A program made the position numbers and the translations under genes. From Bacteroidia bacterium (GTDB lineage: Bacteria; Bacteroidota; Bacteroidia; SpSt-205), in the NCBI GenBank assembly GCA_026413325.1, contig JANZYW010000009.1, positions 1 to 51,432 on the forward strand: DNA of 51,432 nt, in the 5' to 3' direction. This document shows positions 1-51,432 of the stretch, piece by piece; the first letter of the stretch is position 1; every line of letters begins with the position of its first letter. The notes under the pieces are model-generated. The model did no database searches. It was not told the origin of the DNA and worked only from the letters and a program-made list of their open reading frames with translations.

Positions 1-744
1 TATAAGAGACAGGAGTATAGGGCTCTGTTGGAAGCTGCTTATACTACCCCAGAACGACTGAGTCCCAATGTACTTTTGCGGCCCCTTTATCAGGAATGGC
101 TTTTCCCATCGGTAGCCTACGTAGCGGGCCCCGCAGAAGTGGCATACTGGTTGGAGCTGGGGCCTGTATTTGAGGCATTTGGCATCCCCATGCCGGTCAT
201 ATACCCTCGAGGCCATGTACGGGTTCTCCCCCCCCTTTGCCCCCCGTTACCTGAGGGAATGGACTGGTCTATTGTTTTTTCTCTCTCTCAGGGGGCCTTA
301 CGGAGGCAACTGGCTTTTTTGTGGGGTAGAGAAGAGGTAGAAAAAGCACGAGAATGGTGGGAGCGGAACCGGCCCCCGTTCGAAGAGCTGCAGGAACGCC
401 CTTTCTTAGCGCAAGCTGTCCGTCACTTCTCTCGTGTGTGGCAGCAGTGGGGTCGGTTACTACATGAAAAATCAGTAAAGGCAGCTTATCATCGATACCA
501 GAAACAGGTCGATAAGATTCTGACTTTCCGAGCGGCAGTCGAGCCGGAGGGGCGTCTGCAGGAGCGTTCTCTAAACATCCATGCGTTTTCTTCGGAGGCT
601 CCGAGGGAGTGGATACGAAACTTTCTTCGACAGGCTGAGCTTAGACCAGCGCAGTGGCTGCTTTATCAAGGGCCTATGGCAGCAGCCGCTGCGTCTCTAA
701 TGGGAGCCCTTGGAGGTCCCCTCGAGCCAAGTGCACCGTCGTGA
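1..744 (+). CDS. bshC: Bacillithiol biosynthesis cysteine-adding enzyme BshC, 5'-truncated by the window edge
   Basis: The reading frame is open from base 1 and no start is visible, so roughly the N-terminal half lies outside the window. The 247 residues seen begin with the BshC signature 'LSPNVLLRPLYQEW' followed by 'YVAGPAEVAYW'. The later part is rich in charged helices, as expected for the coiled coil of this family. BshC is the cytosolic enzyme thought to add cysteine to glucosaminyl-malate and so complete bacillithiol, the low-molecular-weight thiol of Bacillota and many Bacteroidota. The TTG at base 28 is only an internal codon. The 3' end overlaps the convergent queF gene by 71 bp, and both readings look genuine. 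Family assignment is firm; nothing can be said about its promoter. Confidence 0.88.
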   Translation, partial: YKRQEYRALLEAAYTTPERLSPNVLLRPLYQEWLFPSVAYVAGPAEVAYWLELGPVFEAFGIPMPVIYPRGHVRVLPPLCPPLPEGMDWSIVFSLSQGALRRQLAFLWGREEVEKAREWWERNRPPFEELQERPFLAQAVRHFSRVWQQWGRLLHEKSVKAAYHRYQKQVDKILTFRAAVEPEGRLQERSLNIHAFSSEAPREWIRNFLRQAELRPAQWLLYQGPMAAAAASLMGALGGPLEPSAPS

Positions 745-1099
745 GAATTCCTCCCCGGATGTTGTAGCGAAGGGAGAGACGCATGTATTTCGGTTCCAAA
801 ACGGCCCAGAGGTCCTCGAAGATGAGGTCTGCCACGGGCTCTTGAAAGATTTCCTCATTCCGGTAACTGAAGAGATACATCTTCAATGCCTTCAACTCTA
901 CACAGCGGTCGGAGGGGATATACCATAGATCAAGCGTTCCGATATCGGGTAGACCCGTGCCAGGGCATACTGCGCTAAACTCCTCGGTATGGAGATGGAT
1001 AACTTGGGGTTGAGAGGTCCTAAAAGAAAAGGTCTCGAGAAGGGCACGACGTTCTGGACTTCGTACTTCTTCACGAGTATCAGCGATGCGTATCGGCAT
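674..1099 (-). CDS. queF: NADPH-dependent 7-cyano-7-deazaguanine reductase QueF
   Basis: QueF reduces the nitrile preQ0 to the amine preQ1, a cytosolic step of queuosine tRNA modification. The 141-residue product is the short, single-domain type. It shows the nucleophile motif 'SAVCPGTGLPDIGT' (Cys45, with Asp52 as the expected proton donor) and the family signature 'ELKALKMYLFSYRNE' at about 69-82, followed by a conserved Glu in 'FQEPV'. The ATG at 1099 lies 20 bp inside the end of rluB, so the two genes form a co-directional overlapping pair and are probably co-transcribed. The 3' end overlaps the convergent bshC gene. Length and motifs are complete, so I take it as functional. Confidence 0.93.
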   Translation of the reverse strand: MPIRIADTREEVRSPERRALLETFSFRTSQPQVIHLHTEEFSAVCPGTGLPDIGTLDLWYIPSDRCVELKALKMYLFSYRNEEIFQEPVADLIFEDLWAVLEPKYMRLSLRYNIRGGILTTVHLARGDLQGLPLETQRLLP

Positions 1100-2090
1100 G
1101 TGAGGGGATAGATGAGACTGTAGGAAGCATCTTAAGCCAGCCGACTTCTTGAGGGGTTAGCAATCGCCATTTACCACGGGGGACCCCCTTACGCGTAATG
1201 GGGCCAAAGGCGATTCTATCCAGGCTCTTGACCCGATATCCCATATGCTCCATCATACGGCGAACGATGTGTTTGCGCCCGATGTGCAAGGTGAGGATAA
1301 GGGTATAGGGGTCTTCTAAGTGCGCTTCGTCGGCCTGGGCTACTCCATCTGTCAGGGGGAGGCCTCTAAGCAGTCTTTCGACGATGTCCGCATTCATAGG
1401 CTTAACAGTGGTAACCCGATAAGTTCGGGGAACTTTACTGCGAGGGTGGAGAAGTTTTTGGGCTAAATCGCCGTCATTGGTAAGCAGAAGGATGCCTGTC
1501 GTGTTCCGGTCAAGTCGTCCAATGGGATACAGCCGAGCAGGTGGGACCCCTTCTAACAGGTCCAAAACCGTTTTCCGTCCTTTTTCATCGGACACGGTAC
1601 AGACGGTGTTTTTAGGCTTGTTTAGAAGGATATAGATGGGCTTTTCGGGATAAATAACTCGTCCGCGATAGGTGACGGTATCTTTCTCTCGGTCTATCCA
1701 CATCCAGGGCTCCCGTACAGTCTGACCATTGACTTCTACTTGACCATTTTGGATGAGCTTAGCCGCGTTTCGACGGGAGGCTACACCTGCCAGGGCTAAA
1801 TATCGAATCAGACGGATCCGAGCGGGTAAGGCTTCTTTCTTCGGAGAAGGAGACGTAAGAGGCTGCTTACGAGAAGGAGGAGTGGGTTGCGGTCCCCTTT
1901 CCAGGGAGCGATGCTCTTTTCTGGACGGTCCTTTTCTCTGCTGTACCGCAGAGGGCTTAGGACGCTTACCGAAGGAATTTTTCTCTTCTTTTCTTTTGTC
2001 TGGGGAAGAGCGAAAAGAAGAAAAGGAAACTTCTGATCGTCTCGGGGAGGCTGATGAAAAGGTAGAGCGACGCTGGACTGGTTTTTTCAC
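1080..2090 (-). CDS. rluB: rRNA pseudouridine synthase, RsuA/RluB/RluE/RluF family, with long basic N-terminal tail
   Basis: This enzyme isomerises a uridine of ribosomal RNA to pseudouridine. Residues 1-88 are a Lys/Arg/Ser/Pro-rich tail without visible fold. An S4 RNA-binding domain follows at about 90-135 ('ASRRNAAKLIQNGQVEVNG'). The catalytic domain carries 'GRLDRNTTG' at 191-199, with Asp194 as the catalytic aspartate, and 'LLLTNDG'. The start is a GTG at 2090, chosen because a near-perfect -7 box (TACCTTTA, 2095-2102) ends four bases before it. Such basic tails on RluB-type proteins are common in Bacteroidota. The exact target (RluB-like 23S site versus RsuA-like 16S site) cannot be told from sequence alone. 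Its 3' end overlaps queF. Confidence 0.88.
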   Translation of the reverse strand: MKKPVQRRSTFSSASPRRSEVSFSSFRSSPDKRKEEKNSFGKRPKPSAVQQRKGPSRKEHRSLERGPQPTPPSRKQPLTSPSPKKEALPARIRLIRYLALAGVASRRNAAKLIQNGQVEVNGQTVREPWMWIDREKDTVTYRGRVIYPEKPIYILLNKPKNTVCTVSDEKGRKTVLDLLEGVPPARLYPIGRLDRNTTGILLLTNDGDLAQKLLHPRSKVPRTYRVTTVKPMNADIVERLLRGLPLTDGVAQADEAHLEDPYTLILTLHIGRKHIVRRMMEHMGYRVKSLDRIAFGPITRKGVPRGKWRLLTPQEVGWLKMLPTVSSIPSHADTHR

Positions 2091-2094
2091 AAAG

Positions 2095-2102
2095 TAAAGG
2101 TA
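2095..2102 (-). promoter_or_regulatory. -7 box TACCTTTA of rluB
   Basis: One mismatch to TAnnTTTG (final G is A). It ends 4 bases before the GTG at 2090, so transcription should begin at or near the start codon of the rluB-queF operon. Confidence 0.5.
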
Positions 2103-2122
2103 CGATTTTAAGGGGACTTAGC

Positions 2123-2746
2123 TTAGGGTGAAGGCTTTGAGATGGGCTGAGAAAAGAGCGGAGAATCGGAGGCCAGCAGGGCCTGGGGCTGATTGGGAGG
2201 GGAAAGGTGAAAAGTACGCAAACCTGCGCGTTGCGCTCCTGCTATATTCAGCTCGTTATCATCTACAAAGAGGGTCTCAGAGGCAGACCATCTCAGCCGT
2301 TCCAGGACATACCTATACGTGTCAGGATCGGGCTTTCGAAGGTGGATGCGATTGGAAAAGAAGATACCAGCAAAATACACTTTCCAAGGCTGAATCTCAG
2401 GTTCTACTCTTTCCAAGTGGAGGTCATTGGTATTACTTAGGAGGGCGAGAGAGAAGGAACTCGCCAGTTTTGCCAATACCTCGTCGGCTTGTGGAAGAGG
2501 ACCCAGTAGCATAGCATTCCAGGCGGCTGTGAGCTCAGCCACGGTCAAGGTTGGAAACTCCTTTTGCCAGTAGCTGAGGAAATCTTTAGTTTCCAGGAGG
2601 CCCTTTTCGTAGGCGGCTAATGCAGGGCTCTGTAAGAGGGATGGAAGAGCTTCTGGAGAAATGCCCAGCGCACGGGTCGTCCGGTGATAGTCAATCCCGT
2701 ATAAGACCCCTCCCAGGTCAAATAAAATGTTCCGAATCTGGGGCAT
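2123..2746 (-). CDS. HAD-superfamily hydrolase, YihX-like phosphatase
   Basis: The 207-residue product has the four haloacid-dehalogenase motifs. These are 'LFDLGGVLYG' (nucleophile Asp10, with Gly in place of the usual second Asp, as in YihX-type members), 'LLSNTND' (motif II), 'LRKPDP' (motif III Lys) and 'FVDDNELNI' (motif IV). A helical cap lies between motifs I and II. Such enzymes dephosphorylate small sugar phosphates or other metabolites in the cytosol; the substrate cannot be predicted. The gene lies 32 bases upstream of rluB on the same strand, but rluB appears to have its own box. I see no good -7 box before its ATG. The closest match (TACACTTTA, one base too long) is weak. Confidence 0.82.
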   Translation of the reverse strand: MPQIRNILFDLGGVLYGIDYHRTTRALGISPEALPSLLQSPALAAYEKGLLETKDFLSYWQKEFPTLTVAELTAAWNAMLLGPLPQADEVLAKLASSFSLALLSNTNDLHLERVEPEIQPWKVYFAGIFFSNRIHLRKPDPDTYRYVLERLRWSASETLFVDDNELNIAGAQRAGLRTFHLSPPNQPQALLASDSPLFSQPISKPSP

Positions 2747-2826
2747 ATAAAGTGTATCTTATGAGCAAGATAGGGGACAGAAAGAGTATTATTCTTTTCC
2801 GACAGACAGCCTTTCGCACTTTTTGC

Positions 2827-3480
2827 TTATTTATATGGTGAAGGAGTGGTTGTTTTTCTGCTTCGGTGCTCTTTCCAGGCTGTGCGTAAGAGAGGGAGGA
2901 CTGATACAAAAATGATGAGGAGGGCGATCAACTCTACATATTTTCTCAACCAGGGGAAGACGCTACCCAAGCCATATCCAACCAGTACTAAGGAGAAAAC
3001 CCAGATGAATCCCCCTGTCACATTGTACAGAAGGAAGGTTCGGGGAGGAAACTGCACTGCACCCGCTAAAATCGGTGCGAAGGTTCGGACGATCGGCACA
3101 AAGCGCCCAAGGATGATCGCACTCCCCCCCCATCGCTGGTAAAATGAACGGGTTTGGTCCAGATATTTACGCTTGAAAAAGCGAGAGTCCTGCTTTTCAA
3201 AGAGTCTCTGCCCCAGGAAACGCCCTGTCCAGTATCCTACTTGGTCTCCTACCACAGCAGCGATAATCAGGGAGAGAATCACCCAACCGATGGGGGTGGG
3301 GAGGATGTTTAGTGCGCAAAACAATCCTACCGTAAACAGCAAGGAATCGCCCGGCAGGAAAAAGCCTATCATGAGACCTGTTTCCGCAAAGACTACAGCC
3401 GTTACGAATGCGAGCCCTCCTATTTGGATAATTTTTTCCGGGTCGATGAGCTGACGGAAAAGGTCAAATAGCTCTTGCAC
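2827..3480 (-). CDS. DedA/VTT-family integral membrane protein
   Basis: The 217-residue product is strongly hydrophobic with about five or six membrane segments. It has the DedA pattern: 'FFLPGDSLLF' after the first helices, then 'RFVPIVRTFAPILAG' near the middle, the conserved Arg/Pro region of the VTT domain. DedA proteins act in the inner membrane, with proposed roles in lipid (undecaprenyl phosphate) flipping and membrane potential. I place the start at GTG 3480 rather than the ATG at 3495, because an exact -7 box (TATCTTTG) lies inside that 15-base extension and ends four bases before the GTG. The gene is divergent from kynU, with about 170 bp between the two boxes. Confidence 0.86.
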   Translation of the reverse strand: MQELFDLFRQLIDPEKIIQIGGLAFVTAVVFAETGLMIGFFLPGDSLLFTVGLFCALNILPTPIGWVILSLIIAAVVGDQVGYWTGRFLGQRLFEKQDSRFFKRKYLDQTRSFYQRWGGSAIILGRFVPIVRTFAPILAGAVQFPPRTFLLYNVTGGFIWVFSLVLVGYGLGSVFPWLRKYVELIALLIIFVSVLPLLRTAWKEHRSRKTTTPSPYK

Positions 3481-3484
3481 CGAG

Positions 3485-3492
3485 CAAAGATA
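3485..3492 (-). promoter_or_regulatory. -7 box TATCTTTG of the dedA-family gene
   Basis: Exact TAnnTTTG match ending 4 bases before GTG 3480. It overlaps the codons that an ATG start at 3495 would need, so it argues for a leaderless GTG start. Confidence 0.6.
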
Positions 3493-3653
3493 CATCTCCC
3501 TTCTTTCAGGGGTGAAAAATGCTTGTAAAGGGAGGAGCGCTTCATGCTGGGCTGGCTAAGCAGGAAGATCGTGTGGACCTGGAGAGTAGCCGTATGCATC
3601 TTGATGGATTTCTCTCCTTTGTGTAGAGGGGTAGAAGGTCAAGGGGGGAATCG

Positions 3654-3661
3654 TACCTTCG
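3654..3661 (+). promoter_or_regulatory. -7 box TACCTTCG of kynU
   Basis: One mismatch to TAnnTTTG (third T of the TTTG half is C). It ends 4 bases before the kynU ATG at 3666. Confidence 0.45.
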
Positions 3662-3665
3662 GAGT

Positions 3666-4847
3666 ATGTATCGCTCGCTTTTTTCTATCCCCCGTCGCGA
3701 CCGAGATAAGGAGTGGGTCTACTTTTGTGGGCACTCTTTGGGGGCGCAGCCTAAAGCGGCTCCCAGTTACGTTCGTAGGGCTCTGGAGCAGTGGTCTTGG
3801 GAAGGGGTAGGTGCGTATTTCTCCAAGCGCAGCCACTGGATAGATTATGCAGATCGATTACGATCAAAACTCGCTCCCCTTGTAGGCGCCTCACCAGAGT
3901 CGGTGGCGATAGCTCATACCCTAACCACTAATCTACATCTGCTGCTGGCCAGCTTTTATCGTCCCACTCCTCGCCGGTACTATATTTTGACAGAACAACA
4001 TCCTTTTCCTTCTGATCGATATGCCCTGCAGAGCTGGGCAGACAAGCTGGGGTACCCTGATGCAGTCCGAGAGCTTCCTACGCTCGTTCCTACCACAGAA
4101 GAAGTGATAGCCGAGATAGAAAAAATAGGGGAGCGACTCTCGGGCGTTTGGATGAGTGGGGTTCATTACCTCACGGGGCAGTATTTTGATATCGAGCGGA
4201 TAACTACAGCGGCGCATCGGGTAGGGGCATGGGCAGGATGGGATCTGGCACATGCTGTGGGAAACGTCCCCTTGCAAATAGAAGCTTGGAACGTTGATTT
4301 CGCCGTATGGTGCAGCTATAAGTATTTGAATGCGGGTCCTGGTGCTGTCGGAGGCCTATATGTCCACCCGAGGAGATGGGAGGAGGCAAGTATCCTGGCC
4401 GGATGGTGGGGAAATCGGCTGGAGACCCGCTTTCTGATGCGCGCTACCTTTGAGCCAGCTCCAGACGCGCGGGCCTGGATGCACAGCAATCCCTCCCCTT
4501 TGTTATTAGGGGCTCTGGAGGCCAGCCTGGATATCTTTAGTTTATTAGACCTTCAAGCATATTATGCACAGGTCCGAGATTTACACAACCGCTTACGGGT
4601 ACAGTTGGAGGGATGCCCCTTCGTAGAAATCCTCACTCCGAGGGTGCAGCATGGAGCACAGGTTTCTTTCCGCCTCAAGGTACCCTCGCCTCGTCAGGCT
4701 TTTGAAATCCTTCTCGACCAGGGATTCTTTGTAGATTGGCGAGAGCCAGATGTGATTCGGGCCGCACCCGTAGCTTTGTACAATCAACCTGATGAAGTGG
4801 ATAGCTTTGCTTCAGCGGTGGTTGCTCTGGAGCGCATACGGGCTTGA
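3666..4847 (+). CDS. kynU: Kynureninase
   Basis: Kynureninase is a cytosolic PLP enzyme that cleaves kynurenine (or 3-hydroxykynurenine) to anthranilate (or 3-hydroxyanthranilate) and alanine. The 393-residue product begins with the family motif 'VYFCGHSLGAQPK' at 18-30. It carries 'WDLAHAVGN' at 192-200 (Asp193 for the PLP ring nitrogen) and 'CSYKYLNAGPG' with the Schiff-base Lys219. It ends with 'DVIRAAPVALYNQPDEV', typical of the substrate-binding C-terminus. ATG 3666 is the first usable start after an in-frame stop at 3624 and follows a -7 box by four bases. No other kynurenine-pathway gene lies in the window. The next gene, an M61 peptidase, starts only seven bases after the stop, so the two are probably co-transcribed. 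Confidence 0.92.
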   Translation: MYRSLFSIPRRDRDKEWVYFCGHSLGAQPKAAPSYVRRALEQWSWEGVGAYFSKRSHWIDYADRLRSKLAPLVGASPESVAIAHTLTTNLHLLLASFYRPTPRRYYILTEQHPFPSDRYALQSWADKLGYPDAVRELPTLVPTTEEVIAEIEKIGERLSGVWMSGVHYLTGQYFDIERITTAAHRVGAWAGWDLAHAVGNVPLQIEAWNVDFAVWCSYKYLNAGPGAVGGLYVHPRRWEEASILAGWWGNRLETRFLMRATFEPAPDARAWMHSNPSPLLLGALEASLDIFSLLDLQAYYAQVRDLHNRLRVQLEGCPFVEILTPRVQHGAQVSFRLKVPSPRQAFEILLDQGFFVDWREPDVIRAAPVALYNQPDEVDSFASAVVALERIRA

Positions 4848-4854
4848 CCTGGTT

Positions 4855-6570
4855 ATGGCTGCCCCCGTTCGATATCGTCTGACCTGGGATACTCCTCCTC
4901 GCTATACCTATCACGTAGAGGTAGAGGCGTCTCCCTCTAAAGGAAAGCATACAGACTTTTCCCTTCCGGCGTGGCGTCCGGGTCGATACATATTGCAGAA
5001 CTATGCAGGGGCTGTGTCCCATTTCTCCGCTTACGATGGGGAGGGAAAGCCTCTTCCTTGGCGCAAAGTGACAAAAGATACTTGGCGAGTACAAAACCCT
5101 TCTCGAGGCTCTATACGAGTACAGTACCGTTTCTATGCCAAGCAGATCGATGCCGGCTCAAGCTATCTCTCCGAAGGGTTGGTATATCTCAATCCAGTCA
5201 ATCTCCTCGTATACATCCCTGGTCGTTTAGAAGAGCCTTGCGAGTTGGAGATAGTTTCCCTTCCCGATGGTTGGGATGTAGCGACTGCTCTACCTCGTCA
5301 GAGCCATCGTCGCTTCTCAGCCAGAGACTACCATCAGCTCGTGGACTGCCCGGTGTTAGCTGCCCCCCACCTCCTAAGCTATACCACCTCGTGTGAAGAG
5401 CTTACTCTACATGTACATTTCTGGGGTCGGGTGGGTGCAAAGAGTCTCGCCCCTTTTGTCGAAGACCTCTGTAAGATCATACGCGTGCAGAAAGCCATCT
5501 GGGGAAATAAGCTTCCTCTCTCGGAATACCATTTTATGTACTTACTGGTGCCTTTTCAGCTTCGACATGCGGTCGAACACGAAACCTCGGCTATGTTTGT
5601 CTTGCCAGAGGAAGGAGCCGCATCCGAAGAAGCCTTGAAGAGCTTTTTGGGTATATCCGCTCATGAGTTCTTTCATGTATGGAACGTCAAACGCCTACGT
5701 CCCGCTGCCCTATGGCCTTATCGGTATGATAAGGAGTGTTACACGAGCCTACACTGGCTGACAGAGGGCGTGACAGACTACTATACGACGCTTACTCTTC
5801 TGAGAGCGGGCATCCTTTCACCTGAGGAGTACTGGAAGCGGCTAAGTACAGAACTTTCTCAAATAGAGAACGGGTTTGCATACCAGCTTTTTTCTCCTGC
5901 TGAGCTTAGTGTAGATAGCTGGCTTGCTAATTCTTCTTATCGACCTTCTCATTTCCAGGGTTCTTTTTACGCTGCGGGAAAGCGAGTGGGCTTTTTATTG
6001 GATATGGTGCTACGGCGGGAGACAAAAGGGAAAGTGACTTTGGATTCTCTGCTGCGATATCTGTACTCTCAGTACTACGAGAAAGGGAAGGGTATCCCAG
6101 AGGATGGAGTGGAGAAGGCCGCTGTTCGGTTAGGAGGGGCGGCTTTGAGAAGCTTTTTTGCTCGGTATGTGTGGGGGAAAGAGTCCCCCATCTATGAAGA
6201 GCTGTTAGACGGACTACCGCTGAGAGTTCATCGAGAGAGGCATATTCTCAGAGAGTGGGGATGTATAGGGCTCTCCCGGGTACGCTCGGAAGGGGAGGGC
6301 CTCAGGGTAGAAGAAATTCTCCCGGGGAGTTTAGCAGAGCGGGCAGGAATAGAAATCGGCGATATACTGCTTACAGTAGGAGAGCAGAGCGTTCGAGATT
6401 TGCCGCCTGACTACTGGGAAAAGACTCTTTTAGGGGCTCGCTTGCTTTTAGGATGGAGTCGCGAGGGCTTTCCCATGGAGAAAGAGATCCTGCTCACTCC
6501 CGAGGCGGCAAGCTACCGTGTAGAAGTCCATCTTACACCTACAGAGCCCGGCTTTCTCCTCGACTTTTGA
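4855..6570 (+). CDS. M61-family (glycyl) aminopeptidase with C-terminal PDZ domain
   Basis: The protein has the M61 plan. An N-terminal beta domain ('FSLPAWRPGRYILQNYAG') leads to the gluzincin site 'SAHEFFHVWNVKRLRP' (HExxH at about 270-274) and the downstream Glu in 'LTEGVTDYY'. A PDZ domain follows near the C-terminus ('ILPGSLAERAGIEIGDIL'). M61 enzymes remove N-terminal residues, often Gly or Ala, from peptides. I chose ATG 4855, just after the kynU stop, giving 571 residues. An in-frame ATG at 4792 would add 21 residues ('MKWIALLQRWLLW') that overlap kynU by 56 bp. That extension is weakly signal-peptide-like but is broken by charged residues, so cellular location is uncertain. Confidence 0.86.
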   Translation: MAAPVRYRLTWDTPPRYTYHVEVEASPSKGKHTDFSLPAWRPGRYILQNYAGAVSHFSAYDGEGKPLPWRKVTKDTWRVQNPSRGSIRVQYRFYAKQIDAGSSYLSEGLVYLNPVNLLVYIPGRLEEPCELEIVSLPDGWDVATALPRQSHRRFSARDYHQLVDCPVLAAPHLLSYTTSCEELTLHVHFWGRVGAKSLAPFVEDLCKIIRVQKAIWGNKLPLSEYHFMYLLVPFQLRHAVEHETSAMFVLPEEGAASEEALKSFLGISAHEFFHVWNVKRLRPAALWPYRYDKECYTSLHWLTEGVTDYYTTLTLLRAGILSPEEYWKRLSTELSQIENGFAYQLFSPAELSVDSWLANSSYRPSHFQGSFYAAGKRVGFLLDMVLRRETKGKVTLDSLLRYLYSQYYEKGKGIPEDGVEKAAVRLGGAALRSFFARYVWGKESPIYEELLDGLPLRVHRERHILREWGCIGLSRVRSEGEGLRVEEILPGSLAERAGIEIGDILLTVGEQSVRDLPPDYWEKTLLGARLLLGWSREGFPMEKEILLTPEAASYRVEVHLTPTEPGFLLDF

Positions 6571-6580
6571 AGGTGTGGCT

Positions 6581-6588
6581 TACCTTTG
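6581..6588 (+). promoter_or_regulatory. -7 box TACCTTTG of mdh
   Basis: Exact TAnnTTTG match ending 4 bases before the mdh ATG at 6593. It lies inside a possible 6-codon upstream extension and so argues against it. Confidence 0.62.
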
Positions 6589-6592
6589 CCAC

Positions 6593-7519
6593 ATGGCTAA
6601 AGTCTCCGTTATCGGTGCTGGTAACGTCGGTGCGACCGCCGCTGACGTCATCGCTCGCTCTGGCTATTGCCACGAAGTCGTATTGCTCGATATTAAACCC
6701 GGCCTCGCAGAAGGAAAAGCTTTAGATATCGCTCAGACAGCTCCACTGTTGGGCTTCGATACACAGGTCCGAGGTGTCACGAACGACTATAAGGCTATCG
6801 CTGACTCGGATATTGTAGTCATTACGTCGGGTCGCCCTCGCAGCCCAGGCATGAGTCGAGATGACCTTATCCATGTGAACGCCGATATCATCAAATCGGT
6901 CATAGAACCTGCGGTATTTTATGCACCCAATGCGATTTTTATCATCGTGACGAACCCGCTGGATACGATGGTATACTATGCGTATAAGTTGTCCCGCCTA
7001 CCTTCACAGCGGGTCATCGGGATGGCTGGCGTCTTAGATACAGCTCGATATCGCTATTTTCTCGCCCAAGAGCTCAACTCTTCCGTGCAGGATATTGAGG
7101 CGATGTTGTTAGGGGGGCATGGAGATACGATGGTTCCCCTCCCCCGATACACTACGATAAGTGGTATACCTGTAGTTAACTTGTTGTCTAAGGATAAGCT
7201 GGATGCGATCATCGAACGTACTAAGTTTGGAGGAGGGGAGCTGACCAAACTGTTGGGTACGTCGGCCTGGTATGCACCTGGCACGGCAGTGGCTCAGATG
7301 GTAGCTTCTATTTTATTGGATCAAAAGCGGGTTCTACCCTGCAGTGTATATCTCCAAGGCCAGTACGACCTCCATGATATCTATGTGGGGGTCCCCGCCA
7401 AACTGGGCCGCAATGGCGTGGAAGAAATCATCCAGTTAGCGCTCAACGAGGAAGAAAAGAAACTTCTCCTCACATCAGCGGAGGCGGTTCGGGCGATGAA
7501 TGCAGTGCTGAAGTTCTGA
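6593..7519 (+). CDS. mdh: Malate dehydrogenase, LDH-like type
   Basis: This cytosolic TCA-cycle enzyme interconverts malate and oxaloacetate with NAD(H). The 308-residue product starts with the Rossmann motif 'VSVIGAGNVG' and has Asp33 at the end of the second strand, which favours NAD over NADP. 'RPRSPGMSRDD' at 81-91 supplies Arg83 and Arg89 for the dicarboxylate and fits malate rather than lactate specificity. 'TNPLD', Arg152 and the catalytic His176 in 'GGHGDTMVP' complete the site. The start is ATG 6593; an in-frame codon at 6575 would place the -7 box inside the gene. It appears monocistronic: 90 bp separate it from rpmI, which has its own box. Confidence 0.95.
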   Translation: MAKVSVIGAGNVGATAADVIARSGYCHEVVLLDIKPGLAEGKALDIAQTAPLLGFDTQVRGVTNDYKAIADSDIVVITSGRPRSPGMSRDDLIHVNADIIKSVIEPAVFYAPNAIFIIVTNPLDTMVYYAYKLSRLPSQRVIGMAGVLDTARYRYFLAQELNSSVQDIEAMLLGGHGDTMVPLPRYTTISGIPVVNLLSKDKLDAIIERTKFGGGELTKLLGTSAWYAPGTAVAQMVASILLDQKRVLPCSVYLQGQYDLHDIYVGVPAKLGRNGVEEIIQLALNEEEKKLLLTSAEAVRAMNAVLKF

Positions 7520-7605
7520 GCCCAAGCCTTACAGTGGCGAGAAAGAGAAGCCCTTCTTGTGGGAAGCTATCTTGTGAAAGGGCAGATGGAGACCCTAAAC
7601 TTTCC

Positions 7606-7613
7606 TATCTTTG
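7606..7613 (+). promoter_or_regulatory. -7 box TATCTTTG of rpmI-rplT-fabD
   Basis: Exact TAnnTTTG match. It ends 6 bases before ATG 7620 and overlaps the alternative TTG start at 7611-7613, so the transcription start would fall near the ATG. Confidence 0.58.
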
Positions 7614-7808
7614 CCCCCCATGAAGGGCCATTCAGGTAGTAAAAAAAGGTTCAAGCGAAGTGCGACGGGGAAGCTTCTTCATAAGGCTACGGGGCGTCGG
7701 CATAATTTTTCTGCTAAAAGTATTCGGCGTAAGCGAGCTTTGCGAAAGAAAAGGGTCGTTTCTAAGGCAGATATGCGCCGGCTTTCTCTCATAACCGTGC
7801 ATCTCTAA
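7611..7808 (+). CDS. rpmI: 50S ribosomal protein bL35
   Basis: The 65-residue, very basic protein matches bL35 of the large ribosomal subunit ('MKGHSGSKKRFKRSATGK', 'HNFSAKSIRRKRALRK'). Two starts are possible. TTG 7611 gives 'MPPMKGHSG', matching the usual 'MPKMKTHSG' of the family. ATG 7620 gives a protein three residues shorter. The TTG lies inside an exact -7 box, so if that box drives transcription the mRNA would begin near 7620 and only the ATG could be used. I list the longer form because of family conservation, but the choice is open. rplT follows after 6 bp. Confidence 0.92.
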   Translation: MPPMKGHSGSKKRFKRSATGKLLHKATGRRHNFSAKSIRRKRALRKKRVVSKADMRRLSLITVHL

Positions 7809-7814
7809 GAGTAT

Positions 7815-8162
7815 ATGCGTGCCAGAAATAGAGTAGCCTCGCGAGAGCGAAGGCGTCGTGTCTTACGGCTCACGAAAGGGTATTGGGGGCGGAAGAAAAA
7901 TGTTTTCCGTCATGCGAACAATCAGCTTCAGAAGGGACTGACGTATGCTTATGCGCACCGAAGGAGAAAAAAGCGAGATTTTCGGTGCTTATGGATTGTA
8001 CGGATCAATGCAGCTGCACGGGAGCATGGCCTTTCCTACAGCCAGCTTATTCATAAACTCAAACAAACAGGTTTGCAGCTGAATCGCAAGATGTTAGCGG
8101 ATCTCGCTCTTACGCAGCCCAAAACGTTTTCAGCGATTGTAGAGAAGGTAAAGGCTGCTTGA
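7815..8162 (+). CDS. rplT: 50S ribosomal protein bL20
   Basis: The 115-residue basic protein matches bL20 along its whole length ('MRARNRVASRERRRRVL', 'KGYWGRKKNVFRHANNQ', 'RRRKKRDFRCLWIVRINAA', 'LNRKMLADLA'). It binds 23S rRNA early in 50S assembly. It follows rpmI by six bases, the usual rpmI-rplT order. The common upstream partner infC is absent, and the pair instead starts with its own -7 box. The stop codon overlaps the start of fabD (TGATG), so a fatty-acid gene is translationally coupled to ribosomal proteins here. With so short a leader I see no room for the classical L20 autoregulatory RNA structure upstream of rpmI. Confidence 0.95.
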   Translation: MRARNRVASRERRRRVLRLTKGYWGRKKNVFRHANNQLQKGLTYAYAHRRRKKRDFRCLWIVRINAAAREHGLSYSQLIHKLKQTGLQLNRKMLADLALTQPKTFSAIVEKVKAA

Positions 8163-9043
8163 TGGGGGTAGCACTTCTTTTCCCAGGTCAGGGCTCTCAG
8201 GCTGTAGGGATGGGGCGAGTGCTGTACGAAACCCATCCCGAGGTACAAGGGCTTTTTGAGCGAGCGGAGCAAGTCACGAGGCTACCGTTACGTCAGCTCA
8301 TGTTTGAAGGACCTGTAGAAGCCCTTCAGCGCACTTCTGTAACTCAGCCTGCGCTCTATCTCCATGGATATGCTCTTTTTCGAGTAAAGGGGTTCTCCCC
8401 TGCAGCTGTAGCGGGCCATTCCTTAGGGGAGTTTACAGCGTTGGCGGTAGCGGGGGTTTTTTCTTTCGAGGAAGGTTTAGAGCTGGTGCGAGTCAGAGCG
8501 GAAGCGATGCAAGCGGCTTGCGATGCGCAACCCAGCACTATGGCTGCTATTATCGGATTGGCGGATGAGACGGTAGAAAGCCTCTGTCAGGAAGTAAAAG
8601 AGGGGGTGGTGGTTCCAGCTAACTACAACTCTCCGGGGCAGCTTGTGGTTTCTGGAGAGGTGCCCGCCATAGAAGCTGTGATCGAAAAAGCAAAGGCAGC
8701 AGGCGCTCGATTGGCGAAAAAGCTATCCGTTAACGGGGCATTCCACTCTCCTCTCATGGAGCCTGCTCGTCAGAAGCTGGCCGCTGCGATTGAGAAGGCA
8801 TCTTTTCATAAGCCCACTTGTCTCGTCTATCCGAATGTAACGGCAGCGGCTGAACAAGATCCCGAAAGGCTTCGCTCACTTCTTATCCAACAGCTTACCG
8901 CTCCTGTACGATGGGCACAGACGCTTCGGGCGATGTGGGCAGATGGAATGCGCCAGTTTTATGAACTTGGCCCAGGGAATGTCCTGGCTGGACTGGTTCG
9001 GCGCACGCTCCCAGAGGCATTCGTTGAGAGCCACGATAGCTGA
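8162..9043 (+). CDS. fabD: Malonyl-CoA:ACP transacylase FabD
   Basis: FabD moves the malonyl group from CoA to acyl carrier protein, providing the elongation substrate of fatty-acid synthesis in the cytosol. The 293-residue product begins with 'LLFPGQGSQAVGMG'. It has the nucleophile Ser87 in 'GHSLGE' and the conserved 'NGAFHSPLM' that supplies the catalytic His. 'TQPALYLHGYAL' and 'ELGPGNVLAGLVRR' are also typical. The start is ATG 8162, whose first base is the last base of the rplT stop, so it is coupled to rplT; a TTG three bases earlier is less likely. A 57-residue gene follows after 22 bp. Confidence 0.94.
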   Translation: MGVALLFPGQGSQAVGMGRVLYETHPEVQGLFERAEQVTRLPLRQLMFEGPVEALQRTSVTQPALYLHGYALFRVKGFSPAAVAGHSLGEFTALAVAGVFSFEEGLELVRVRAEAMQAACDAQPSTMAAIIGLADETVESLCQEVKEGVVVPANYNSPGQLVVSGEVPAIEAVIEKAKAAGARLAKKLSVNGAFHSPLMEPARQKLAAAIEKASFHKPTCLVYPNVTAAAEQDPERLRSLLIQQLTAPVRWAQTLRAMWADGMRQFYELGPGNVLAGLVRRTLPEAFVESHDS

Positions 9044-9051
9044 AAATCCTG

Positions 9052-9059
9052 TACATTCG
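9052..9059 (+). promoter_or_regulatory. -7 box TACATTCG of the 57-residue gene
   Basis: One mismatch to TAnnTTTG. It ends 6 bases before ATG 9066 in the short gap after fabD. Only moderate support for a separate promoter. Confidence 0.35.
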
Positions 9060-9065
9060 TGTCGT

Positions 9066-9239
9066 ATGGCGAATTTGGAGGAGCTTATAAAGGCCGCTCT
9101 TCAAAAACCCGATCTGAGGAAGTCCATTAAAGGTATTTTGGAGCAAGCTCTCGAGCAGTTAGCGAACCCCTCCCTTCCTGAGGACGAAAGGCAAAAGCTT
9201 TTAGAGCAAGCAGAAAAGCTTGCCAAAGAAAATGCCTAA
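9066..9239 (+). CDS. Small helical hypothetical protein, 57 residues
   Basis: I do not recognise a family. The product starts 'MANLEELIKAALQKPDLRK' and ends 'KLLEQAEKLAKENA'. It is acidic-basic amphipathic throughout, with heptad-like Leu spacing and no signal peptide or membrane segment, so it is probably a soluble two-helix protein. The ATG is 22 bp after fabD and follows a one-mismatch -7 box by six bases. The frame is open further upstream, but only through fabD sequence in another frame. Its stop codon (9237-9239) interleaves with the stop of the convergent dapF (9236-9238). It could be expressed with fabD or alone; function unknown. Confidence 0.55.
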   Translation: MANLEELIKAALQKPDLRKSIKGILEQALEQLANPSLPEDERQKLLEQAEKLAKENA

Positions 9240-10075
9240 AGAGGAGCAATCCATTCCCCTCGAAAAGTCTCCTCCACCGAACCGATAAGCCACAAATCAA
9301 GGTTATCTCGTTGGACACTCAGCTGTCCCCCTCTCGTTTCAATCTGTATGAGCTTTGTACCTTCCATTTCACTCCCGAGAAGATCGGGAATCACGGCAGC
9401 GAGGGCAGCGCAGGCTGTGCCACAGCTCAGAGTTTCTGCCTCTACTCCTCGCTCATAAGTTCGCAACCCCCATCGGTGAGTATCTAACTGAGCGAAAATG
9501 CTCACATTCATCCCATCGGGATCATAGGTTGTATCCTTACGCAGAGAAGGGGCATACGTAGAGAGGGGAAAGAGGGGAAGTTCCTCTGCGGAGACCTTTT
9601 GTAAGAAGTGAGGGGAACCTGTATCGACGAACCAGTGGTTTTCTCCCACTTTTTGGGGGGCTTTCCGTAAAGAAAGGCTCACTTTCAGAAGAGGAGGGGT
9701 GGTATGCAGGAGCTCGACCGTGTGCCTTCCATCAGCTGCTTCTAAGTAGGCGGAGTGAAAAGGGTGTCGCTGATAGGCTATCCATGCGGCGACTCGAGCC
9801 CCATTTCCGCAGAAACTGCCAAGTTTCCCATCCGCGTTCCAATATCGAAAAAGGAAAGTCGCTGCATCTACAGTGTCGGCTGGAGAGGAAGAAGGAGACA
9901 AAGCCGGGCCAGGAGGGAGAGAAGGAATTTCTGTTACATAAATAATCCCATCTGCGCCTACCCCGAAGTGGCGGTTACAGAGGCGTCGCCTAGCTTCTTC
10001 GGTGAGGAGAGTCGGATCCTCTTCTAATACGATAAAGTCATTTCCCGCTGCGTGAAATTTCCGAAATAGAAGCAT
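9236..10075 (-). CDS. dapF: Diaminopimelate epimerase
   Basis: DapF is a cofactor-free epimerase converting LL- to meso-diaminopimelate for lysine and peptidoglycan synthesis. The 279-residue product has '[13 protein letters not shown]' at the N-terminus, the first catalytic cysteine (Cys89) in 'FCGNGAR' and the second in 'LSCGTACAA'. A Pro/Ser-rich insert at about 51-70 ('PSLPPGPALSPSSSPADT') is longer than in common DapF proteins and probably forms a surface loop. I use ATG 10075, where the family normally begins. An in-frame ATG at 10138 would add 21 unrelated residues deeper inside the upstream mechanosensitive-channel gene. The chosen start overlaps that gene by 38 bp, so the two are probably translated from one message. 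Confidence 0.93.
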   Translation of the reverse strand: MLLFRKFHAAGNDFIVLEEDPTLLTEEARRRLCNRHFGVGADGIIYVTEIPSLPPGPALSPSSSPADTVDAATFLFRYWNADGKLGSFCGNGARVAAWIAYQRHPFHSAYLEAADGRHTVELLHTTPPLLKVSLSLRKAPQKVGENHWFVDTGSPHFLQKVSAEELPLFPLSTYAPSLRKDTTYDPDGMNVSIFAQLDTHRWGLRTYERGVEAETLSCGTACAALAAVIPDLLGSEMEGTKLIQIETRGGQLSVQRDNLDLWLIGSVEETFRGEWIAPL

Positions 10076-11189
10076 GGGCTGTGGAATTTTCGATATAAAG
10101 CGTGCGAGTTGGGAAGGCGAAGGAGGTATGGGGCTCATACTTACGTACAGTCTGCAGGATTATCCAGGCGACTTTATCTTGAAAGTAAAAGATAGGAGGG
10201 GGCCCCTCGGCATTTTCTTGATAAGTGGTCTGTACGAAAGTGATGACAGTGATTTCCAGGGATGACTCTTGGAAGTTGGTAAAAAACACCAGAGGAGGGC
10301 GGGTGAGGAAAGGCAGGGTTTTCAGGGTTTCTTTCAGGTCTTGAATGAGTGCTTCCAAGATAGAGGTGGGCGTCCCATATAGCACTCCGATTCGGAAGAG
10401 AACCCGTCGCTCAGGAGCTCTACTAAGGTTTTCCAGCGGGCTGTCCACCAGCTTTTTATTGGGTATGATGAGGAGGAGGTTATCGAAGGTTCGGATATGG
10501 GTGGAACGCAGGCCGATTCTTTCTACGGTACCTGCTGTGTTTGCGTCTAATCGGATGACATCTCCCAGCTGGAAAGGCTTATCTGCGAAGATCGCCATAG
10601 CTCCGAGGAAATGTTGTAGAGTCTCTTGGGCTGCAAGGGCTACAGCGAGGCCGCCGAGTCCCAGTGTGGTGAAGAAGGGGGCGACATTGAGCTTCAAGGT
10701 ATGCTCCAACATGAGGAAGCCAACAAGCAAGAAAAGAACGATACGACCGATGGTAAAAAGGGGATGAACGAGCTGGAGCTTGTAGGTCTCTCCTGCTGTT
10801 TGGTATCGGGTGGAAAGAATCGTTTCACTTACAGCCAGGAGCCGACTTCCGATCAGACCTAAAGCGAGCAAGGTGAGGGCTTCGAAGACTTTTTGGATCC
10901 AGGCGATGGATTTTTCGGGTAGGTGGAGGAAGTGAATGATCTGGGCTGCTCCATAGGTGGCGAGCAAGAAAAGGGGAAAGAGCCAGGCGGGCTTCATGAG
11001 ACGGTGGAGCTCTTGGCGGGAGATATCTTCTCTTGCCTTTCCTAAGGCGAGGTGAAAGACTCGACTGAGCCCGCGAGCAAGCAGTCGAGCGATGAAGTAG
11101 CCTACTGTCAGGCTGGATAGAGCTAATGCCCACCGCCCCAGTGGGATCCCTTGCCACTGGGTCTCCCAGAGCCAATCCCACCAGCTCAT
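10038..11189 (-). CDS. MscS-family mechanosensitive ion channel
   Basis: The 383-residue product has several N-terminal membrane segments, then the MscS pore-lining helix ('[21 protein letters not shown]'-type Gly/Ala pattern). The beta domain follows ('[11 protein letters not shown]', '[18 protein letters not shown]', 'IPNKKL'), then a C-terminal alpha/beta domain. It is expected to be an inner-membrane channel that opens on hypo-osmotic stress. Its ATG overlaps the pyrH stop by four bases (ATGA), and its 3' end overlaps dapF, so it sits inside the tsf-pyrH-mscS-dapF string. It is longer than minimal MscS (about 286 residues) because of extra N-terminal helices. Confidence 0.87.
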
Positions 11190-11902
11190 GTCTCTGAGGA
11201 GACGAGGGTACCTACTTCTTCTCCGGAGAGGATGCGATACAGAGCTCCTGGCTCATTTACGTTGAAGACTGCCATTGGGAGACGGTGCTCTTGGGAGAGG
11301 GTAAACGCCGTCAGGTCCATCACTTGTAGTTTCCTTTCCAGGGCTTCTCGGTAGGAGATGTGGGTCAAGCGCTGGGCTGAAGCGTCTTTTTCTGGGTCTG
11401 CTGTATAGATACCGTCTACACGAGTTCCTTTGAGGAGTAGTTCTGCGCCGATTTCAATCGCTCGAAGGGTTGCGGCTGTATCAGTGGTAAAGAAGGGATT
11501 TCCAGTTCCTGCGGCGAAGATGACCACGCGTCCTTTCTCCAGATGGCGCATGGCTCGCCTTCGGATAAAGGGTTCACATACGCGCTGCATCTCGATAGCA
11601 GACTGTACACGAGTAGGCACTCCTATTTGTTCCAAGGCGTTTTGCAAAGCGAGGGCATTGATTACCGTCGCAAGCATACCCATATAGTCCGCTTGAGCCT
11701 GGTCTAACCCCTGTTCTTTTCCTTCCACACCCCGAAAGATATTTCCTCCCCCGATCACGATGGCAACCTGTACGCCAACGCGGACGACCGAAGAAATCTC
11801 TTCCGCAAAATAGCGCAGCTTCCGGGCGTCTATCCCGTAGCCCTTTTCTCCCATCAAAGCCTCTCCACTCAGCTTGAGGAGAATGCGCCTATACTTAATC
11901 AT
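11186..11902 (-). CDS. pyrH: Uridylate (UMP) kinase
   Basis: PyrH phosphorylates UMP to UDP in pyrimidine synthesis. It is the bacterial hexameric, amino-acid-kinase-fold type. The 238-residue product shows '[13 protein letters not shown]' (phosphate binding), '[13 protein letters not shown]', '[16 protein letters not shown]' and '[13 protein letters not shown]', all diagnostic. Its ATG overlaps the tsf stop by four bases (ATGA). The common bacterial order rpsB-tsf-pyrH-frr is only partly kept: tsf-pyrH is present, rpsB and frr are not. Confidence 0.95.
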
Positions 11903-12741
11903 TTGCCTCCTACCTGGAATCGTACGAAGCCAGATACGGTCAGAGTAGGAGAAACAGACTTAAGATACTGGCTCACTGTCTGATGGCTATCCTTGAAGTA
12001 TTCTTGCTCTAAAAGGACGACTTCTTTGAAAAACTTTTCTAACTTTCCAATGGCAATCTTGTCCAGAATGTTTTCGGGCTTTCCTTCTGTGCGAGCCTGT
12101 TCTTTTGCGATTTCTTTTTCTTTATCGAGAAGCTCTTGGGGTACAGAGGCTCGATCTACGCTGACAGGGCGTAGAGCGGCTATCTGCATGGCGATGTTTT
12201 GGCCCACTTCTTCCAGCAGAGAAGGAGAAAGCCCTTGGGTACCTTTGAGAGCTACTAACACACCTATGCGTCCTCCTAAATGGATGTAACGCGTTACGTA
12301 TTCTCCTTCTAAGGAGGCCCATCGGCTAACCTCCATTTTCTCCCCGATTTTTGCGGTGAGCTCGGCTATTTTTTCGAGTAGGGGAGTGCCATCGATAGGG
12401 AGGGTAGGGAGCTCATCAGAACTCCTGATCTGATGCTTGAGAGCAGTTTCGACTATTTTTTGGCCGAAAGTGCGAAAGTCCTCATTTTTGGCAACGAAGT
12501 CAGTCTCACAGGCCAGGAGGATAATATGACCTGTCCCATTTTGGACGGCGGCAAATACCGCGCCTTCTTTGGCATCTCGCTCCTGGCGGGCTGCAGCCAT
12601 TTTATGCCCCTTCTTTCGGAGGAGTTCTATGGCTTTTTCGAAGTTGCCTTCGGCTTCTTCTAATGCCTTTTTACAGTCCATGATACCTGCGCCTGTGGTA
12701 TCTCGAAGCTTCTTCACTTGGTCGGCTGTGACGATGGTCAT
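11899..12741 (-). CDS. tsf: Translation elongation factor Ts
   Basis: EF-Ts exchanges GDP for GTP on EF-Tu. The 280-residue product has the N-terminal UBA-like domain ('[22 protein letters not shown]'), the core motif '[14 protein letters not shown]' that contacts EF-Tu, and a conserved C-terminal helix region. I set the start at ATG 12741 ('[14 protein letters not shown]'). An exact -7 box (TATCTTTG) ends five bases before it and would lie inside the gene if the in-frame ATG at 12759 or an earlier codon were used. The gene normally follows rpsB. Here it leads its own operon with pyrH, mscS and dapF. Confidence 0.95.
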
Positions 12742-12746
12742 GGCTG

Positions 12747-12754
12747 CAAAGATA
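12747..12754 (-). promoter_or_regulatory. -7 box TATCTTTG of tsf-pyrH-mscS-dapF
   Basis: Exact TAnnTTTG match ending 5 bases before ATG 12741. No clear -33 TTG is visible at the usual distance. Confidence 0.62.
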
Positions 12755-12983
12755 GCCATTTGAGCTCCTCTGGTTCTTGCTTTGTGAAGAGCCACTTCAT
12801 CTATCCTGATTGCCCTGATGTCCTCTGGTGGGAGAAGCGATTTTCTTTTCACCCGCACCGAAAATCAAAAAAAGAAATCCTCCTCTTACCTCCGATAGAG
12901 AATCAGCTCCAAGGGGGCTGTCTTCGAGAGGCTTTCTGGCTTTTTTATCTTGCCTCTCCAGGGAGAAAAGAAAAAGTACTCTT
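12755..12983. other. Intergenic stretch between the amidase stop and the tsf box
   Basis: About 230 bp with no credible reading frame, tRNA or convincing terminator. A T-rich run on the minus strand (around 12866-12876) lacks a stable stem before it. Apart from the tsf -7 box just outside it I see nothing assignable. Confidence 0.4.
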
Positions 12984-15900
12984 CTACTCCACCACCCAAC
13001 GTAAGAAAGAAGTCCTTTCCTCCGAAAAGGAAAGACGCACGATATAGACTCCTTGACTGAGTGGAGGGAGGGAAAGGGGCTCTCCCACTTTCCCAGTACT
13101 TCTCCATACTGCTTGCCCTGTAGGTAGAAGCACTTCCACCTTGTAGGCTAAGGAGGGATCGGAAGACAATACCCACAGTTTCGCTGCTCCTCGGCTGGGA
13201 TTGGGGAAAAGCAAGACCTGCTCTGTTATCCTACCCAAAGCAGTGCTGACAGGGTGATACATGAATCCATCCGAATAGGTGGGCTGTCCTCGCCATCCTG
13301 CTCCATTGATAGCACGGATCCCTACATAATAAGTAATCCCTGGTTGCAGCGTCTGAGGGGAGAGTGATGAAGAAAAGGCACTGGTCGCACTGGTCGCCGT
13401 CCAGCTGATGACATTCGAGTCTCCTACGGAGGTCGCCAGGCAATACTCATAATCTGCTATCCCAGAGTGGGGATCCTCTGCAATTCCCCAGGAAGCCGAT
13501 AGGAGGGTATCTTGGTCGACTTGATCTGTGTCTTGGGTGGGGTCTTCTCCGTCCCACACATAAGAAGGAGCAGTTGGAGGTGTCCAGTCCACCCGTACAT
13601 CCCGGGCAGGAGTTTGGGAAAGATTCCCAGCCGTATCCTGAGCTATACTCCGGATCCGAGCCACATAATGAGAGGGGTGATCTGACTGACGTCTAATGTC
13701 CTGAGCGGCCCCTGAACCGACTCGTATGGTGACCGTCCCACTATTCGGGCGGCTTCGGTATACCTTGAAGTTATTGTACTCGACCAGGGCATTTCCTGTC
13801 CGGAGAGAAATGAAGTCTCCAGCGGCGATCGGACTGCTATCTTTCCAGCTCAGGACAAGCTGGTTATTGATATACACCCGATGATCTCCCGTTATCCTGT
13901 CATAGCTCCACTTGAAGTCATACCAGACCCCCGCTTGGAAAGGGTAACTCACTTGTGCCACGGGTCCGCTTCCCCAGGAATCATTTGTCACTTTGTAAAG
14001 TTGGACGAACTGACTCCCGTCCAAGCGGAAAAACACGAAGTAGGAGTTGCCACGGTTCGTGGCGGTGGGGTTATCAGCAAAGATGTGGAGTCCCATGCGC
14101 CGATTCGTAGAGTTACCTCCTACGAATCGACCCGCCCAGTGATAGAGGTATCGATTAGAAAGGTTCTGTTTCAGATAGGCATATAAGTTGGTATTGCTGG
14201 CATCTGCGCTGCTTTCGTCATTTTGGCGCAAGACGGGATCCCCGTTTCCAGGATCGAGAATGAGCCAAGTTCCTTTGACAGGTACCCAATCAGGATGGAG
14301 AGCAGGGCCGACGAAGTTGTCACTGAAGAAGCCTCGCTCTGGATTGGCTCTCCAGTCGCCTGCGCTGTCGTACATGACGAGATAGAAGGCTTTCTCTACG
14401 TTTCTCCCGCCGTCGTCTTCATCCTGGAAAGTCAATGGGAAATCAGCTGTTACCCAATCTGGAGTGGGGCCGATAGAAGTAGTGGGAGGGGTATTATCAG
14501 GACTGCCAGTGCCGCCTGAGAAAGTGGCATTGTAGCTCAGCTGCCAGCCGGCCATAGGAGTCGAACAGTCCGTTCGCAGCTCCAAAAGGAGGGTTCCTGT
14601 CGTGCTAGTGATAGGGTTTGGCAGGGTGGTTCCTGTCAGCCGTCTCAAAAGGGGTGCAGTCGTCGTATCTCCATCGTAAATGTACAGGTAGTCTCCTCCT
14701 TTTGTGCTGGAAGCAAAGTTATTTTCAAGATTGAACTGTTGGAAATTTAGGGTAACGCTGGTGGCACCTGGAGGGGCTATCTTGATGAAATGCCTTTGAT
14801 TGTTGCTATAGTCTCCCGAAGCACCCCCTGGATCGTACACTGTACCACTGGGGGTCGTAAAGGTCTGATGGATAGAATAGGTGGGGCCCGCGATGAGCTG
14901 GTAATAATAGTTCCAGTTCCAGTTGGGACCCGGGTCGGTGTGTGTTTGATTGGGATACTGTTGATGGCCTTTGATGCGGATACAGCTCTTCACCAGGCAG
15001 GCTGAAGTGCTTCCGGAGCAAGCGTCCCCGAACCAGACTGAGTTGCGGGATATATTTCTGCGCTGGCAAATGTCTCTGACCAGGGCTGCAGAAGCAGTAT
15101 ACATCGCCACTGTGTACCAGCTCGGGTTGTTGATGTATCCTTCATGTTCTAAACCGATGGTGTAGTTGTTCTCCGTGCCTACGTGCCAGGCACGATCCGC
15201 TTCCCGTACCATCTGGGTGATTTGGCCGTCTGAAGAGCGGAGGACATAGTGAGCCGATACCTGTGCGTTACAGTTCTTAAACCAGGAGATGCATCCTGCA
15301 TAGGTTCCCTGCACGGTATGTATAGTCACGTGGGTGATAGAAGTTCCGGAGGGACGGGCGTTGTAGTTACAGCTGGCAGCAGGGTTCCAGATCGCCCCGG
15401 GATAATCGGTGTTATTAGTGGTACGGTAGGTGTAGCCGTCGGGCGTCTGAATTTGCTCATCGGTGAGGATAACTTGAGTGGAGGAAAGTATAGGGTAGTT
15501 TTCTCCGAAGAGTCTCTCCAAGCTTATCGGCCAGGGACGGAAGCCATACCTGCGTCCCGCTTCTGGGGAGGAGAGAAAACGGAAGATTTCGAAAAGCTCG
15601 CTCTGACGGGCAAAGTCATTTACGGGATCTGGGTCGAGAGGGAGATAGCTGAGAGAAAGAAATAAAGCTTTATGGCCTTCCCAGTCATCTGAGCTCACAC
15701 CTTGGCTGAGCATGAGATTCTCATATGCTCGTGCCAGCGCTTCTACTTGTAGGCGAGGAGAGTCTTTGATAGCTTGGACAGGTAAGCGAGAGAGGGCGGT
15801 AATGAGGGAGAGATTTTCCCGAAAATACCCCTTTCCATCTTCGATCCATCCAAAGAGTCCCCATCCCTGGGGTATACCTGTGCAGCTTCCCGCTGTGGGA

Positions 15901-16070
15901 GTGAGGGGGGTAAATCGACTCTGGACATAGGCGATGGCTTCCAGGGCACCTCGAGGAACGAGGGGGTGAGTCTGGTAAGCCAGATCGAAATCTGATTGGT
16001 AGGGATTTTCTGGATAGAAGGGAAGTTGTGACCACAGCCATCCTACCCAGCCGATCCAGAGGTAGCGCAT
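12984..16070 (-). CDS. Secreted multidomain N-acetylmuramoyl-L-alanine amidase with CUB-like domain and T9SS sorting domain
   Basis: The 1,028-residue product begins with a signal peptide ('MRYLWIGWVGWLWSQL'). After an N-terminal region of about 200 residues comes an amidase_2/PGRP-like domain with zinc-ligand candidates in 'HVTIHTVQG' and 'THTDPGPNWNW', plus 'SAHYVLRSSDGQITQMV' and 'IGLEHEGY'. A CUB-like domain follows ('GGDYLYIYDGDTT', 'LELRTDCS'), then a lectin- or golvesin-like beta region with Ser/Thr/Asn-rich sequence, a fibronectin-III-like segment, and a C-terminal type A T9SS sorting domain ('LLFPNPSRGAAKLWV', 'LSQGVYIVRLSF'). It is expected to cross the outer membrane through the type IX system and cleave peptidoglycan amide bonds outside the cell. 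ATG 16070 follows an exact -7 box by three bases; an in-frame ATG at 16106 would place the box within the gene. Confidence 0.88.
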   Translation of the reverse strand: MRYLWIGWVGWLWSQLPFYPENPYQSDFDLAYQTHPLVPRGALEAIAYVQSRFTPLTPTAGSCTGIPQGWGLFGWIEDGKGYFRENLSLITALSRLPVQAIKDSPRLQVEALARAYENLMLSQGVSSDDWEGHKALFLSLSYLPLDPDPVNDFARQSELFEIFRFLSSPEAGRRYGFRPWPISLERLFGENYPILSSTQVILTDEQIQTPDGYTYRTTNNTDYPGAIWNPAASCNYNARPSGTSITHVTIHTVQGTYAGCISWFKNCNAQVSAHYVLRSSDGQITQMVREADRAWHVGTENNYTIGLEHEGYINNPSWYTVAMYTASAALVRDICQRRNISRNSVWFGDACSGSTSACLVKSCIRIKGHQQYPNQTHTDPGPNWNWNYYYQLIAGPTYSIHQTFTTPSGTVYDPGGASGDYSNNQRHFIKIAPPGATSVTLNFQQFNLENNFASSTKGGDYLYIYDGDTTTAPLLRRLTGTTLPNPITSTTGTLLLELRTDCSTPMAGWQLSYNATFSGGTGSPDNTPPTTSIGPTPDWVTADFPLTFQDEDDGGRNVEKAFYLVMYDSAGDWRANPERGFFSDNFVGPALHPDWVPVKGTWLILDPGNGDPVLRQNDESSADASNTNLYAYLKQNLSNRYLYHWAGRFVGGNSTNRRMGLHIFADNPTATNRGNSYFVFFRLDGSQFVQLYKVTNDSWGSGPVAQVSYPFQAGVWYDFKWSYDRITGDHRVYINNQLVLSWKDSSPIAAGDFISLRTGNALVEYNNFKVYRSRPNSGTVTIRVGSGAAQDIRRQSDHPSHYVARIRSIAQDTAGNLSQTPARDVRVDWTPPTAPSYVWDGEDPTQDTDQVDQDTLLSASWGIAEDPHSGIADYEYCLATSVGDSNVISWTATSATSAFSSSLSPQTLQPGITYYVGIRAINGAGWRGQPTYSDGFMYHPVSTALGRITEQVLLFPNPSRGAAKLWVLSSDPSLAYKVEVLLPTGQAVWRSTGKVGEPLSLPPLSQGVYIVRLSFSEERTSFLRWVVE

Positions 16071-16073
16071 ATG

Positions 16074-16081
16074 CAAAAATA
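16074..16081 (-). promoter_or_regulatory. -7 box TATTTTTG of the T9SS amidase
   Basis: Exact TAnnTTTG match ending 3 bases before ATG 16070, the shortest spacing in the window. Confidence 0.55.
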
Positions 16082-16119
16082 CACCTTTCTGGTAAGAAGC
16101 GTGCAAGAAAGGTAGAGAC

Positions 16120-16263
16120 TCAAGATTTATTTCTCATCTGCTTTTCGAGCTTTTCTACTCGAGAAGTAAGCCGCCAAAGTTGCACAGCAAGCCCCATCCA
16201 TATGAGGAGTAAGACAGCTGCTACGGTGTGTAGCTTATCGTGGGCTAAAAGCCATTCCTTCAT
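16120..16263 (-). CDS. CcmD-like small membrane protein, 47 residues
   Basis: This gene is easily missed because of its size. The product starts 'MKEWLLAHDKLHTVAAVLLL'. It has one hydrophobic helix at about 13-30, then a charged 'RLTSRVEKLEKQMRNKS' tail. The plan of a short N-terminus with 'DK', one membrane helix and an 'RxxKLEK' tail is that of the CcmD family of Bacteroidota, small inner-membrane parts of the cytochrome c maturation haem-export system. An exact -7 box (TACCTTTG) lies five bases before its ATG. No other ccm gene is in the window, which is common for scattered ccmD-like genes but leaves the role inferred. The secreted amidase lies 49 bp downstream with its own box. Confidence 0.68.
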   Translation of the reverse strand: MKEWLLAHDKLHTVAAVLLLIWMGLAVQLWRLTSRVEKLEKQMRNKS

Positions 16264-16268
16264 GAGAG

Positions 16269-16276
16269 CAAAGGTA
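16269..16276 (-). promoter_or_regulatory. -7 box TACCTTTG of the ccmD-like gene
   Basis: Exact TAnnTTTG match ending 5 bases before ATG 16263. Back to back with the M1 peptidase box at 16348-16355, 71 bp away. Confidence 0.6.
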
Positions 16277-16347
16277 GTCGGAGGAGCTTGCCGTTGAGAT
16301 GGGTGGGATACAGGAGGTACTCAGCAAGAAAAGATGGACAGACTGTG

Positions 16348-16355
16348 TACTTTTG
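16348..16355 (+). promoter_or_regulatory. -7 box TACTTTTG of the M1 peptidase operon
   Basis: Exact TAnnTTTG match ending 5 bases before ATG 16361. It lies inside an alternative 9-codon upstream extension. Confidence 0.6.
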
Positions 16356-16360
16356 TCCGC

Positions 16361-18946
16361 ATGCGATTCCTTGTGGGGGTTTTCGGCCTCCTCCTGATAA
16401 GTGTGAGCTGCAGCCGGAAAGCCCATCAGAAAACGCAAAAGAAAGACGGTACCTCTTTAGATACTAGTTTCCAGTCTTTATTGCAGTTTTCAGAAGAAGA
16501 GCCTAAAGACTCAAGTTACCCCTTGCTTCCCTATCGTGCGAAGAACTATCAAGGGAGTTATCCCTTGCGTTGGCAGCTGATCCATACGGATTTATCTCTT
16601 TCTCTGGATTGGGCTCGAAAGGAACTGCCTGGGGAAGCACAGCTTACGCTGAAGCCGTATTTTTCTCCCCAACGGGAGCTTGTCATAGACGCCAAATCCT
16701 TTCAGATAGAAGAGGTACGACTGCTACGCCCCAGCTCTGGACGGATTCTTAGCCAGCGATACGACACGCTCAGGCTCTATCTCACGCTGGACAGGGCATA
16801 TACCGTCCAAGAAACTCTCATAGTGTATATCCGATATCGAGCGCAGCCGGAGCGGCTGGAAGGAGGCGGCTCTATGGCGATAGGAGGCAGGAAAGGGGCC
16901 TATTTTATCAATGCGGACCAAAGCCGCCCTTGTGTTCCCCGCCAGTTCTGGACACAAGGAGAGCCTGAATCCGCCTCTGCCTGGTTCCCTACGCTGGATA
17001 GCCCTAATCAAAAGACAACCCAGCGTCTTTGTGTCACTATAGAAGACTCGTTGGTGTCGCTTTCCAATGGACTTTTGACGGGACAGAAGAAGATAGCGGG
17101 AGGGCTTCGTCAAGACTGCTGGGAGCTTAGACAACCGCATTCTCCCTATCTTTTTGCTTTGATTGTGGGTCCATTCCGTATAATCAAGGATACCTGGCGA
17201 GGGAAAGAGGTTGCCTATTATATGGAGCCAGGCTGGGAGTCGCAGGCTCGAGTCATATTCGGAAAAACGCCTCAGATGCTGGAGTTTTTCTCTCAGCGGT
17301 TAGGTGTAGAGTTTCCTTGGCCGAAATATGGCCAGGTGATCGTGCGCGATTTTGTCTCGGGAGCCATGGAAAATACGACCGCTGTGGTGCACGGAGACAT
17401 GCTTTTTTATGACGAGGCAAAAGCGCTTACCGAAGATCATGAGGATGTAGTGGCTCACGAACTCTTTCACCACTGGTTCGGAGACCTTGTAAGCTGTGAA
17501 GGATGGGCTCAACTTCCCCTTAATGAAAGTTTCGCTGACTACAGCGAATATCTGTGGTTAGAACACAGTCGTGGAATAGAAGCGGCTGAAGCCCATCGCA
17601 GACAGTCTTACTTCACGTATCTGGCCGAGAGTCGAGAGAAGAAGGTCCCCCTCATTCGCTATCAGTATGGCGATCCCATGAACATGTTTGATGCGCACAG
17701 TTATCAAAAAGGTGGTCTCGTACTGCATCTTCTTCGACAGACAGCCGGTGACTCTGCTTTCTTTCTCTCTCTGAAACAATATCTTGTAGACAATGCGTAT
17801 CGCTCGGCCGATATTGATCATCTGCGACATGCTTTCGAGAAAGTGACGGGACAGGACTGGACATGGTTTTTTGACCAGCATTTCCATCGTTCGGATGAGG
17901 TCCGATTTATCATACGGGGAGAGCAACGGGGAGACTCTGCGTATATCCGCATCTTTCAGCGAGAATATGATACGCTTCAGGGGCCGTATCGGTACTTCAT
18001 CCATGTGGCTCTTTTATCTGCTATGGGATATGAAGAAGTGCCACTCTTGTTGGAAGGGGATACTTCGTGGGTCGTGGTGAGGCCGGGGCTTCGTTTCGTG
18101 GATGTAGACCCCCATCGGCTACTTATCGGGCAGGTGAAGCGTAGCTATCCCCTGGAGTGGTGGGAGCAGGTTCTATCAGAGGGGCATTCCTATTGGAGCC
18201 GGGTAGAAGCGCTAAATGAGGTGCAACCATACCTTAGCGCAGATAGCGAAAAGTTGGCTCGGTTGTTCGAGGCTTACAGGAAAGGAGGGGCGCTCTGGAG
18301 AGCGGAGGTATGGGATGCTCTTCAGCTGGTGGCGGACTCAGAGGCCGTCGCACAAGTGCTGCCTTTGGCTCGAGAGGCCATCCGAGATTCCGCTCCTATT
18401 GTAAGAGCTGCGGCTTGGAGATTCATTCTTAGCGGGGGGCAGCAAGAGCTTTTTGCTCTGGATAAATGGACACCTGAGATCTATACCGCCCTTTCCGATA
18501 AAAGTAGCGAAGTTCAAAATAATGCCCTGATAGCATTATTCTTTGCAGATACGGCAGCAGCTCAGAGAGAGGCTACAAAAAGAATGGATTCTTCCTCTGA
18601 AGAAATTTTTCTGGCAGCGGTAGCTGTACTTCTCCAGAGAAATGACACCATGGCCGCGCTCCAGCTGGTACAGCGCTATCCTTGTTTGGTCGGGGCCAGT
18701 GCACGTGCCCAATCCATCGCCCTCCTGGTTACTTCCTATCAGCGACTTCCAAGCCTTCGCGCCCGTCTTTTTCCTCTTATCCAGTCTATTGCTCGGACGG
18801 AAAATCCTTGGTATCTTCGCCTTCAAATGGTACAATACTTGAAAATGCGAGTGGGAAGAGACCCAGAAGTTGCCCGGCTTCTTCGGCAGCTAAAGGAAGA
18901 AGAAACGCATCCTGTCCTCCGCTCTGTGTATCAGCGAATGCTATGA
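16361..18946 (+). CDS. M1-family aminopeptidase, predicted lipoprotein, with C-terminal HEAT-like region
   Basis: The 861-residue product begins 'MRFLVGVFGLLLISVSCSRK', a lipoprotein signal peptide with the lipobox cysteine after 'LISVS'. It is thus likely anchored in a membrane facing the periplasm or cell surface. It has the M1 exopeptidase motif 'GAMEN' at 334-338 and the zinc site HExxH at 366-370 ('HELFHHWFG') with Glu389 in 'NESFADY'. The last ~250 residues are helical and rich in Ala/Leu repeats, as in the HEAT-like C-terminal domain of the family. M1 enzymes remove N-terminal residues from peptides. The start at ATG 16361 is supported by the signal peptide and by the -7 box five bases before it. 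Its stop overlaps the start of rlmE (ATGA). Confidence 0.92.
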   Translation: MRFLVGVFGLLLISVSCSRKAHQKTQKKDGTSLDTSFQSLLQFSEEEPKDSSYPLLPYRAKNYQGSYPLRWQLIHTDLSLSLDWARKELPGEAQLTLKPYFSPQRELVIDAKSFQIEEVRLLRPSSGRILSQRYDTLRLYLTLDRAYTVQETLIVYIRYRAQPERLEGGGSMAIGGRKGAYFINADQSRPCVPRQFWTQGEPESASAWFPTLDSPNQKTTQRLCVTIEDSLVSLSNGLLTGQKKIAGGLRQDCWELRQPHSPYLFALIVGPFRIIKDTWRGKEVAYYMEPGWESQARVIFGKTPQMLEFFSQRLGVEFPWPKYGQVIVRDFVSGAMENTTAVVHGDMLFYDEAKALTEDHEDVVAHELFHHWFGDLVSCEGWAQLPLNESFADYSEYLWLEHSRGIEAAEAHRRQSYFTYLAESREKKVPLIRYQYGDPMNMFDAHSYQKGGLVLHLLRQTAGDSAFFLSLKQYLVDNAYRSADIDHLRHAFEKVTGQDWTWFFDQHFHRSDEVRFIIRGEQRGDSAYIRIFQREYDTLQGPYRYFIHVALLSAMGYEEVPLLLEGDTSWVVVRPGLRFVDVDPHRLLIGQVKRSYPLEWWEQVLSEGHSYWSRVEALNEVQPYLSADSEKLARLFEAYRKGGALWRAEVWDALQLVADSEAVAQVLPLAREAIRDSAPIVRAAAWRFILSGGQQELFALDKWTPEIYTALSDKSSEVQNNALIALFFADTAAAQREATKRMDSSSEEIFLAAVAVLLQRNDTMAALQLVQRYPCLVGASARAQSIALLVTSYQRLPSLRARLFPLIQSIARTENPWYLRLQMVQYLKMRVGRDPEVARLLRQLKEEETHPVLRSVYQRML

Positions 18947-19524
18947 GTTACAAACTAAGGGATCCCTATTTCCGCCGGGCTAAGGAAGAAGGGTATCTGG
19001 CCCGTTCGGTCTATAAGCTTCAAGAGATAGATGTTCGGTATAAGCTCTTGCGTCCGGGTATCCACGTGATAGATTTGGGAGCGGCTCCTGGCTCGTGGAC
19101 TCAATATGTGATACAGAAGGGAGGGCCTACAGCTCGAGTCTTTGCCGTAGATATACAACCCTTGCGGTGGAGCTCCCCCCAAGTAGAGTTCCTCCAGATG
19201 GACGTGTTCTCATCGCAAGTCGAAAGAGATGTAGAAGAACGAAAGTGTGATGGTCTCCTGTCGGATATGGCACCTGCTACCACTGGTAGTCGTGCGACTG
19301 ATCAGGTTCGTTCAGCTATGCTGGTCCACAGAAGTTTACAGCTGGCATTTTTAGGAGTGAGGCCCGGTGGCTTTTGGGTAGCCAAGCTTCTGGAAGGACC
19401 AGAGAGAGAAACCTTGTTGAGAGAGGCACAAGCTCTTTTTGCCGACGTGCATGTCTATCGGCCCAAAAGTACCCGCAAGGGTAGCACCGAATGTTTTCTC
19501 GTAGGGCGAGGTCGTTTGTCCTGA
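18943..19524 (+). CDS. rlmE: 23S rRNA 2'-O-ribose methyltransferase RlmE (FtsJ/RrmJ)
   Basis: RlmE methylates the 2'-OH of U2552 in the A-loop of 23S rRNA late in 50S assembly. The 193-residue product has the SAM site 'VIDLGAAPGSWTQYV'. It also has the K-D-K-E tetrad of the family: Lys in 'RSVYKLQEID', Asp in 'LLSDMAP', Lys in 'FWVAKLLEG' and Glu in 'GSTECFLVG'. The start ATG overlaps the M1 peptidase stop by three bases, and homology begins exactly there; the upstream open frame is only a shadow of the peptidase gene. hemW begins within its 3' end, so the genes form a tight operon. Confidence 0.93.
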   Translation: MSYKLRDPYFRRAKEEGYLARSVYKLQEIDVRYKLLRPGIHVIDLGAAPGSWTQYVIQKGGPTARVFAVDIQPLRWSSPQVEFLQMDVFSSQVERDVEERKCDGLLSDMAPATTGSRATDQVRSAMLVHRSLQLAFLGVRPGGFWVAKLLEGPERETLLREAQALFADVHVYRPKSTRKGSTECFLVGRGRLS

Positions 19525-20714
19525 AAGAGTTTGAGCCTTCCGTGCTTGAGGGAAGGTCCCTTGCGTTGTATATTCACATTCCCTTTTGCAGAAAGGGCTG
19601 CCACTATTGTGACTTCTACTTTACCCCTCGGCAGAGCTTGATGGAGCCCTACGTAGAAGCTCTTCTCAAGGAAATAGAGCTATATATTCCCCTCTTGTCT
19701 ATCGTACCCATTAAGACAGTTTTCTTTGGGGGGGGGACCCCCAGCTGGCTACCTGAGGCGCTCTGGGAAAGGCTTTGGAATCGACTGTCTTCTTTACCTA
19801 CCTTCCATCCAGTAGAGGTCACTTTAGAGGCAAACCCAGAAGATATTACTCTCGACCGGCTCCGATTTTGGAAGGACCTCGGGATCACGCGTCTGAGCAT
19901 CGGTATCCAGAGCCTGTCTCCTCGTCTTCTCAATACACTGGGGCGCTGGCACACTCCCCAACAGGCAGAACAAGCTATACAATGGACGGCTCAAATGGAC
20001 TTTCCCTCTTGGAGCGTGGATCTAATGTTTGCTATTCCAGGACAATCCATCGAGGACGTCAAGAGGGATATAGATTTTATTTCATCCTATGCTGTTCCCC
20101 ACATATCTTTTTATGGACTAACTCTTGAAGAAAGGACGGTGCTCTATAAGAAAAAGCTTAGAGCTAAGTTCATTCCAGTTGAAGATGAGGTGTACGAAGA
20201 GGCATACCTGTTTATCTATGATGTACTTTTAGAGAATGGGTATACTTGGTACGAGATATCTAACTGGGCCCGACCAAATCATGAAAGTATTCATAACTGG
20301 TCTTACTGGCTTCGAGAACCTTATATTGGTTTGGGGCCGAGTGCACATAGTTACATCCCGGAGCAGCGGTGGTGGAATGAAAAGAACTTGAAAGCGTACA
20401 TTGAAGCTCTCGAGAGAGCGGACTTGCCCCCTCGAGGGGGAGAGCAACTTTCACCCACTCAGCAAGCGTATGAGCTGTGGCTTACCCGTTTTCGTACCCG
20501 TTTAGGTATAGACAAGGCGTGGGTGGAAAAAGAGGAAAAGATTTTTGCTCAATTTCTTCGCTGGCAAGCGTTCGGCTGGGTAGAAGAAAGAGAAGGTTCT
20601 TTTCGGCTCTCAGCTCGGGGCGCTTTATTAGCGGATTCGTTTGTACGGCAGATTATTTCCTATTCTCCTGTATGCCTCCCGAGTCGTCTGGTCCATTCTT
20701 TAGGAGAAGTATAG
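19491..20714 (+). CDS. hemW: HemW-like radical SAM protein (coproporphyrinogen III oxidase-like)
   Basis: The 407-residue product has 'LYIHIPFCRKGCHYCDFYF' with the CxxxCxxC cluster that binds the radical-SAM [4Fe-4S] centre. It then shows 'TVFFGGGTPSWLP', 'EANPEDIT', 'RLSIGIQSL' and 'WYEISNWARP', with the HemW C-terminal domain at the end ('YIGLGPSAHSY'). HemW is a haem chaperone related to oxygen-independent coproporphyrinogen oxidase; true oxidase (HemN) members usually have more N-terminal sequence. The listed ATG overlaps rlmE by 34 bp. The conserved region begins only near residue 25, so a later start is possible. The 3' end overlaps the following membrane-protein gene. Confidence 0.87.
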   Translation: MFSRRARSFVLKEFEPSVLEGRSLALYIHIPFCRKGCHYCDFYFTPRQSLMEPYVEALLKEIELYIPLLSIVPIKTVFFGGGTPSWLPEALWERLWNRLSSLPTFHPVEVTLEANPEDITLDRLRFWKDLGITRLSIGIQSLSPRLLNTLGRWHTPQQAEQAIQWTAQMDFPSWSVDLMFAIPGQSIEDVKRDIDFISSYAVPHISFYGLTLEERTVLYKKKLRAKFIPVEDEVYEEAYLFIYDVLLENGYTWYEISNWARPNHESIHNWSYWLREPYIGLGPSAHSYIPEQRWWNEKNLKAYIEALERADLPPRGGEQLSPTQQAYELWLTRFRTRLGIDKAWVEKEEKIFAQFLRWQAFGWVEEREGSFRLSARGALLADSFVRQIISYSPVCLPSRLVHSLGEV

Positions 20715-22114
20715 AGTGGATAACTAAAGCTTTTCCTCCTCAAAGAGTAGATGAATGGTCTCAATATGTTGATTTTATTATATTTATACTGTATATATTC
20801 TTGTTTAGCTGGATTATTCATTCGCATATATCCAGAAAAAACAAGATTCTTATATACGCCTGGTATTCAAAGGTAGTTTGGTCTATGTCTGTTTATTTTG
20901 TCTATAACTATTACTACGGCGGAGGAGATGTTATAAACTATATTTCAGATGCCAAAACTCTATTGATGTCTCTTTATTATAGGCCGATTGATACCATAGA
21001 ATATATTTTTTCATCTATTATGAAGGGAAGTTTTTATGATTTTTTTATAGAGAATCCCCGCTTTTATTCGTATTGGCTCAGTGTCCAGATGCGCTTGAAC
21101 TATATATATGATGAAAGCTCTGAACTAGTTTCGGTGCTCTACCTGCCTTTCATCCTTCTTGCCTTTGGCTCTGATTGGGCATCTCTGGTACTTTTTAGTT
21201 TTTTCTCTCTCCTAATATCCTATAAATTTTTTAGATATGTAGCAACAATATACCCAAACTCATCCGTCTATGTTTCTATGCCTATATTCTTTTTGCCATC
21301 TATTTTGATGTGGATTTCTTCACCATTCAAAGAAGCTTTTTCATTATACATAGTAATGTATGTGCTATATAAGTTATCTCAGTTAGGTATGGGTTTTGTC
21401 AGATTTTTTTATCTTTCTGGGCTTATCTTTTTTGCCTACAAAGTGAAGCCATATTTTATATTATCGATAATGCCATCATTCTTTATGTATCTTATACACA
21501 TAAACTATGCTAAATCAAAGAATAAAAGGTATGGTATATTGTACTATTTATCATTTCTTGTTTTTTCTCTGATTTTATTTCCTTCTATTTTTTTATACAT
21601 GTCGCGTACTTCTAAGAAGTATAGTTTTGATTCCGTTTTGGAACATGCTTATGTAGTTCATAGAGATTTGACTTTCAGTGAGGTTTATTACCAAGAGACA
21701 GGAGGGAGTGTGTATGACATAGGCTCGTTTGAACCCACCCTTTCCGGAGTTATTCGCAAGTTTCCTATTGCATTTTTTACGGGATTATTTAGACCTCTTC
21801 CCTGGGAGGCTAAGAAGCTTATAGTCCTTCTTCCTTCAATAGAAAACTTCATTATTTTGATTTTTATTCTGTCTATAGCCATAAAATATGGCCTTATCTC
21901 TCTCTTCAGAGAGATATTGAGAAACAAATGGAGCTTGTATTTCATAGTATTTAGTATTTTCTTCTTATTTATGGTTGGCCTAACGTCAGGGAATTTTGGC
22001 AATCTTGTTCGATATAAGGTACCCGGTATTTTTTTCTTCTATGTGATCTTATTTGGTACGTATGGAGAGCTAAGGCATAACTATGAAACTCATCATAGCA
22101 GGCGCAGGGAGTAG
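20672..22114 (+). CDS. AT-rich polytopic membrane protein, unknown function (possibly polysaccharide polymerase-like)
   Basis: I do not recognise a defined family. The 480-residue product has about ten hydrophobic segments separated by short loops, with a longer loop around 'YYYGGGDVINYISDAKTLLMS'. Such Gly-Gly-Asp loops after the first helices occur in uncharacterised Bacteroidota membrane proteins, and the topology recalls EpsG/Wzy-type polymerases, but this is only resemblance. ATG 20672 lies 43 bp inside hemW, and the 3' end overlaps glpD by 32 bp. From about 20716 to 22080 the DNA is markedly more AT-rich than its neighbours, with many ATA, TTT and TAT codons. Part of this is forced by hydrophobic residues, but third positions are also AT-rich, which suggests later acquisition. 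Confidence 0.66.
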   Translation: MPPESSGPFFRRSIEWITKAFPPQRVDEWSQYVDFIIFILYIFLFSWIIHSHISRKNKILIYAWYSKVVWSMSVYFVYNYYYGGGDVINYISDAKTLLMSLYYRPIDTIEYIFSSIMKGSFYDFFIENPRFYSYWLSVQMRLNYIYDESSELVSVLYLPFILLAFGSDWASLVLFSFFSLLISYKFFRYVATIYPNSSVYVSMPIFFLPSILMWISSPFKEAFSLYIVMYVLYKLSQLGMGFVRFFYLSGLIFFAYKVKPYFILSIMPSFFMYLIHINYAKSKNKRYGILYYLSFLVFSLILFPSIFLYMSRTSKKYSFDSVLEHAYVVHRDLTFSEVYYQETGGSVYDIGSFEPTLSGVIRKFPIAFFTGLFRPLPWEAKKLIVLLPSIENFIILIFILSIAIKYGLISLFREILRNKWSLYFIVFSIFFLFMVGLTSGNFGNLVRYKVPGIFFFYVILFGTYGELRHNYETHHSRRRE

Positions 22115-23477
22115 CGGGCTTGGAGTGGCTTTGGCAGCTGCTCGTAGAGGGTGGCAAGTTCTTCTTTTAGATGCTCGTGACATTGGAGGGGGTACTTCGA
22201 CCGCTTCTACCAAACTTATCCATGGGGGACTTCGTTACTTAGAATCTGCAGTTCGTTCGTTTCGGTATGCAGATTGGAGGCTGGTTCGTGAAGCCTTAGA
22301 AGAGCGAGCCTGGATGATCCGTAGTCATTCTCAGCTTTGTAAACCGCTGCCTTTGGTCGTACCGATTCGGTCCCGGGTCGAGCAATTGTATTATGGGGTG
22401 GGCTTGTACCTTTATCACTATCTCAGCATTCCGCATCGCTTGGCTGCACCGAGTTGGGTCGATTTAGAAAGTTTTCAGCGCCTCTTTCCTTTGGCTCGTT
22501 CTGTTTTTAAGGGAGGTTGGCGATATTGGGATGGGCAGTTTCAGGACAGATTGTATCTGGTTCATTTGGCTTTATTCCTGAAGCAGCGCTATATCTTTGA
22601 AGTTCGCCCGTATCATCGAGTTACGGAGATTTCTTCAGGGGGGCGTCGTGTTCGGGTTCGGGTCCAGGTAGCGGATGGTTCTTTTTACGAAGAGGAAGGG
22701 GATTTTTTTGTAAATGCGACTGGTCCGTGGGCGGATGAGCTGCGGCGCAAAGTGCGACCAGATGCTGTGCCTCGGCTTCGGGTGAGTCGGGGGAGTCATC
22801 TGGTACTTCCGGCAGAGTTTCTTCCTATTCAAGAGGGCTTTCTCATTCCTAAAACTGAGGATGGACGGCTTCTTTTTATCCTTCCATGGCTGGAGAGTAC
22901 AGTACTGGTGGGCACGACGGATGTCGAAGTTGCTCAGCCAGAATGGACTCCATCCGTTCCTGCGGCTGAAGAGGAGTACCTTTTGACGTATTTGCGGCGG
23001 TATTTCAAGGTCGAGGATCCTTTTCCCGTGAAAGCCCGATTTGCGGGATTCCGTCCCCTTGTAGCGGAGAGTTCTCGTTCCACCGCTCGCTTGGCTCGTA
23101 GCCACATAGTAGAGGTATGGCCGCAGCAGCGGTTCCTTAGCCTGATGGGGGGGAAGTGGACGACTTTTCGCAAGATGGGGGAGGATGCAGTAGCAGCTAT
23201 CGCCCAAGCTGTGTCTATTTCTCTTCCGGCGGGAGATAAAGTAGAATCGATTGAGCCTGATCTCAGCGAGCTGGAAGAGCTTAGGAAGATCTATTCTCTT
23301 CCCCTCTTATCAGATGAAGCCTTTTGTGAGGGGGAGGTTCGTTTCTGGAAGCGAGTAGGATGGGCTCTCTACCCTGGTGATATAGTGGAGGGGAGATGGC
23401 AGCTGCATCTTATCGACCAGGTTCGGGCTGAGCGACTGAAAGCGGTTTTGGGGGAGCGCTGGAGTGAGCTTACTTAG
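22083..23477 (+). CDS. glpD: FAD-dependent glycerol-3-phosphate dehydrogenase
   Basis: The enzyme oxidises sn-glycerol 3-phosphate to dihydroxyacetone phosphate at the membrane and passes electrons to quinones. The 464-residue product opens with an FAD-binding fold ('MKLIIAGAGSSGLGVALA', a slight variant of GxGxxG). It then has the family motif 'GTSTASTKLIHGGLRYLE', the mid-chain 'SRGSHLVLP' and 'LVGTTDVE', and 'GGKWTTFRKMGEDA' at the end of the catalytic part. It is shorter than many GlpD proteins, having only a small C-terminal domain. The ATG lies 32 bp inside the AT-rich membrane gene. The stop is convergent with the hlyD-type gene, with 95 bp between. Confidence 0.87.
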   Translation: MKLIIAGAGSSGLGVALAAARRGWQVLLLDARDIGGGTSTASTKLIHGGLRYLESAVRSFRYADWRLVREALEERAWMIRSHSQLCKPLPLVVPIRSRVEQLYYGVGLYLYHYLSIPHRLAAPSWVDLESFQRLFPLARSVFKGGWRYWDGQFQDRLYLVHLALFLKQRYIFEVRPYHRVTEISSGGRRVRVRVQVADGSFYEEEGDFFVNATGPWADELRRKVRPDAVPRLRVSRGSHLVLPAEFLPIQEGFLIPKTEDGRLLFILPWLESTVLVGTTDVEVAQPEWTPSVPAAEEEYLLTYLRRYFKVEDPFPVKARFAGFRPLVAESSRSTARLARSHIVEVWPQQRFLSLMGGKWTTFRKMGEDAVAAIAQAVSISLPAGDKVESIEPDLSELEELRKIYSLPLLSDEAFCEGEVRFWKRVGWALYPGDIVEGRWQLHLIDQVRAERLKAVLGERWSELT

Positions 23478-23572
23478 CAAGGTCCGTTTCCTCTTTCTTA
23501 GAAGATTCATAGTAGACTTGCGGGGGCGTCTTTTCGTTATAGCAGGAAATATATGCGGCCCCCCCTATTGGT

Positions 23573-24724
23573 TTACAGACCTTCGACGGAGGAAAGGAGT
23601 ACTCGTTGTCCTTCGCTAAGCAGAGAAGCTCCAGTGGTGAGCACAGTATCTCCTGCATTTACACCCGTGACAGCTGTTATTCCTCCTCGAGTAGCAGCTA
23701 TTTTTACTTGCTTTCGATAGGCAGCACCAGAGCGATACACGTAAACGAAAGCCACGCTGTCTTGGAATTGAATGGCTTCGGTGGGCACCACTAAGGCTTG
23801 GGGGAGCTGCTTTTCTGGGATTCGAACATAAGCTATCAAGTTGGGACGAAGCTGGTTTTTGTACGAAGTGGGTATCTCGCGAATAACGATGGTGAAGGTC
23901 CTACTCAGAGGGCTGATGTTTTCGCTTATGGTGGCTATCCGACTTCGGAAAGTGGAAGCGAGGTCGGGGATATGGATTTCTACTTCTTGGCCTGGTCGTA
24001 CGAGTGAGAGGTAGCTTTCCGGAATTTCGCTTTTGATTTCCCACTGCCCCGAGCTGATTAGGCGAAATGCGGGTGCTCCGGGTGCCAGCAGTTCACCGGG
24101 CCGGGCCAATACGGCGTCCACTTTCCCTGCAAAGGGCGCTCTAATCTGAGCATTTCGGAGCTGCTCTTCCACTGTGGCTATGGAAGCTTCCAGTGCCTCT
24201 TTGTTGTTCTTAGCTGTGAGGTATTGGACTTCAGAGCCGATCCCTTCCTCGTAGAGCTTCTTTTGTTTTTCATATAGCGTTCGAGCTAATTCCAGGCGAG
24301 TACGAAGCTCCGTCAGGTTTTTGCGGATGACTTCTGCCTCTTGCTCCAGGAGAAGCTGATGTGCTGCTACTTGCTGCCCTTCTTGGACATAGATAGCGAC
24401 TACGGGAGCAGCTATTTTACCCGTTAGATTCACGACTTGGCGATTGTCTACGGCTCCTTGAAACTGGAGATAGGCTATAAAAGGCTGGGGTTGGAGCACG
24501 GTGTATCCAACTGAAACTTGCTTGCCCAATCCGTATGTGCTATCCTCCGCTTGAATGGCTTGCTCCAGTTCCGCTATTTGGCTTTGTAGCCGAAACAACT
24601 CTTTCCGGAGCTTTTCTACTTGCTTTTTCTTTTCTTCTAGCGACAGTTTTTCTGGTTTTGAGTGAGATTGACAGTGCCAGAATAAAAAGGTGGAGAGGAC
24701 GACTATGGTTGTCAGTTTTGACAT
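23573..24724 (-). CDS. Efflux periplasmic adaptor (HlyD/RND membrane-fusion) lipoprotein
   Basis: The 383-residue product has a lipoprotein signal ('VVLSTFLFWHCQSHS'), then a coiled-coil at about 24-60 and the split lipoyl/barrel-sandwich fold of RND adaptors ('VAIYVQEGQQVAAHQLLLE' and 'IRAPFAGKVDAVLARPGE'). A long hairpin separates the two halves. The beta-barrel and membrane-proximal parts follow ('VRPGQEVEIHIPD', 'VVPTEAIQFQD'). It should link an inner-membrane pump to the outer-membrane TolC-type channel. It starts three bases after the tolC-like gene. No RND or ABC pump gene follows; the next gene is the convergent glpD, so the pump must be encoded elsewhere or is lost. Confidence 0.9.
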   Translation of the reverse strand: MSKLTTIVVLSTFLFWHCQSHSKPEKLSLEEKKKQVEKLRKELFRLQSQIAELEQAIQAEDSTYGLGKQVSVGYTVLQPQPFIAYLQFQGAVDNRQVVNLTGKIAAPVVAIYVQEGQQVAAHQLLLEQEAEVIRKNLTELRTRLELARTLYEKQKKLYEEGIGSEVQYLTAKNNKEALEASIATVEEQLRNAQIRAPFAGKVDAVLARPGELLAPGAPAFRLISSGQWEIKSEIPESYLSLVRPGQEVEIHIPDLASTFRSRIATISENISPLSRTFTIVIREIPTSYKNQLRPNLIAYVRIPEKQLPQALVVPTEAIQFQDSVAFVYVYRSGAAYRKQVKIAATRGGITAVTGVNAGDTVLTTGASLLSEGQRVLLSSVEGL

Positions 24725-24727
24725 AGG

Positions 24728-26065
24728 TTATTCGATTGAGAGGGTTCCAATGGCTTTTTGCCAGTCTATATAAGCGAGGTAGGCTTCCAGTAATGTGGAA
24801 GTGTAGGTGGTCTGCGCTTGTTCGTAACTCATTTGTGCCTGGAGAAGTTCTAATGTGGAGCCTACCCCGAGCTGTTGTTTGCGTTGTGCGACTTGAAGGA
24901 CTTCTTGCGCTAAAGAGAGATTTCTTTGGCTGATCTCGAGGGAACGAAGACTGTTGAGGAGCTGCCTTCGAGCAGTTTCAGCCTCTAAGGTGAGGACCTG
25001 ACGCATCTGGAAGAGGTCATTCTGGTTTTTTTGGAGTTCTAAGCGGGCCTGGCTTACCTGACTCGCTCTTCGCAAGCCATCGAAGAGAGGAACTTGGATC
25101 TGAGCTCCGATAAAGGCGATGGGAAACCAGCGTTTTTGTGTGTCGAAGAAATCAAATGATTTGCGCTGGGCTTGGGTGGCTAAGTTCCCCACGAAGGTGA
25201 GAGAAGGCAAATAACTTGCTTGGTAACGGCGCAGATTAAGTTCTAAAGCTTGTCGCTGCTGGAGGAGTACCTTGTATTCCCATCGATGGGTGGGATCGAA
25301 CGTACTCGCGGAGAGGGTATCGGGGAGGAGCGTCAGGAGTTCGGATGGGGCAAGTGTATCGATTAGGACGATAGGGGTTTCGAGAGGCATGCCCATCTGC
25401 AGTTTTAGGGTGAGATAGGACAGGCCAGTGAGTTCAGCAGCTCGGTTGCGCTCCGTTTCGAGATTGTTGAGGCTGACTTGAAGGCGCTGAAGGTCTAACC
25501 GCTCTGCATATCCTGTTTCAAAGAGGGCTTGCGTTTGTCGCACCAGTATCTCCAATTGCTGTATATTATGAGAGAGAAGGCGGAGTCGTTCTTGGCTTAC
25601 CAGGGCACTGTAGTAAGCCTTTTTTACTGCGGCTATGGTTTCTGTTTGAGAGCGGCGATAGGCCCTATAAGTTAGCTCTTTTACAGCTCGAGCGGCTTGG
25701 AGCCCTACGAGATACGTCCCATCAAAGAGAAGTTGGGTTCCCGTGACACTGAACTCCAGGTTGTAGGGTACGCCGAACCGAACAGGGATGAAGGTACCCC
25801 GAGGAGCTCCAAAGAACTCTCCTGGCACCAGTGAAGTGGGGATTTCTACGAAATAGCGGAGGGAACCTGTTCCATTTAGCTGGGGAAGTCCCGCAGCACG
25901 GACTTCAGCTATTTTTTGTCGAGCTATTTGGTAGTCCAAGTAACTATTTTGAATGGTGGGAGACCGTTCTAATGCGTATTGAATGCAAGCTCGTAGGGTT
26001 AAAGCTTGAGGCTCTTGAGAAAAAGCTATAAAGAAGCTCCAGAGGAGCCACCATTTATTTTGCAT
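24728..26065 (-). CDS. TolC-family outer-membrane efflux protein
   Basis: The 445-residue product has a signal peptide ('WWLLWSFFIAFSQ') and the two-repeat TolC plan. Each repeat starts like 'LRACIQYALERSPTIQNSYL', followed by long amphipathic helices with the conserved 'QTQALFETGYAERLDLQRLQ' and 'AQRKQQLGVGSTLELLQAQ' segments. Such proteins trimerise to form an outer-membrane channel joined to a periplasmic tunnel. The ATG overlaps the end of tetR by 11 bp, and the adaptor gene follows after three bases, so the three genes form one operon. Confidence 0.9.
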   Translation of the reverse strand: MQNKWWLLWSFFIAFSQEPQALTLRACIQYALERSPTIQNSYLDYQIARQKIAEVRAAGLPQLNGTGSLRYFVEIPTSLVPGEFFGAPRGTFIPVRFGVPYNLEFSVTGTQLLFDGTYLVGLQAARAVKELTYRAYRRSQTETIAAVKKAYYSALVSQERLRLLSHNIQQLEILVRQTQALFETGYAERLDLQRLQVSLNNLETERNRAAELTGLSYLTLKLQMGMPLETPIVLIDTLAPSELLTLLPDTLSASTFDPTHRWEYKVLLQQRQALELNLRRYQASYLPSLTFVGNLATQAQRKSFDFFDTQKRWFPIAFIGAQIQVPLFDGLRRASQVSQARLELQKNQNDLFQMRQVLTLEAETARRQLLNSLRSLEISQRNLSLAQEVLQVAQRKQQLGVGSTLELLQAQMSYEQAQTTYTSTLLEAYLAYIDWQKAIGTLSIE

Positions 26066-26678
26066 AGGCTTTTCGTATAGAATGTCGGTAGGTTTCTAAG
26101 AGATTTCGTCCTTTCTCGGAGCAGAAGCTATGGAGCAGAAGTAGAAGTGTTTCTGCATAGATTTCTGCCACTGGTCGATTTACCTGCTGTGCAAAGTCAG
26201 AATTAAGCACGATGTGAAGGATAGCATAGCTTACCCATAATGGAAGAAGGTCCACGGGTAGGTCAGGGCGAAAAATGCCTTGACGGATCCCCTCTTCCAA
26301 AGATCGGCTGAGGTGATGGGTAATAAGCTTTTGGATGCGAGGGATTACTTGGGCTCGAGCAGGTGGTAAAAGTCGCCGCAACTCCTTGAAGAGAATCGGA
26401 TTGATAGAAGCAAGTACTTGATAGGCATAACTGGCGGTAGCGGTCATGGAGAGAAGGACATTTTCACTGTGCTGGGAGCGGAGTGTCTCCAACTCGCGTT
26501 CCATGCGGGTAAGGAACGAATCTGCACAGGCGGCAATGAGCGTATCCTTCGAGTCGAAATACTCGTAGAGCGTTTTCTTTGAAATACCCAGGCTCTCGGC
26601 GATCTGGTCCATCGTCGTGGTGCGGAGGCCCTGCTGAAGGAAGAGCCGTTGGGCTGTCTCGATGATGGTGTCCCGCAC
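26055..26678 (-). CDS. TetR-family transcriptional regulator
   Basis: The 207-residue product starts with the TetR DNA-binding domain: 'VRDTIIETAQRLFLQQGLRT', then 'TMDQIAESLGISKKTLYEYF', a clear helix-turn-helix. A helical ligand-binding and dimerisation domain follows. I place the start at GTG 26678, where family homology begins. The frame is open further upstream to 26843, but that would run into the divergent amidohydrolase gene and adds unrelated residues. It heads an efflux operon, so it most likely represses its own transcription until a compound binds. A short inverted repeat at 26692-26705, just upstream, is a candidate operator. I see no good -7 box at the usual position. Confidence 0.87.
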   Translation of the reverse strand: MRDTIIETAQRLFLQQGLRTTTMDQIAESLGISKKTLYEYFDSKDTLIAACADSFLTRMERELETLRSQHSENVLLSMTATASYAYQVLASINPILFKELRRLLPPARAQVIPRIQKLITHHLSRSLEEGIRQGIFRPDLPVDLLPLWVSYAILHIVLNSDFAQQVNRPVAEIYAETLLLLLHSFCSEKGRNLLETYRHSIRKAYAK

Positions 26679-26691
26679 GCATAAGGAAACG

Positions 26692-26705
26692 CTAAAAACT
26701 TTTAG
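26692..26705. promoter_or_regulatory. Inverted repeat, candidate TetR operator
   Basis: CTAAAA and TTTTAG flank a 2-base centre, 14 bases before the tetR start, in the gap between tetR and the divergent amidohydrolase gene. The arms are only 6 bp and AT-rich, so chance is possible. Confidence 0.3.
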
Positions 26706-26732
26706 AAAGTTCCCAGTTCCCCTCGTTTTCTC

Positions 26733-26740
26733 TATCTTTA
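26733..26740 (+). promoter_or_regulatory. -7 box TATCTTTA of the omega-amidase gene
   Basis: One mismatch to TAnnTTTG (final G is A). It ends 6 bases before ATG 26747. Confidence 0.45.
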
Positions 26741-26746
26741 GGAAAG

Positions 26747-27592
26747 ATGCAAAAGCAAGTGGGTACCTTCTCATCCCATGTGCCTCAGGGAAACCTTCGA
26801 GTAGGTTGGCTTCAAATGGCTTTGTCTTGGGAGCAGCCTTCACGGAACATAGAACGGTTTGAGCAAATGCTGGAAAGATGGGGAAAAGAGGCAGAGGTGT
26901 GGGTTCTCCCTGAGATGTGGAGCACAGGTTTTTCTATGAACACAGCGATAGCAGAGAAAGAAGGAGGTATGGCTTTGATGGCTATGCAGCGATGGGCTGA
27001 GTCTTACCAGGCTTTGTTTATCGGGAGCCTCATGGTTCGGGTCGGACACCAGGTATGCAATCGTCTGTATGGGGTCTACCCAAATCGAGGTTTCTTTTCC
27101 TATGACAAACGCCACTTATTTCGGATGGCTGGGGAACAGGAGCATTATGTCGGGGGAAACAGACAGGTGGTTTTGGAGTGGAAAGGTTGGCGGATAGCCC
27201 CCCAGATCTGCTACGACCTACGGTTCCCTGTGTGGAGTCGTCTCTCTAAGCGGTACACATATGATCTCCTTGTTTATGTGGCCAACTGGCCTGCTGCTCG
27301 GCATTTTCACTGGCAGACACTCCTATCAGCTCGGGCCATAGAAAATCAAGCCTATGTACTGGGTGTGAATCGGGTAGGTAAAGATGGGAACGGCTACCAC
27401 TATCGGGGGGGGAGTACTCTTGTTGATTTTCAAGGGAGGCATGTTCTCCATGCAGGTGAAGCAGAGGGAGCTTTTGTGGCTTCGATAGCGTATCAAGCAC
27501 TCGCTGATTATCGAGATACTTTCCCTGCGTGGCGAGATGCGGATAACTTTGAGTTTAGCCCGCCCGTCGAAGTCGATCTCTGTTTCCCATAG
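26747..27592 (+). CDS. Nitrilase-superfamily omega-amidase-like hydrolase (Nit2/YafV type)
   Basis: The 281-residue product carries the nitrilase triad. The Glu is in 'WVLPEMWSTGF', the Lys in 'SYDKRHLFRMAGE' and the nucleophile Cys in 'APQICYDLRFPVWSR'. The 'EMWSTGF' and 'QICYDLRFP' forms are those of YafV/NIT2 omega-amidases, which hydrolyse alpha-ketoglutaramate and related omega-amides and so repair by-products of glutamine transamination. Homology begins near residue 18, and the first ~17 residues are an unusual N-terminal extension. ATG 26747 follows a one-mismatch -7 box by six bases. The next gene, ftsW, starts 42 bp after the stop with its own box. Confidence 0.88.
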   Translation: MQKQVGTFSSHVPQGNLRVGWLQMALSWEQPSRNIERFEQMLERWGKEAEVWVLPEMWSTGFSMNTAIAEKEGGMALMAMQRWAESYQALFIGSLMVRVGHQVCNRLYGVYPNRGFFSYDKRHLFRMAGEQEHYVGGNRQVVLEWKGWRIAPQICYDLRFPVWSRLSKRYTYDLLVYVANWPAARHFHWQTLLSARAIENQAYVLGVNRVGKDGNGYHYRGGSTLVDFQGRHVLHAGEAEGAFVASIAYQALADYRDTFPAWRDADNFEFSPPVEVDLCFP

Positions 27593-27622
27593 GAGCCAAT
27601 CCTTTTGCCTGTCAGAGTCTCT

Positions 27623-27630
27623 TACCTTTG
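27623..27630 (+). promoter_or_regulatory. -7 box TACCTTTG of ftsW and the division cluster
   Basis: Exact TAnnTTTG match ending 4 bases before GTG 27635. A TTTTG at 27603-27607 lies 15 bases upstream, somewhat closer than the usual -33 element. Confidence 0.6.
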
Positions 27631-27634
27631 CCTT

Positions 27635-28726
27635 GTGTCGGATACACTACGCGGAGACCGGGTATTGTGGATAGTAGCGCTGCTATTGGGGGTGTTCGGT
27701 CTTCTGGTAGTGTACAGTGCCACGGTAAGTCTGGTTTTCCGACATCATCCTGAGATGCCTGAGTATTATCTGGTGAAGCATGGACTTACTCTTATTGTAT
27801 CTTTTTTCTTGGCATATGTGGTTCATCTTACAGATTATAGGAGGTGGGGGGCTTTATTTGAGATTTTCTGGTGGATATCGGTTGTTCTACTCATTTATGT
27901 ATTCTTTCGTGGTGGAGGGGCTCAACGATGGATATACATTGGAGGTATTTCTTTGCAGCCTTCTGAGCTGGCTCGATTTACTCTGATGGGCGTTTTAGCA
28001 TATCGGATGGCTGCAGCCCCAGAGAGATTGGTGGATTGGGAGGGACTCTTTCCCCTTCTTTGGCGGGTGGGGCTTACTTTTGGCTTGATAGCTCCTCTAA
28101 ACCTCAGCAACGGTCTCCTGCTTCTCTCTCTGAGTGGTCTTTTCTTGTATATCGGGGGGGTTCCTCTTCGATTTCTACTGCGGATAGCTGGCATAGGTAT
28201 CTTGCTGGTAGGGGTTTTATTTCTGGTTGCTCCTCGAGCGAAAGTGTGGCAGCAGCGCATTTTGGCTTATTGGAAAGGAGAGGTGGTAGCGGCTCCTCGG
28301 GTAGACGACTACCAGCGGGCGCATGCTTCTCTGGCTGTCTACTCTGGGGGAATATGGGGGAAAGGGCCCGGTAGGAGTACCCAGCGCTATTACCTTCCTC
28401 AGTCTTATTCTGATTTTGCTTACTCTATCCTAATCGAGGAATATGGTCTGGTGGGGGGGCTGCTTATCCTGGGGCTGTATGCACTGTTTTTGTGGCGTTT
28501 AGCAGCCCTTGCGACTTTAGCGACAGGTTTCGCACAGCTACTATTGATAGGGGCATTTTTGCAGATAGCGATGCAAGTGATCATACATGTGGGCGTTAGC
28601 TTAGAGCTCTTACCGATCACGGGGATTCCGCTTCCCTGGATTAGTTTAGGGGGGAGTTCGCTTTTAGTTCAAGCGCTTTTATTGGGCTTATCCTTAGCTG
28701 TGAGTTCGAAGGTTTTGAGCAAATGA
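27635..28726 (+). CDS. ftsW: Peptidoglycan glycosyltransferase FtsW (SEDS family)
   Basis: FtsW polymerises lipid II glycan strands at the division site in the inner membrane. The 363-residue product has about ten membrane helices and the SEDS signatures 'GGGAQRWIYIGGISLQPSELARF' (first half), 'GPGRSTQRYYLPQSYSDFAYSI' and 'LLPITGIPLPWISLGGSS'. RodA is a close relative, but the position before murG points to FtsW. I chose the GTG at 27635 because the exact -7 box lies between it and the earlier in-frame TTG at 27605. Its stop overlaps the murG ATG by four bases. Confidence 0.9.
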   Translation: MSDTLRGDRVLWIVALLLGVFGLLVVYSATVSLVFRHHPEMPEYYLVKHGLTLIVSFFLAYVVHLTDYRRWGALFEIFWWISVVLLIYVFFRGGGAQRWIYIGGISLQPSELARFTLMGVLAYRMAAAPERLVDWEGLFPLLWRVGLTFGLIAPLNLSNGLLLLSLSGLFLYIGGVPLRFLLRIAGIGILLVGVLFLVAPRAKVWQQRILAYWKGEVVAAPRVDDYQRAHASLAVYSGGIWGKGPGRSTQRYYLPQSYSDFAYSILIEEYGLVGGLLILGLYALFLWRLAALATLATGFAQLLLIGAFLQIAMQVIIHVGVSLELLPITGIPLPWISLGGSSLLVQALLLGLSLAVSSKVLSK

Positions 28727-29799
28727 GTTTAGTGATCGCGGCTGGGGGCACTGGGGGACATGTTTTCCCTGCTTTGGCGGTAGCACAAGTCTGGCGGGAT
28801 CGATGGCCCACTGTGCCTGTGTTTTGGATGGGGGTTCGTGCCGGAAAGGAGCGGCGATGGGTAGAGGCGGCGGGTTTTCCTTTTCATGGGCTGAGGTCGG
28901 GAGGATGGCAGCCCTCTTTAGGCTGGAGGAACCTTCGCCTGGCCTATCGCTTACCCATCGCTGCCGTAGAAACGAGCTTTTTATTTTCTCGCTTGCGTCC
29001 GCGGGTAGTCTTCACAACAGGAGGCTATCCCGGACTTCTTCCTGGTTTTTGGGCACGGCTGTATCGCATCCCGCTGGTCGTACTGGAGCTTAATCGGTAT
29101 GCAGGTCGTACGGTTCGCTGGCTTAGCCGATGGGCTACGGAGGTTTACGGGGCTTTTTCTCAGGTAGAAGGAATATCTCCTTCCGTGTCTTTTAGATGGA
29201 TGGGGGTTCCTGTTCGTTTTTCCTCTGAAGACAGGTCCCGCTACACATCCGCCACGGCTAAAGCATACTGGGGCTTTCCTGTAGAATCTCCAGTAGTTTT
29301 GGTTTTGGGGGGAAGCCAGGGGTCTTCTGCGTTGAACCGGGCGGTGGAACAAATGGTGGACGCCTGGATAGAAGCTGGCCTCTCTGTCCTTTGGCAAGTG
29401 GGGGGAAGAGAAGAAGAAATCCGAAGTCGAAGCATTCGTAGAATCGCTTTCATAGAAGATATGGCTGCAGCCTATACAGCAGCGGATGTAGTGGTGAGTC
29501 GAGCAGGAGGTTCTACCTTAGGAGAGTTAGCCTGGTGGGGTAAGGCTTCCATACTGGTGCCTTCTCCCTACGTGGCGGAAGACCACCAGCGGAAAAATGC
29601 GCTGTATTGGGAGGAGAGAGGTGCTGCTATAGTCGTTTCCGAGGAGGAAGGCGAAACTCTAAGGGAGGCAGTGATACGTCTCGCAAAGGATGCTTCCCTC
29701 CGGCGCCAATATGAGGAGGCGGCTCGAAACCTTTGTAGAACGGAGGCAGCTAAAGCTATCGCTGAAGCTCTCTATCAGATAGGCTATGGATCTACCTAA
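28723..29799 (+). CDS. murG: UDP-GlcNAc:lipid I N-acetylglucosaminyltransferase MurG
   Basis: MurG adds GlcNAc to lipid I on the cytosolic face of the membrane to give lipid II. The 358-residue product has 'VIAAGGTGGHVFPALAVA' at the N-terminus, 'TTGGYPGLLPGFWARLYRIP' in the acceptor half, and the UDP-sugar site 'LVLGGSQGSSALNRAV' with 'VVSRAGGSTLGELAWWGKASILVPSP' in the C-terminal half. In most MurG proteins the middle motif reads 'HEQNAVAG'; here it is 'LELNRYAGRT', a notable divergence. The start overlaps ftsW (ATGA), and the stop overlaps murC by 14 bp. Confidence 0.93.
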   Translation: MSLVIAAGGTGGHVFPALAVAQVWRDRWPTVPVFWMGVRAGKERRWVEAAGFPFHGLRSGGWQPSLGWRNLRLAYRLPIAAVETSFLFSRLRPRVVFTTGGYPGLLPGFWARLYRIPLVVLELNRYAGRTVRWLSRWATEVYGAFSQVEGISPSVSFRWMGVPVRFSSEDRSRYTSATAKAYWGFPVESPVVLVLGGSQGSSALNRAVEQMVDAWIEAGLSVLWQVGGREEEIRSRSIRRIAFIEDMAAAYTAADVVVSRAGGSTLGELAWWGKASILVPSPYVAEDHQRKNALYWEERGAAIVVSEEEGETLREAVIRLAKDASLRRQYEEAARNLCRTEAAKAIAEALYQIGYGST

Positions 29800-31093
29800 A
29801 CGGCTTCGACTGTGGGGGATAGGGGGGGTGGGGATGAGTGCCTTAGCTCAGCACCTCCATCGACGAGGACATATCTTGACTGGCTATGATAGAGAGCCTT
29901 CTCCTTTGACAGAGCTCCTTTTTGAGAGGGGGATCCCGATAGATTTTCAGCCGAATCCCTCGCGCTTAGAGCAAACAGAGGGAATCATCTATACCCCTGC
30001 CATTCCTCGGGATTTTCCTGAGTGGGAGGAGGTACGGAGGCGAGGGCTGCCCACTTGGCGACGGGCAGAAGCCTTGTCCGCTTGTGTGGCTCCTTATTCT
30101 GTGATAGCCGTAGCAGGAGCTCATGGAAAGACCACAACCAGCGCCATTTTGAGTTGGCTTCTCCACGCTGTGGGGGCTTCTCCAACCGCATTCGTTGGGG
30201 GCATCATGCGAAATTTTTCCAGTACCTATGTGGCAGGAGAGAGCGACTGGGCTGTGGTCGAAGCGGACGAGTATGATAGGGCTTTTCATCTTCTACAGCC
30301 TATCCATGCCATCCTGCAGAGTGTCGATCCTGACCATTTGGAGGTATATGGGTCGGCAGAGGGTGTATTGGAGGCCTACAGAGTATTTCTCTCACAAGTA
30401 AAAGACCTCTGTGTAGGGCCTGAAAGGTTACCCGACCTGGGGCGTCGGATTCTCCGATACGAACTGATTGATTACAGCGCTGAGAAAGGAGAAATCACTT
30501 TTTCCTATCGATGGGCGGGTGGAAAGCGCACGGCTGTGTGGTACCAGCTGGGGCATCACTATGCAGAAAATGCGTCTGCAGCTCTCACTCTTTTGGAGGC
30601 TTTGGGTTATGGGGTAGCCCCTTTGTTAGAAGCACTTACCGAGTTTCAAGGGGTCCACAGACGAATGGAGACCTACCCTGTTTCTGATAAGTATTGGGTC
30701 GTAAGTGATTATGCGCACCATCCTACCGAGATCCGAGCGACGATTCAAAGTATACGGTCGATTTTTCCTGATAAGCAATTAGTAGTTTTTTTCCAGCCCC
30801 ATCTGTACAGTCGCACTGCTTTTTTCGCAAAGGAGTTTGCAGAAGCCCTTTCAGCTGCGGATAGAGTAGTGCTTTTCCCCATCTATGCGGCACGTGAGCC
30901 TTCCACACCTCATGTTACGAGCAAATTGATTTCTCAACATATATGCGTTCCTGTTTATGAAGTAGTAACTTTGAACCTAAGTATGCAAGAGTTTTCGACT
31001 ATTCTCCCTTCCCATCCCGCGGTTATTCTCGTTCTGGGAGCTGGTGATATCTATCAGCTGGTTCCGTTCATACTGGAATACTTAGCAAAGTAG
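29786..31093 (+). CDS. murC: UDP-N-acetylmuramate--L-alanine ligase MurC
   Basis: MurC uses ATP to attach L-alanine to UDP-N-acetylmuramic acid in the cytosol. The 435-residue product has the N-terminal 'LWGIGGVGMSALAQHLHRRGH', the Mur P-loop 'VAGAHGKTTTSAILSWLL', the Mg-site 'VVEADEYDRAF' and the C-terminal 'VSDYAHHPTEIRATI'. It is slightly shorter than average. The related Mpl ligase is possible but less likely given the position between murG and ftsQ. Its ATG lies within the last codons of murG, and ftsQ starts seven bases after its stop. Confidence 0.92.
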   Translation: MDLPKRLRLWGIGGVGMSALAQHLHRRGHILTGYDREPSPLTELLFERGIPIDFQPNPSRLEQTEGIIYTPAIPRDFPEWEEVRRRGLPTWRRAEALSACVAPYSVIAVAGAHGKTTTSAILSWLLHAVGASPTAFVGGIMRNFSSTYVAGESDWAVVEADEYDRAFHLLQPIHAILQSVDPDHLEVYGSAEGVLEAYRVFLSQVKDLCVGPERLPDLGRRILRYELIDYSAEKGEITFSYRWAGGKRTAVWYQLGHHYAENASAALTLLEALGYGVAPLLEALTEFQGVHRRMETYPVSDKYWVVSDYAHHPTEIRATIQSIRSIFPDKQLVVFFQPHLYSRTAFFAKEFAEALSAADRVVLFPIYAAREPSTPHVTSKLISQHICVPVYEVVTLNLSMQEFSTILPSHPAVILVLGAGDIYQLVPFILEYLAK

Positions 31094-31100
31094 GCATCCC

Positions 31101-31781
31101 ATGAAGCGTATAGGGTGGTTTATTTTAGTTCTTCTGGGAACGGTAGGGGGATGGGGGATGGGGGATGGGTATTATACTGCCTTGCAGGAGCGGGGTAAAT
31201 GGCGGCTCAGAGGAGAAGGGATATTATGGGATAGTGCGTGGGCAGCTCGTCACGTAGAAGCTGTGAAGGTGTTTAGTCCAGTTGAGCGATTATGGGAGTT
31301 TTGGAAGGGGCTTCAGGAGACGGAGCTCTTTCATCAAGTGAGAGTATACTACACTGGGACGGGGGATGTGGTTGTGCAAGCTGTCACGAGAACTCCAGCT
31401 GCTCGAGTTGCTCTTCCTTTGCGTCAGTATTATGTCGACAGAGAAGGGCATCGATTACCGATGATTCGTTCCTTGGATCTTCCTATTATTGAGCTGGGGC
31501 GTTGGGATAGCGTAGCCATTGCTTTTTTTCTTGGATGGTGGAGTGCTAAGCCGTGGTATCACAGAGCCGTTAGCCGTCTCTACCAAGCAGCGGATGGGAT
31601 TTGGTACGGCTATTTGGAGATTGCTTCTGAAACCTTCGTTCTGGGGCGGACTCCTCATTTGCCCACGGCATTGAGTCAATGGGAGGTGTACCTTCGCGCC
31701 ATCCAGCCCAAGCAGGGAGGGGATGCCTGTAGGAGGGTCATCCTACATGTCCCCGGGCAAATTGTATGCGAAACCAGTTAG
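31101..31781 (+). CDS. ftsQ: Cell-division protein FtsQ/DivIB-like
   Basis: FtsQ is a single-pass inner-membrane protein that links cytosolic division proteins to the periplasmic septal machinery. The 226-residue product has one N-terminal membrane helix ('RIGWFILVLLGTVGGWGMG'), then a periplasmic part with a weak POTRA-like region and the FtsQ-type segment 'VQAVTRTPAARVALPLRQYYVDREGHRLP'. Sequence similarity in this family is low. The call rests on that segment, topology and the conserved position between murC and ftsA. Confidence 0.8.
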   Translation: MKRIGWFILVLLGTVGGWGMGDGYYTALQERGKWRLRGEGILWDSAWAARHVEAVKVFSPVERLWEFWKGLQETELFHQVRVYYTGTGDVVVQAVTRTPAARVALPLRQYYVDREGHRLPMIRSLDLPIIELGRWDSVAIAFFLGWWSAKPWYHRAVSRLYQAADGIWYGYLEIASETFVLGRTPHLPTALSQWEVYLRAIQPKQGGDACRRVILHVPGQIVCETS

Positions 31782-31786
31782 AAGCT

Positions 31787-33088
31787 ATGAGAGATATATG
31801 GGGAGTGATAGACATTGGCACTCGCCAGGTGCGGGTGCTTATCGGTCAGCCTGATGTGCATGGGCGGGTGAGTGTGTTAGGTGCTGGCATCGCCCCTGCG
31901 GAAGGGATAGATGATCGGGGGGTGGCGAACATCGAACGGATGGCTTCATCTATCAATAAAGCCATTCAACAAGCGACCCAGCAGTCGGGAGCGATATTAC
32001 AGCGGGTGTGGGTAGGTCTCAGTCACTCTGATTTACGGGGGGAATCAACCCAGGCTATCATTACCTTCCCCCAAGAGGATCACGAGATTACGCTGGAAGA
32101 CCTCGAACGGTTGCGTTTGCAAGCTGTTCAGCGTCCTCTTCCACCAGACATGGAGCTCATACATGCGATTCCTCAGACCTATCATCTGGACAGTCGTCAA
32201 GATGTGCGAGACCCTGTTGGTATGAGTGGTATCCGGTTAGAGGGGCAATTTTATCTTGTTTATGCCCCCCAAACCCATCTCAACATGTTGCGGCGGTGCT
32301 TCCAACGGCTAAAGTTAGAGGTAGAAGGCTTTGTTTCTCGTGCGATCATCGCTGCGGAGGCGCTTTTGTCTCCCGAGCTCAAGTCCTCCGGAGTAGGTTT
32401 TTTGTATTTAGGGGCTCACTCTACTGCAGTAGTTCTATATGCAGATGGCATACTGCGCCATTTCTCTGTCCTTCCCTTAGGGGGGCATTTGGTCACGATG
32501 GACATACGAGAAGCTTTGCGGGTTATTATGCCTACCCAGGCTGAAGCCCTCAAAATCCAGGAGGGAGTTGCCCGTTCAAGTCAGGTGAGTGAAGAAGAAA
32601 TTCTCCGCCTTCGTCTGCCTGGGCAGCCTGGGCCGTTAGATGTGCGGAAGCGATTTTTAGCGCAAGTCATTGAAGCTCGATTAGAAGAGATACTTCTTTT
32701 TGTCGCAAAAGAGATCGAAAAAGCACAGTTGCTTCGTCGGCTGTATGGTGGGGTCTATCTCGCCGGGGGGGGCGCTCTCATGCGAGATATAGAAAGTTTG
32801 GTAGAATATGTTTTGGGCGAAAGAGCAGTCCGTGTTGATATTCGTCCTTTGTTAGGACGTGGGCTAATCGAGGGGGTTAATACACCTCAGATGGCTGGAG
32901 CCGTCGCTTTGTTGCACACTGTACCTATGCTGCGAGAATTCCTTCCTCCTTTGCCGCCCTCAGCGAGCGGTAAGAAACGCAAAGATGCATTTCCTGCCCC
33001 CTCTTCTAAGCCCTCAGGAAAGCTCCTTTCTAAGTTGCGTTCTATACTTGAAAATAATCTCAAAATATCACAGGATTTGATCGATTAG
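31787..33088 (+). CDS. ftsA: Cell-division protein FtsA
   Basis: FtsA is an actin-like ATPase that tethers FtsZ to the membrane. The 433-residue product opens with the phosphate-1 motif 'WGVIDIGTRQVRVLIGQP'. It has 'VGLSHSDLRGESTQ' in the 1C domain, 'GFLYLGAHSTAVVLYADG' (phosphate 2) and 'GGVYLAGGGALMRDIESLVEY' (adenosine motif). A Lys/Pro-rich linker leads to a C-terminal amphipathic segment ('LSKLRSILENNLKIS'), which fits the membrane anchor. The start is ATG 31787, five bases after the ftsQ stop; an earlier in-frame codon at 31766 would overlap ftsQ. Confidence 0.93.
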   Translation: MRDIWGVIDIGTRQVRVLIGQPDVHGRVSVLGAGIAPAEGIDDRGVANIERMASSINKAIQQATQQSGAILQRVWVGLSHSDLRGESTQAIITFPQEDHEITLEDLERLRLQAVQRPLPPDMELIHAIPQTYHLDSRQDVRDPVGMSGIRLEGQFYLVYAPQTHLNMLRRCFQRLKLEVEGFVSRAIIAAEALLSPELKSSGVGFLYLGAHSTAVVLYADGILRHFSVLPLGGHLVTMDIREALRVIMPTQAEALKIQEGVARSSQVSEEEILRLRLPGQPGPLDVRKRFLAQVIEARLEEILLFVAKEIEKAQLLRRLYGGVYLAGGGALMRDIESLVEYVLGERAVRVDIRPLLGRGLIEGVNTPQMAGAVALLHTVPMLREFLPPLPPSASGKKRKDAFPAPSSKPSGKLLSKLRSILENNLKISQDLID

Positions 33089-33114
33089 AGTATGCAAATA
33101 AAACACACATATCT

Positions 33115-34431
33115 ATGAGCATCAGTTTTTCTCATGAACCTTTGCCTTCTATTATTACGGTACTCGGTGTGGGAGGGGCCGGATGCAATGCGGTGGCGAA
33201 CATGTTTCGGCAGGGTATTCATGGGGTGGATTTTGTGGTATGTAATACCGATAGTCAAGTTTTGGGTATCAATCCAGTTCCTCGCCGGGTACTGATAGGT
33301 CAGAAACTAACGGGAGGGCTCGGGTGTGGAGCGGATCCCGAGCGAGGCAAGCAGGCTGCTCAGGAGAGCATAGATGAAATCCGCCAGCTTTTTCCTCCCC
33401 ATGTTCGAATGGTATTTTTGACCGCTGGTTTGGGAGGGGGGACAGGAACAGGAGCGATGCCGATCATTGCCGAGCTGTGCCAGAGCTTGGGACTCCTGAC
33501 GGTAGCAGTGGTCTCACTGCCTTTCAAGTACGAAGGAGAGCCCCGAAAAAGAAACGCTATGAAGGGTTTGACTGAGTTAGAAGCTCACGTGGACGCGCTG
33601 GTTGTCATCCACAATAATAACCTTCTTCGTGTAGCATCTAAGAGCATGCGGCAGAAAGAGGCTTTCTTGATGGCAGACCAGGTACTCTATAGGGCTGTTC
33701 GAGGGATTGCCGAGGTAGTTACCAAGCCAGGATATATCAATGTGGACTTCGCAGATGTGAGGACCGTTATGCAAAATGGTGGATACGCTCTCTTAGGTAT
33801 GTCCACTCAAAGAGGAGAAAACAGGGCGCTTATGGCTGTGGAGGAAGCCTTGAGCTCCCCCCTCTTAGATGATGTAGATATTCGAGGGGCGAGGGGGCTT
33901 CTGGTGAATGTAACTGCTTCACCCGATACGCTTACTGTGCAAGAGACGGAGGAAATCATGAATCGTATTGCCGAAGCATTGGGTGAAGCCGATACCCATA
34001 TCATCATGGGGCAAGTCTTTGATGAGCAGGCGGGGGAAGAGCTCAGCCTCACTCTTATCGCGACGGGGCTGGAGCGCCCTCCCTCCTTAGATACCGAGAA
34101 AACCCAGAAAGTAGAACGCAGGTTGCCTCTTTCCCCTCCTTCTCCCATCGAGATGGAGCTGCCTTTGGGGACATCTCCCAATCTCCCTTCCTCTCCTGCG
34201 GAGCCTTCTTTACCTCCCCCTTCATTGGAGGAACGGCTCCGTCAGTTAGATAAGGATCCTCGAGCTTTAGAAAGGGCTCGGACCTCTCCCGCCTATCAAC
34301 GATACAAACCGCCTACCACCACGGGTCCCTCGATACCGCCTCTTTCTTCCACACGGATAGAGCCGGATGAACAAGGGGGAGGGATCGTTCTGCGTCGCCA
34401 AAATCCCCGACTCTACGATAACGCTGACTGA
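33115..34431 (+). CDS. ftsZ: Cell-division GTPase FtsZ
   Basis: FtsZ polymerises into the cytokinetic ring. The 438-residue product has 'VLGVGGAGCNAVANM', the tubulin signature 'GLGGGTGTGAMP' (Gly-rich loop at about 106-113) and the T7-loop region 'YINVDFADVRTVM'. A Pro/Ser-rich linker of about 100 residues follows. The C-terminal peptide 'RRQNPRLYDNAD' resembles the DNxD ending of FtsZ in Bacteroidota, where it binds FtsA. It starts 26 bp after ftsA, the largest gap of the cluster, but I see no -7 box there, so it is probably co-transcribed. Confidence 0.96.
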   Translation: MSISFSHEPLPSIITVLGVGGAGCNAVANMFRQGIHGVDFVVCNTDSQVLGINPVPRRVLIGQKLTGGLGCGADPERGKQAAQESIDEIRQLFPPHVRMVFLTAGLGGGTGTGAMPIIAELCQSLGLLTVAVVSLPFKYEGEPRKRNAMKGLTELEAHVDALVVIHNNNLLRVASKSMRQKEAFLMADQVLYRAVRGIAEVVTKPGYINVDFADVRTVMQNGGYALLGMSTQRGENRALMAVEEALSSPLLDDVDIRGARGLLVNVTASPDTLTVQETEEIMNRIAEALGEADTHIIMGQVFDEQAGEELSLTLIATGLERPPSLDTEKTQKVERRLPLSPPSPIEMELPLGTSPNLPSSPAEPSLPPPSLEERLRQLDKDPRALERARTSPAYQRYKPPTTTGPSIPPLSSTRIEPDEQGGGIVLRRQNPRLYDNAD

Positions 34432-34436
34432 CCTTT

Positions 34437-34901
34437 ATGTCCCACGAATGGGTCCGATATGCAAAGTTCTGGCTCATTGCGATCGAAGCTCGGACAGAGC
34501 TGATTTTGGGCCGCTGGCTGTCCCGCCTCATTACCCTCCTGTGGGTAGGAATGGCGGTCTTTATAGCTACGCTCTTGTGTACCGCTGCACTAGTATTCTG
34601 GTTTGCTGAAAAGTGGGGCTGGGTCAGTGCTTTTCTTGTTGCTTCGGGGCTGTGGCTGGGAGGTGCTTTTTTGATCGGATGGGGCGCTCCTCGATGGCTT
34701 CGGAACCAGTTCGCTTATAGAGAGGCCCTCTATCGGTATCGGCTCGCAAGAGCGGGTATCCGCCTTATGGAGAGAGGAGGAAGGCAGTCAGTTATGGCAT
34801 CTTTTCCCTCTTTATGGGGGCAATGGATTCTCCCTTTTGTCTGGCGTATGGGGAAGCGATGGCTGATGCGTAAGCTACGTCAATGGTGGAGTCATCTATG
34901 A
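34437..34901 (+). CDS. Small membrane protein, Holin-X/YqjE-like topology
   Basis: The 154-residue product has two adjacent membrane helices at about 30-75 ('LITLLWVGMAVFIATLLC' and 'VSAFLVASGLWLGGAFLIG') and Arg-rich flanks. The C-terminal half is also basic ('WRMGKRWLMRKLRQWW'). This two-helix hairpin with positive tails recalls the phage-holin-like YqjE/Holin-X families, but the match is by pattern only and no function is implied. It starts six bases after ftsZ and its stop overlaps the ATG of the ether-lipid synthase gene (ATGA), so it belongs to the distal end of the division operon. Confidence 0.7.
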   Translation: MSHEWVRYAKFWLIAIEARTELILGRWLSRLITLLWVGMAVFIATLLCTAALVFWFAEKWGWVSAFLVASGLWLGGAFLIGWGAPRWLRNQFAYREALYRYRLARAGIRLMERGGRQSVMASFPSLWGQWILPFVWRMGKRWLMRKLRQWWSHL

Positions 34902-35635
34902 GCGAGGTGCTTTCTGCTTGGAAGGAGACTGCTCCCCAACCGCTATGGCTAATCGATCCTGATAAGTTATCTCCTGACCAGTACTATGCGGCAGCAGAGG
35001 CCTATCTCGAAGCAGGAGGACGCTGGGCCTTAGTAGGAGGTAGCTTTCTCGCAAAGGCAGATTTACACCTATGGTGCGAGACTGTGCGTTCTCAAGTGCC
35101 ACTTCCGTTGGTCCTTTTTCCTGGAAGTGTGAATCAGCTGAGCACGGCGGTCGATGCCGTATTGTTTCTTTTTCTTGCCAGTGGTCGCAACCCGCAGTAC
35201 CTCATCGGTTCACAAGTGGAAGCGGCACCTCTCCTACGACGTTGGGGAGGAGAGGTGATACCTACCACCTATATCTTGATAGGAGATGTGCCTCCTCTGC
35301 GGACGGTGCACTACATTACTCAGACATGGCCCATCCCCTCTGATAAGCCAGAACTGGTTCAAGCCACAGCTTTAGCGGGGCTTTACCTTGGGCAGCAGGT
35401 CATATACTTAGATGGAGGAAGTGGAGCCCCCCGTCCCTGTCCGCCAGAAGCAGTATCTGCCGTACGAGCTATATCTACCTGCCCTATTTTGGTAGGAGGA
35501 GGGATACAATCACCTGAAGCAGCTGAGGCTCTTTTCCATGCCGGTGCTACATTCGTGGTCATCGGTACAGCCGCCGAAAAAACTCTTTTTTCAAGGAGAA
35601 CCTGGGAAGAGTATTTTCTATTATGCACTCGGTAG
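34898..35635 (+). CDS. Geranylgeranylglyceryl phosphate synthase-like protein (GGGPS/PcrB family)
   Basis: This TIM-barrel prenyltransferase family joins sn-glycerol 1-phosphate to a polyprenyl diphosphate, the first ether bond of archaeal lipids; a group of Bacteroidota carries active homologues. The 245-residue product has 'LWLIDPDKLSP' (Mg/phosphate site), 'PLVLFPGSVNQLS', 'FLASGRNPQYLIGSQVEAAP', 'VIYLDGGSGAP' and 'PILVGGGIQSPEAAEAL' with 'FVVIGTAAE', covering the whole barrel. ATG 34898 overlaps the preceding stop; an in-frame ATG at 34883 is less likely. The biological product in bacteria is uncertain. A reductase of the geranylgeranyl reductase family is encoded at 41424-42551. Confidence 0.9.
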   Translation: MSEVLSAWKETAPQPLWLIDPDKLSPDQYYAAAEAYLEAGGRWALVGGSFLAKADLHLWCETVRSQVPLPLVLFPGSVNQLSTAVDAVLFLFLASGRNPQYLIGSQVEAAPLLRRWGGEVIPTTYILIGDVPPLRTVHYITQTWPIPSDKPELVQATALAGLYLGQQVIYLDGGSGAPRPCPPEAVSAVRAISTCPILVGGGIQSPEAAEALFHAGATFVVIGTAAEKTLFSRRTWEEYFLLCTR

Positions 35636-36453
35636 CACTTTTCCTATATACCCTCTTAGGAGGGATAAACTTCGAGGAAGGAGAATGGACACTGGTCGGT
35701 GTAAGTGTACCTAACTATGCTCCTCATCCCCTTCAGCAGCGATTTTCCGCTTTTCTGGTCCAGGATAAAAACATACTGAAGCAAATGCAGACTCTTTGGG
35801 AGGGTTCTTCTTTTTATGAGGATTACTGTGATTATCATTATGTGCTCAAGCTCTATGAGGGGCGTCGCCTACGAAAGACTTTCAAGGTAAACCTTCGTTG
35901 TGGATACATTACAGAGGGGGTTTTTTCATATACATTCTCTTCGGAGTGGTTAGAGCGGTTCTCTGCTGCTTTTCGCCCTGTGATGTGGTCGCGAGTGTGG
36001 TTTCAGCGAAATGAGAGTTTGAAGCCGGCTGTGTCTGCTTTGTTGGAGGCTCCAGAAGTATTCTTTTATGAGGAGCCTGAACCCTATCTTTTCGGGGGGC
36101 GTTGCATTATTGCTGTAGATAGCGTTCACTGGCGGGTAGATAGAGACTCCTTATATCGGCAAGTCTGTTATCAAGTTATACAAGCTTTTCCCCCCCAGCG
36201 GGTTTTTGTTCGGCCCTATTTCTTTTTTTTGGATGACCGTTCATTGCTGCACTTTCGATTTGAGGTGTTTTGTGATAGAGAGGATTTCGAGCGGTATGGG
36301 AGGAAGTTACCCCTCACTGTAGGTTGGCAGCCGCACATCCAACCAGGAGAAGCCAAGCGGCTCATCCTGGTCGGAGTAAACCGAGAGAAGTTTTTCGCAT
36401 ACGTACGTGCGTGGCAGAAGCGGCATGGAGCTACGAGCGAGATACCTGATTGA
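35623..36453 (+). CDS. Hypothetical protein, 276 residues
   Basis: I do not recognise a family. The start 'MHSVALFLYTLLGGINF' is moderately hydrophobic, but the rest is an aromatic-rich soluble sequence with many Phe/Tyr/Arg residues ('FVRPYFFFLDDRSLLHFRF'), consistent with a mixed alpha/beta fold. No transmembrane helix beyond the N-terminus, no cysteine cluster and no nucleotide motif are visible. The ATG lies 13 bp inside the GGGPS gene, so it is the last gene of the division-cluster string. Its 3' end overlaps the convergent symporter by 23 bp. Codon use is like that of its neighbours, and length and overlap make it very likely a real gene. Confidence 0.72.
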   Translation: MHSVALFLYTLLGGINFEEGEWTLVGVSVPNYAPHPLQQRFSAFLVQDKNILKQMQTLWEGSSFYEDYCDYHYVLKLYEGRRLRKTFKVNLRCGYITEGVFSYTFSSEWLERFSAAFRPVMWSRVWFQRNESLKPAVSALLEAPEVFFYEEPEPYLFGGRCIIAVDSVHWRVDRDSLYRQVCYQVIQAFPPQRVFVRPYFFFLDDRSLLHFRFEVFCDREDFERYGRKLPLTVGWQPHIQPGEAKRLILVGVNREKFFAYVRAWQKRHGATSEIPD

Positions 36454-37807
36454 GCAGAAGGAGTGCGGTGAGACTCAAAAATGCCGTCAGTAAGATTACA
36501 CTATATCCCAGTTTTAGTGCCAGTAACTGTTCTAATCCGATTGCTATCAGAATAGAAGCGAGTATAACCGCTGGAATGAATCTGAATATGGGTTTGGGCC
36601 TCTGAACCAGACGAGAGAAAAGAAAAAGTCCGAGGAGAGGGCCATAGGTATAGCCCGATATCGTCAGGAAAGTGCTTAGGATCGGTCCTTCTCGAGGTAA
36701 AAACGCATAAAGCCCCAGTAAGAGCCAAAAAAAGAGAGACCAGCCTATCATAAGCAGATTTTTCATAGCAGGAGTCTCGAATCGAGGGGGAAGGAGATTT
36801 CGCAGGGTTACGGTAGTCAGTGCGGTAATCGTACCATCTGCACTGGACAAAGCTGCAGCCGTTACTCCCAAGACAAATGGGATTTGAAGGGATACTCCTA
36901 CGTGTTGAGCCACTGTAGTGAAGGCTTCGTCAGGTCGAGGAAAAGAAAGCCCTACATAGGAAAGATAAGCCCAGAGGGTACTGCCTAAAAGAAGAAAAAG
37001 AAAGTTTACGGGGAAAAGAAGGGCTCCATACACAAGCAGATTTTTCTGTGCCTCTCGCAAGGTGGGTAGGCTTAGGTTCTTTTGCATTTGGTCCTGGTCG
37101 AGGCCCGTCATCGAGAGGGCTATCAAGGCTCCCGCCGTAAGGTCTTTTATCCAGAAATGGGGACTGTCAGGTTTGAAATCAATAAAATGAGGGATGTGAA
37201 AGCAACTTTCTATGGGTACCTGCCATAACTCGTAAGCTGTGACGGCGGCAGCGATGAGGAAAACTGTCGTTTGGAAAAAATCCGTGTAAATCAGAGCAGC
37301 TATCCCACTCCGAGCGGCATATAAGAGGATGAGTGCGAGGGATACTGCAGACAGGAGGGGGAAAGGCAAAGCAGGAAAGAACTGTTGAAGGGCCCATAAG
37401 GCTAAAAACAACCGAAGACTACTTCCGATACCTCGGGAGATCAAAAATAGCCCTGTCGCTGTTTTCTCTGCGGAAGTCCCCAGGCGGTATCGGAAGTATT
37501 CATAGATGGAGGCCCGAGCGTGTCGGTAATACAGGGGTAGGAGAACGTAGGCTATCCCCACATACCCGAGGAAATAGCCCCCAACCACTTGCATGTAAGT
37601 CCAACCATCTCGCTGCACACTACCTGGCAAAGAAATAAAAGTAAGACCTGAGAGCGCAGTCCCGATCATTCCATAGCTAACCCACAACCAGTGACCTCGC
37701 CGGCGGGCTACGTAGAAAGTGTCGAGGCCTTTATCGCTTATCCGTCGCCCGGCAAAGTACGAGATAAGCCAGAGCGCAGCGATATACGCTAGCGCCAGCC
37801 AACCCAC
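36431..37807 (-). CDS. Sodium:solute symporter (SSS family)
   Basis: The 458-residue product has about 13 membrane helices and SSS-type features: 'AGRRISDKGLDTFYVARRRGHW' after the first helix, 'YGMIGTALSGLTFISLPG' in helix 2 (sodium-site region), 'YRHARASIYEYFRYRLG' before helix 4, and 'ALSSADGTITALTTVTLRNLL' in the second half. It imports a small organic solute with sodium. The nearest annotated relatives often carry sialic acid, proline or sugar, but the substrate cannot be predicted here. GTG 37807 follows the stop of the preceding 156-residue gene by one base, so it is translated within the TPR operon. Confidence 0.86.
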   Translation of the reverse strand: MGWLALAYIAALWLISYFAGRRISDKGLDTFYVARRRGHWLWVSYGMIGTALSGLTFISLPGSVQRDGWTYMQVVGGYFLGYVGIAYVLLPLYYRHARASIYEYFRYRLGTSAEKTATGLFLISRGIGSSLRLFLALWALQQFFPALPFPLLSAVSLALILLYAARSGIAALIYTDFFQTTVFLIAAAVTAYELWQVPIESCFHIPHFIDFKPDSPHFWIKDLTAGALIALSMTGLDQDQMQKNLSLPTLREAQKNLLVYGALLFPVNFLFLLLGSTLWAYLSYVGLSFPRPDEAFTTVAQHVGVSLQIPFVLGVTAAALSSADGTITALTTVTLRNLLPPRFETPAMKNLLMIGWSLFFWLLLGLYAFLPREGPILSTFLTISGYTYGPLLGLFLFSRLVQRPKPIFRFIPAVILASILIAIGLEQLLALKLGYSVILLTAFLSLTALLLLNQVSRS

Positions 37808-37808
37808 T

Positions 37809-38279
37809 TCAGTAGATAAGCTGGCTCATACCTAACCCCACTAGCTCGACTTTATTGGTTACAGCTTGAAGAAAAAGAATCGCATCAATAATCTGCTTTT
37901 TGTCCGCATAAGGCGTGATGGTGGAGAGAGTGCTCTCGACTGTTTTGATGTATTCACGTAGAGCATCTTCCAGAGCCTTCATGGCCTTGTCATTGGTGGG
38001 AACAGAAGGAATCTTGAGGTCATTCGGGCCTTTCGGATCCAGCTTTGCGAAAGGCAGATATTGCAGGATTCGGTAAAGGCGGGTGAGCTTCGCAGTGTAG
38101 ATGCGGGTCAGCTCGATCTTATCCATTTTCTCCAAGTCACCTAAAGAGTAGATAATCGTCGCCCCCCCTGGCAGTTGCACAGCTGGATTTCCTGAAGCTT
38201 CAGGAGAAGTATCCTGTGCGTGGAGAGAATAAAACCACAAAGGAGCGAGGATAAGAATATGAATCCGTCTTATCTGCAT
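37809..38279 (-). CDS. Secreted/periplasmic hypothetical protein, 156 residues
   Basis: The product begins with a signal peptide ('IHILILAPLWFYSLHAQ'), followed by a soluble helical region of about 135 residues without cysteines or recognisable motif. I know no family for it. It lies between a TPR protein (7 bp upstream) and a sodium symporter (1 bp downstream) on the same strand, so the three are one transcription unit starting at the box at 39473-39480. A periplasmic role is inferred only from the signal peptide. Confidence 0.68.
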   Translation of the reverse strand: MQIRRIHILILAPLWFYSLHAQDTSPEASGNPAVQLPGGATIIYSLGDLEKMDKIELTRIYTAKLTRLYRILQYLPFAKLDPKGPNDLKIPSVPTNDKAMKALEDALREYIKTVESTLSTITPYADKKQIIDAILFLQAVTNKVELVGLGMSQLIY

Positions 38280-38286
38280 AGCGTAT

Positions 38287-39468
38287 TCAGTTTTTATTTT
38301 GTTGGATGCTATTCTTTTTGCGGAGATATTCTTGCGCTTTAGACTCCATCCCCAGATAGGTCGTTACTTGAATGAGACTTTGGATAAGAGAGAGATCTTG
38401 GGGGAGCTTTTCGTGCGCCTTCTCTAAATGAGGTAATGCCAGACGAAAATACTCCTGCATTTGCGCGAAATACTTTTGCTGAAGTTTTTCGTCTCGAGTC
38501 TCGTTATACTTAGCGCTGAGCTCGGCCGCTTGATTTACATAATAAGCCCCGAGGTTGTACAAAGCATTTACATTTTCTGGATTTAGCTCTAAGACTTTCT
38601 TGTAATAAGTCGCTGCAGAGTCGGGGTGAGTTTTTTCCCACAGTTGAGCGTAGATTAAGAGGTAGGTTTCGTTTTTGGGATCTCGAGCGATCTCTTGTCG
38701 GAAACGTTCGAGTGCTTTATCCCGAAAACCTGGGTTTTGCAGATATAGGTTGAGTTCAGAGCGGCGGATATTTTCGTCTGTCGGAAACTTTGAGCGTCCT
38801 TCATTCGCTACCTCCAGAGCTTGCTCTACCTTGCCCTGTCCTCCGTAGGCTGCTATGAGACCCGAGTAGACAAAGGGAAGGGTGGGATCATTTGCAATGG
38901 GCTTTTGTGAGGCCATTTTCCGGGCGCGTTCTAAATCTGTCACAGCGGCCGAAGTGTCTTTCAGCTGGAGATGAACCAGACCGCGAAGGGCGTAGGGAGG
39001 ATAAAATTCTTTTTGCCCCAGGAGCTCGTACAGTTCTAACGCCCAGGTAAGGTGCTCCCGAGCTTCGGGGAGTTTTTCTTTCTGAAAGAGCTCAAACCCT
39101 TTTAGATAAAGTACACTGGCGGCTTGAGCTGCTACTAACTTGATGTCGTTTTCATAGTCCTTTGTGGCATCGTATTGGCGAGCTTTTCGGATAGCCAGTA
39201 CGACTTCTTCCAGTAGGTTGGGGTATTTGCTAAGGGTCGCCTGCGGGTCTTTGCTACCCAGCAGAAGTCCCATGTAAGCCTTGGCTTGGAGGGTATATCC
39301 CTTGGCCATGTCTTTCGGCTTGAGAAGCTCTGGAGAAGCAAAAGCTTGTTGCAGGAAACTGAGCGCTTTCTCGAATTCTCCGTCCTGGACAGCCAAAGCA
39401 GCGGAAGTAATTTTACTTTTTTGTGCCCATCCGAGGGAGAGCGAGAGGATAAGTATCCAGCTTCGCAT
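38287..39468 (-). CDS. Secreted TPR-repeat protein, 393 residues
   Basis: The product starts with a signal peptide ('MRSWILILSLSLGWAQ'). It continues as an almost uninterrupted series of helix pairs with TPR spacing, for example 'GFELFQKEKLPEAREHLTWALELYELLG', 'AVTDLERARKMA', 'ATYYKKVLELNPENVNALYNLGAYYVNQA' and 'YFRLALPHLEKAHEKLP'. TPR arrays bind peptide partners, so this is probably a periplasmic scaffold; its partner is unknown. ATG 39468 follows an exact -7 box by four bases. A second, larger TPR gene is transcribed divergently from only 52 bp away. Confidence 0.84.
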   Translation of the reverse strand: MRSWILILSLSLGWAQKSKITSAALAVQDGEFEKALSFLQQAFASPELLKPKDMAKGYTLQAKAYMGLLLGSKDPQATLSKYPNLLEEVVLAIRKARQYDATKDYENDIKLVAAQAASVLYLKGFELFQKEKLPEAREHLTWALELYELLGQKEFYPPYALRGLVHLQLKDTSAAVTDLERARKMASQKPIANDPTLPFVYSGLIAAYGGQGKVEQALEVANEGRSKFPTDENIRRSELNLYLQNPGFRDKALERFRQEIARDPKNETYLLIYAQLWEKTHPDSAATYYKKVLELNPENVNALYNLGAYYVNQAAELSAKYNETRDEKLQQKYFAQMQEYFRLALPHLEKAHEKLPQDLSLIQSLIQVTTYLGMESKAQEYLRKKNSIQQNKN

Positions 39469-39472
39469 GTCG

Positions 39473-39480
39473 CAAACATA
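39473..39480 (-). promoter_or_regulatory. -7 box TATGTTTG of the leftward TPR operon
   Basis: Exact TAnnTTTG match ending 4 bases before ATG 39468. Only 28 bases separate it from the opposing box at 39509-39516, so the two promoters overlap in their upstream parts. Confidence 0.6.
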
Positions 39481-39508
39481 CAGAAAAAGGTAGGCGGTGC
39501 GGAAGCCC

Positions 39509-39516
39509 TATCTTTG
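39509..39516 (+). promoter_or_regulatory. -7 box TATCTTTG of the rightward TPR operon
   Basis: Exact TAnnTTTG match ending 4 bases before ATG 39521. It lies inside a possible 8-codon upstream extension and argues against it. Confidence 0.6.
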
Positions 39517-39520
39517 TCCT

Positions 39521-41137
39521 ATGCGATATCTCTGGTTAGGAGGGGCGCTTCTCTATGCTCAGAGTCTCTCAGAGGCGGAGCAGGCCTTGACTCGAGAGAA
39601 CTACGATAGGGCGCTGCTTTTGACACAACAGATTCTTTCTGCGAAACCCAAAGAGCTCTATGCCTACTATCTACAAGGGCAAGCTTATTTAGGCCAGTTT
39701 CGCCAGACAGACGAGGAAGAAGGTCGCCGCTCTCTCTTGCTTCGTCAAGCTCGGGAAGCTTTTTCCGCAGCGCTGGGTAAGAATCCCAAATATCCTTTTG
39801 CCCATATTGGCTTAGCGGAAGTAGAGATTTTGGAGAAAAATACAGAAGCAGCGAAAGGAGCTCTATCTAAAGCTGAAGAGTACGGGGCTTCTGACGTGAA
39901 AGCCTTGGTGGAAGCCGCCAGAGTATATGCGCTGCTGGGTGGAAAGCTGGGCATCGATAAGGCGACCCTTCTTCTCTCTAAAGCTAAAACAAAAGACCCT
40001 ACCAACCCATCTATCTTACGTGGGTTGGGTGATTTGTGGTATCAGCAAGGCGTGTTAGAACTTGCTATTGATAACTACCAGCAAGCAACGACCGCCGAGC
40101 CCAACAATCCAGAAAACAGCTATAAGTTGGGCCTCGCTTATATGAAGGCAAAATCCTATCGGGAGGCAGGTGAGTCTTTTCGAAAGGCCATAGAAATCGA
40201 CGCTTCTTTTGCTCCGGCATACAGGGAGCTGGGAGAGATTTACTACCTGGTTCAGAAATATCCGCAAGCGAAAGAGAATTATCAAAAATATGTGATGCTC
40301 AAGCCCGAGCTGCCTGCCAGAGTACGCTATGCTACTTTCCTCTACTTGAGCAAGGACTACAAGGCCGCGATCCAAGAGATACGGACCGTTCTCAAGGATA
40401 CCTTCAGTCTCACTCTTCAACGCCTTCTGGGGTACTCTCTAATCGAAGATGGCCAATATGAAGAGGGATTGAAGCAGTTGGCTTTGTACTTTGAAAGACA
40501 AAACCCCGACAAGGTCATCGCGAAGGATTATAGCTTTTATGCGAAAGCATTAGACAAGTCCGGAAAAGATTCTTTGGCTGTCCTATTTTACAAGAAGGCT
40601 ATTGACAAGGATCCTTCTCTGGCGACAGAACTCTATCCGGAGATGGCCAATGCGCTCAACAGCCTGGGTCGATATAGAGAATCAGCTGAAGCCTTAGAAA
40701 AAGCGATAGAAAAAAATCCATCCCTTAATTTATACTATTCACTGGGGCGGATTTACTATAAGCTGGGCCAGTCAGAGCGAGATACTACTTATTACCATAA
40801 AGCCATTCGGGCTTTTTCCCATGTACAAGAGAAAAAGCCTGACCTTGTTCCTGTTTATACGGAGCTGGGTCGGTGTGCGGCGATGTTAGACCCAGAGAGC
40901 ACCCAAGGCCGCGCAAAACCGCACTATGAAAAAGTGATTGAACTTGCCTCTTCTGACCCAGTAAAATATAAATCTGACCTCATAGAAGCCTATTCTTATT
41001 TAGGTTACTATTACTATACCAAGGAGGAGTTCCCGAAATCTTATGATGCCTATCTCAAGCTAAAAGAACTGGATCCGCAGAATGCCCAGGCGGCGCAAGC
41101 GCTCCCCTATTTGGAAAATGTGTTGAAACGCAAATAG
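39521..41137 (+). CDS. Secreted TPR-repeat protein, 538 residues
   Basis: The start 'MRYLWLGGALLYAQS' is a short signal peptide. The remainder is a long TPR array (roughly a dozen repeats), with clear units such as 'LELAIDNYQQATTAEPNNPENSYKLGLAYMKAKSY' split over helices, 'EAGESFRKAIEIDASFAPAYRELGEIYYL' and 'ESAEALEKAIEKNPSLNLYYSLGRIYYKLG'. It should be periplasmic and bind other proteins. I use ATG 39521 rather than an in-frame start at 39497, since the signal peptide and the -7 box both point to it. It is followed after two bases by a DUF4286 gene, then by a flavoprotein gene, forming an operon. Confidence 0.88.
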   Translation: MRYLWLGGALLYAQSLSEAEQALTRENYDRALLLTQQILSAKPKELYAYYLQGQAYLGQFRQTDEEEGRRSLLLRQAREAFSAALGKNPKYPFAHIGLAEVEILEKNTEAAKGALSKAEEYGASDVKALVEAARVYALLGGKLGIDKATLLLSKAKTKDPTNPSILRGLGDLWYQQGVLELAIDNYQQATTAEPNNPENSYKLGLAYMKAKSYREAGESFRKAIEIDASFAPAYRELGEIYYLVQKYPQAKENYQKYVMLKPELPARVRYATFLYLSKDYKAAIQEIRTVLKDTFSLTLQRLLGYSLIEDGQYEEGLKQLALYFERQNPDKVIAKDYSFYAKALDKSGKDSLAVLFYKKAIDKDPSLATELYPEMANALNSLGRYRESAEALEKAIEKNPSLNLYYSLGRIYYKLGQSERDTTYYHKAIRAFSHVQEKKPDLVPVYTELGRCAAMLDPESTQGRAKPHYEKVIELASSDPVKYKSDLIEAYSYLGYYYYTKEEFPKSYDAYLKLKELDPQNAQAAQALPYLENVLKRK

Positions 41138-41139
41138 CT

Positions 41140-41445
41140 ATGTGGCTCTATGCCGTACAGGTACAGATAGAAGCAGAGATTGCAGAGGCTTGGCATAACT
41201 GGATGGTTTATGCACATATTCCTGATGTACTAAAGACTGGCTGGTTTCGAGGGCATCGGTTTGGAGAGGTGGTAGATCCGTCTCCTCCCCCGGGTTATCG
41301 TACTTTTCTTGTCTTGTATGAGGCCGCAGATGAAGTAGCGCTTCGTTCGTATTTGGAACGGGAAGCCCCGCGTTTGCGGGCAGCCTATCCTCCAGAGTTC
41401 CAGGGCCGCTTCCGGGCGGAGCGATGGGTATGGCGGATGGGATAG
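41140..41445 (+). CDS. DUF4286 family protein
   Basis: The 101-residue product matches the Bacteroidota DUF4286 family along its full length: 'YAVQVQIEAEIAEAWHNWM', 'HIPDVLKTGWFRGHRF', then 'YRTFLVLYEAADEVALRSYL' and 'APRLRAAYPPEFQGRF'. The plan is a ferredoxin-like alpha/beta fold of cytosolic proteins with unknown function. It starts two bases after the TPR stop and overlaps the next gene by 22 bp, which suggests tight co-expression. Confidence 0.88.
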   Translation: MWLYAVQVQIEAEIAEAWHNWMVYAHIPDVLKTGWFRGHRFGEVVDPSPPPGYRTFLVLYEAADEVALRSYLEREAPRLRAAYPPEFQGRFRAERWVWRMG

Positions 41446-42551
41446 AGCCGGTCGTAATCATCGGGGCAGGGCCGGCTGGTATAGCTTGTGCTTGGCGTTT
41501 GGCCCAACTGGGTTTTTCGCCGGTTATCCTCGAGAAAGAATCATTTCCACGGGATAAGGTATGCGGAGATGCCCTCAGTGGAAAAGTTGTATCTCTCCTA
41601 CAGAAGTTGGGAGGAGAGGAGCTGGTACGTGACTTAGCTGACCAGCCCTTTGCTTATGCGGCTTGCGCATTGGATTTCTTCGATGAAAAGGGGCGCTCTG
41701 TGCGGCTCTCTTTCCCTCCGAAGGGGAATATCCCTCAAGGCTTCGTGGCACCTCGAAAGGAGTGGGATGCTTGGCTTGCCTCTCGGCTACCTCCTCAAGT
41801 GCGAATGTGGACTGGCGTGCGGGTTCGGGGGGTGGAGCTGACGAAAAGAGGGTGGGAGATAGTAGGGGAGGGTATGCCTCCCATCTATGCCCGTTTCGTG
41901 GTGGGGGCAGATGGCGTAACTTCTCGAGTAGCGCCTTGGGTATGGCGGTTTCGTGGGCTCTCTCGTCCTCCTGTCTATCCTGCAGTGCGGGCTTATGTAG
42001 CGGGAAATAGTTTGGATGGGCTGCACCTGTATTTTCGTCAGCCGTATTTGCCAGGGTATTTCTGGGTATTTCCCCTGCGTGGTGATAAGCTCAATGTGGG
42101 CATAGGACTGCCTGATTGGGCCGTTCGGAAGCGTGGTCTTTCTCTTCGCCAGCAGCTCCGGAGGGAGTGTTCTGAAGTTGTGGAAGTGCAAGGACATGGC
42201 ATACCGGTCTCGCTTTCAGAGCGCCCTCTGACGGGTCCTGGGTGTGCCCTGGTTGGGGATGCGGCTGCTCTCACGGATCCTTTTACGGGAGAGGGGATTG
42301 GGAATGCCCTGCTGAGTGGGATCCGGCTTGCTGAGGCTTTAGCTCGAGTCTCCCCTAAGGATTGGGTGCAGGTGGATTGGGAGCGTCTTTATACCCGTCC
42401 TCTCTACCGAGAGCTACGACGGGAGCTCCAGATGACGCGTCTTTTACACCGATTGGCTCGCTTTCCTGGGGTTGTCAATGCCATGATCGGCTTTCTGCAT
42501 CGGTATCCTTCCTGGGCTGTTCCCTTTCTTCGGTGGTACGGGGCGCTATAA
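41424..42551 (+). CDS. Geranylgeranyl reductase-family FAD-dependent oxidoreductase
   Basis: The 375-residue product has the FAD-binding N-terminus 'VVIIGAGPAGIACAWRLAQLGF'. It has the family motif 'FPRDKVCGDALSGKV' that follows it, 'FVVGADGVTSRVAPWV' in the middle and 'ALVGDAAALTDPFTGEGIGNAL' near the C-terminus. These motifs define the geranylgeranyl reductase/related p-hydroxybenzoate-hydroxylase-fold group, which reduces prenyl double bonds in lipids, quinones or chlorophyll side chains. Which substrate is used here is open. A GGGPS gene 6 kb away makes a prenyl-lipid role conceivable. The start could be ATG 41424 or ATG 41430; both lie inside the DUF4286 gene. Confidence 0.86.
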   Translation: MGMADGIEPVVIIGAGPAGIACAWRLAQLGFSPVILEKESFPRDKVCGDALSGKVVSLLQKLGGEELVRDLADQPFAYAACALDFFDEKGRSVRLSFPPKGNIPQGFVAPRKEWDAWLASRLPPQVRMWTGVRVRGVELTKRGWEIVGEGMPPIYARFVVGADGVTSRVAPWVWRFRGLSRPPVYPAVRAYVAGNSLDGLHLYFRQPYLPGYFWVFPLRGDKLNVGIGLPDWAVRKRGLSLRQQLRRECSEVVEVQGHGIPVSLSERPLTGPGCALVGDAAALTDPFTGEGIGNALLSGIRLAEALARVSPKDWVQVDWERLYTRPLYRELRRELQMTRLLHRLARFPGVVNAMIGFLHRYPSWAVPFLRWYGAL

Positions 42552-42594
42552 GGAGAAGGTGGAGGCTTTCTTTGTTAGGTGTGCGTATTTTTTA

Positions 42595-42635
42595 GGGGTG
42601 GGCGGCAGCCACCACAGGTGGCTGCCACCCACCCC
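42595..42635. repeat. Long near-perfect inverted repeat with 3-base loop
   Basis: Left arm 42595-42613 and right arm 42617-42635 pair over 18 of 19 positions (one C/A mismatch at 42603/42627) around the loop ACA. It would form a very stable GC-rich hairpin. It is not followed by a T-run on either strand, so it is not a typical intrinsic terminator, although it lies just after the flavoprotein gene in a convergent gap. Confidence 0.75.
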
Positions 42636-42719
42636 CTCTTCTCATGAAGCAAAAGAGGGCGACTACTTGGTATCCCTCTCAGGTCGCCTTATCCGAGAGC
42701 TGCTAATAAGAAAGAAAAA

Positions 42720-42741
42720 GGGGCCTTCTATAGAAGGCCCC
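42720..42741 (-). terminator. Intrinsic terminator of groES-groEL
   Basis: A perfect 22-bp palindrome (GGGGCCTTCTA mirrored) begins 30 bases past the groEL stop. On the minus strand it is followed by a T-rich tail (CTTTTTCTTTCTTATT). This is a textbook rho-independent terminator for the chaperonin operon. Confidence 0.9.
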
Positions 42742-42770
42742 TGTAGCACGTGTCTCTGGTCTGACTGGAC

Positions 42771-44417
42771 TTAGAAGTCCATGTCTCCCCCACCTGGGCG
42801 AGCCGGTGCTTTTTCTTCTTCGGGTTCCTCTACTACCACGCACTCAGTGGTGAGCAAGAGGGAGGCAATAGAAGCGGCATTTTCAAGGGCAGTCCGAGCC
42901 ACTTTGGTCGGGTCGACGACACCATTTGCGGTGAGGTTTTCAAACTCTTCTGTTCGAGCATTCCAACCGAAGTCGTCCTTTCCTTCTCGGACTTTTTCCA
43001 CGATGATGGCCCCTTCTTTGCCTGCGTTATAGGCGATTTGACGGAGGGGTTCTTCCAAGGCTCGACGAATGATGTCTACACCGATGCCCGTGTCGCCTTT
43101 TAAGAGCTTGTCATTGATTCCACCTTTCCCTGGCAGAAGGGCAGGGATGCAGCGTAGGTAAGCGACCCCACCGCCTGGTACGATACCTTCTTCTACGGCT
43201 GCGCGAGTGGCGTGGAGGGCATCTTCTACTCGGGCTTTCTTTTCTTTCATGGCTACTTCTGTGGCAGCCCCTACATACAGTACGGCTACGCCGCCGGAGA
43301 GCTTGGCCAGTCGTTCTTGGAGTTTTTCCCGATCGTAGTCGGAGGTAGTAGTCTCGATTTGAGCCTTGATCTGGTTGATGCGGGCTTTGATTTTTTCTGG
43401 ATCGCCTTGGCCCCCGACGATGGTGGTATTATCCTTGTCTACAGTTATTTTCTTAGCCTTACCGAGGTATTCCAGGGAGGCGTGCTCCAGCTTATATCCC
43501 TGCTCTTCGGAGATGACCGTACCTCCAGTCAAGATAGCGATGTCCTCCAGCATGGCTTTCCTGCGATCGCCGAAGCCGGGAGCCTTTACAGCTACGACTC
43601 GCAGCGTGCCGCGCAGCTTATTTACGACGAGGGTAGCGAGAGCCTCTCCCTCCACATCCTCGGCGATGATGAGTAGGGGCTTGTTGATTCGCACAGCTTG
43701 CTCAAGGATGGGGAGAAGGTCCTTCATGCTGGAGATCTTCTTGTCATGGATGAGGATGAGGGCATCTTCCAACTCAGCCACCATTTTATCTGCATTGGTG
43801 ACGAAGTAAGGAGAAATGTACCCTCGGTCAAACTGCATCCCCTCCACGACCTCCAGATATGTTTCGATATTTCGGGATTCTTCGACAGTGATGACGCCGT
43901 CTTTCCCGACTTTGTCCATTGCATCGGCGATTAGCTTGCCGATTTCTTCATCTCCGTTGGCTGAAAGGGTGGCCACTTGGGCGATTTCTTTTGAGCTGGT
44001 GATGGGGCGGCTGATTTTCTTGAGCTCTTCTACCACTACTTTCACGGCTTCGTCGATCCCTCGTTTGATTTCCATCGGGTTGGCTCCCGCCGTTACATTC
44101 TTGAGCCCTTCTCGGAAGATGGCCTGGGCCAGTACGGTAGCTGTAGTGGTCCCATCTCCTGCTACATCGGCCGTCTTGGAGGCTACTTCCTTCACCATTT
44201 GTGCCCCCAGATTTTCCAGAGGATCTTTGAGGGTGATTTCCTTGGCGACAGTGACTCCGTCTTTAGTCACTTGAGGAGCACCAAACTTTTTCTCGATCGC
44301 TACGTTTCGGCCTCTGGGGCCCAAGGTTACTTTCACGGCATTAGCCAACGCATCTACGCCCGCCAGTAGCTTAGCACGGGCTTCCGCATTGTACCGAATG
44401 ATTTTTCCTGTTGCCAT
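42771..44417 (-). CDS. groEL: Chaperonin GroEL (60 kDa, Hsp60)
   Basis: GroEL forms the double heptameric cage that folds cytosolic proteins with GroES and ATP. The 548-residue product has '[19 protein letters not shown]', '[12 protein letters not shown]', '[16 protein letters not shown]' (ATP site) and '[16 protein letters not shown]' (family signature). It ends in a Gly/Met-rich tail ('[11 protein letters not shown]'), a form of the usual GGM repeat. Length is normal. groES lies 18 bp upstream and a strong terminator follows. Confidence 0.98.
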
Positions 44418-44435
44418 AGTCCTTTTGATTTTAGG

Positions 44436-44714
44436 TTAGCTTAGAATAGCGTAGATATCTGATTCTCGCATGATGAGATACTCTTTCCCGTCGATGGAGA
44501 TTTCGGTGCCCGCATACTTTCCGTAGAGGACTTGATCTCCGACTTTGACCGTGAGAGGTTCATCCTTCTTGCCGGGACCGGTAGCCACGACGGTTCCTTT
44601 CTGCGGTTTCTCTTTGGCGGTATCTGGAATGATGATACCGGAAGCAGTTTTTTCCTCGGCAGGTGCCGGTTCTACTACGACCCGATCTGCTAAAGGTTTG
44701 ATCTTTACCGACAT
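44436..44714 (-). CDS. groES: Co-chaperonin GroES (10 kDa)
   Basis: GroES caps the GroEL ring. The 92-residue product shows '[27 protein letters not shown]' (signature with the mobile loop) and '[26 protein letters not shown]'. The start is ATG 44714 ('[12 protein letters not shown]'), the usual position; the frame is open for 21 more codons upstream but without homology. The 5' region has no CIRCE element and no TAnnTTTG box close to the ATG, so this operon probably uses a different promoter with a true leader, as expected for a heat-shock gene. A short inverted repeat lies 84 bp upstream of the ATG. Confidence 0.96.
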
Positions 44715-45063
44715 AGTCGTTCTCTGTTTGGATTTGGCGAGAGAGAGGGCAAGCCATGTGCCAATCTCGGATCTCATGAGAATATGTCACATCAATCTGT
44801 CATGCTGACAAGCTGACCAGAAAGTCTTGACAGAGGAGAGTCGGAGGGGCCTCTTGGAAAATGCCTGGATCTCACCTGCAGCTAAGGATAGGGGCTAAGA
44901 AGTCTAAAAGGAGGAGCAGGGAATCGACGAGCTTCGGCCCCCCATCTTTTACCTCACCTGCTTGAGACGGTCGAGAAGGTGACTGAATAGAGTATTAGAC
45001 AGTAAGTAGATTTGAGGTGTAGTCGAGGGTGTGGGAACGGGTAGTAGGAGACTTTTCAGCTCT
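44715..45063. other. Intergenic region between groES and the first DUF4178 gene
   Basis: About 350 bp with divergent genes on both sides. It must hold the groESL promoter and leader on the minus side and the DUF4178 promoter on the plus side. Besides the short inverted repeat at 44798-44810 and a second TAnnTTTG match at 45007-45014 without a usable start at the right distance, I see no gene, tRNA or recognisable RNA. Confidence 0.45.
44798..44810. promoter_or_regulatory. TGTCA-TGC-TGACA inverted repeat upstream of groES
   Basis: A perfect 5-bp inverted repeat with 3-base spacer, 84-96 bp before the groES start, in the promoter region. It could be an operator for a heat-shock regulator; its length makes chance plausible. 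Confidence 0.25.
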
Positions 45064-45071
45064 TATCTTTG
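45064..45071 (+). promoter_or_regulatory. -7 box TATCTTTG of the DUF4178/aminopropyltransferase module
   Basis: Exact TAnnTTTG match ending 5 bases before GTG 45077. It lies within the 16-codon extension that a start at 45029 would give. Confidence 0.6.
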
Positions 45072-45076
45072 TGTAC

Positions 45077-45700
45077 GTGATTCTTTCAGAATCTCTGCGG
45101 TGCCCTTCGTGTGGAGCTCCAGTTCGTATTGAGCACCCGAGGGTTCGTATGTGTGTATGCAGCTATTGTGGGAGTGTATTGTGGTTCCGAGGGAGTCATC
45201 TTTCAGATACTGGCCAGCGGGCCACGCTTCTGGAGTATCCTTCCATTTTGCGGATAGGCGTGCAGGCGGAGCTGGATGGGATTTCTTTTCGTGTCATGGG
45301 AGTGCTGCAATATGCATATCGCCATGGCGTATGGGAGGAATGGCTGTTGTTGACGCCGGAAGGACGTATATACTGGCTGGAAGAAGACGAAGGAGAACTT
45401 ACTCTCTTCCGCAAGGAGCATTTGGTTGCCCCTATTCCTCCTTATCCCGAGATTAGGGTAGGAGATAGTCTTTCTGTGAATGGATTATCATTTTTTGTCG
45501 TAGAGAAGCGGAGAGCGATCATCCAAGGTGCCGCAGGGCAGCTTACCTTCACAGTCACACCGGGGACAGAGATCGCTTTCGTAGATGGGACAGCGAGAGA
45601 TGAAGTGTGTTCTATAGAGTTTTATCCAGAAGAGATAGAGCTTTGCAGAGGAAAGGTATTCTCCATAGATAAGCTTCATATTCTTTCCTCCAATGGCTGA
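45077..45700 (+). CDS. Zinc-ribbon DUF4178 protein (first of two)
   Basis: The 207-residue product opens with a zinc ribbon, Cys9-x2-Cys12 and Cys28-x2-Cys31 ('LRCPSCGAP' and 'CVCSYCGSV'). Two DUF4178-like beta units follow: the first around 'ISFRVMGVLQYAYRHGVWEEWLLLTPEG' with 'IYWLEEDEGELTLFR', the second from 'IRVGDSLSVNGLSFFVVE'. No membrane helix is present, so it should be cytosolic. DUF4178 genes are known to travel with DUF350 and aminopropyltransferase genes, as here; the molecular role is unknown. GTG 45077 is chosen from the -7 box. The next gene begins inside its last codons. Confidence 0.82.
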   Translation: MILSESLRCPSCGAPVRIEHPRVRMCVCSYCGSVLWFRGSHLSDTGQRATLLEYPSILRIGVQAELDGISFRVMGVLQYAYRHGVWEEWLLLTPEGRIYWLEEDEGELTLFRKEHLVAPIPPYPEIRVGDSLSVNGLSFFVVEKRRAIIQGAAGQLTFTVTPGTEIAFVDGTARDEVCSIEFYPEEIELCRGKVFSIDKLHILSSNG

Positions 45701-45890
45701 AGAGGGTCGAAATCGGTCTTTTCGGACAGCTTTCATAGGGTTCTTGTTGGCCCTGCTTTTCTACGGAGTAGTTGTAATCTTGTCCGCTTGGGGAGAGTCT
45801 TTTCCTAATTTATCCTCTGTGGCGCAGGCTGGAGCGAAGCCAGTACGACAGCAGGGGTCATCCCTCTTGCGTTCTACAAGGGGAAAATAA
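45693..45890 (+). CDS. Small single-helix membrane protein, 65 residues
   Basis: I know no family. The product has a charged N-terminus ('MAEEGRNRSFRT'), one hydrophobic helix at about 13-32 ('AFIGFLLALLFYGVVVILSAW') and a polar, basic tail. It starts 8 bp before the end of the first DUF4178 gene and lies before the DUF350 gene, so it is part of the module. In related clusters of other phyla a small DUF4247 protein sits in a similar place; I cannot show homology from sequence alone. Confidence 0.62.
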   Translation: MAEEGRNRSFRTAFIGFLLALLFYGVVVILSAWGESFPNLSSVAQAGAKPVRQQGSSLLRSTRGK

Positions 45891-45893
45891 GTC

Positions 45894-45901
45894 TATTTTT
45901 G
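45894..45901 (+). promoter_or_regulatory. -7 box TATTTTTG, internal promoter before the DUF350 gene
   Basis: Exact TAnnTTTG match ending 5 bases before ATG 45907, in the 16-bp gap after the one-helix gene. A TTG at 45867-45869 is 24 bases upstream, near the expected -33 position. Confidence 0.55.
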
Positions 45902-45906
45902 CTAAC

Positions 45907-46164
45907 ATGGCATTCTCCTTTTTATACCCTCTACAGGTAAACGCTTCTGCAGCTCGTTTGCTTAGTTGGGAAGAAATCGTAGCTACCTTTCTGTACGGGC
46001 TTATTGGCATCTTCCTCATGCTTCTGGGATATAAGCTATTTGACTGGATGACCCCCTTCAGCCTTTCTAAGCAGCTCTTGGAAGAAGAAAACATAGCGGT
46101 GGCGATCGTCGTTGCGGCGATCCTTATCGGGATCGCGCTCATTGTGATGCGCGTCATGGCATGA
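45907..46164 (+). CDS. DUF350 family membrane protein, 85 residues
   Basis: The product has two membrane helices ('IVATFLYGLIGIFLMLLGYKLFDW' and 'IAVAIVVAAILIGIALIVMRVM') joined by the DUF350-typical loop 'DWMTPFSLSKQLLEEENIAVAI'. DUF350 proteins (including YjfL) are inner-membrane proteins of unknown function, normally of two or four helices. This is a single-unit form. The stop overlaps the ATG of the second DUF4178 gene (ATGA), so the two are coupled, while the internal -7 box could allow separate control from the first DUF4178 gene. Confidence 0.86.
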   Translation: MAFSFLYPLQVNASAARLLSWEEIVATFLYGLIGIFLMLLGYKLFDWMTPFSLSKQLLEEENIAVAIVVAAILIGIALIVMRVMA

Positions 46165-47396
46165 CAGAAGGGAGCGTCCAGGCTGTAACCTGCCCTTCTT
46201 GCGGAGCGTCTGTTTCTCTTAGGGGAGAGGGGAAGAATCCTCTTTGGGTGTGTTCAGCTTGTAAGACCTTGGTTGATGTTTCCAGGGAGCCTTTCAGAGC
46301 GTTATCTCGAGCGGTTGAGCCTCCTACGGAGCTCCCTCCGAGCCCTCTTCAGGTGGGACAGGTTTTTTACTATCACGCACATAAGTATGAAATCGTCGGA
46401 CGGGTTGTGTACAAAAGCGCTGATGGGTACCTATGGCAAGAATGGTATCTGTTCTCCCCGAAAGCCAAGCCCCTTTGGCTCTCTGAGGCGGAAGGGGAAT
46501 ATTACCTTTTTCGGGGGGTATCTCCTCCAGAACAGTTTTCTTTATCGCAGGTACGACAGACAGGGCGCTTTCTTTCTCCTGCTGGTACTCTTCTCTACAT
46601 GGAGGAGGAAGGACAGGCAACCCCCGTCTATTTTGAAGGAGAGCTTCCTTTTCTTCCGAATACAGAGTCTTTTTTTCATTATTTAGATTTGTATACCGAA
46701 GATGGGAAAGTGGGCTATTCTGTGATATGGGATGAGGAGGAGATAGAGTTTTACAAAGGGCATATTTTCCAGTTACCCCCTTCATTACAAACCTCTAAGG
46801 GTAGAAAGCGTACCTTTCCTAAAAAATCGAGTTGGGTAGGAGTGGTTACGTACATGACCGGTTTCTATGTGGTCGTCGCGCTGGTCGGACTCATTTGGGT
46901 ACGTCACTGGCCCCAAAATACGAGAGGAATCCAGGTGGTGGCGCCGCTGCCTGCCTCTCCTCCGTTTCGAGTGGAGAGACGGGATACGCTCGTGATCCAC
47001 TCTCCGTGGAAGGTTTATGCTGTAAAAGCACGGATAGCTCCGTTGGTAGGCGCATTGGAGGACAGAGGCGACCTCTCCGTGCGCCTGTTTCGCTTCCCAA
47101 GCGAGGAAGTGTTGTTAGAAGGAACAGCTGAGCTTACATACGAGAGAGACTGCGATGAAGATGGCTGTTCCACAGTAGAGGTAGATTCGTGGGAGGGGGA
47201 GCTCCGCCTTGCAGCTAAGGATACCTTTATCGTGGAAGTAGAAGCAGAGCTCCACCCCGAAGCCGTTACCTCTGAGACTCGCCTGGAGGTATACCATGAT
47301 TTTTTCCCCCTCAGCCCACAACGTCTGCTCGGCTTCAGTGTGGGAGGTTTTTTTCTTCTGGTAGGGATCATGATAGTTTCTGTGTTTTTTCCTTGA
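46161..47396 (+). CDS. Membrane-anchored zinc-ribbon DUF4178 protein (second of two)
   Basis: The 411-residue product has a zinc ribbon (Cys11-x2-Cys14, Cys31-x2-Cys34) and a Pro-rich linker. A DUF4178 domain spans about 65-205 ('GQVFYYHAHKYEIVGRVVY', 'WQEWYLFSP', 'LWLSEAEGEYYLFR'), with a membrane helix at about 227-247. An approximately 140-residue domain between two helices, probably outside the cytosol, follows ('ERRDTLVIHSPWKVY', 'YERDCDEDGCSTVEVDSWEGEL'), then a last helix at about 390-410. The first DUF4178 gene lacks these membrane parts, so the pair is a soluble and an anchored version of one plan. The next gene is the aminopropyltransferase, 112 bp on. Confidence 0.82.
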   Translation: MTEGSVQAVTCPSCGASVSLRGEGKNPLWVCSACKTLVDVSREPFRALSRAVEPPTELPPSPLQVGQVFYYHAHKYEIVGRVVYKSADGYLWQEWYLFSPKAKPLWLSEAEGEYYLFRGVSPPEQFSLSQVRQTGRFLSPAGTLLYMEEEGQATPVYFEGELPFLPNTESFFHYLDLYTEDGKVGYSVIWDEEEIEFYKGHIFQLPPSLQTSKGRKRTFPKKSSWVGVVTYMTGFYVVVALVGLIWVRHWPQNTRGIQVVAPLPASPPFRVERRDTLVIHSPWKVYAVKARIAPLVGALEDRGDLSVRLFRFPSEEVLLEGTAELTYERDCDEDGCSTVEVDSWEGELRLAAKDTFIVEVEAELHPEAVTSETRLEVYHDFFPLSPQRLLGFSVGGFFLLVGIMIVSVFFP

Positions 47397-47496
47397 ACGG
47401 TACCTATCGGTAGGAAAAGCAAGATATAGGGGGTGATAGGTGTCCAGCGGATAGCTTAGAGAAATGGGGGCCCTTCTCTTCTGACTGGGAGCGTTT

Positions 47497-47504
47497 TACT
47501 TTTA
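47497..47504 (+). promoter_or_regulatory. -7 box TACTTTTA of the aminopropyltransferase gene
   Basis: One mismatch to TAnnTTTG (final G is A). It ends 4 bases before GTG 47509. Confidence 0.42.
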
Positions 47505-47508
47505 GTTT

Positions 47509-49041
47509 GTGCGGGGTATGAGAGAAGTAGAACGATTCAAGCCTTTTTTTCTACTTGTCAGCATATTCTTCATAGCTACCTGTGGTATATTCTACGAGCT
47601 GCTGCTAAGTGCGCTGAGTTCGTATTTGGTGGGGGATACGGTGCTTCATTTCTCGCTTGTGATAGGATTTTTCCTTTCTGCGATGGGCTTAGGGGCTTTC
47701 TTATCCAGACAGATTCAACGGAGGCTGCTCCAGAGCTTTGTCATGATAGAGCTGGTTATCGCCGGGGTAGGAGGATGGAGTGGGGTGGCGCTTTTTGGGG
47801 GCTATCTTTTTTTCTCCAATCTTCTCCCCCTTCTTTTGGGGCTGGTCGTGCTCTTAGGCACCCTTATAGGGATGGAGCTTCCCCTCCTACTTCGGATTTT
47901 TGAAAGTTTTGGTCCGCTGCGATTGACGGTATCGGCGGTGCTCACCGCAGATTACATCGGGGCTCTCTTTGCTTCCCTTCTCTTTCCTCTCTTTTTCCTA
48001 CCCGAAATGGGTTTTATTCAGTCCTCCTTTTTTTTCGGAGGGGTTAATGCACTCGTAGCGCTGGTGAATCTCTACCTTTTCGCCTCGGAGATAGCGGTGG
48101 TTTGGCTAAAGCCAGTAGCGTGGGGTGTCACATGCATGCTTTTGGTTATGATTCCTTTTTCTTCGGCTTTCACGGGGCAATTCGATAAAATGCTCTATGA
48201 AGACGAGATCATTTTTTCTCGTCAATCGTCGTATCAACGTATCGTGCTGACCCGGCACAAGGAACGCGTGAACCTGTATCTAAATGGAAATCTTCAGTTC
48301 TCTTCAGTAGATGAATACCGCTATCATGAAGTTTTAGTGCATCCTGCGATGGGATTACTTTTGAATCGACAAAAGGTACTTATTGGGGGAGGGGGAGATG
48401 GCTTGGCTTTACGAGAGATACTCAAATACCCAGAGGTAGAACGGGTAGTTCTGGTGGAGTTGGACAGTGCAGTCGTCACGTTGGCACGCGATAATCCAGT
48501 GATGCGTCAGCTCAACCGAGCGGCCTTTCTTGATCCGCGAGTCGAGGTAGTTATACAAGATGCCAAGAGATATATCCGTGAATCGAGCGAGCTATTTAAT
48601 CTGATTGTTTTAGACTTCCCTGACCCCAGTACAGTGGAGCTGGCTCAACTATTTACCAAGACACTGTATATGCAGCTGAGATATCTGCTGGCTCATGATG
48701 GGCTCCTTGTCGTTCAGGCAACTTCTCCCTACTACACTCCTCGGGCATTCTGGTGTATAGAAGAGACTCTAAGAGAGGCAGGATATTACACCCTACCCCT
48801 TCACGTGTATGTACCTTCCTTTGGAGAATGGGGATTTATCGTAGCGAGTCCTTATACAAGGCAGTCATGGAAGAGGTTGCGGAAGGAAATGGTGCAGACA
48901 AAGTTCTACCGTCCTGACCGTATCTATAGCTTGAGCGATTTCCCTGGCGACCTTTTGCCTTCGGAGAAGGTTGAAGCCAACACGCTCGAGACTTTACAGT
49001 TGCTGCACTACTACCGTGAGGATTGGAAGGCTTGGGAGTAG
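47509..49041 (+). CDS. Membrane-integrated polyamine aminopropyltransferase-like protein (spermidine-synthase fold)
   Basis: The 510-residue product has about seven N-terminal membrane helices (residues 12-220) fused to a spermidine-synthase-type SAM-binding domain. Visible motifs are 'SSVDEYRYHEVLVHPAM' (265-281, the conserved substrate-loop region), 'VLIGGGGDGLALRE' (Gly-rich SAM site, about 291-303), 'VVLVELDSAVV' (ribose-binding acidic residues), 'IQDAKRYI' and 'IVLDFPDPS'. In soluble SpeE the last motif usually reads 'DSTDP', so this one is variant. It would transfer an aminopropyl group from decarboxylated SAM to an amine, or act on another nucleophile, at the membrane. No SAM decarboxylase gene is in the window. 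GTG 47509 is chosen from the -7 box; ATG 47518 is the alternative. Confidence 0.87.
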   Translation: MRGMREVERFKPFFLLVSIFFIATCGIFYELLLSALSSYLVGDTVLHFSLVIGFFLSAMGLGAFLSRQIQRRLLQSFVMIELVIAGVGGWSGVALFGGYLFFSNLLPLLLGLVVLLGTLIGMELPLLLRIFESFGPLRLTVSAVLTADYIGALFASLLFPLFFLPEMGFIQSSFFFGGVNALVALVNLYLFASEIAVVWLKPVAWGVTCMLLVMIPFSSAFTGQFDKMLYEDEIIFSRQSSYQRIVLTRHKERVNLYLNGNLQFSSVDEYRYHEVLVHPAMGLLLNRQKVLIGGGGDGLALREILKYPEVERVVLVELDSAVVTLARDNPVMRQLNRAAFLDPRVEVVIQDAKRYIRESSELFNLIVLDFPDPSTVELAQLFTKTLYMQLRYLLAHDGLLVVQATSPYYTPRAFWCIEETLREAGYYTLPLHVYVPSFGEWGFIVASPYTRQSWKRLRKEMVQTKFYRPDRIYSLSDFPGDLLPSEKVEANTLETLQLLHYYREDWKAWE

Positions 49042-49051
49042 TTTGTTCGGC

Positions 49052-49321
49052 TCACACCAGCTCATACCGCCGCAGTATCTCTGCCAGGTCGGGATGGGTG
49101 CGGGCGTACTCTCGCAGGGAATGCACTAAAGGATGGAGCTGAATCGCCTCCTTTCGCAGTTCGCTCACCTCTTTCTTCACAGGCTCTAGCGCCTTCTTCC
49201 TATCCCAGAGACTGAACCCTATTGGTCCTCTAGTCAGGGCTACAAGACTACCCATCAAGCTAAGCAGAGCATAAAACTGGGCATCGGAACGGCTTTCCCT
49301 ATCTGCCGGTGTATAAGGCAC
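49052..49321 (-). CDS. Hypothetical protein, 89 residues, doubtful
   Basis: An open frame from GTG 49321 with a moderately hydrophobic centre ('FYALLSLMGSLVALTRG') and a charged helical C-terminal half ('EPVKKEVSELRKEAIQLH'). No family is recognised. It has no -7 box at the usual spacing and lies beside a decayed gene, so it may be a remnant. It ends 11 bases past the convergent aminopropyltransferase stop. Kept because composition and codon use look coding. Confidence 0.4.
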   Translation of the reverse strand: MPYTPADRESRSDAQFYALLSLMGSLVALTRGPIGFSLWDRKKALEPVKKEVSELRKEAIQLHPLVHSLREYARTHPDLAEILRRYELV

Positions 49322-49412
49322 AGGCTAGTTTGCTGGATCCCTCTCCTAAACCTACCCCACTATGGGCGACATTATACCCCTTACGTCCCGCATCTTGCCT
49401 AAGATAACCCTT

Positions 49413-49420
49413 TGCCTTTG
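49413..49420 (+). promoter_or_regulatory. Box TGCCTTTG of the decayed TPR gene
   Basis: One mismatch to TAnnTTTG (A of TA is G). It ends 4 bases before ATG 49425, a position matching the intact genes. Confidence 0.35.
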
Positions 49421-49424
49421 GCAA

Positions 49425-50085
49425 ATGAGACTGGGAATTGTTACTCCGATTATCTCCTCTCTTTTAGCTCAGTCTCTTTTTACAGAGGGCGAACAGCCTC
49501 TTCCGGTAGGGAAAATACGCTCCAGCTCTTGTCCTCTATGACTCGCTTTTGCGCACGCAAGTGATCCCCAATACTGGACGTCTGCCAACTTACCTCAAGG
49601 GTGCCGAAGCGTGGGGCGGAGTCAATAAACCCACTGAAGCCCTTTCCTGGATAGCCTCTGCCGAGTCGCTGGCACTTCGGCTTGGGAATACCCTCTGCTA
49701 TGCGCAGCTGCTAAGCTGGAAATCGGCTTACTATCGTCAGCGCCGAGCCTACACGGAGGCGGAAGTCGTACTGCAAGAGGGTTTTCACCTTGTAGAAGTC
49801 CAAGGGGCTCAGAGAAGTCGTGTTTATGCGCTGCTATGGAGACGTCGGGGGGGCATTAGACCGGAGAGAGTATGAGAAAGTGGAGGAACGCTTCCGCTGA
49901 GCGGCACAGGTTTTTGTAGGCGCTCAGGCTGGTAAAACATACAGATTATGCCAGCGTATGGCAGGGGTTAACATTTCCGCATCATGGGAAGGGTCACTAT
50001 AGTGAGTCGGAGTCACTTTATCTGCGAGCGGCACCTACTCTTATCTCCAGCTTCAATGCCCGTCTCCCTGGTTTCTGACGAAATA
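49425..50085 (+). pseudogene. Decayed secreted TPR-type gene
   Basis: ATG 49425 begins a signal-peptide-like sequence ('MRLGIVTPIISSLLAQSLF') that stops at TGA 49539-49541. The sense then continues in another frame from about 49510 ('GKYAPALVLYDSLLRTQ', then 'TEALSWIASAESLALRLGN'), with TPR-like helices. Near a run of seven G (49847-49853) the sense shifts again ('GGALDRREYEKVEERFR') and meets TGA 49898-49900. A third frame carries 'ESESLYLRAAPTLISSF' near 50004-50060. At least two frameshifts and one stop thus break a gene that once encoded a secreted TPR protein. Sequencing error at the G-run could explain one break but not all. The exact 3' end is unclear. Confidence 0.7.
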
Positions 50086-50137
50086 GATCTCGGCTACTCA
50101 ATTTCGGCTACTCTAACCCGCATCTTAGACAAAAGTG

Positions 50138-50171
50138 TTTGCATATTCGGAGGAGGTTTTTCCTAACTTTG
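50138..50171 (+). promoter_or_regulatory. Full Bacteroidota promoter: TTTG, 22 bases, TAACTTTG
   Basis: The -33-like TTTG is at 50138-50141 and the exact -7 box at 50164-50171, which ends 4 bases before ATG 50176. It is the only copy in the window where I can see both elements at canonical spacing. Confidence 0.65.
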
Positions 50172-50175
50172 TGTA

Positions 50176-51432
50176 ATGCGAATACTGATTCACGCGGTTT
50201 GCTTCGCTACTCTTGTCTGGGCGCAGAATGTGGGCATAGGTACCTCTACGCCGTCTGAACGCCTCCACGTGGCAGGCAATCTCCGTTTAGACAATGCTTT
50301 TATGCCTGGAAATAATGCCGGAGCCGTGGGTAATATTCTCCTTTCGCAGGGGCCGGGTGTGGCCCCTACGTGGCTTCCCAATGGGGCTATAGGCTCTATT
50401 CTGATGATTGGTCCAGGTGGTACACCGATGTGGGCGCCGAATCCCATTTGCACCTCTCCCACCCTCAATCGCTTCATCAAGTTCACCTCTACCTCACCGA
50501 CTACTGTGTGCAATACAACCCTCGCAGAAGAGGCAGCTGCCCCTAATCGTATTTGGAATGCCGACGGCGCAGGTGTTCCCTTGGCTACCGACAAGTTCTC
50601 AATGTATGCTGTGGGCGCTGCTTCTTGGGCTGTAAGTGGCTATTCTGCCATAGCTAATGGCGGTGGCGTTTATGGCCAAGCGACTGGGGCTAACGGCTAT
50701 GGTATTTACGGAGCTTCTAATCAGCCAAGTGGAATCGGCGTAGTCGGGGTGAACGCAAATACAGCTGGCACAGCAGGCTATTTCGAGAATACCGCTGCAC
50801 TTGGCACAGGAGGGGGAGATGGCGTAATCGGGTTTACTCATCAGTCGGGAGGGAATGGCGTATGGGCTATAACTGACCATGCAAATGGAATCGGTGCTCT
50901 GTGGGCTACTAACACAGCTGCAGCTGGCACGGGCATAGGTTCTGGAGCAGTTGTGCTCAGCCAGCAGCGAGGGGGAAGTGCGCTGGTAGCAAACATGAGG
51001 AACGATGGTTCACCTACTTTTACATATTTCCCTAATACAGTGATCACAGCTTATCACATGGGAGGTGTTTTTGGCGCTAATCCCCCTACTGGCATTATCG
51101 CACAGGTTGGCAGTGGGGATAACAACGCCCGAGCCATCCTGGGACAGCATACGAATACTACCACGAATGTAAATGCTTATGCAGTCTTTGGCATAATGGC
51201 TCGAGGCGCAAACTCTACGGGTCAAGCAGTAGCCGTTTGGGGTCAAAATGCTCAAAATGGAGCTGGAGACTGGGCAGTGTATAGTAATGGATGGTTCGGA
51301 GCTACATTTGGTAAAGGCTTCTTCATCGACCATCCTCTTGATCCAGAGAATAAATACCTTCTTCATGCCAAGGTGGAAGCTCCTGAACCCTATAACTTGT
51401 ACAGAGGGGTAGTAACGACGGATGCCCACGGC
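50176..51432 (+). CDS. Secreted glycine-rich protein of the 'VGIGT...' Bacteroidota type, 3'-truncated by the window edge
   Basis: The frame stays open for 419 codons to the last base, so the C-terminus is missing. A signal peptide ('MRILIHAVCFATLVWAQ') is followed by 'NVGIGTSTPSERLHVAGNL', a head motif common in Bacteroidota surface and tail-fibre-like proteins. Glycine/alanine/asparagine-rich sequence with loosely repeated units follows ('GVYGQATGANGYGIYGAS', 'GGDGVIGFTHQSGGNGVW'). It ends in the widespread motif 'FFIDHPLDPENKYLLHA' with 'YNLYRGVVTTDAHG', which in other proteins precedes a C-terminal domain. It is probably exported to the surface, perhaps by T9SS, but the sorting domain would lie beyond the window. 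Function unknown. Confidence 0.82.
   Translation, partial: MRILIHAVCFATLVWAQNVGIGTSTPSERLHVAGNLRLDNAFMPGNNAGAVGNILLSQGPGVAPTWLPNGAIGSILMIGPGGTPMWAPNPICTSPTLNRFIKFTSTSPTTVCNTTLAEEAAAPNRIWNADGAGVPLATDKFSMYAVGAASWAVSGYSAIANGGGVYGQATGANGYGIYGASNQPSGIGVVGVNANTAGTAGYFENTAALGTGGGDGVIGFTHQSGGNGVWAITDHANGIGALWATNTAAAGTGIGSGAVVLSQQRGGSALVANMRNDGSPTFTYFPNTVITAYHMGGVFGANPPTGIIAQVGSGDNNARAILGQHTNTTTNVNAYAVFGIMARGANSTGQAVAVWGQNAQNGAGDWAVYSNGWFGATFGKGFFIDHPLDPENKYLLHAKVEAPEPYNLYRGVVTTDAHG

Follow-up and report, generated by a model that had tools for sequence, protein, structure and literature searches.

The window (the whole stretch of DNA that was analysed, 51,432 nucleotides) is an entire contig of a 2.19 Mb genome which is 99% complete. 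On its + strand, a row of five genes extends from 45029 to 49041 (Table 1). The five genes in a row announced by the earlier note were all recovered in the reading of the open reading frames (ORFs), each of them present and correctly placed, and four are supported by Pfam or NCBIfam.

Table 1. Features of the five-gene row, in window positions.
Feature	Positions	Strand	Description
DUF4178 a	45029..45700	+	223 aa; PF13785 E=3.4e-15; zinc ribbon CxxC...CxxC (CPSC...CSYC, by eye)
One-helix protein	45693..45890	+	65 aa; N-terminal TM, tail ...KPVRQQGSSLLRSTRGK ending in lysine; proposed acceptor
C-terminal lysine codon AAA of one-helix protein	45885..45887	+	TAA stop immediately after
DUF350, half-size	45907..46164	+	85 aa, 2 TM; PF03994 E=5.4e-15, positions 3-65 of 133 (half of model)
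DUF4178 b	46161..47396	+	411 aa; PF13785 E=9.5e-14; zinc ribbon; two TMs
7TM-aminopropyltransferase (APT)	47509..49041	+	510 aa; PF01564 E=3e-35; NF002956 605 bits

DUF4178 a, the start of which is uncertain (GTG at 45029, 45071 or 45077), consists of a zinc ribbon and a DUF4178 domain, with no convincing transmembrane (TM) anchor. The one-helix protein, which ends in RGK, gave no significant match in Pfam and NCBIfam searches. In DUF4178 b, the zinc ribbon and DUF4178 domain are followed by a TM segment (~224-249), a beta-rich domain and a C-terminal TM segment (~394-409). Residues 11-210 of its AlphaFold model show mostly a pLDDT of ~90; Foldseek returned no usable PDB match for the DUF4178 model (best TM-scores ~0.2), and a sequence search for solved relatives of DUF4178 or DUF350 gave nothing significant. 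The APT, with an alternative start at ATG 47518, has seven TM segments and then a spermidine-synthase-fold domain (~230-510). The ATG at 45693 precedes the stop of DUF4178 a at 45700, and an ATGA is found at 46161 (46161-46164); these start/stop overlaps suggest that the genes concerned may be translationally coupled. A scan of the window with Rfam gave no matches, and a promoter/terminator scan gave no excess over shuffled sequence.

Upstream of the module, on the opposite strand, lie groES and groEL. Contamination of the contig is unlikely, because this adjoining GroEL shares 96% identity with the GroEL of congeners. In a comparison aimed at an empty site, the groESL surroundings proved not to be syntenic within the genus. 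On the - strand, a protein of 89 aa encoded at positions 49052-49321 matches nothing in Pfam or NCBIfam; in congener G005 its homologues form a tandem of three genes (L046:548-1900; 51-73% identity).

Related operons and their layouts

By profile search, DUF4178 was absent from all 10 congeners; domain searches of the same genomes found no AdoMet decarboxylase (SpeD) either, and no Spermine_synth domain except for one weak match in G005. In the phylum sample, DUF4178 was present in 18 of 395 genomes. A search with an APT alignment yielded 80 named loci across many phyla, including Gammaproteobacteria, Campylobacterota, Acidobacteria, Myxococcota, Chitinophaga and other Bacteroidota, Planctomycetota, Leptospiraceae, Elusimicrobia, Nitrospirae and others. 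When the loci were annotated with profiles built during the analysis, two layouts emerged. Type A corresponds to the operon already in print: it often includes PspA, and it has a short DUF4178 protein, a lipoprotein or small protein, an 8TM DUF350 and the APT. In the compact type B, a single zinc-ribbon DUF4178 protein or two of them are combined with a 2TM DUF350 and the APT, usually also with SpeD and in many cases with an FAD amine oxidase. The building block of DUF350 is a 2TM unit, which occurs once in type B and as four repeats (8TM) in type A. SpeD was found near the operon in 64 of 90 loci, and an exported amine oxidase in 62 of 90. In several type B operons (L048:12363-13463; L105, L106, L107) the oxidase is followed by a 5-8TM protein; that of L048, the only member searched, had no significant Pfam or NCBIfam match. 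Operons L106 and L107 come from genomes of the same class and, in their layout as well as their tail, are closely like the Chryseobacterium operon L164, which would make Bacteroidota the probable phylum of this genome.

The complete DUF4178 loci examined hold the same components together, so their adjacency is beyond chance; the association of DUF4178, DUF350 and aminopropyltransferases, which the earlier note had taken as known from other phyla, is indeed in print (Ravi et al. 2024, PMC11237479). That paper describes the operon, predicts a link with membrane dynamics and mentions 'aminopropylation of other substrates' with reference to Li et al. 2019; its accessible passages contain no mention of lysine-ended tails. 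Its PspA-CesT/Tir operon (7TM-spermine synthase, DUF350, DUF4178 and the Ctha_1186 lipoprotein) shares with the window operon the 7TM-APT, DUF350, DUF4178 and the membrane context, with DUF4178 and the 7TM-APT standing together in both. The window operon differs by a DUF350 of 2TM rather than 8TM, by a one-helix protein in place of the lipoprotein and by its two zinc-ribbon DUF4178 proteins. No match to PspA was obtained among the neighbouring ORFs of the window; the PspA of this genome is elsewhere (G000:C43).

The window operon belongs to type B, since it comprises a zinc-ribbon DUF4178 pair, a 2TM DUF350, the 7TM-APT and a lysine-ended one-helix protein. It departs from the usual type B in that DUF4178 b is relocated behind DUF350, and neither SpeD nor an exported amine oxidase is found near it. 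The soluble/anchored pair of DUF4178 proteins, which had been singled out as a special duplication, is rather the commonest state: 90 related operons include 37 split pairs, 19 fused tandems and 21 single proteins, that is, a pair or tandem in 56 of 90. Li and co-workers reportedly described, in 2019, clusters of SpeD, a membrane-protein/spermidine-synthase fusion and DUF350, and are said to have identified no protein acceptor. Those clusters have in common with the present one the enzyme family and the idea of an aminopropylated substrate other than putrescine, but this genome is without SpeD.

Large plasmids of Novosphingobium, Tritonibacter, Ensifer, Burkholderia, Gemmatirosa and Alteromonas (L197-L202) also carry such APT operons, which suggests that they are mobile. 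In the APT tree, the enzyme of the window occupies an isolated position, and the tree singles out no source lineage for the acquired module.

Lysine-ended tail proteins

Most type B operons contain, between DUF4178 and DUF350, an ORF of 45-85 aa with one TM segment and a tail rich in Ser, Gly, Arg, His and Tyr, the last residue of which is lysine. Its counterpart in the window is the one-helix protein, listed in the earlier note with no interpretation. Tail ORFs were chosen by fixed criteria after small-ORF calling with permissive starts. All 90 DUF4178+APT loci, which come from many phyla and include some close relatives and two ORFs chosen again by hand (L120, L136), have an anchored one-helix protein or lipoprotein with a tail ending exactly in lysine. 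The last two residues were GK in 49 cases, HK in 40 and VK in one. Under the same criteria, any other last residue was obtained in at most 20 of the 90 loci (the next best being E, 20/90); when G, H or F was required as the penultimate residue, the count was 89 for K versus at most 3 for any other. Six plasmid loci fetched once the rule was set all showed the lysine ending (Novosphingobium, Alteromonas, Tritonibacter, Gemmatirosa, Burkholderia, and Ensifer, where DUF4178 was not found). No lysine-ended tail protein was present in nine APT loci without DUF4178.

The tails are otherwise dissimilar, with a median pairwise identity of 12.5% and 57 clusters at 50%, and no other position comes near the conservation of the last two residues. 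The lysine ending is common to anchors as varied as one-helix proteins, lipoproteins of ~240 aa and a 510-aa lipoprotein of Alteromonas; the type A lipoprotein ends in GK. The HK ending persists in L109, where small protein and DUF4178 b form a single fused protein, and in L160 there are two copies of the small protein, both ending in YYHK. Judged from flank charge, the one-helix protein is oriented N-in/C-out in 39 loci versus 14. Genome G364 has both an APT locus with a lysine-ended protein (L100) and a PspA-DUF4178-SpeD locus without APT, which is also without a lysine-ended protein (L101).

The aminopropyltransferase and its donor

The AlphaFold model of the APT has a pLDDT of 91.5 and was matched by Foldseek to 1uir, 7xif and 6bq2, the closest solved folds being polyamine APTs. 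The spermidine-synthase fold carries the GGGDG, D319, D351 and D-x-P-D-P residues, and every homologue in the alignment retains the residues of the donor site and of catalysis. The PDP of DFPDPS is invariant in 99 aligned homologues, so this sequence is not the variant catalytic loop that it had been taken for. The presence or absence of the DUF4178 module makes no difference to the active-site residues. An active-site switch was considered as the cause of the operons lacking SpeD and rejected, no change being seen at the motif columns. L119, L122 and L165, APT relatives from the same region of the tree, are without module and tail, so the family may have other acceptors.

Concerning topology, the K+R content of alternate loops was 10.3 versus 2.6 (30 APTs), from which the APT is predicted to be N-in, with seven TM segments and the catalytic domain outside the membrane. 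The amine oxidases bear Tat-like signals, with the strict motif in 33 of 58 and RK-type variants in the others. Together, the predicted position of the APT catalytic domain, the C-out tail, the lipoproteins of type A and the Tat-like oxidase lead us to infer that the chemistry would be extracytoplasmic, modification of the tail before export being also possible. We know of no precedent for the donor outside the cytosol that an extracytoplasmic active site would need.

With respect to the donor, no PF02675 match was obtained in this genome by profile search, a result in which the 99% completeness does not fully exclude a gap; the class-2 decarboxylase PF01536 gave only a non-significant E=0.32, and the AdoMet decarboxylase motif pattern had no exact match. 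Of the 20 genomes with DUF4178 that were reached in the phylum, 19 have SpeD, the sole exception being this one. Beyond it, 18 named genomes lack SpeD near the module and 11 of them have it elsewhere; PF02675 is absent from five genomes of Campylobacterota, one of Elusimicrobia and one deltaproteobacterial genome, so the form of the module without SpeD recurs. The deltaproteobacterial genome has a class-2 fragment, and the other six, all with the module, showed neither PF02675 nor a significant PF01536. The members without SpeD are not a single clade in the APT tree. Because the five Campylobacterota are also without SpeD, it is less likely that the gene is missing here through assembly loss alone. 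With SpeD undetected, decarboxylated AdoMet is no obvious donor in these genomes.

Proposed tail modification and alternative roles of the terminal lysine

YjfC and YgiC of E. coli are reported to be peptide-spermidine ligases (Pederick 2023, as cited in PMC12270671). Their neighbours YjfM and YgiB (RefSeq names) end in GG, and so does the tail protein in 8 of 8 ligase operons, a small sample made up of the two from E. coli and those of Vibrio, Rhizobium, Sulfitobacter, Pseudomonas fluorescens pQBR103, Deinococcus and Arthrobacter. At an Azospirillum ligase locus no tail gene was recognisable. The YgiC/YjfC operons (E. coli yjfI-yjfC, ygiBC), in which DUF1190 and DUF350 accompany the ligase, have in common with the APT operons DUF350 (yjf-type), polyamine chemistry and an exported protein with a Ser/Gly/Arg-rich C-terminal tail, but they combine an ATP-grasp ligase with a GG end, whereas the APT operons combine an APT with a (G/H)K end. 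Pfam found no ATP-grasp domain in the five proteins of the window. A ligase requires a free carboxylate, and an APT requires an amine. The tail ending thus fits the chemistry of the enzyme, carboxylate for GG and amine for K, and this agreement is the main argument for considering the tail as the substrate in both systems.

On balance, and with moderate confidence, we interpret the operon as a probable membrane-bound protein-aminopropylation system, in which the APT would modify the terminal lysine of the one-helix tail. The 7TM-APT would move the aminopropyl group from decarboxylated AdoMet onto that lysine, at the end of a disordered tail. Since the lysine side chain is a butylamine and resembles putrescine, the likely product would be N-epsilon-(3-aminopropyl)lysine, with which the tail would finish in a cationic, spermidine-like group. 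The membrane assembly that presents tail and donor could consist of DUF350 together with the two zinc-ribbon DUF4178 proteins. In most relatives SpeD would supply the donor, and a possible task of the exported FAD amine oxidase is to process the product; if the active site is outside, the transporter-like 7TM domain or DUF350 could move donor or product. The proposal of the earlier note, a membrane system acting on a lipid or protein rather than on free putrescine, fits this evidence, with the terminal lysine as the protein candidate, but the two reasons offered for it, the DUF4178 duplication and the variant loop, fail.

A parallel, with no homology claimed, is found in the polyamine-lysines of silaffins and the hypusine of eIF5A, where the lysine epsilon-amine bears an aminoalkyl chain. 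These are eukaryotic (and archaeal) proteins, and hypusine carries an aminobutyl group and is made by an unrelated enzyme. Aminopropyl-lysine occurs in diatom silaffins (PMC4557024). The texts that could be searched, among which Li 2019 and Pederick 2023 were not, contained no suggestion that the C-terminus of a protein is the acceptor. The association of the genes is already known; what appears to be new is the lysine-ended tail as likely acceptor, together with its counterpart in ligase operons.

More tentatively, and slightly inclined to doubt it, we consider that many phyla may possess a dedicated aminopropylation of the C-terminal lysine of exported, anchored tails, possibly extracytoplasmic, which would converge with the ATP-grasp ligases adding spermidine to GG tails, so that the capping of protein C-termini with polyamines would be a general modification of the envelope; a subset without SpeD, including this genome, would use another donor or source.

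The terminal lysine would also suit other roles. The tail could be a recognition or docking signal, bound for instance by DUF4178 or the APT, with a lipid, a polyamine or some other component of the envelope as the substrate of the APT; the tail does accompany the DUF4178/DUF350 module and is missing from APTs without DUF4178, and the active-site residues are identical in both groups. Nevertheless, this seems rather unlikely, because conservation confined to the last one or two residues of dissimilar tails is more acceptor-like than docking-like, and the ligase operons alter precisely those terminal residues, to GG.

Braun's lipoprotein also ends in lysine and is linked through its epsilon-amine to peptidoglycan by an L,D-transpeptidase. 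The lysine of the tails, predicted to be outside the membrane and in many relatives encoded near a Tat-type amine oxidase, might similarly be a covalent attachment point to peptidoglycan or another polymer, used by enzymes from outside the operon, with the polyamine enzymes as mere partners. It is quite improbable, given that the APT is the universal partner and that the GG ends of the ligase operons offer no lysine to link.

A third possibility is that the module of this genome is a stranded acquisition, idle or drifting after the loss of SpeD and amine oxidase. Its absence from all 10 congeners, the lack of SpeD, the rearranged gene order and the isolated APT would agree with this, but five open frames with overlapping start and stop codons, intact zinc-ribbon, catalytic and terminal-lysine residues, and the five Campylobacterota that likewise retain the module without SpeD make it very improbable. 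That the enzyme is an ordinary spermidine or thermospermine synthase, membrane-bound by happenstance, is hardly credible, despite its NCBIfam name (polyamine aminopropyltransferase) and its nearest solved folds, in view of the lack of SpeD here, of congeners without SpeD or (the weak match in G005 apart) Spermine_synth, of the strict coupling of APT and tail protein, and of the opinion in print that the fusion has a different substrate (Li 2019, as cited in PMC11237479).

Aminopropylation of the terminal lysine, if true, would be a new bacterial protein modification, would give a role to the DUF350/DUF4178/PspA envelope-stress operons and would explain the GG-ended tails beside peptide-spermidine ligases, while the cases without SpeD would point to another donor. 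The substrate of the membrane APT is a question already raised in print, and the invariant terminal lysine makes it directly testable.

A minor observation concerns an Arthrobacter plasmid gene located beside an ATP-grasp ligase (L208:2876-3379): it is annotated as a tRNA-dihydrouridine synthase, its product has a Ser/Gly-rich GG tail, and it may be misannotated.
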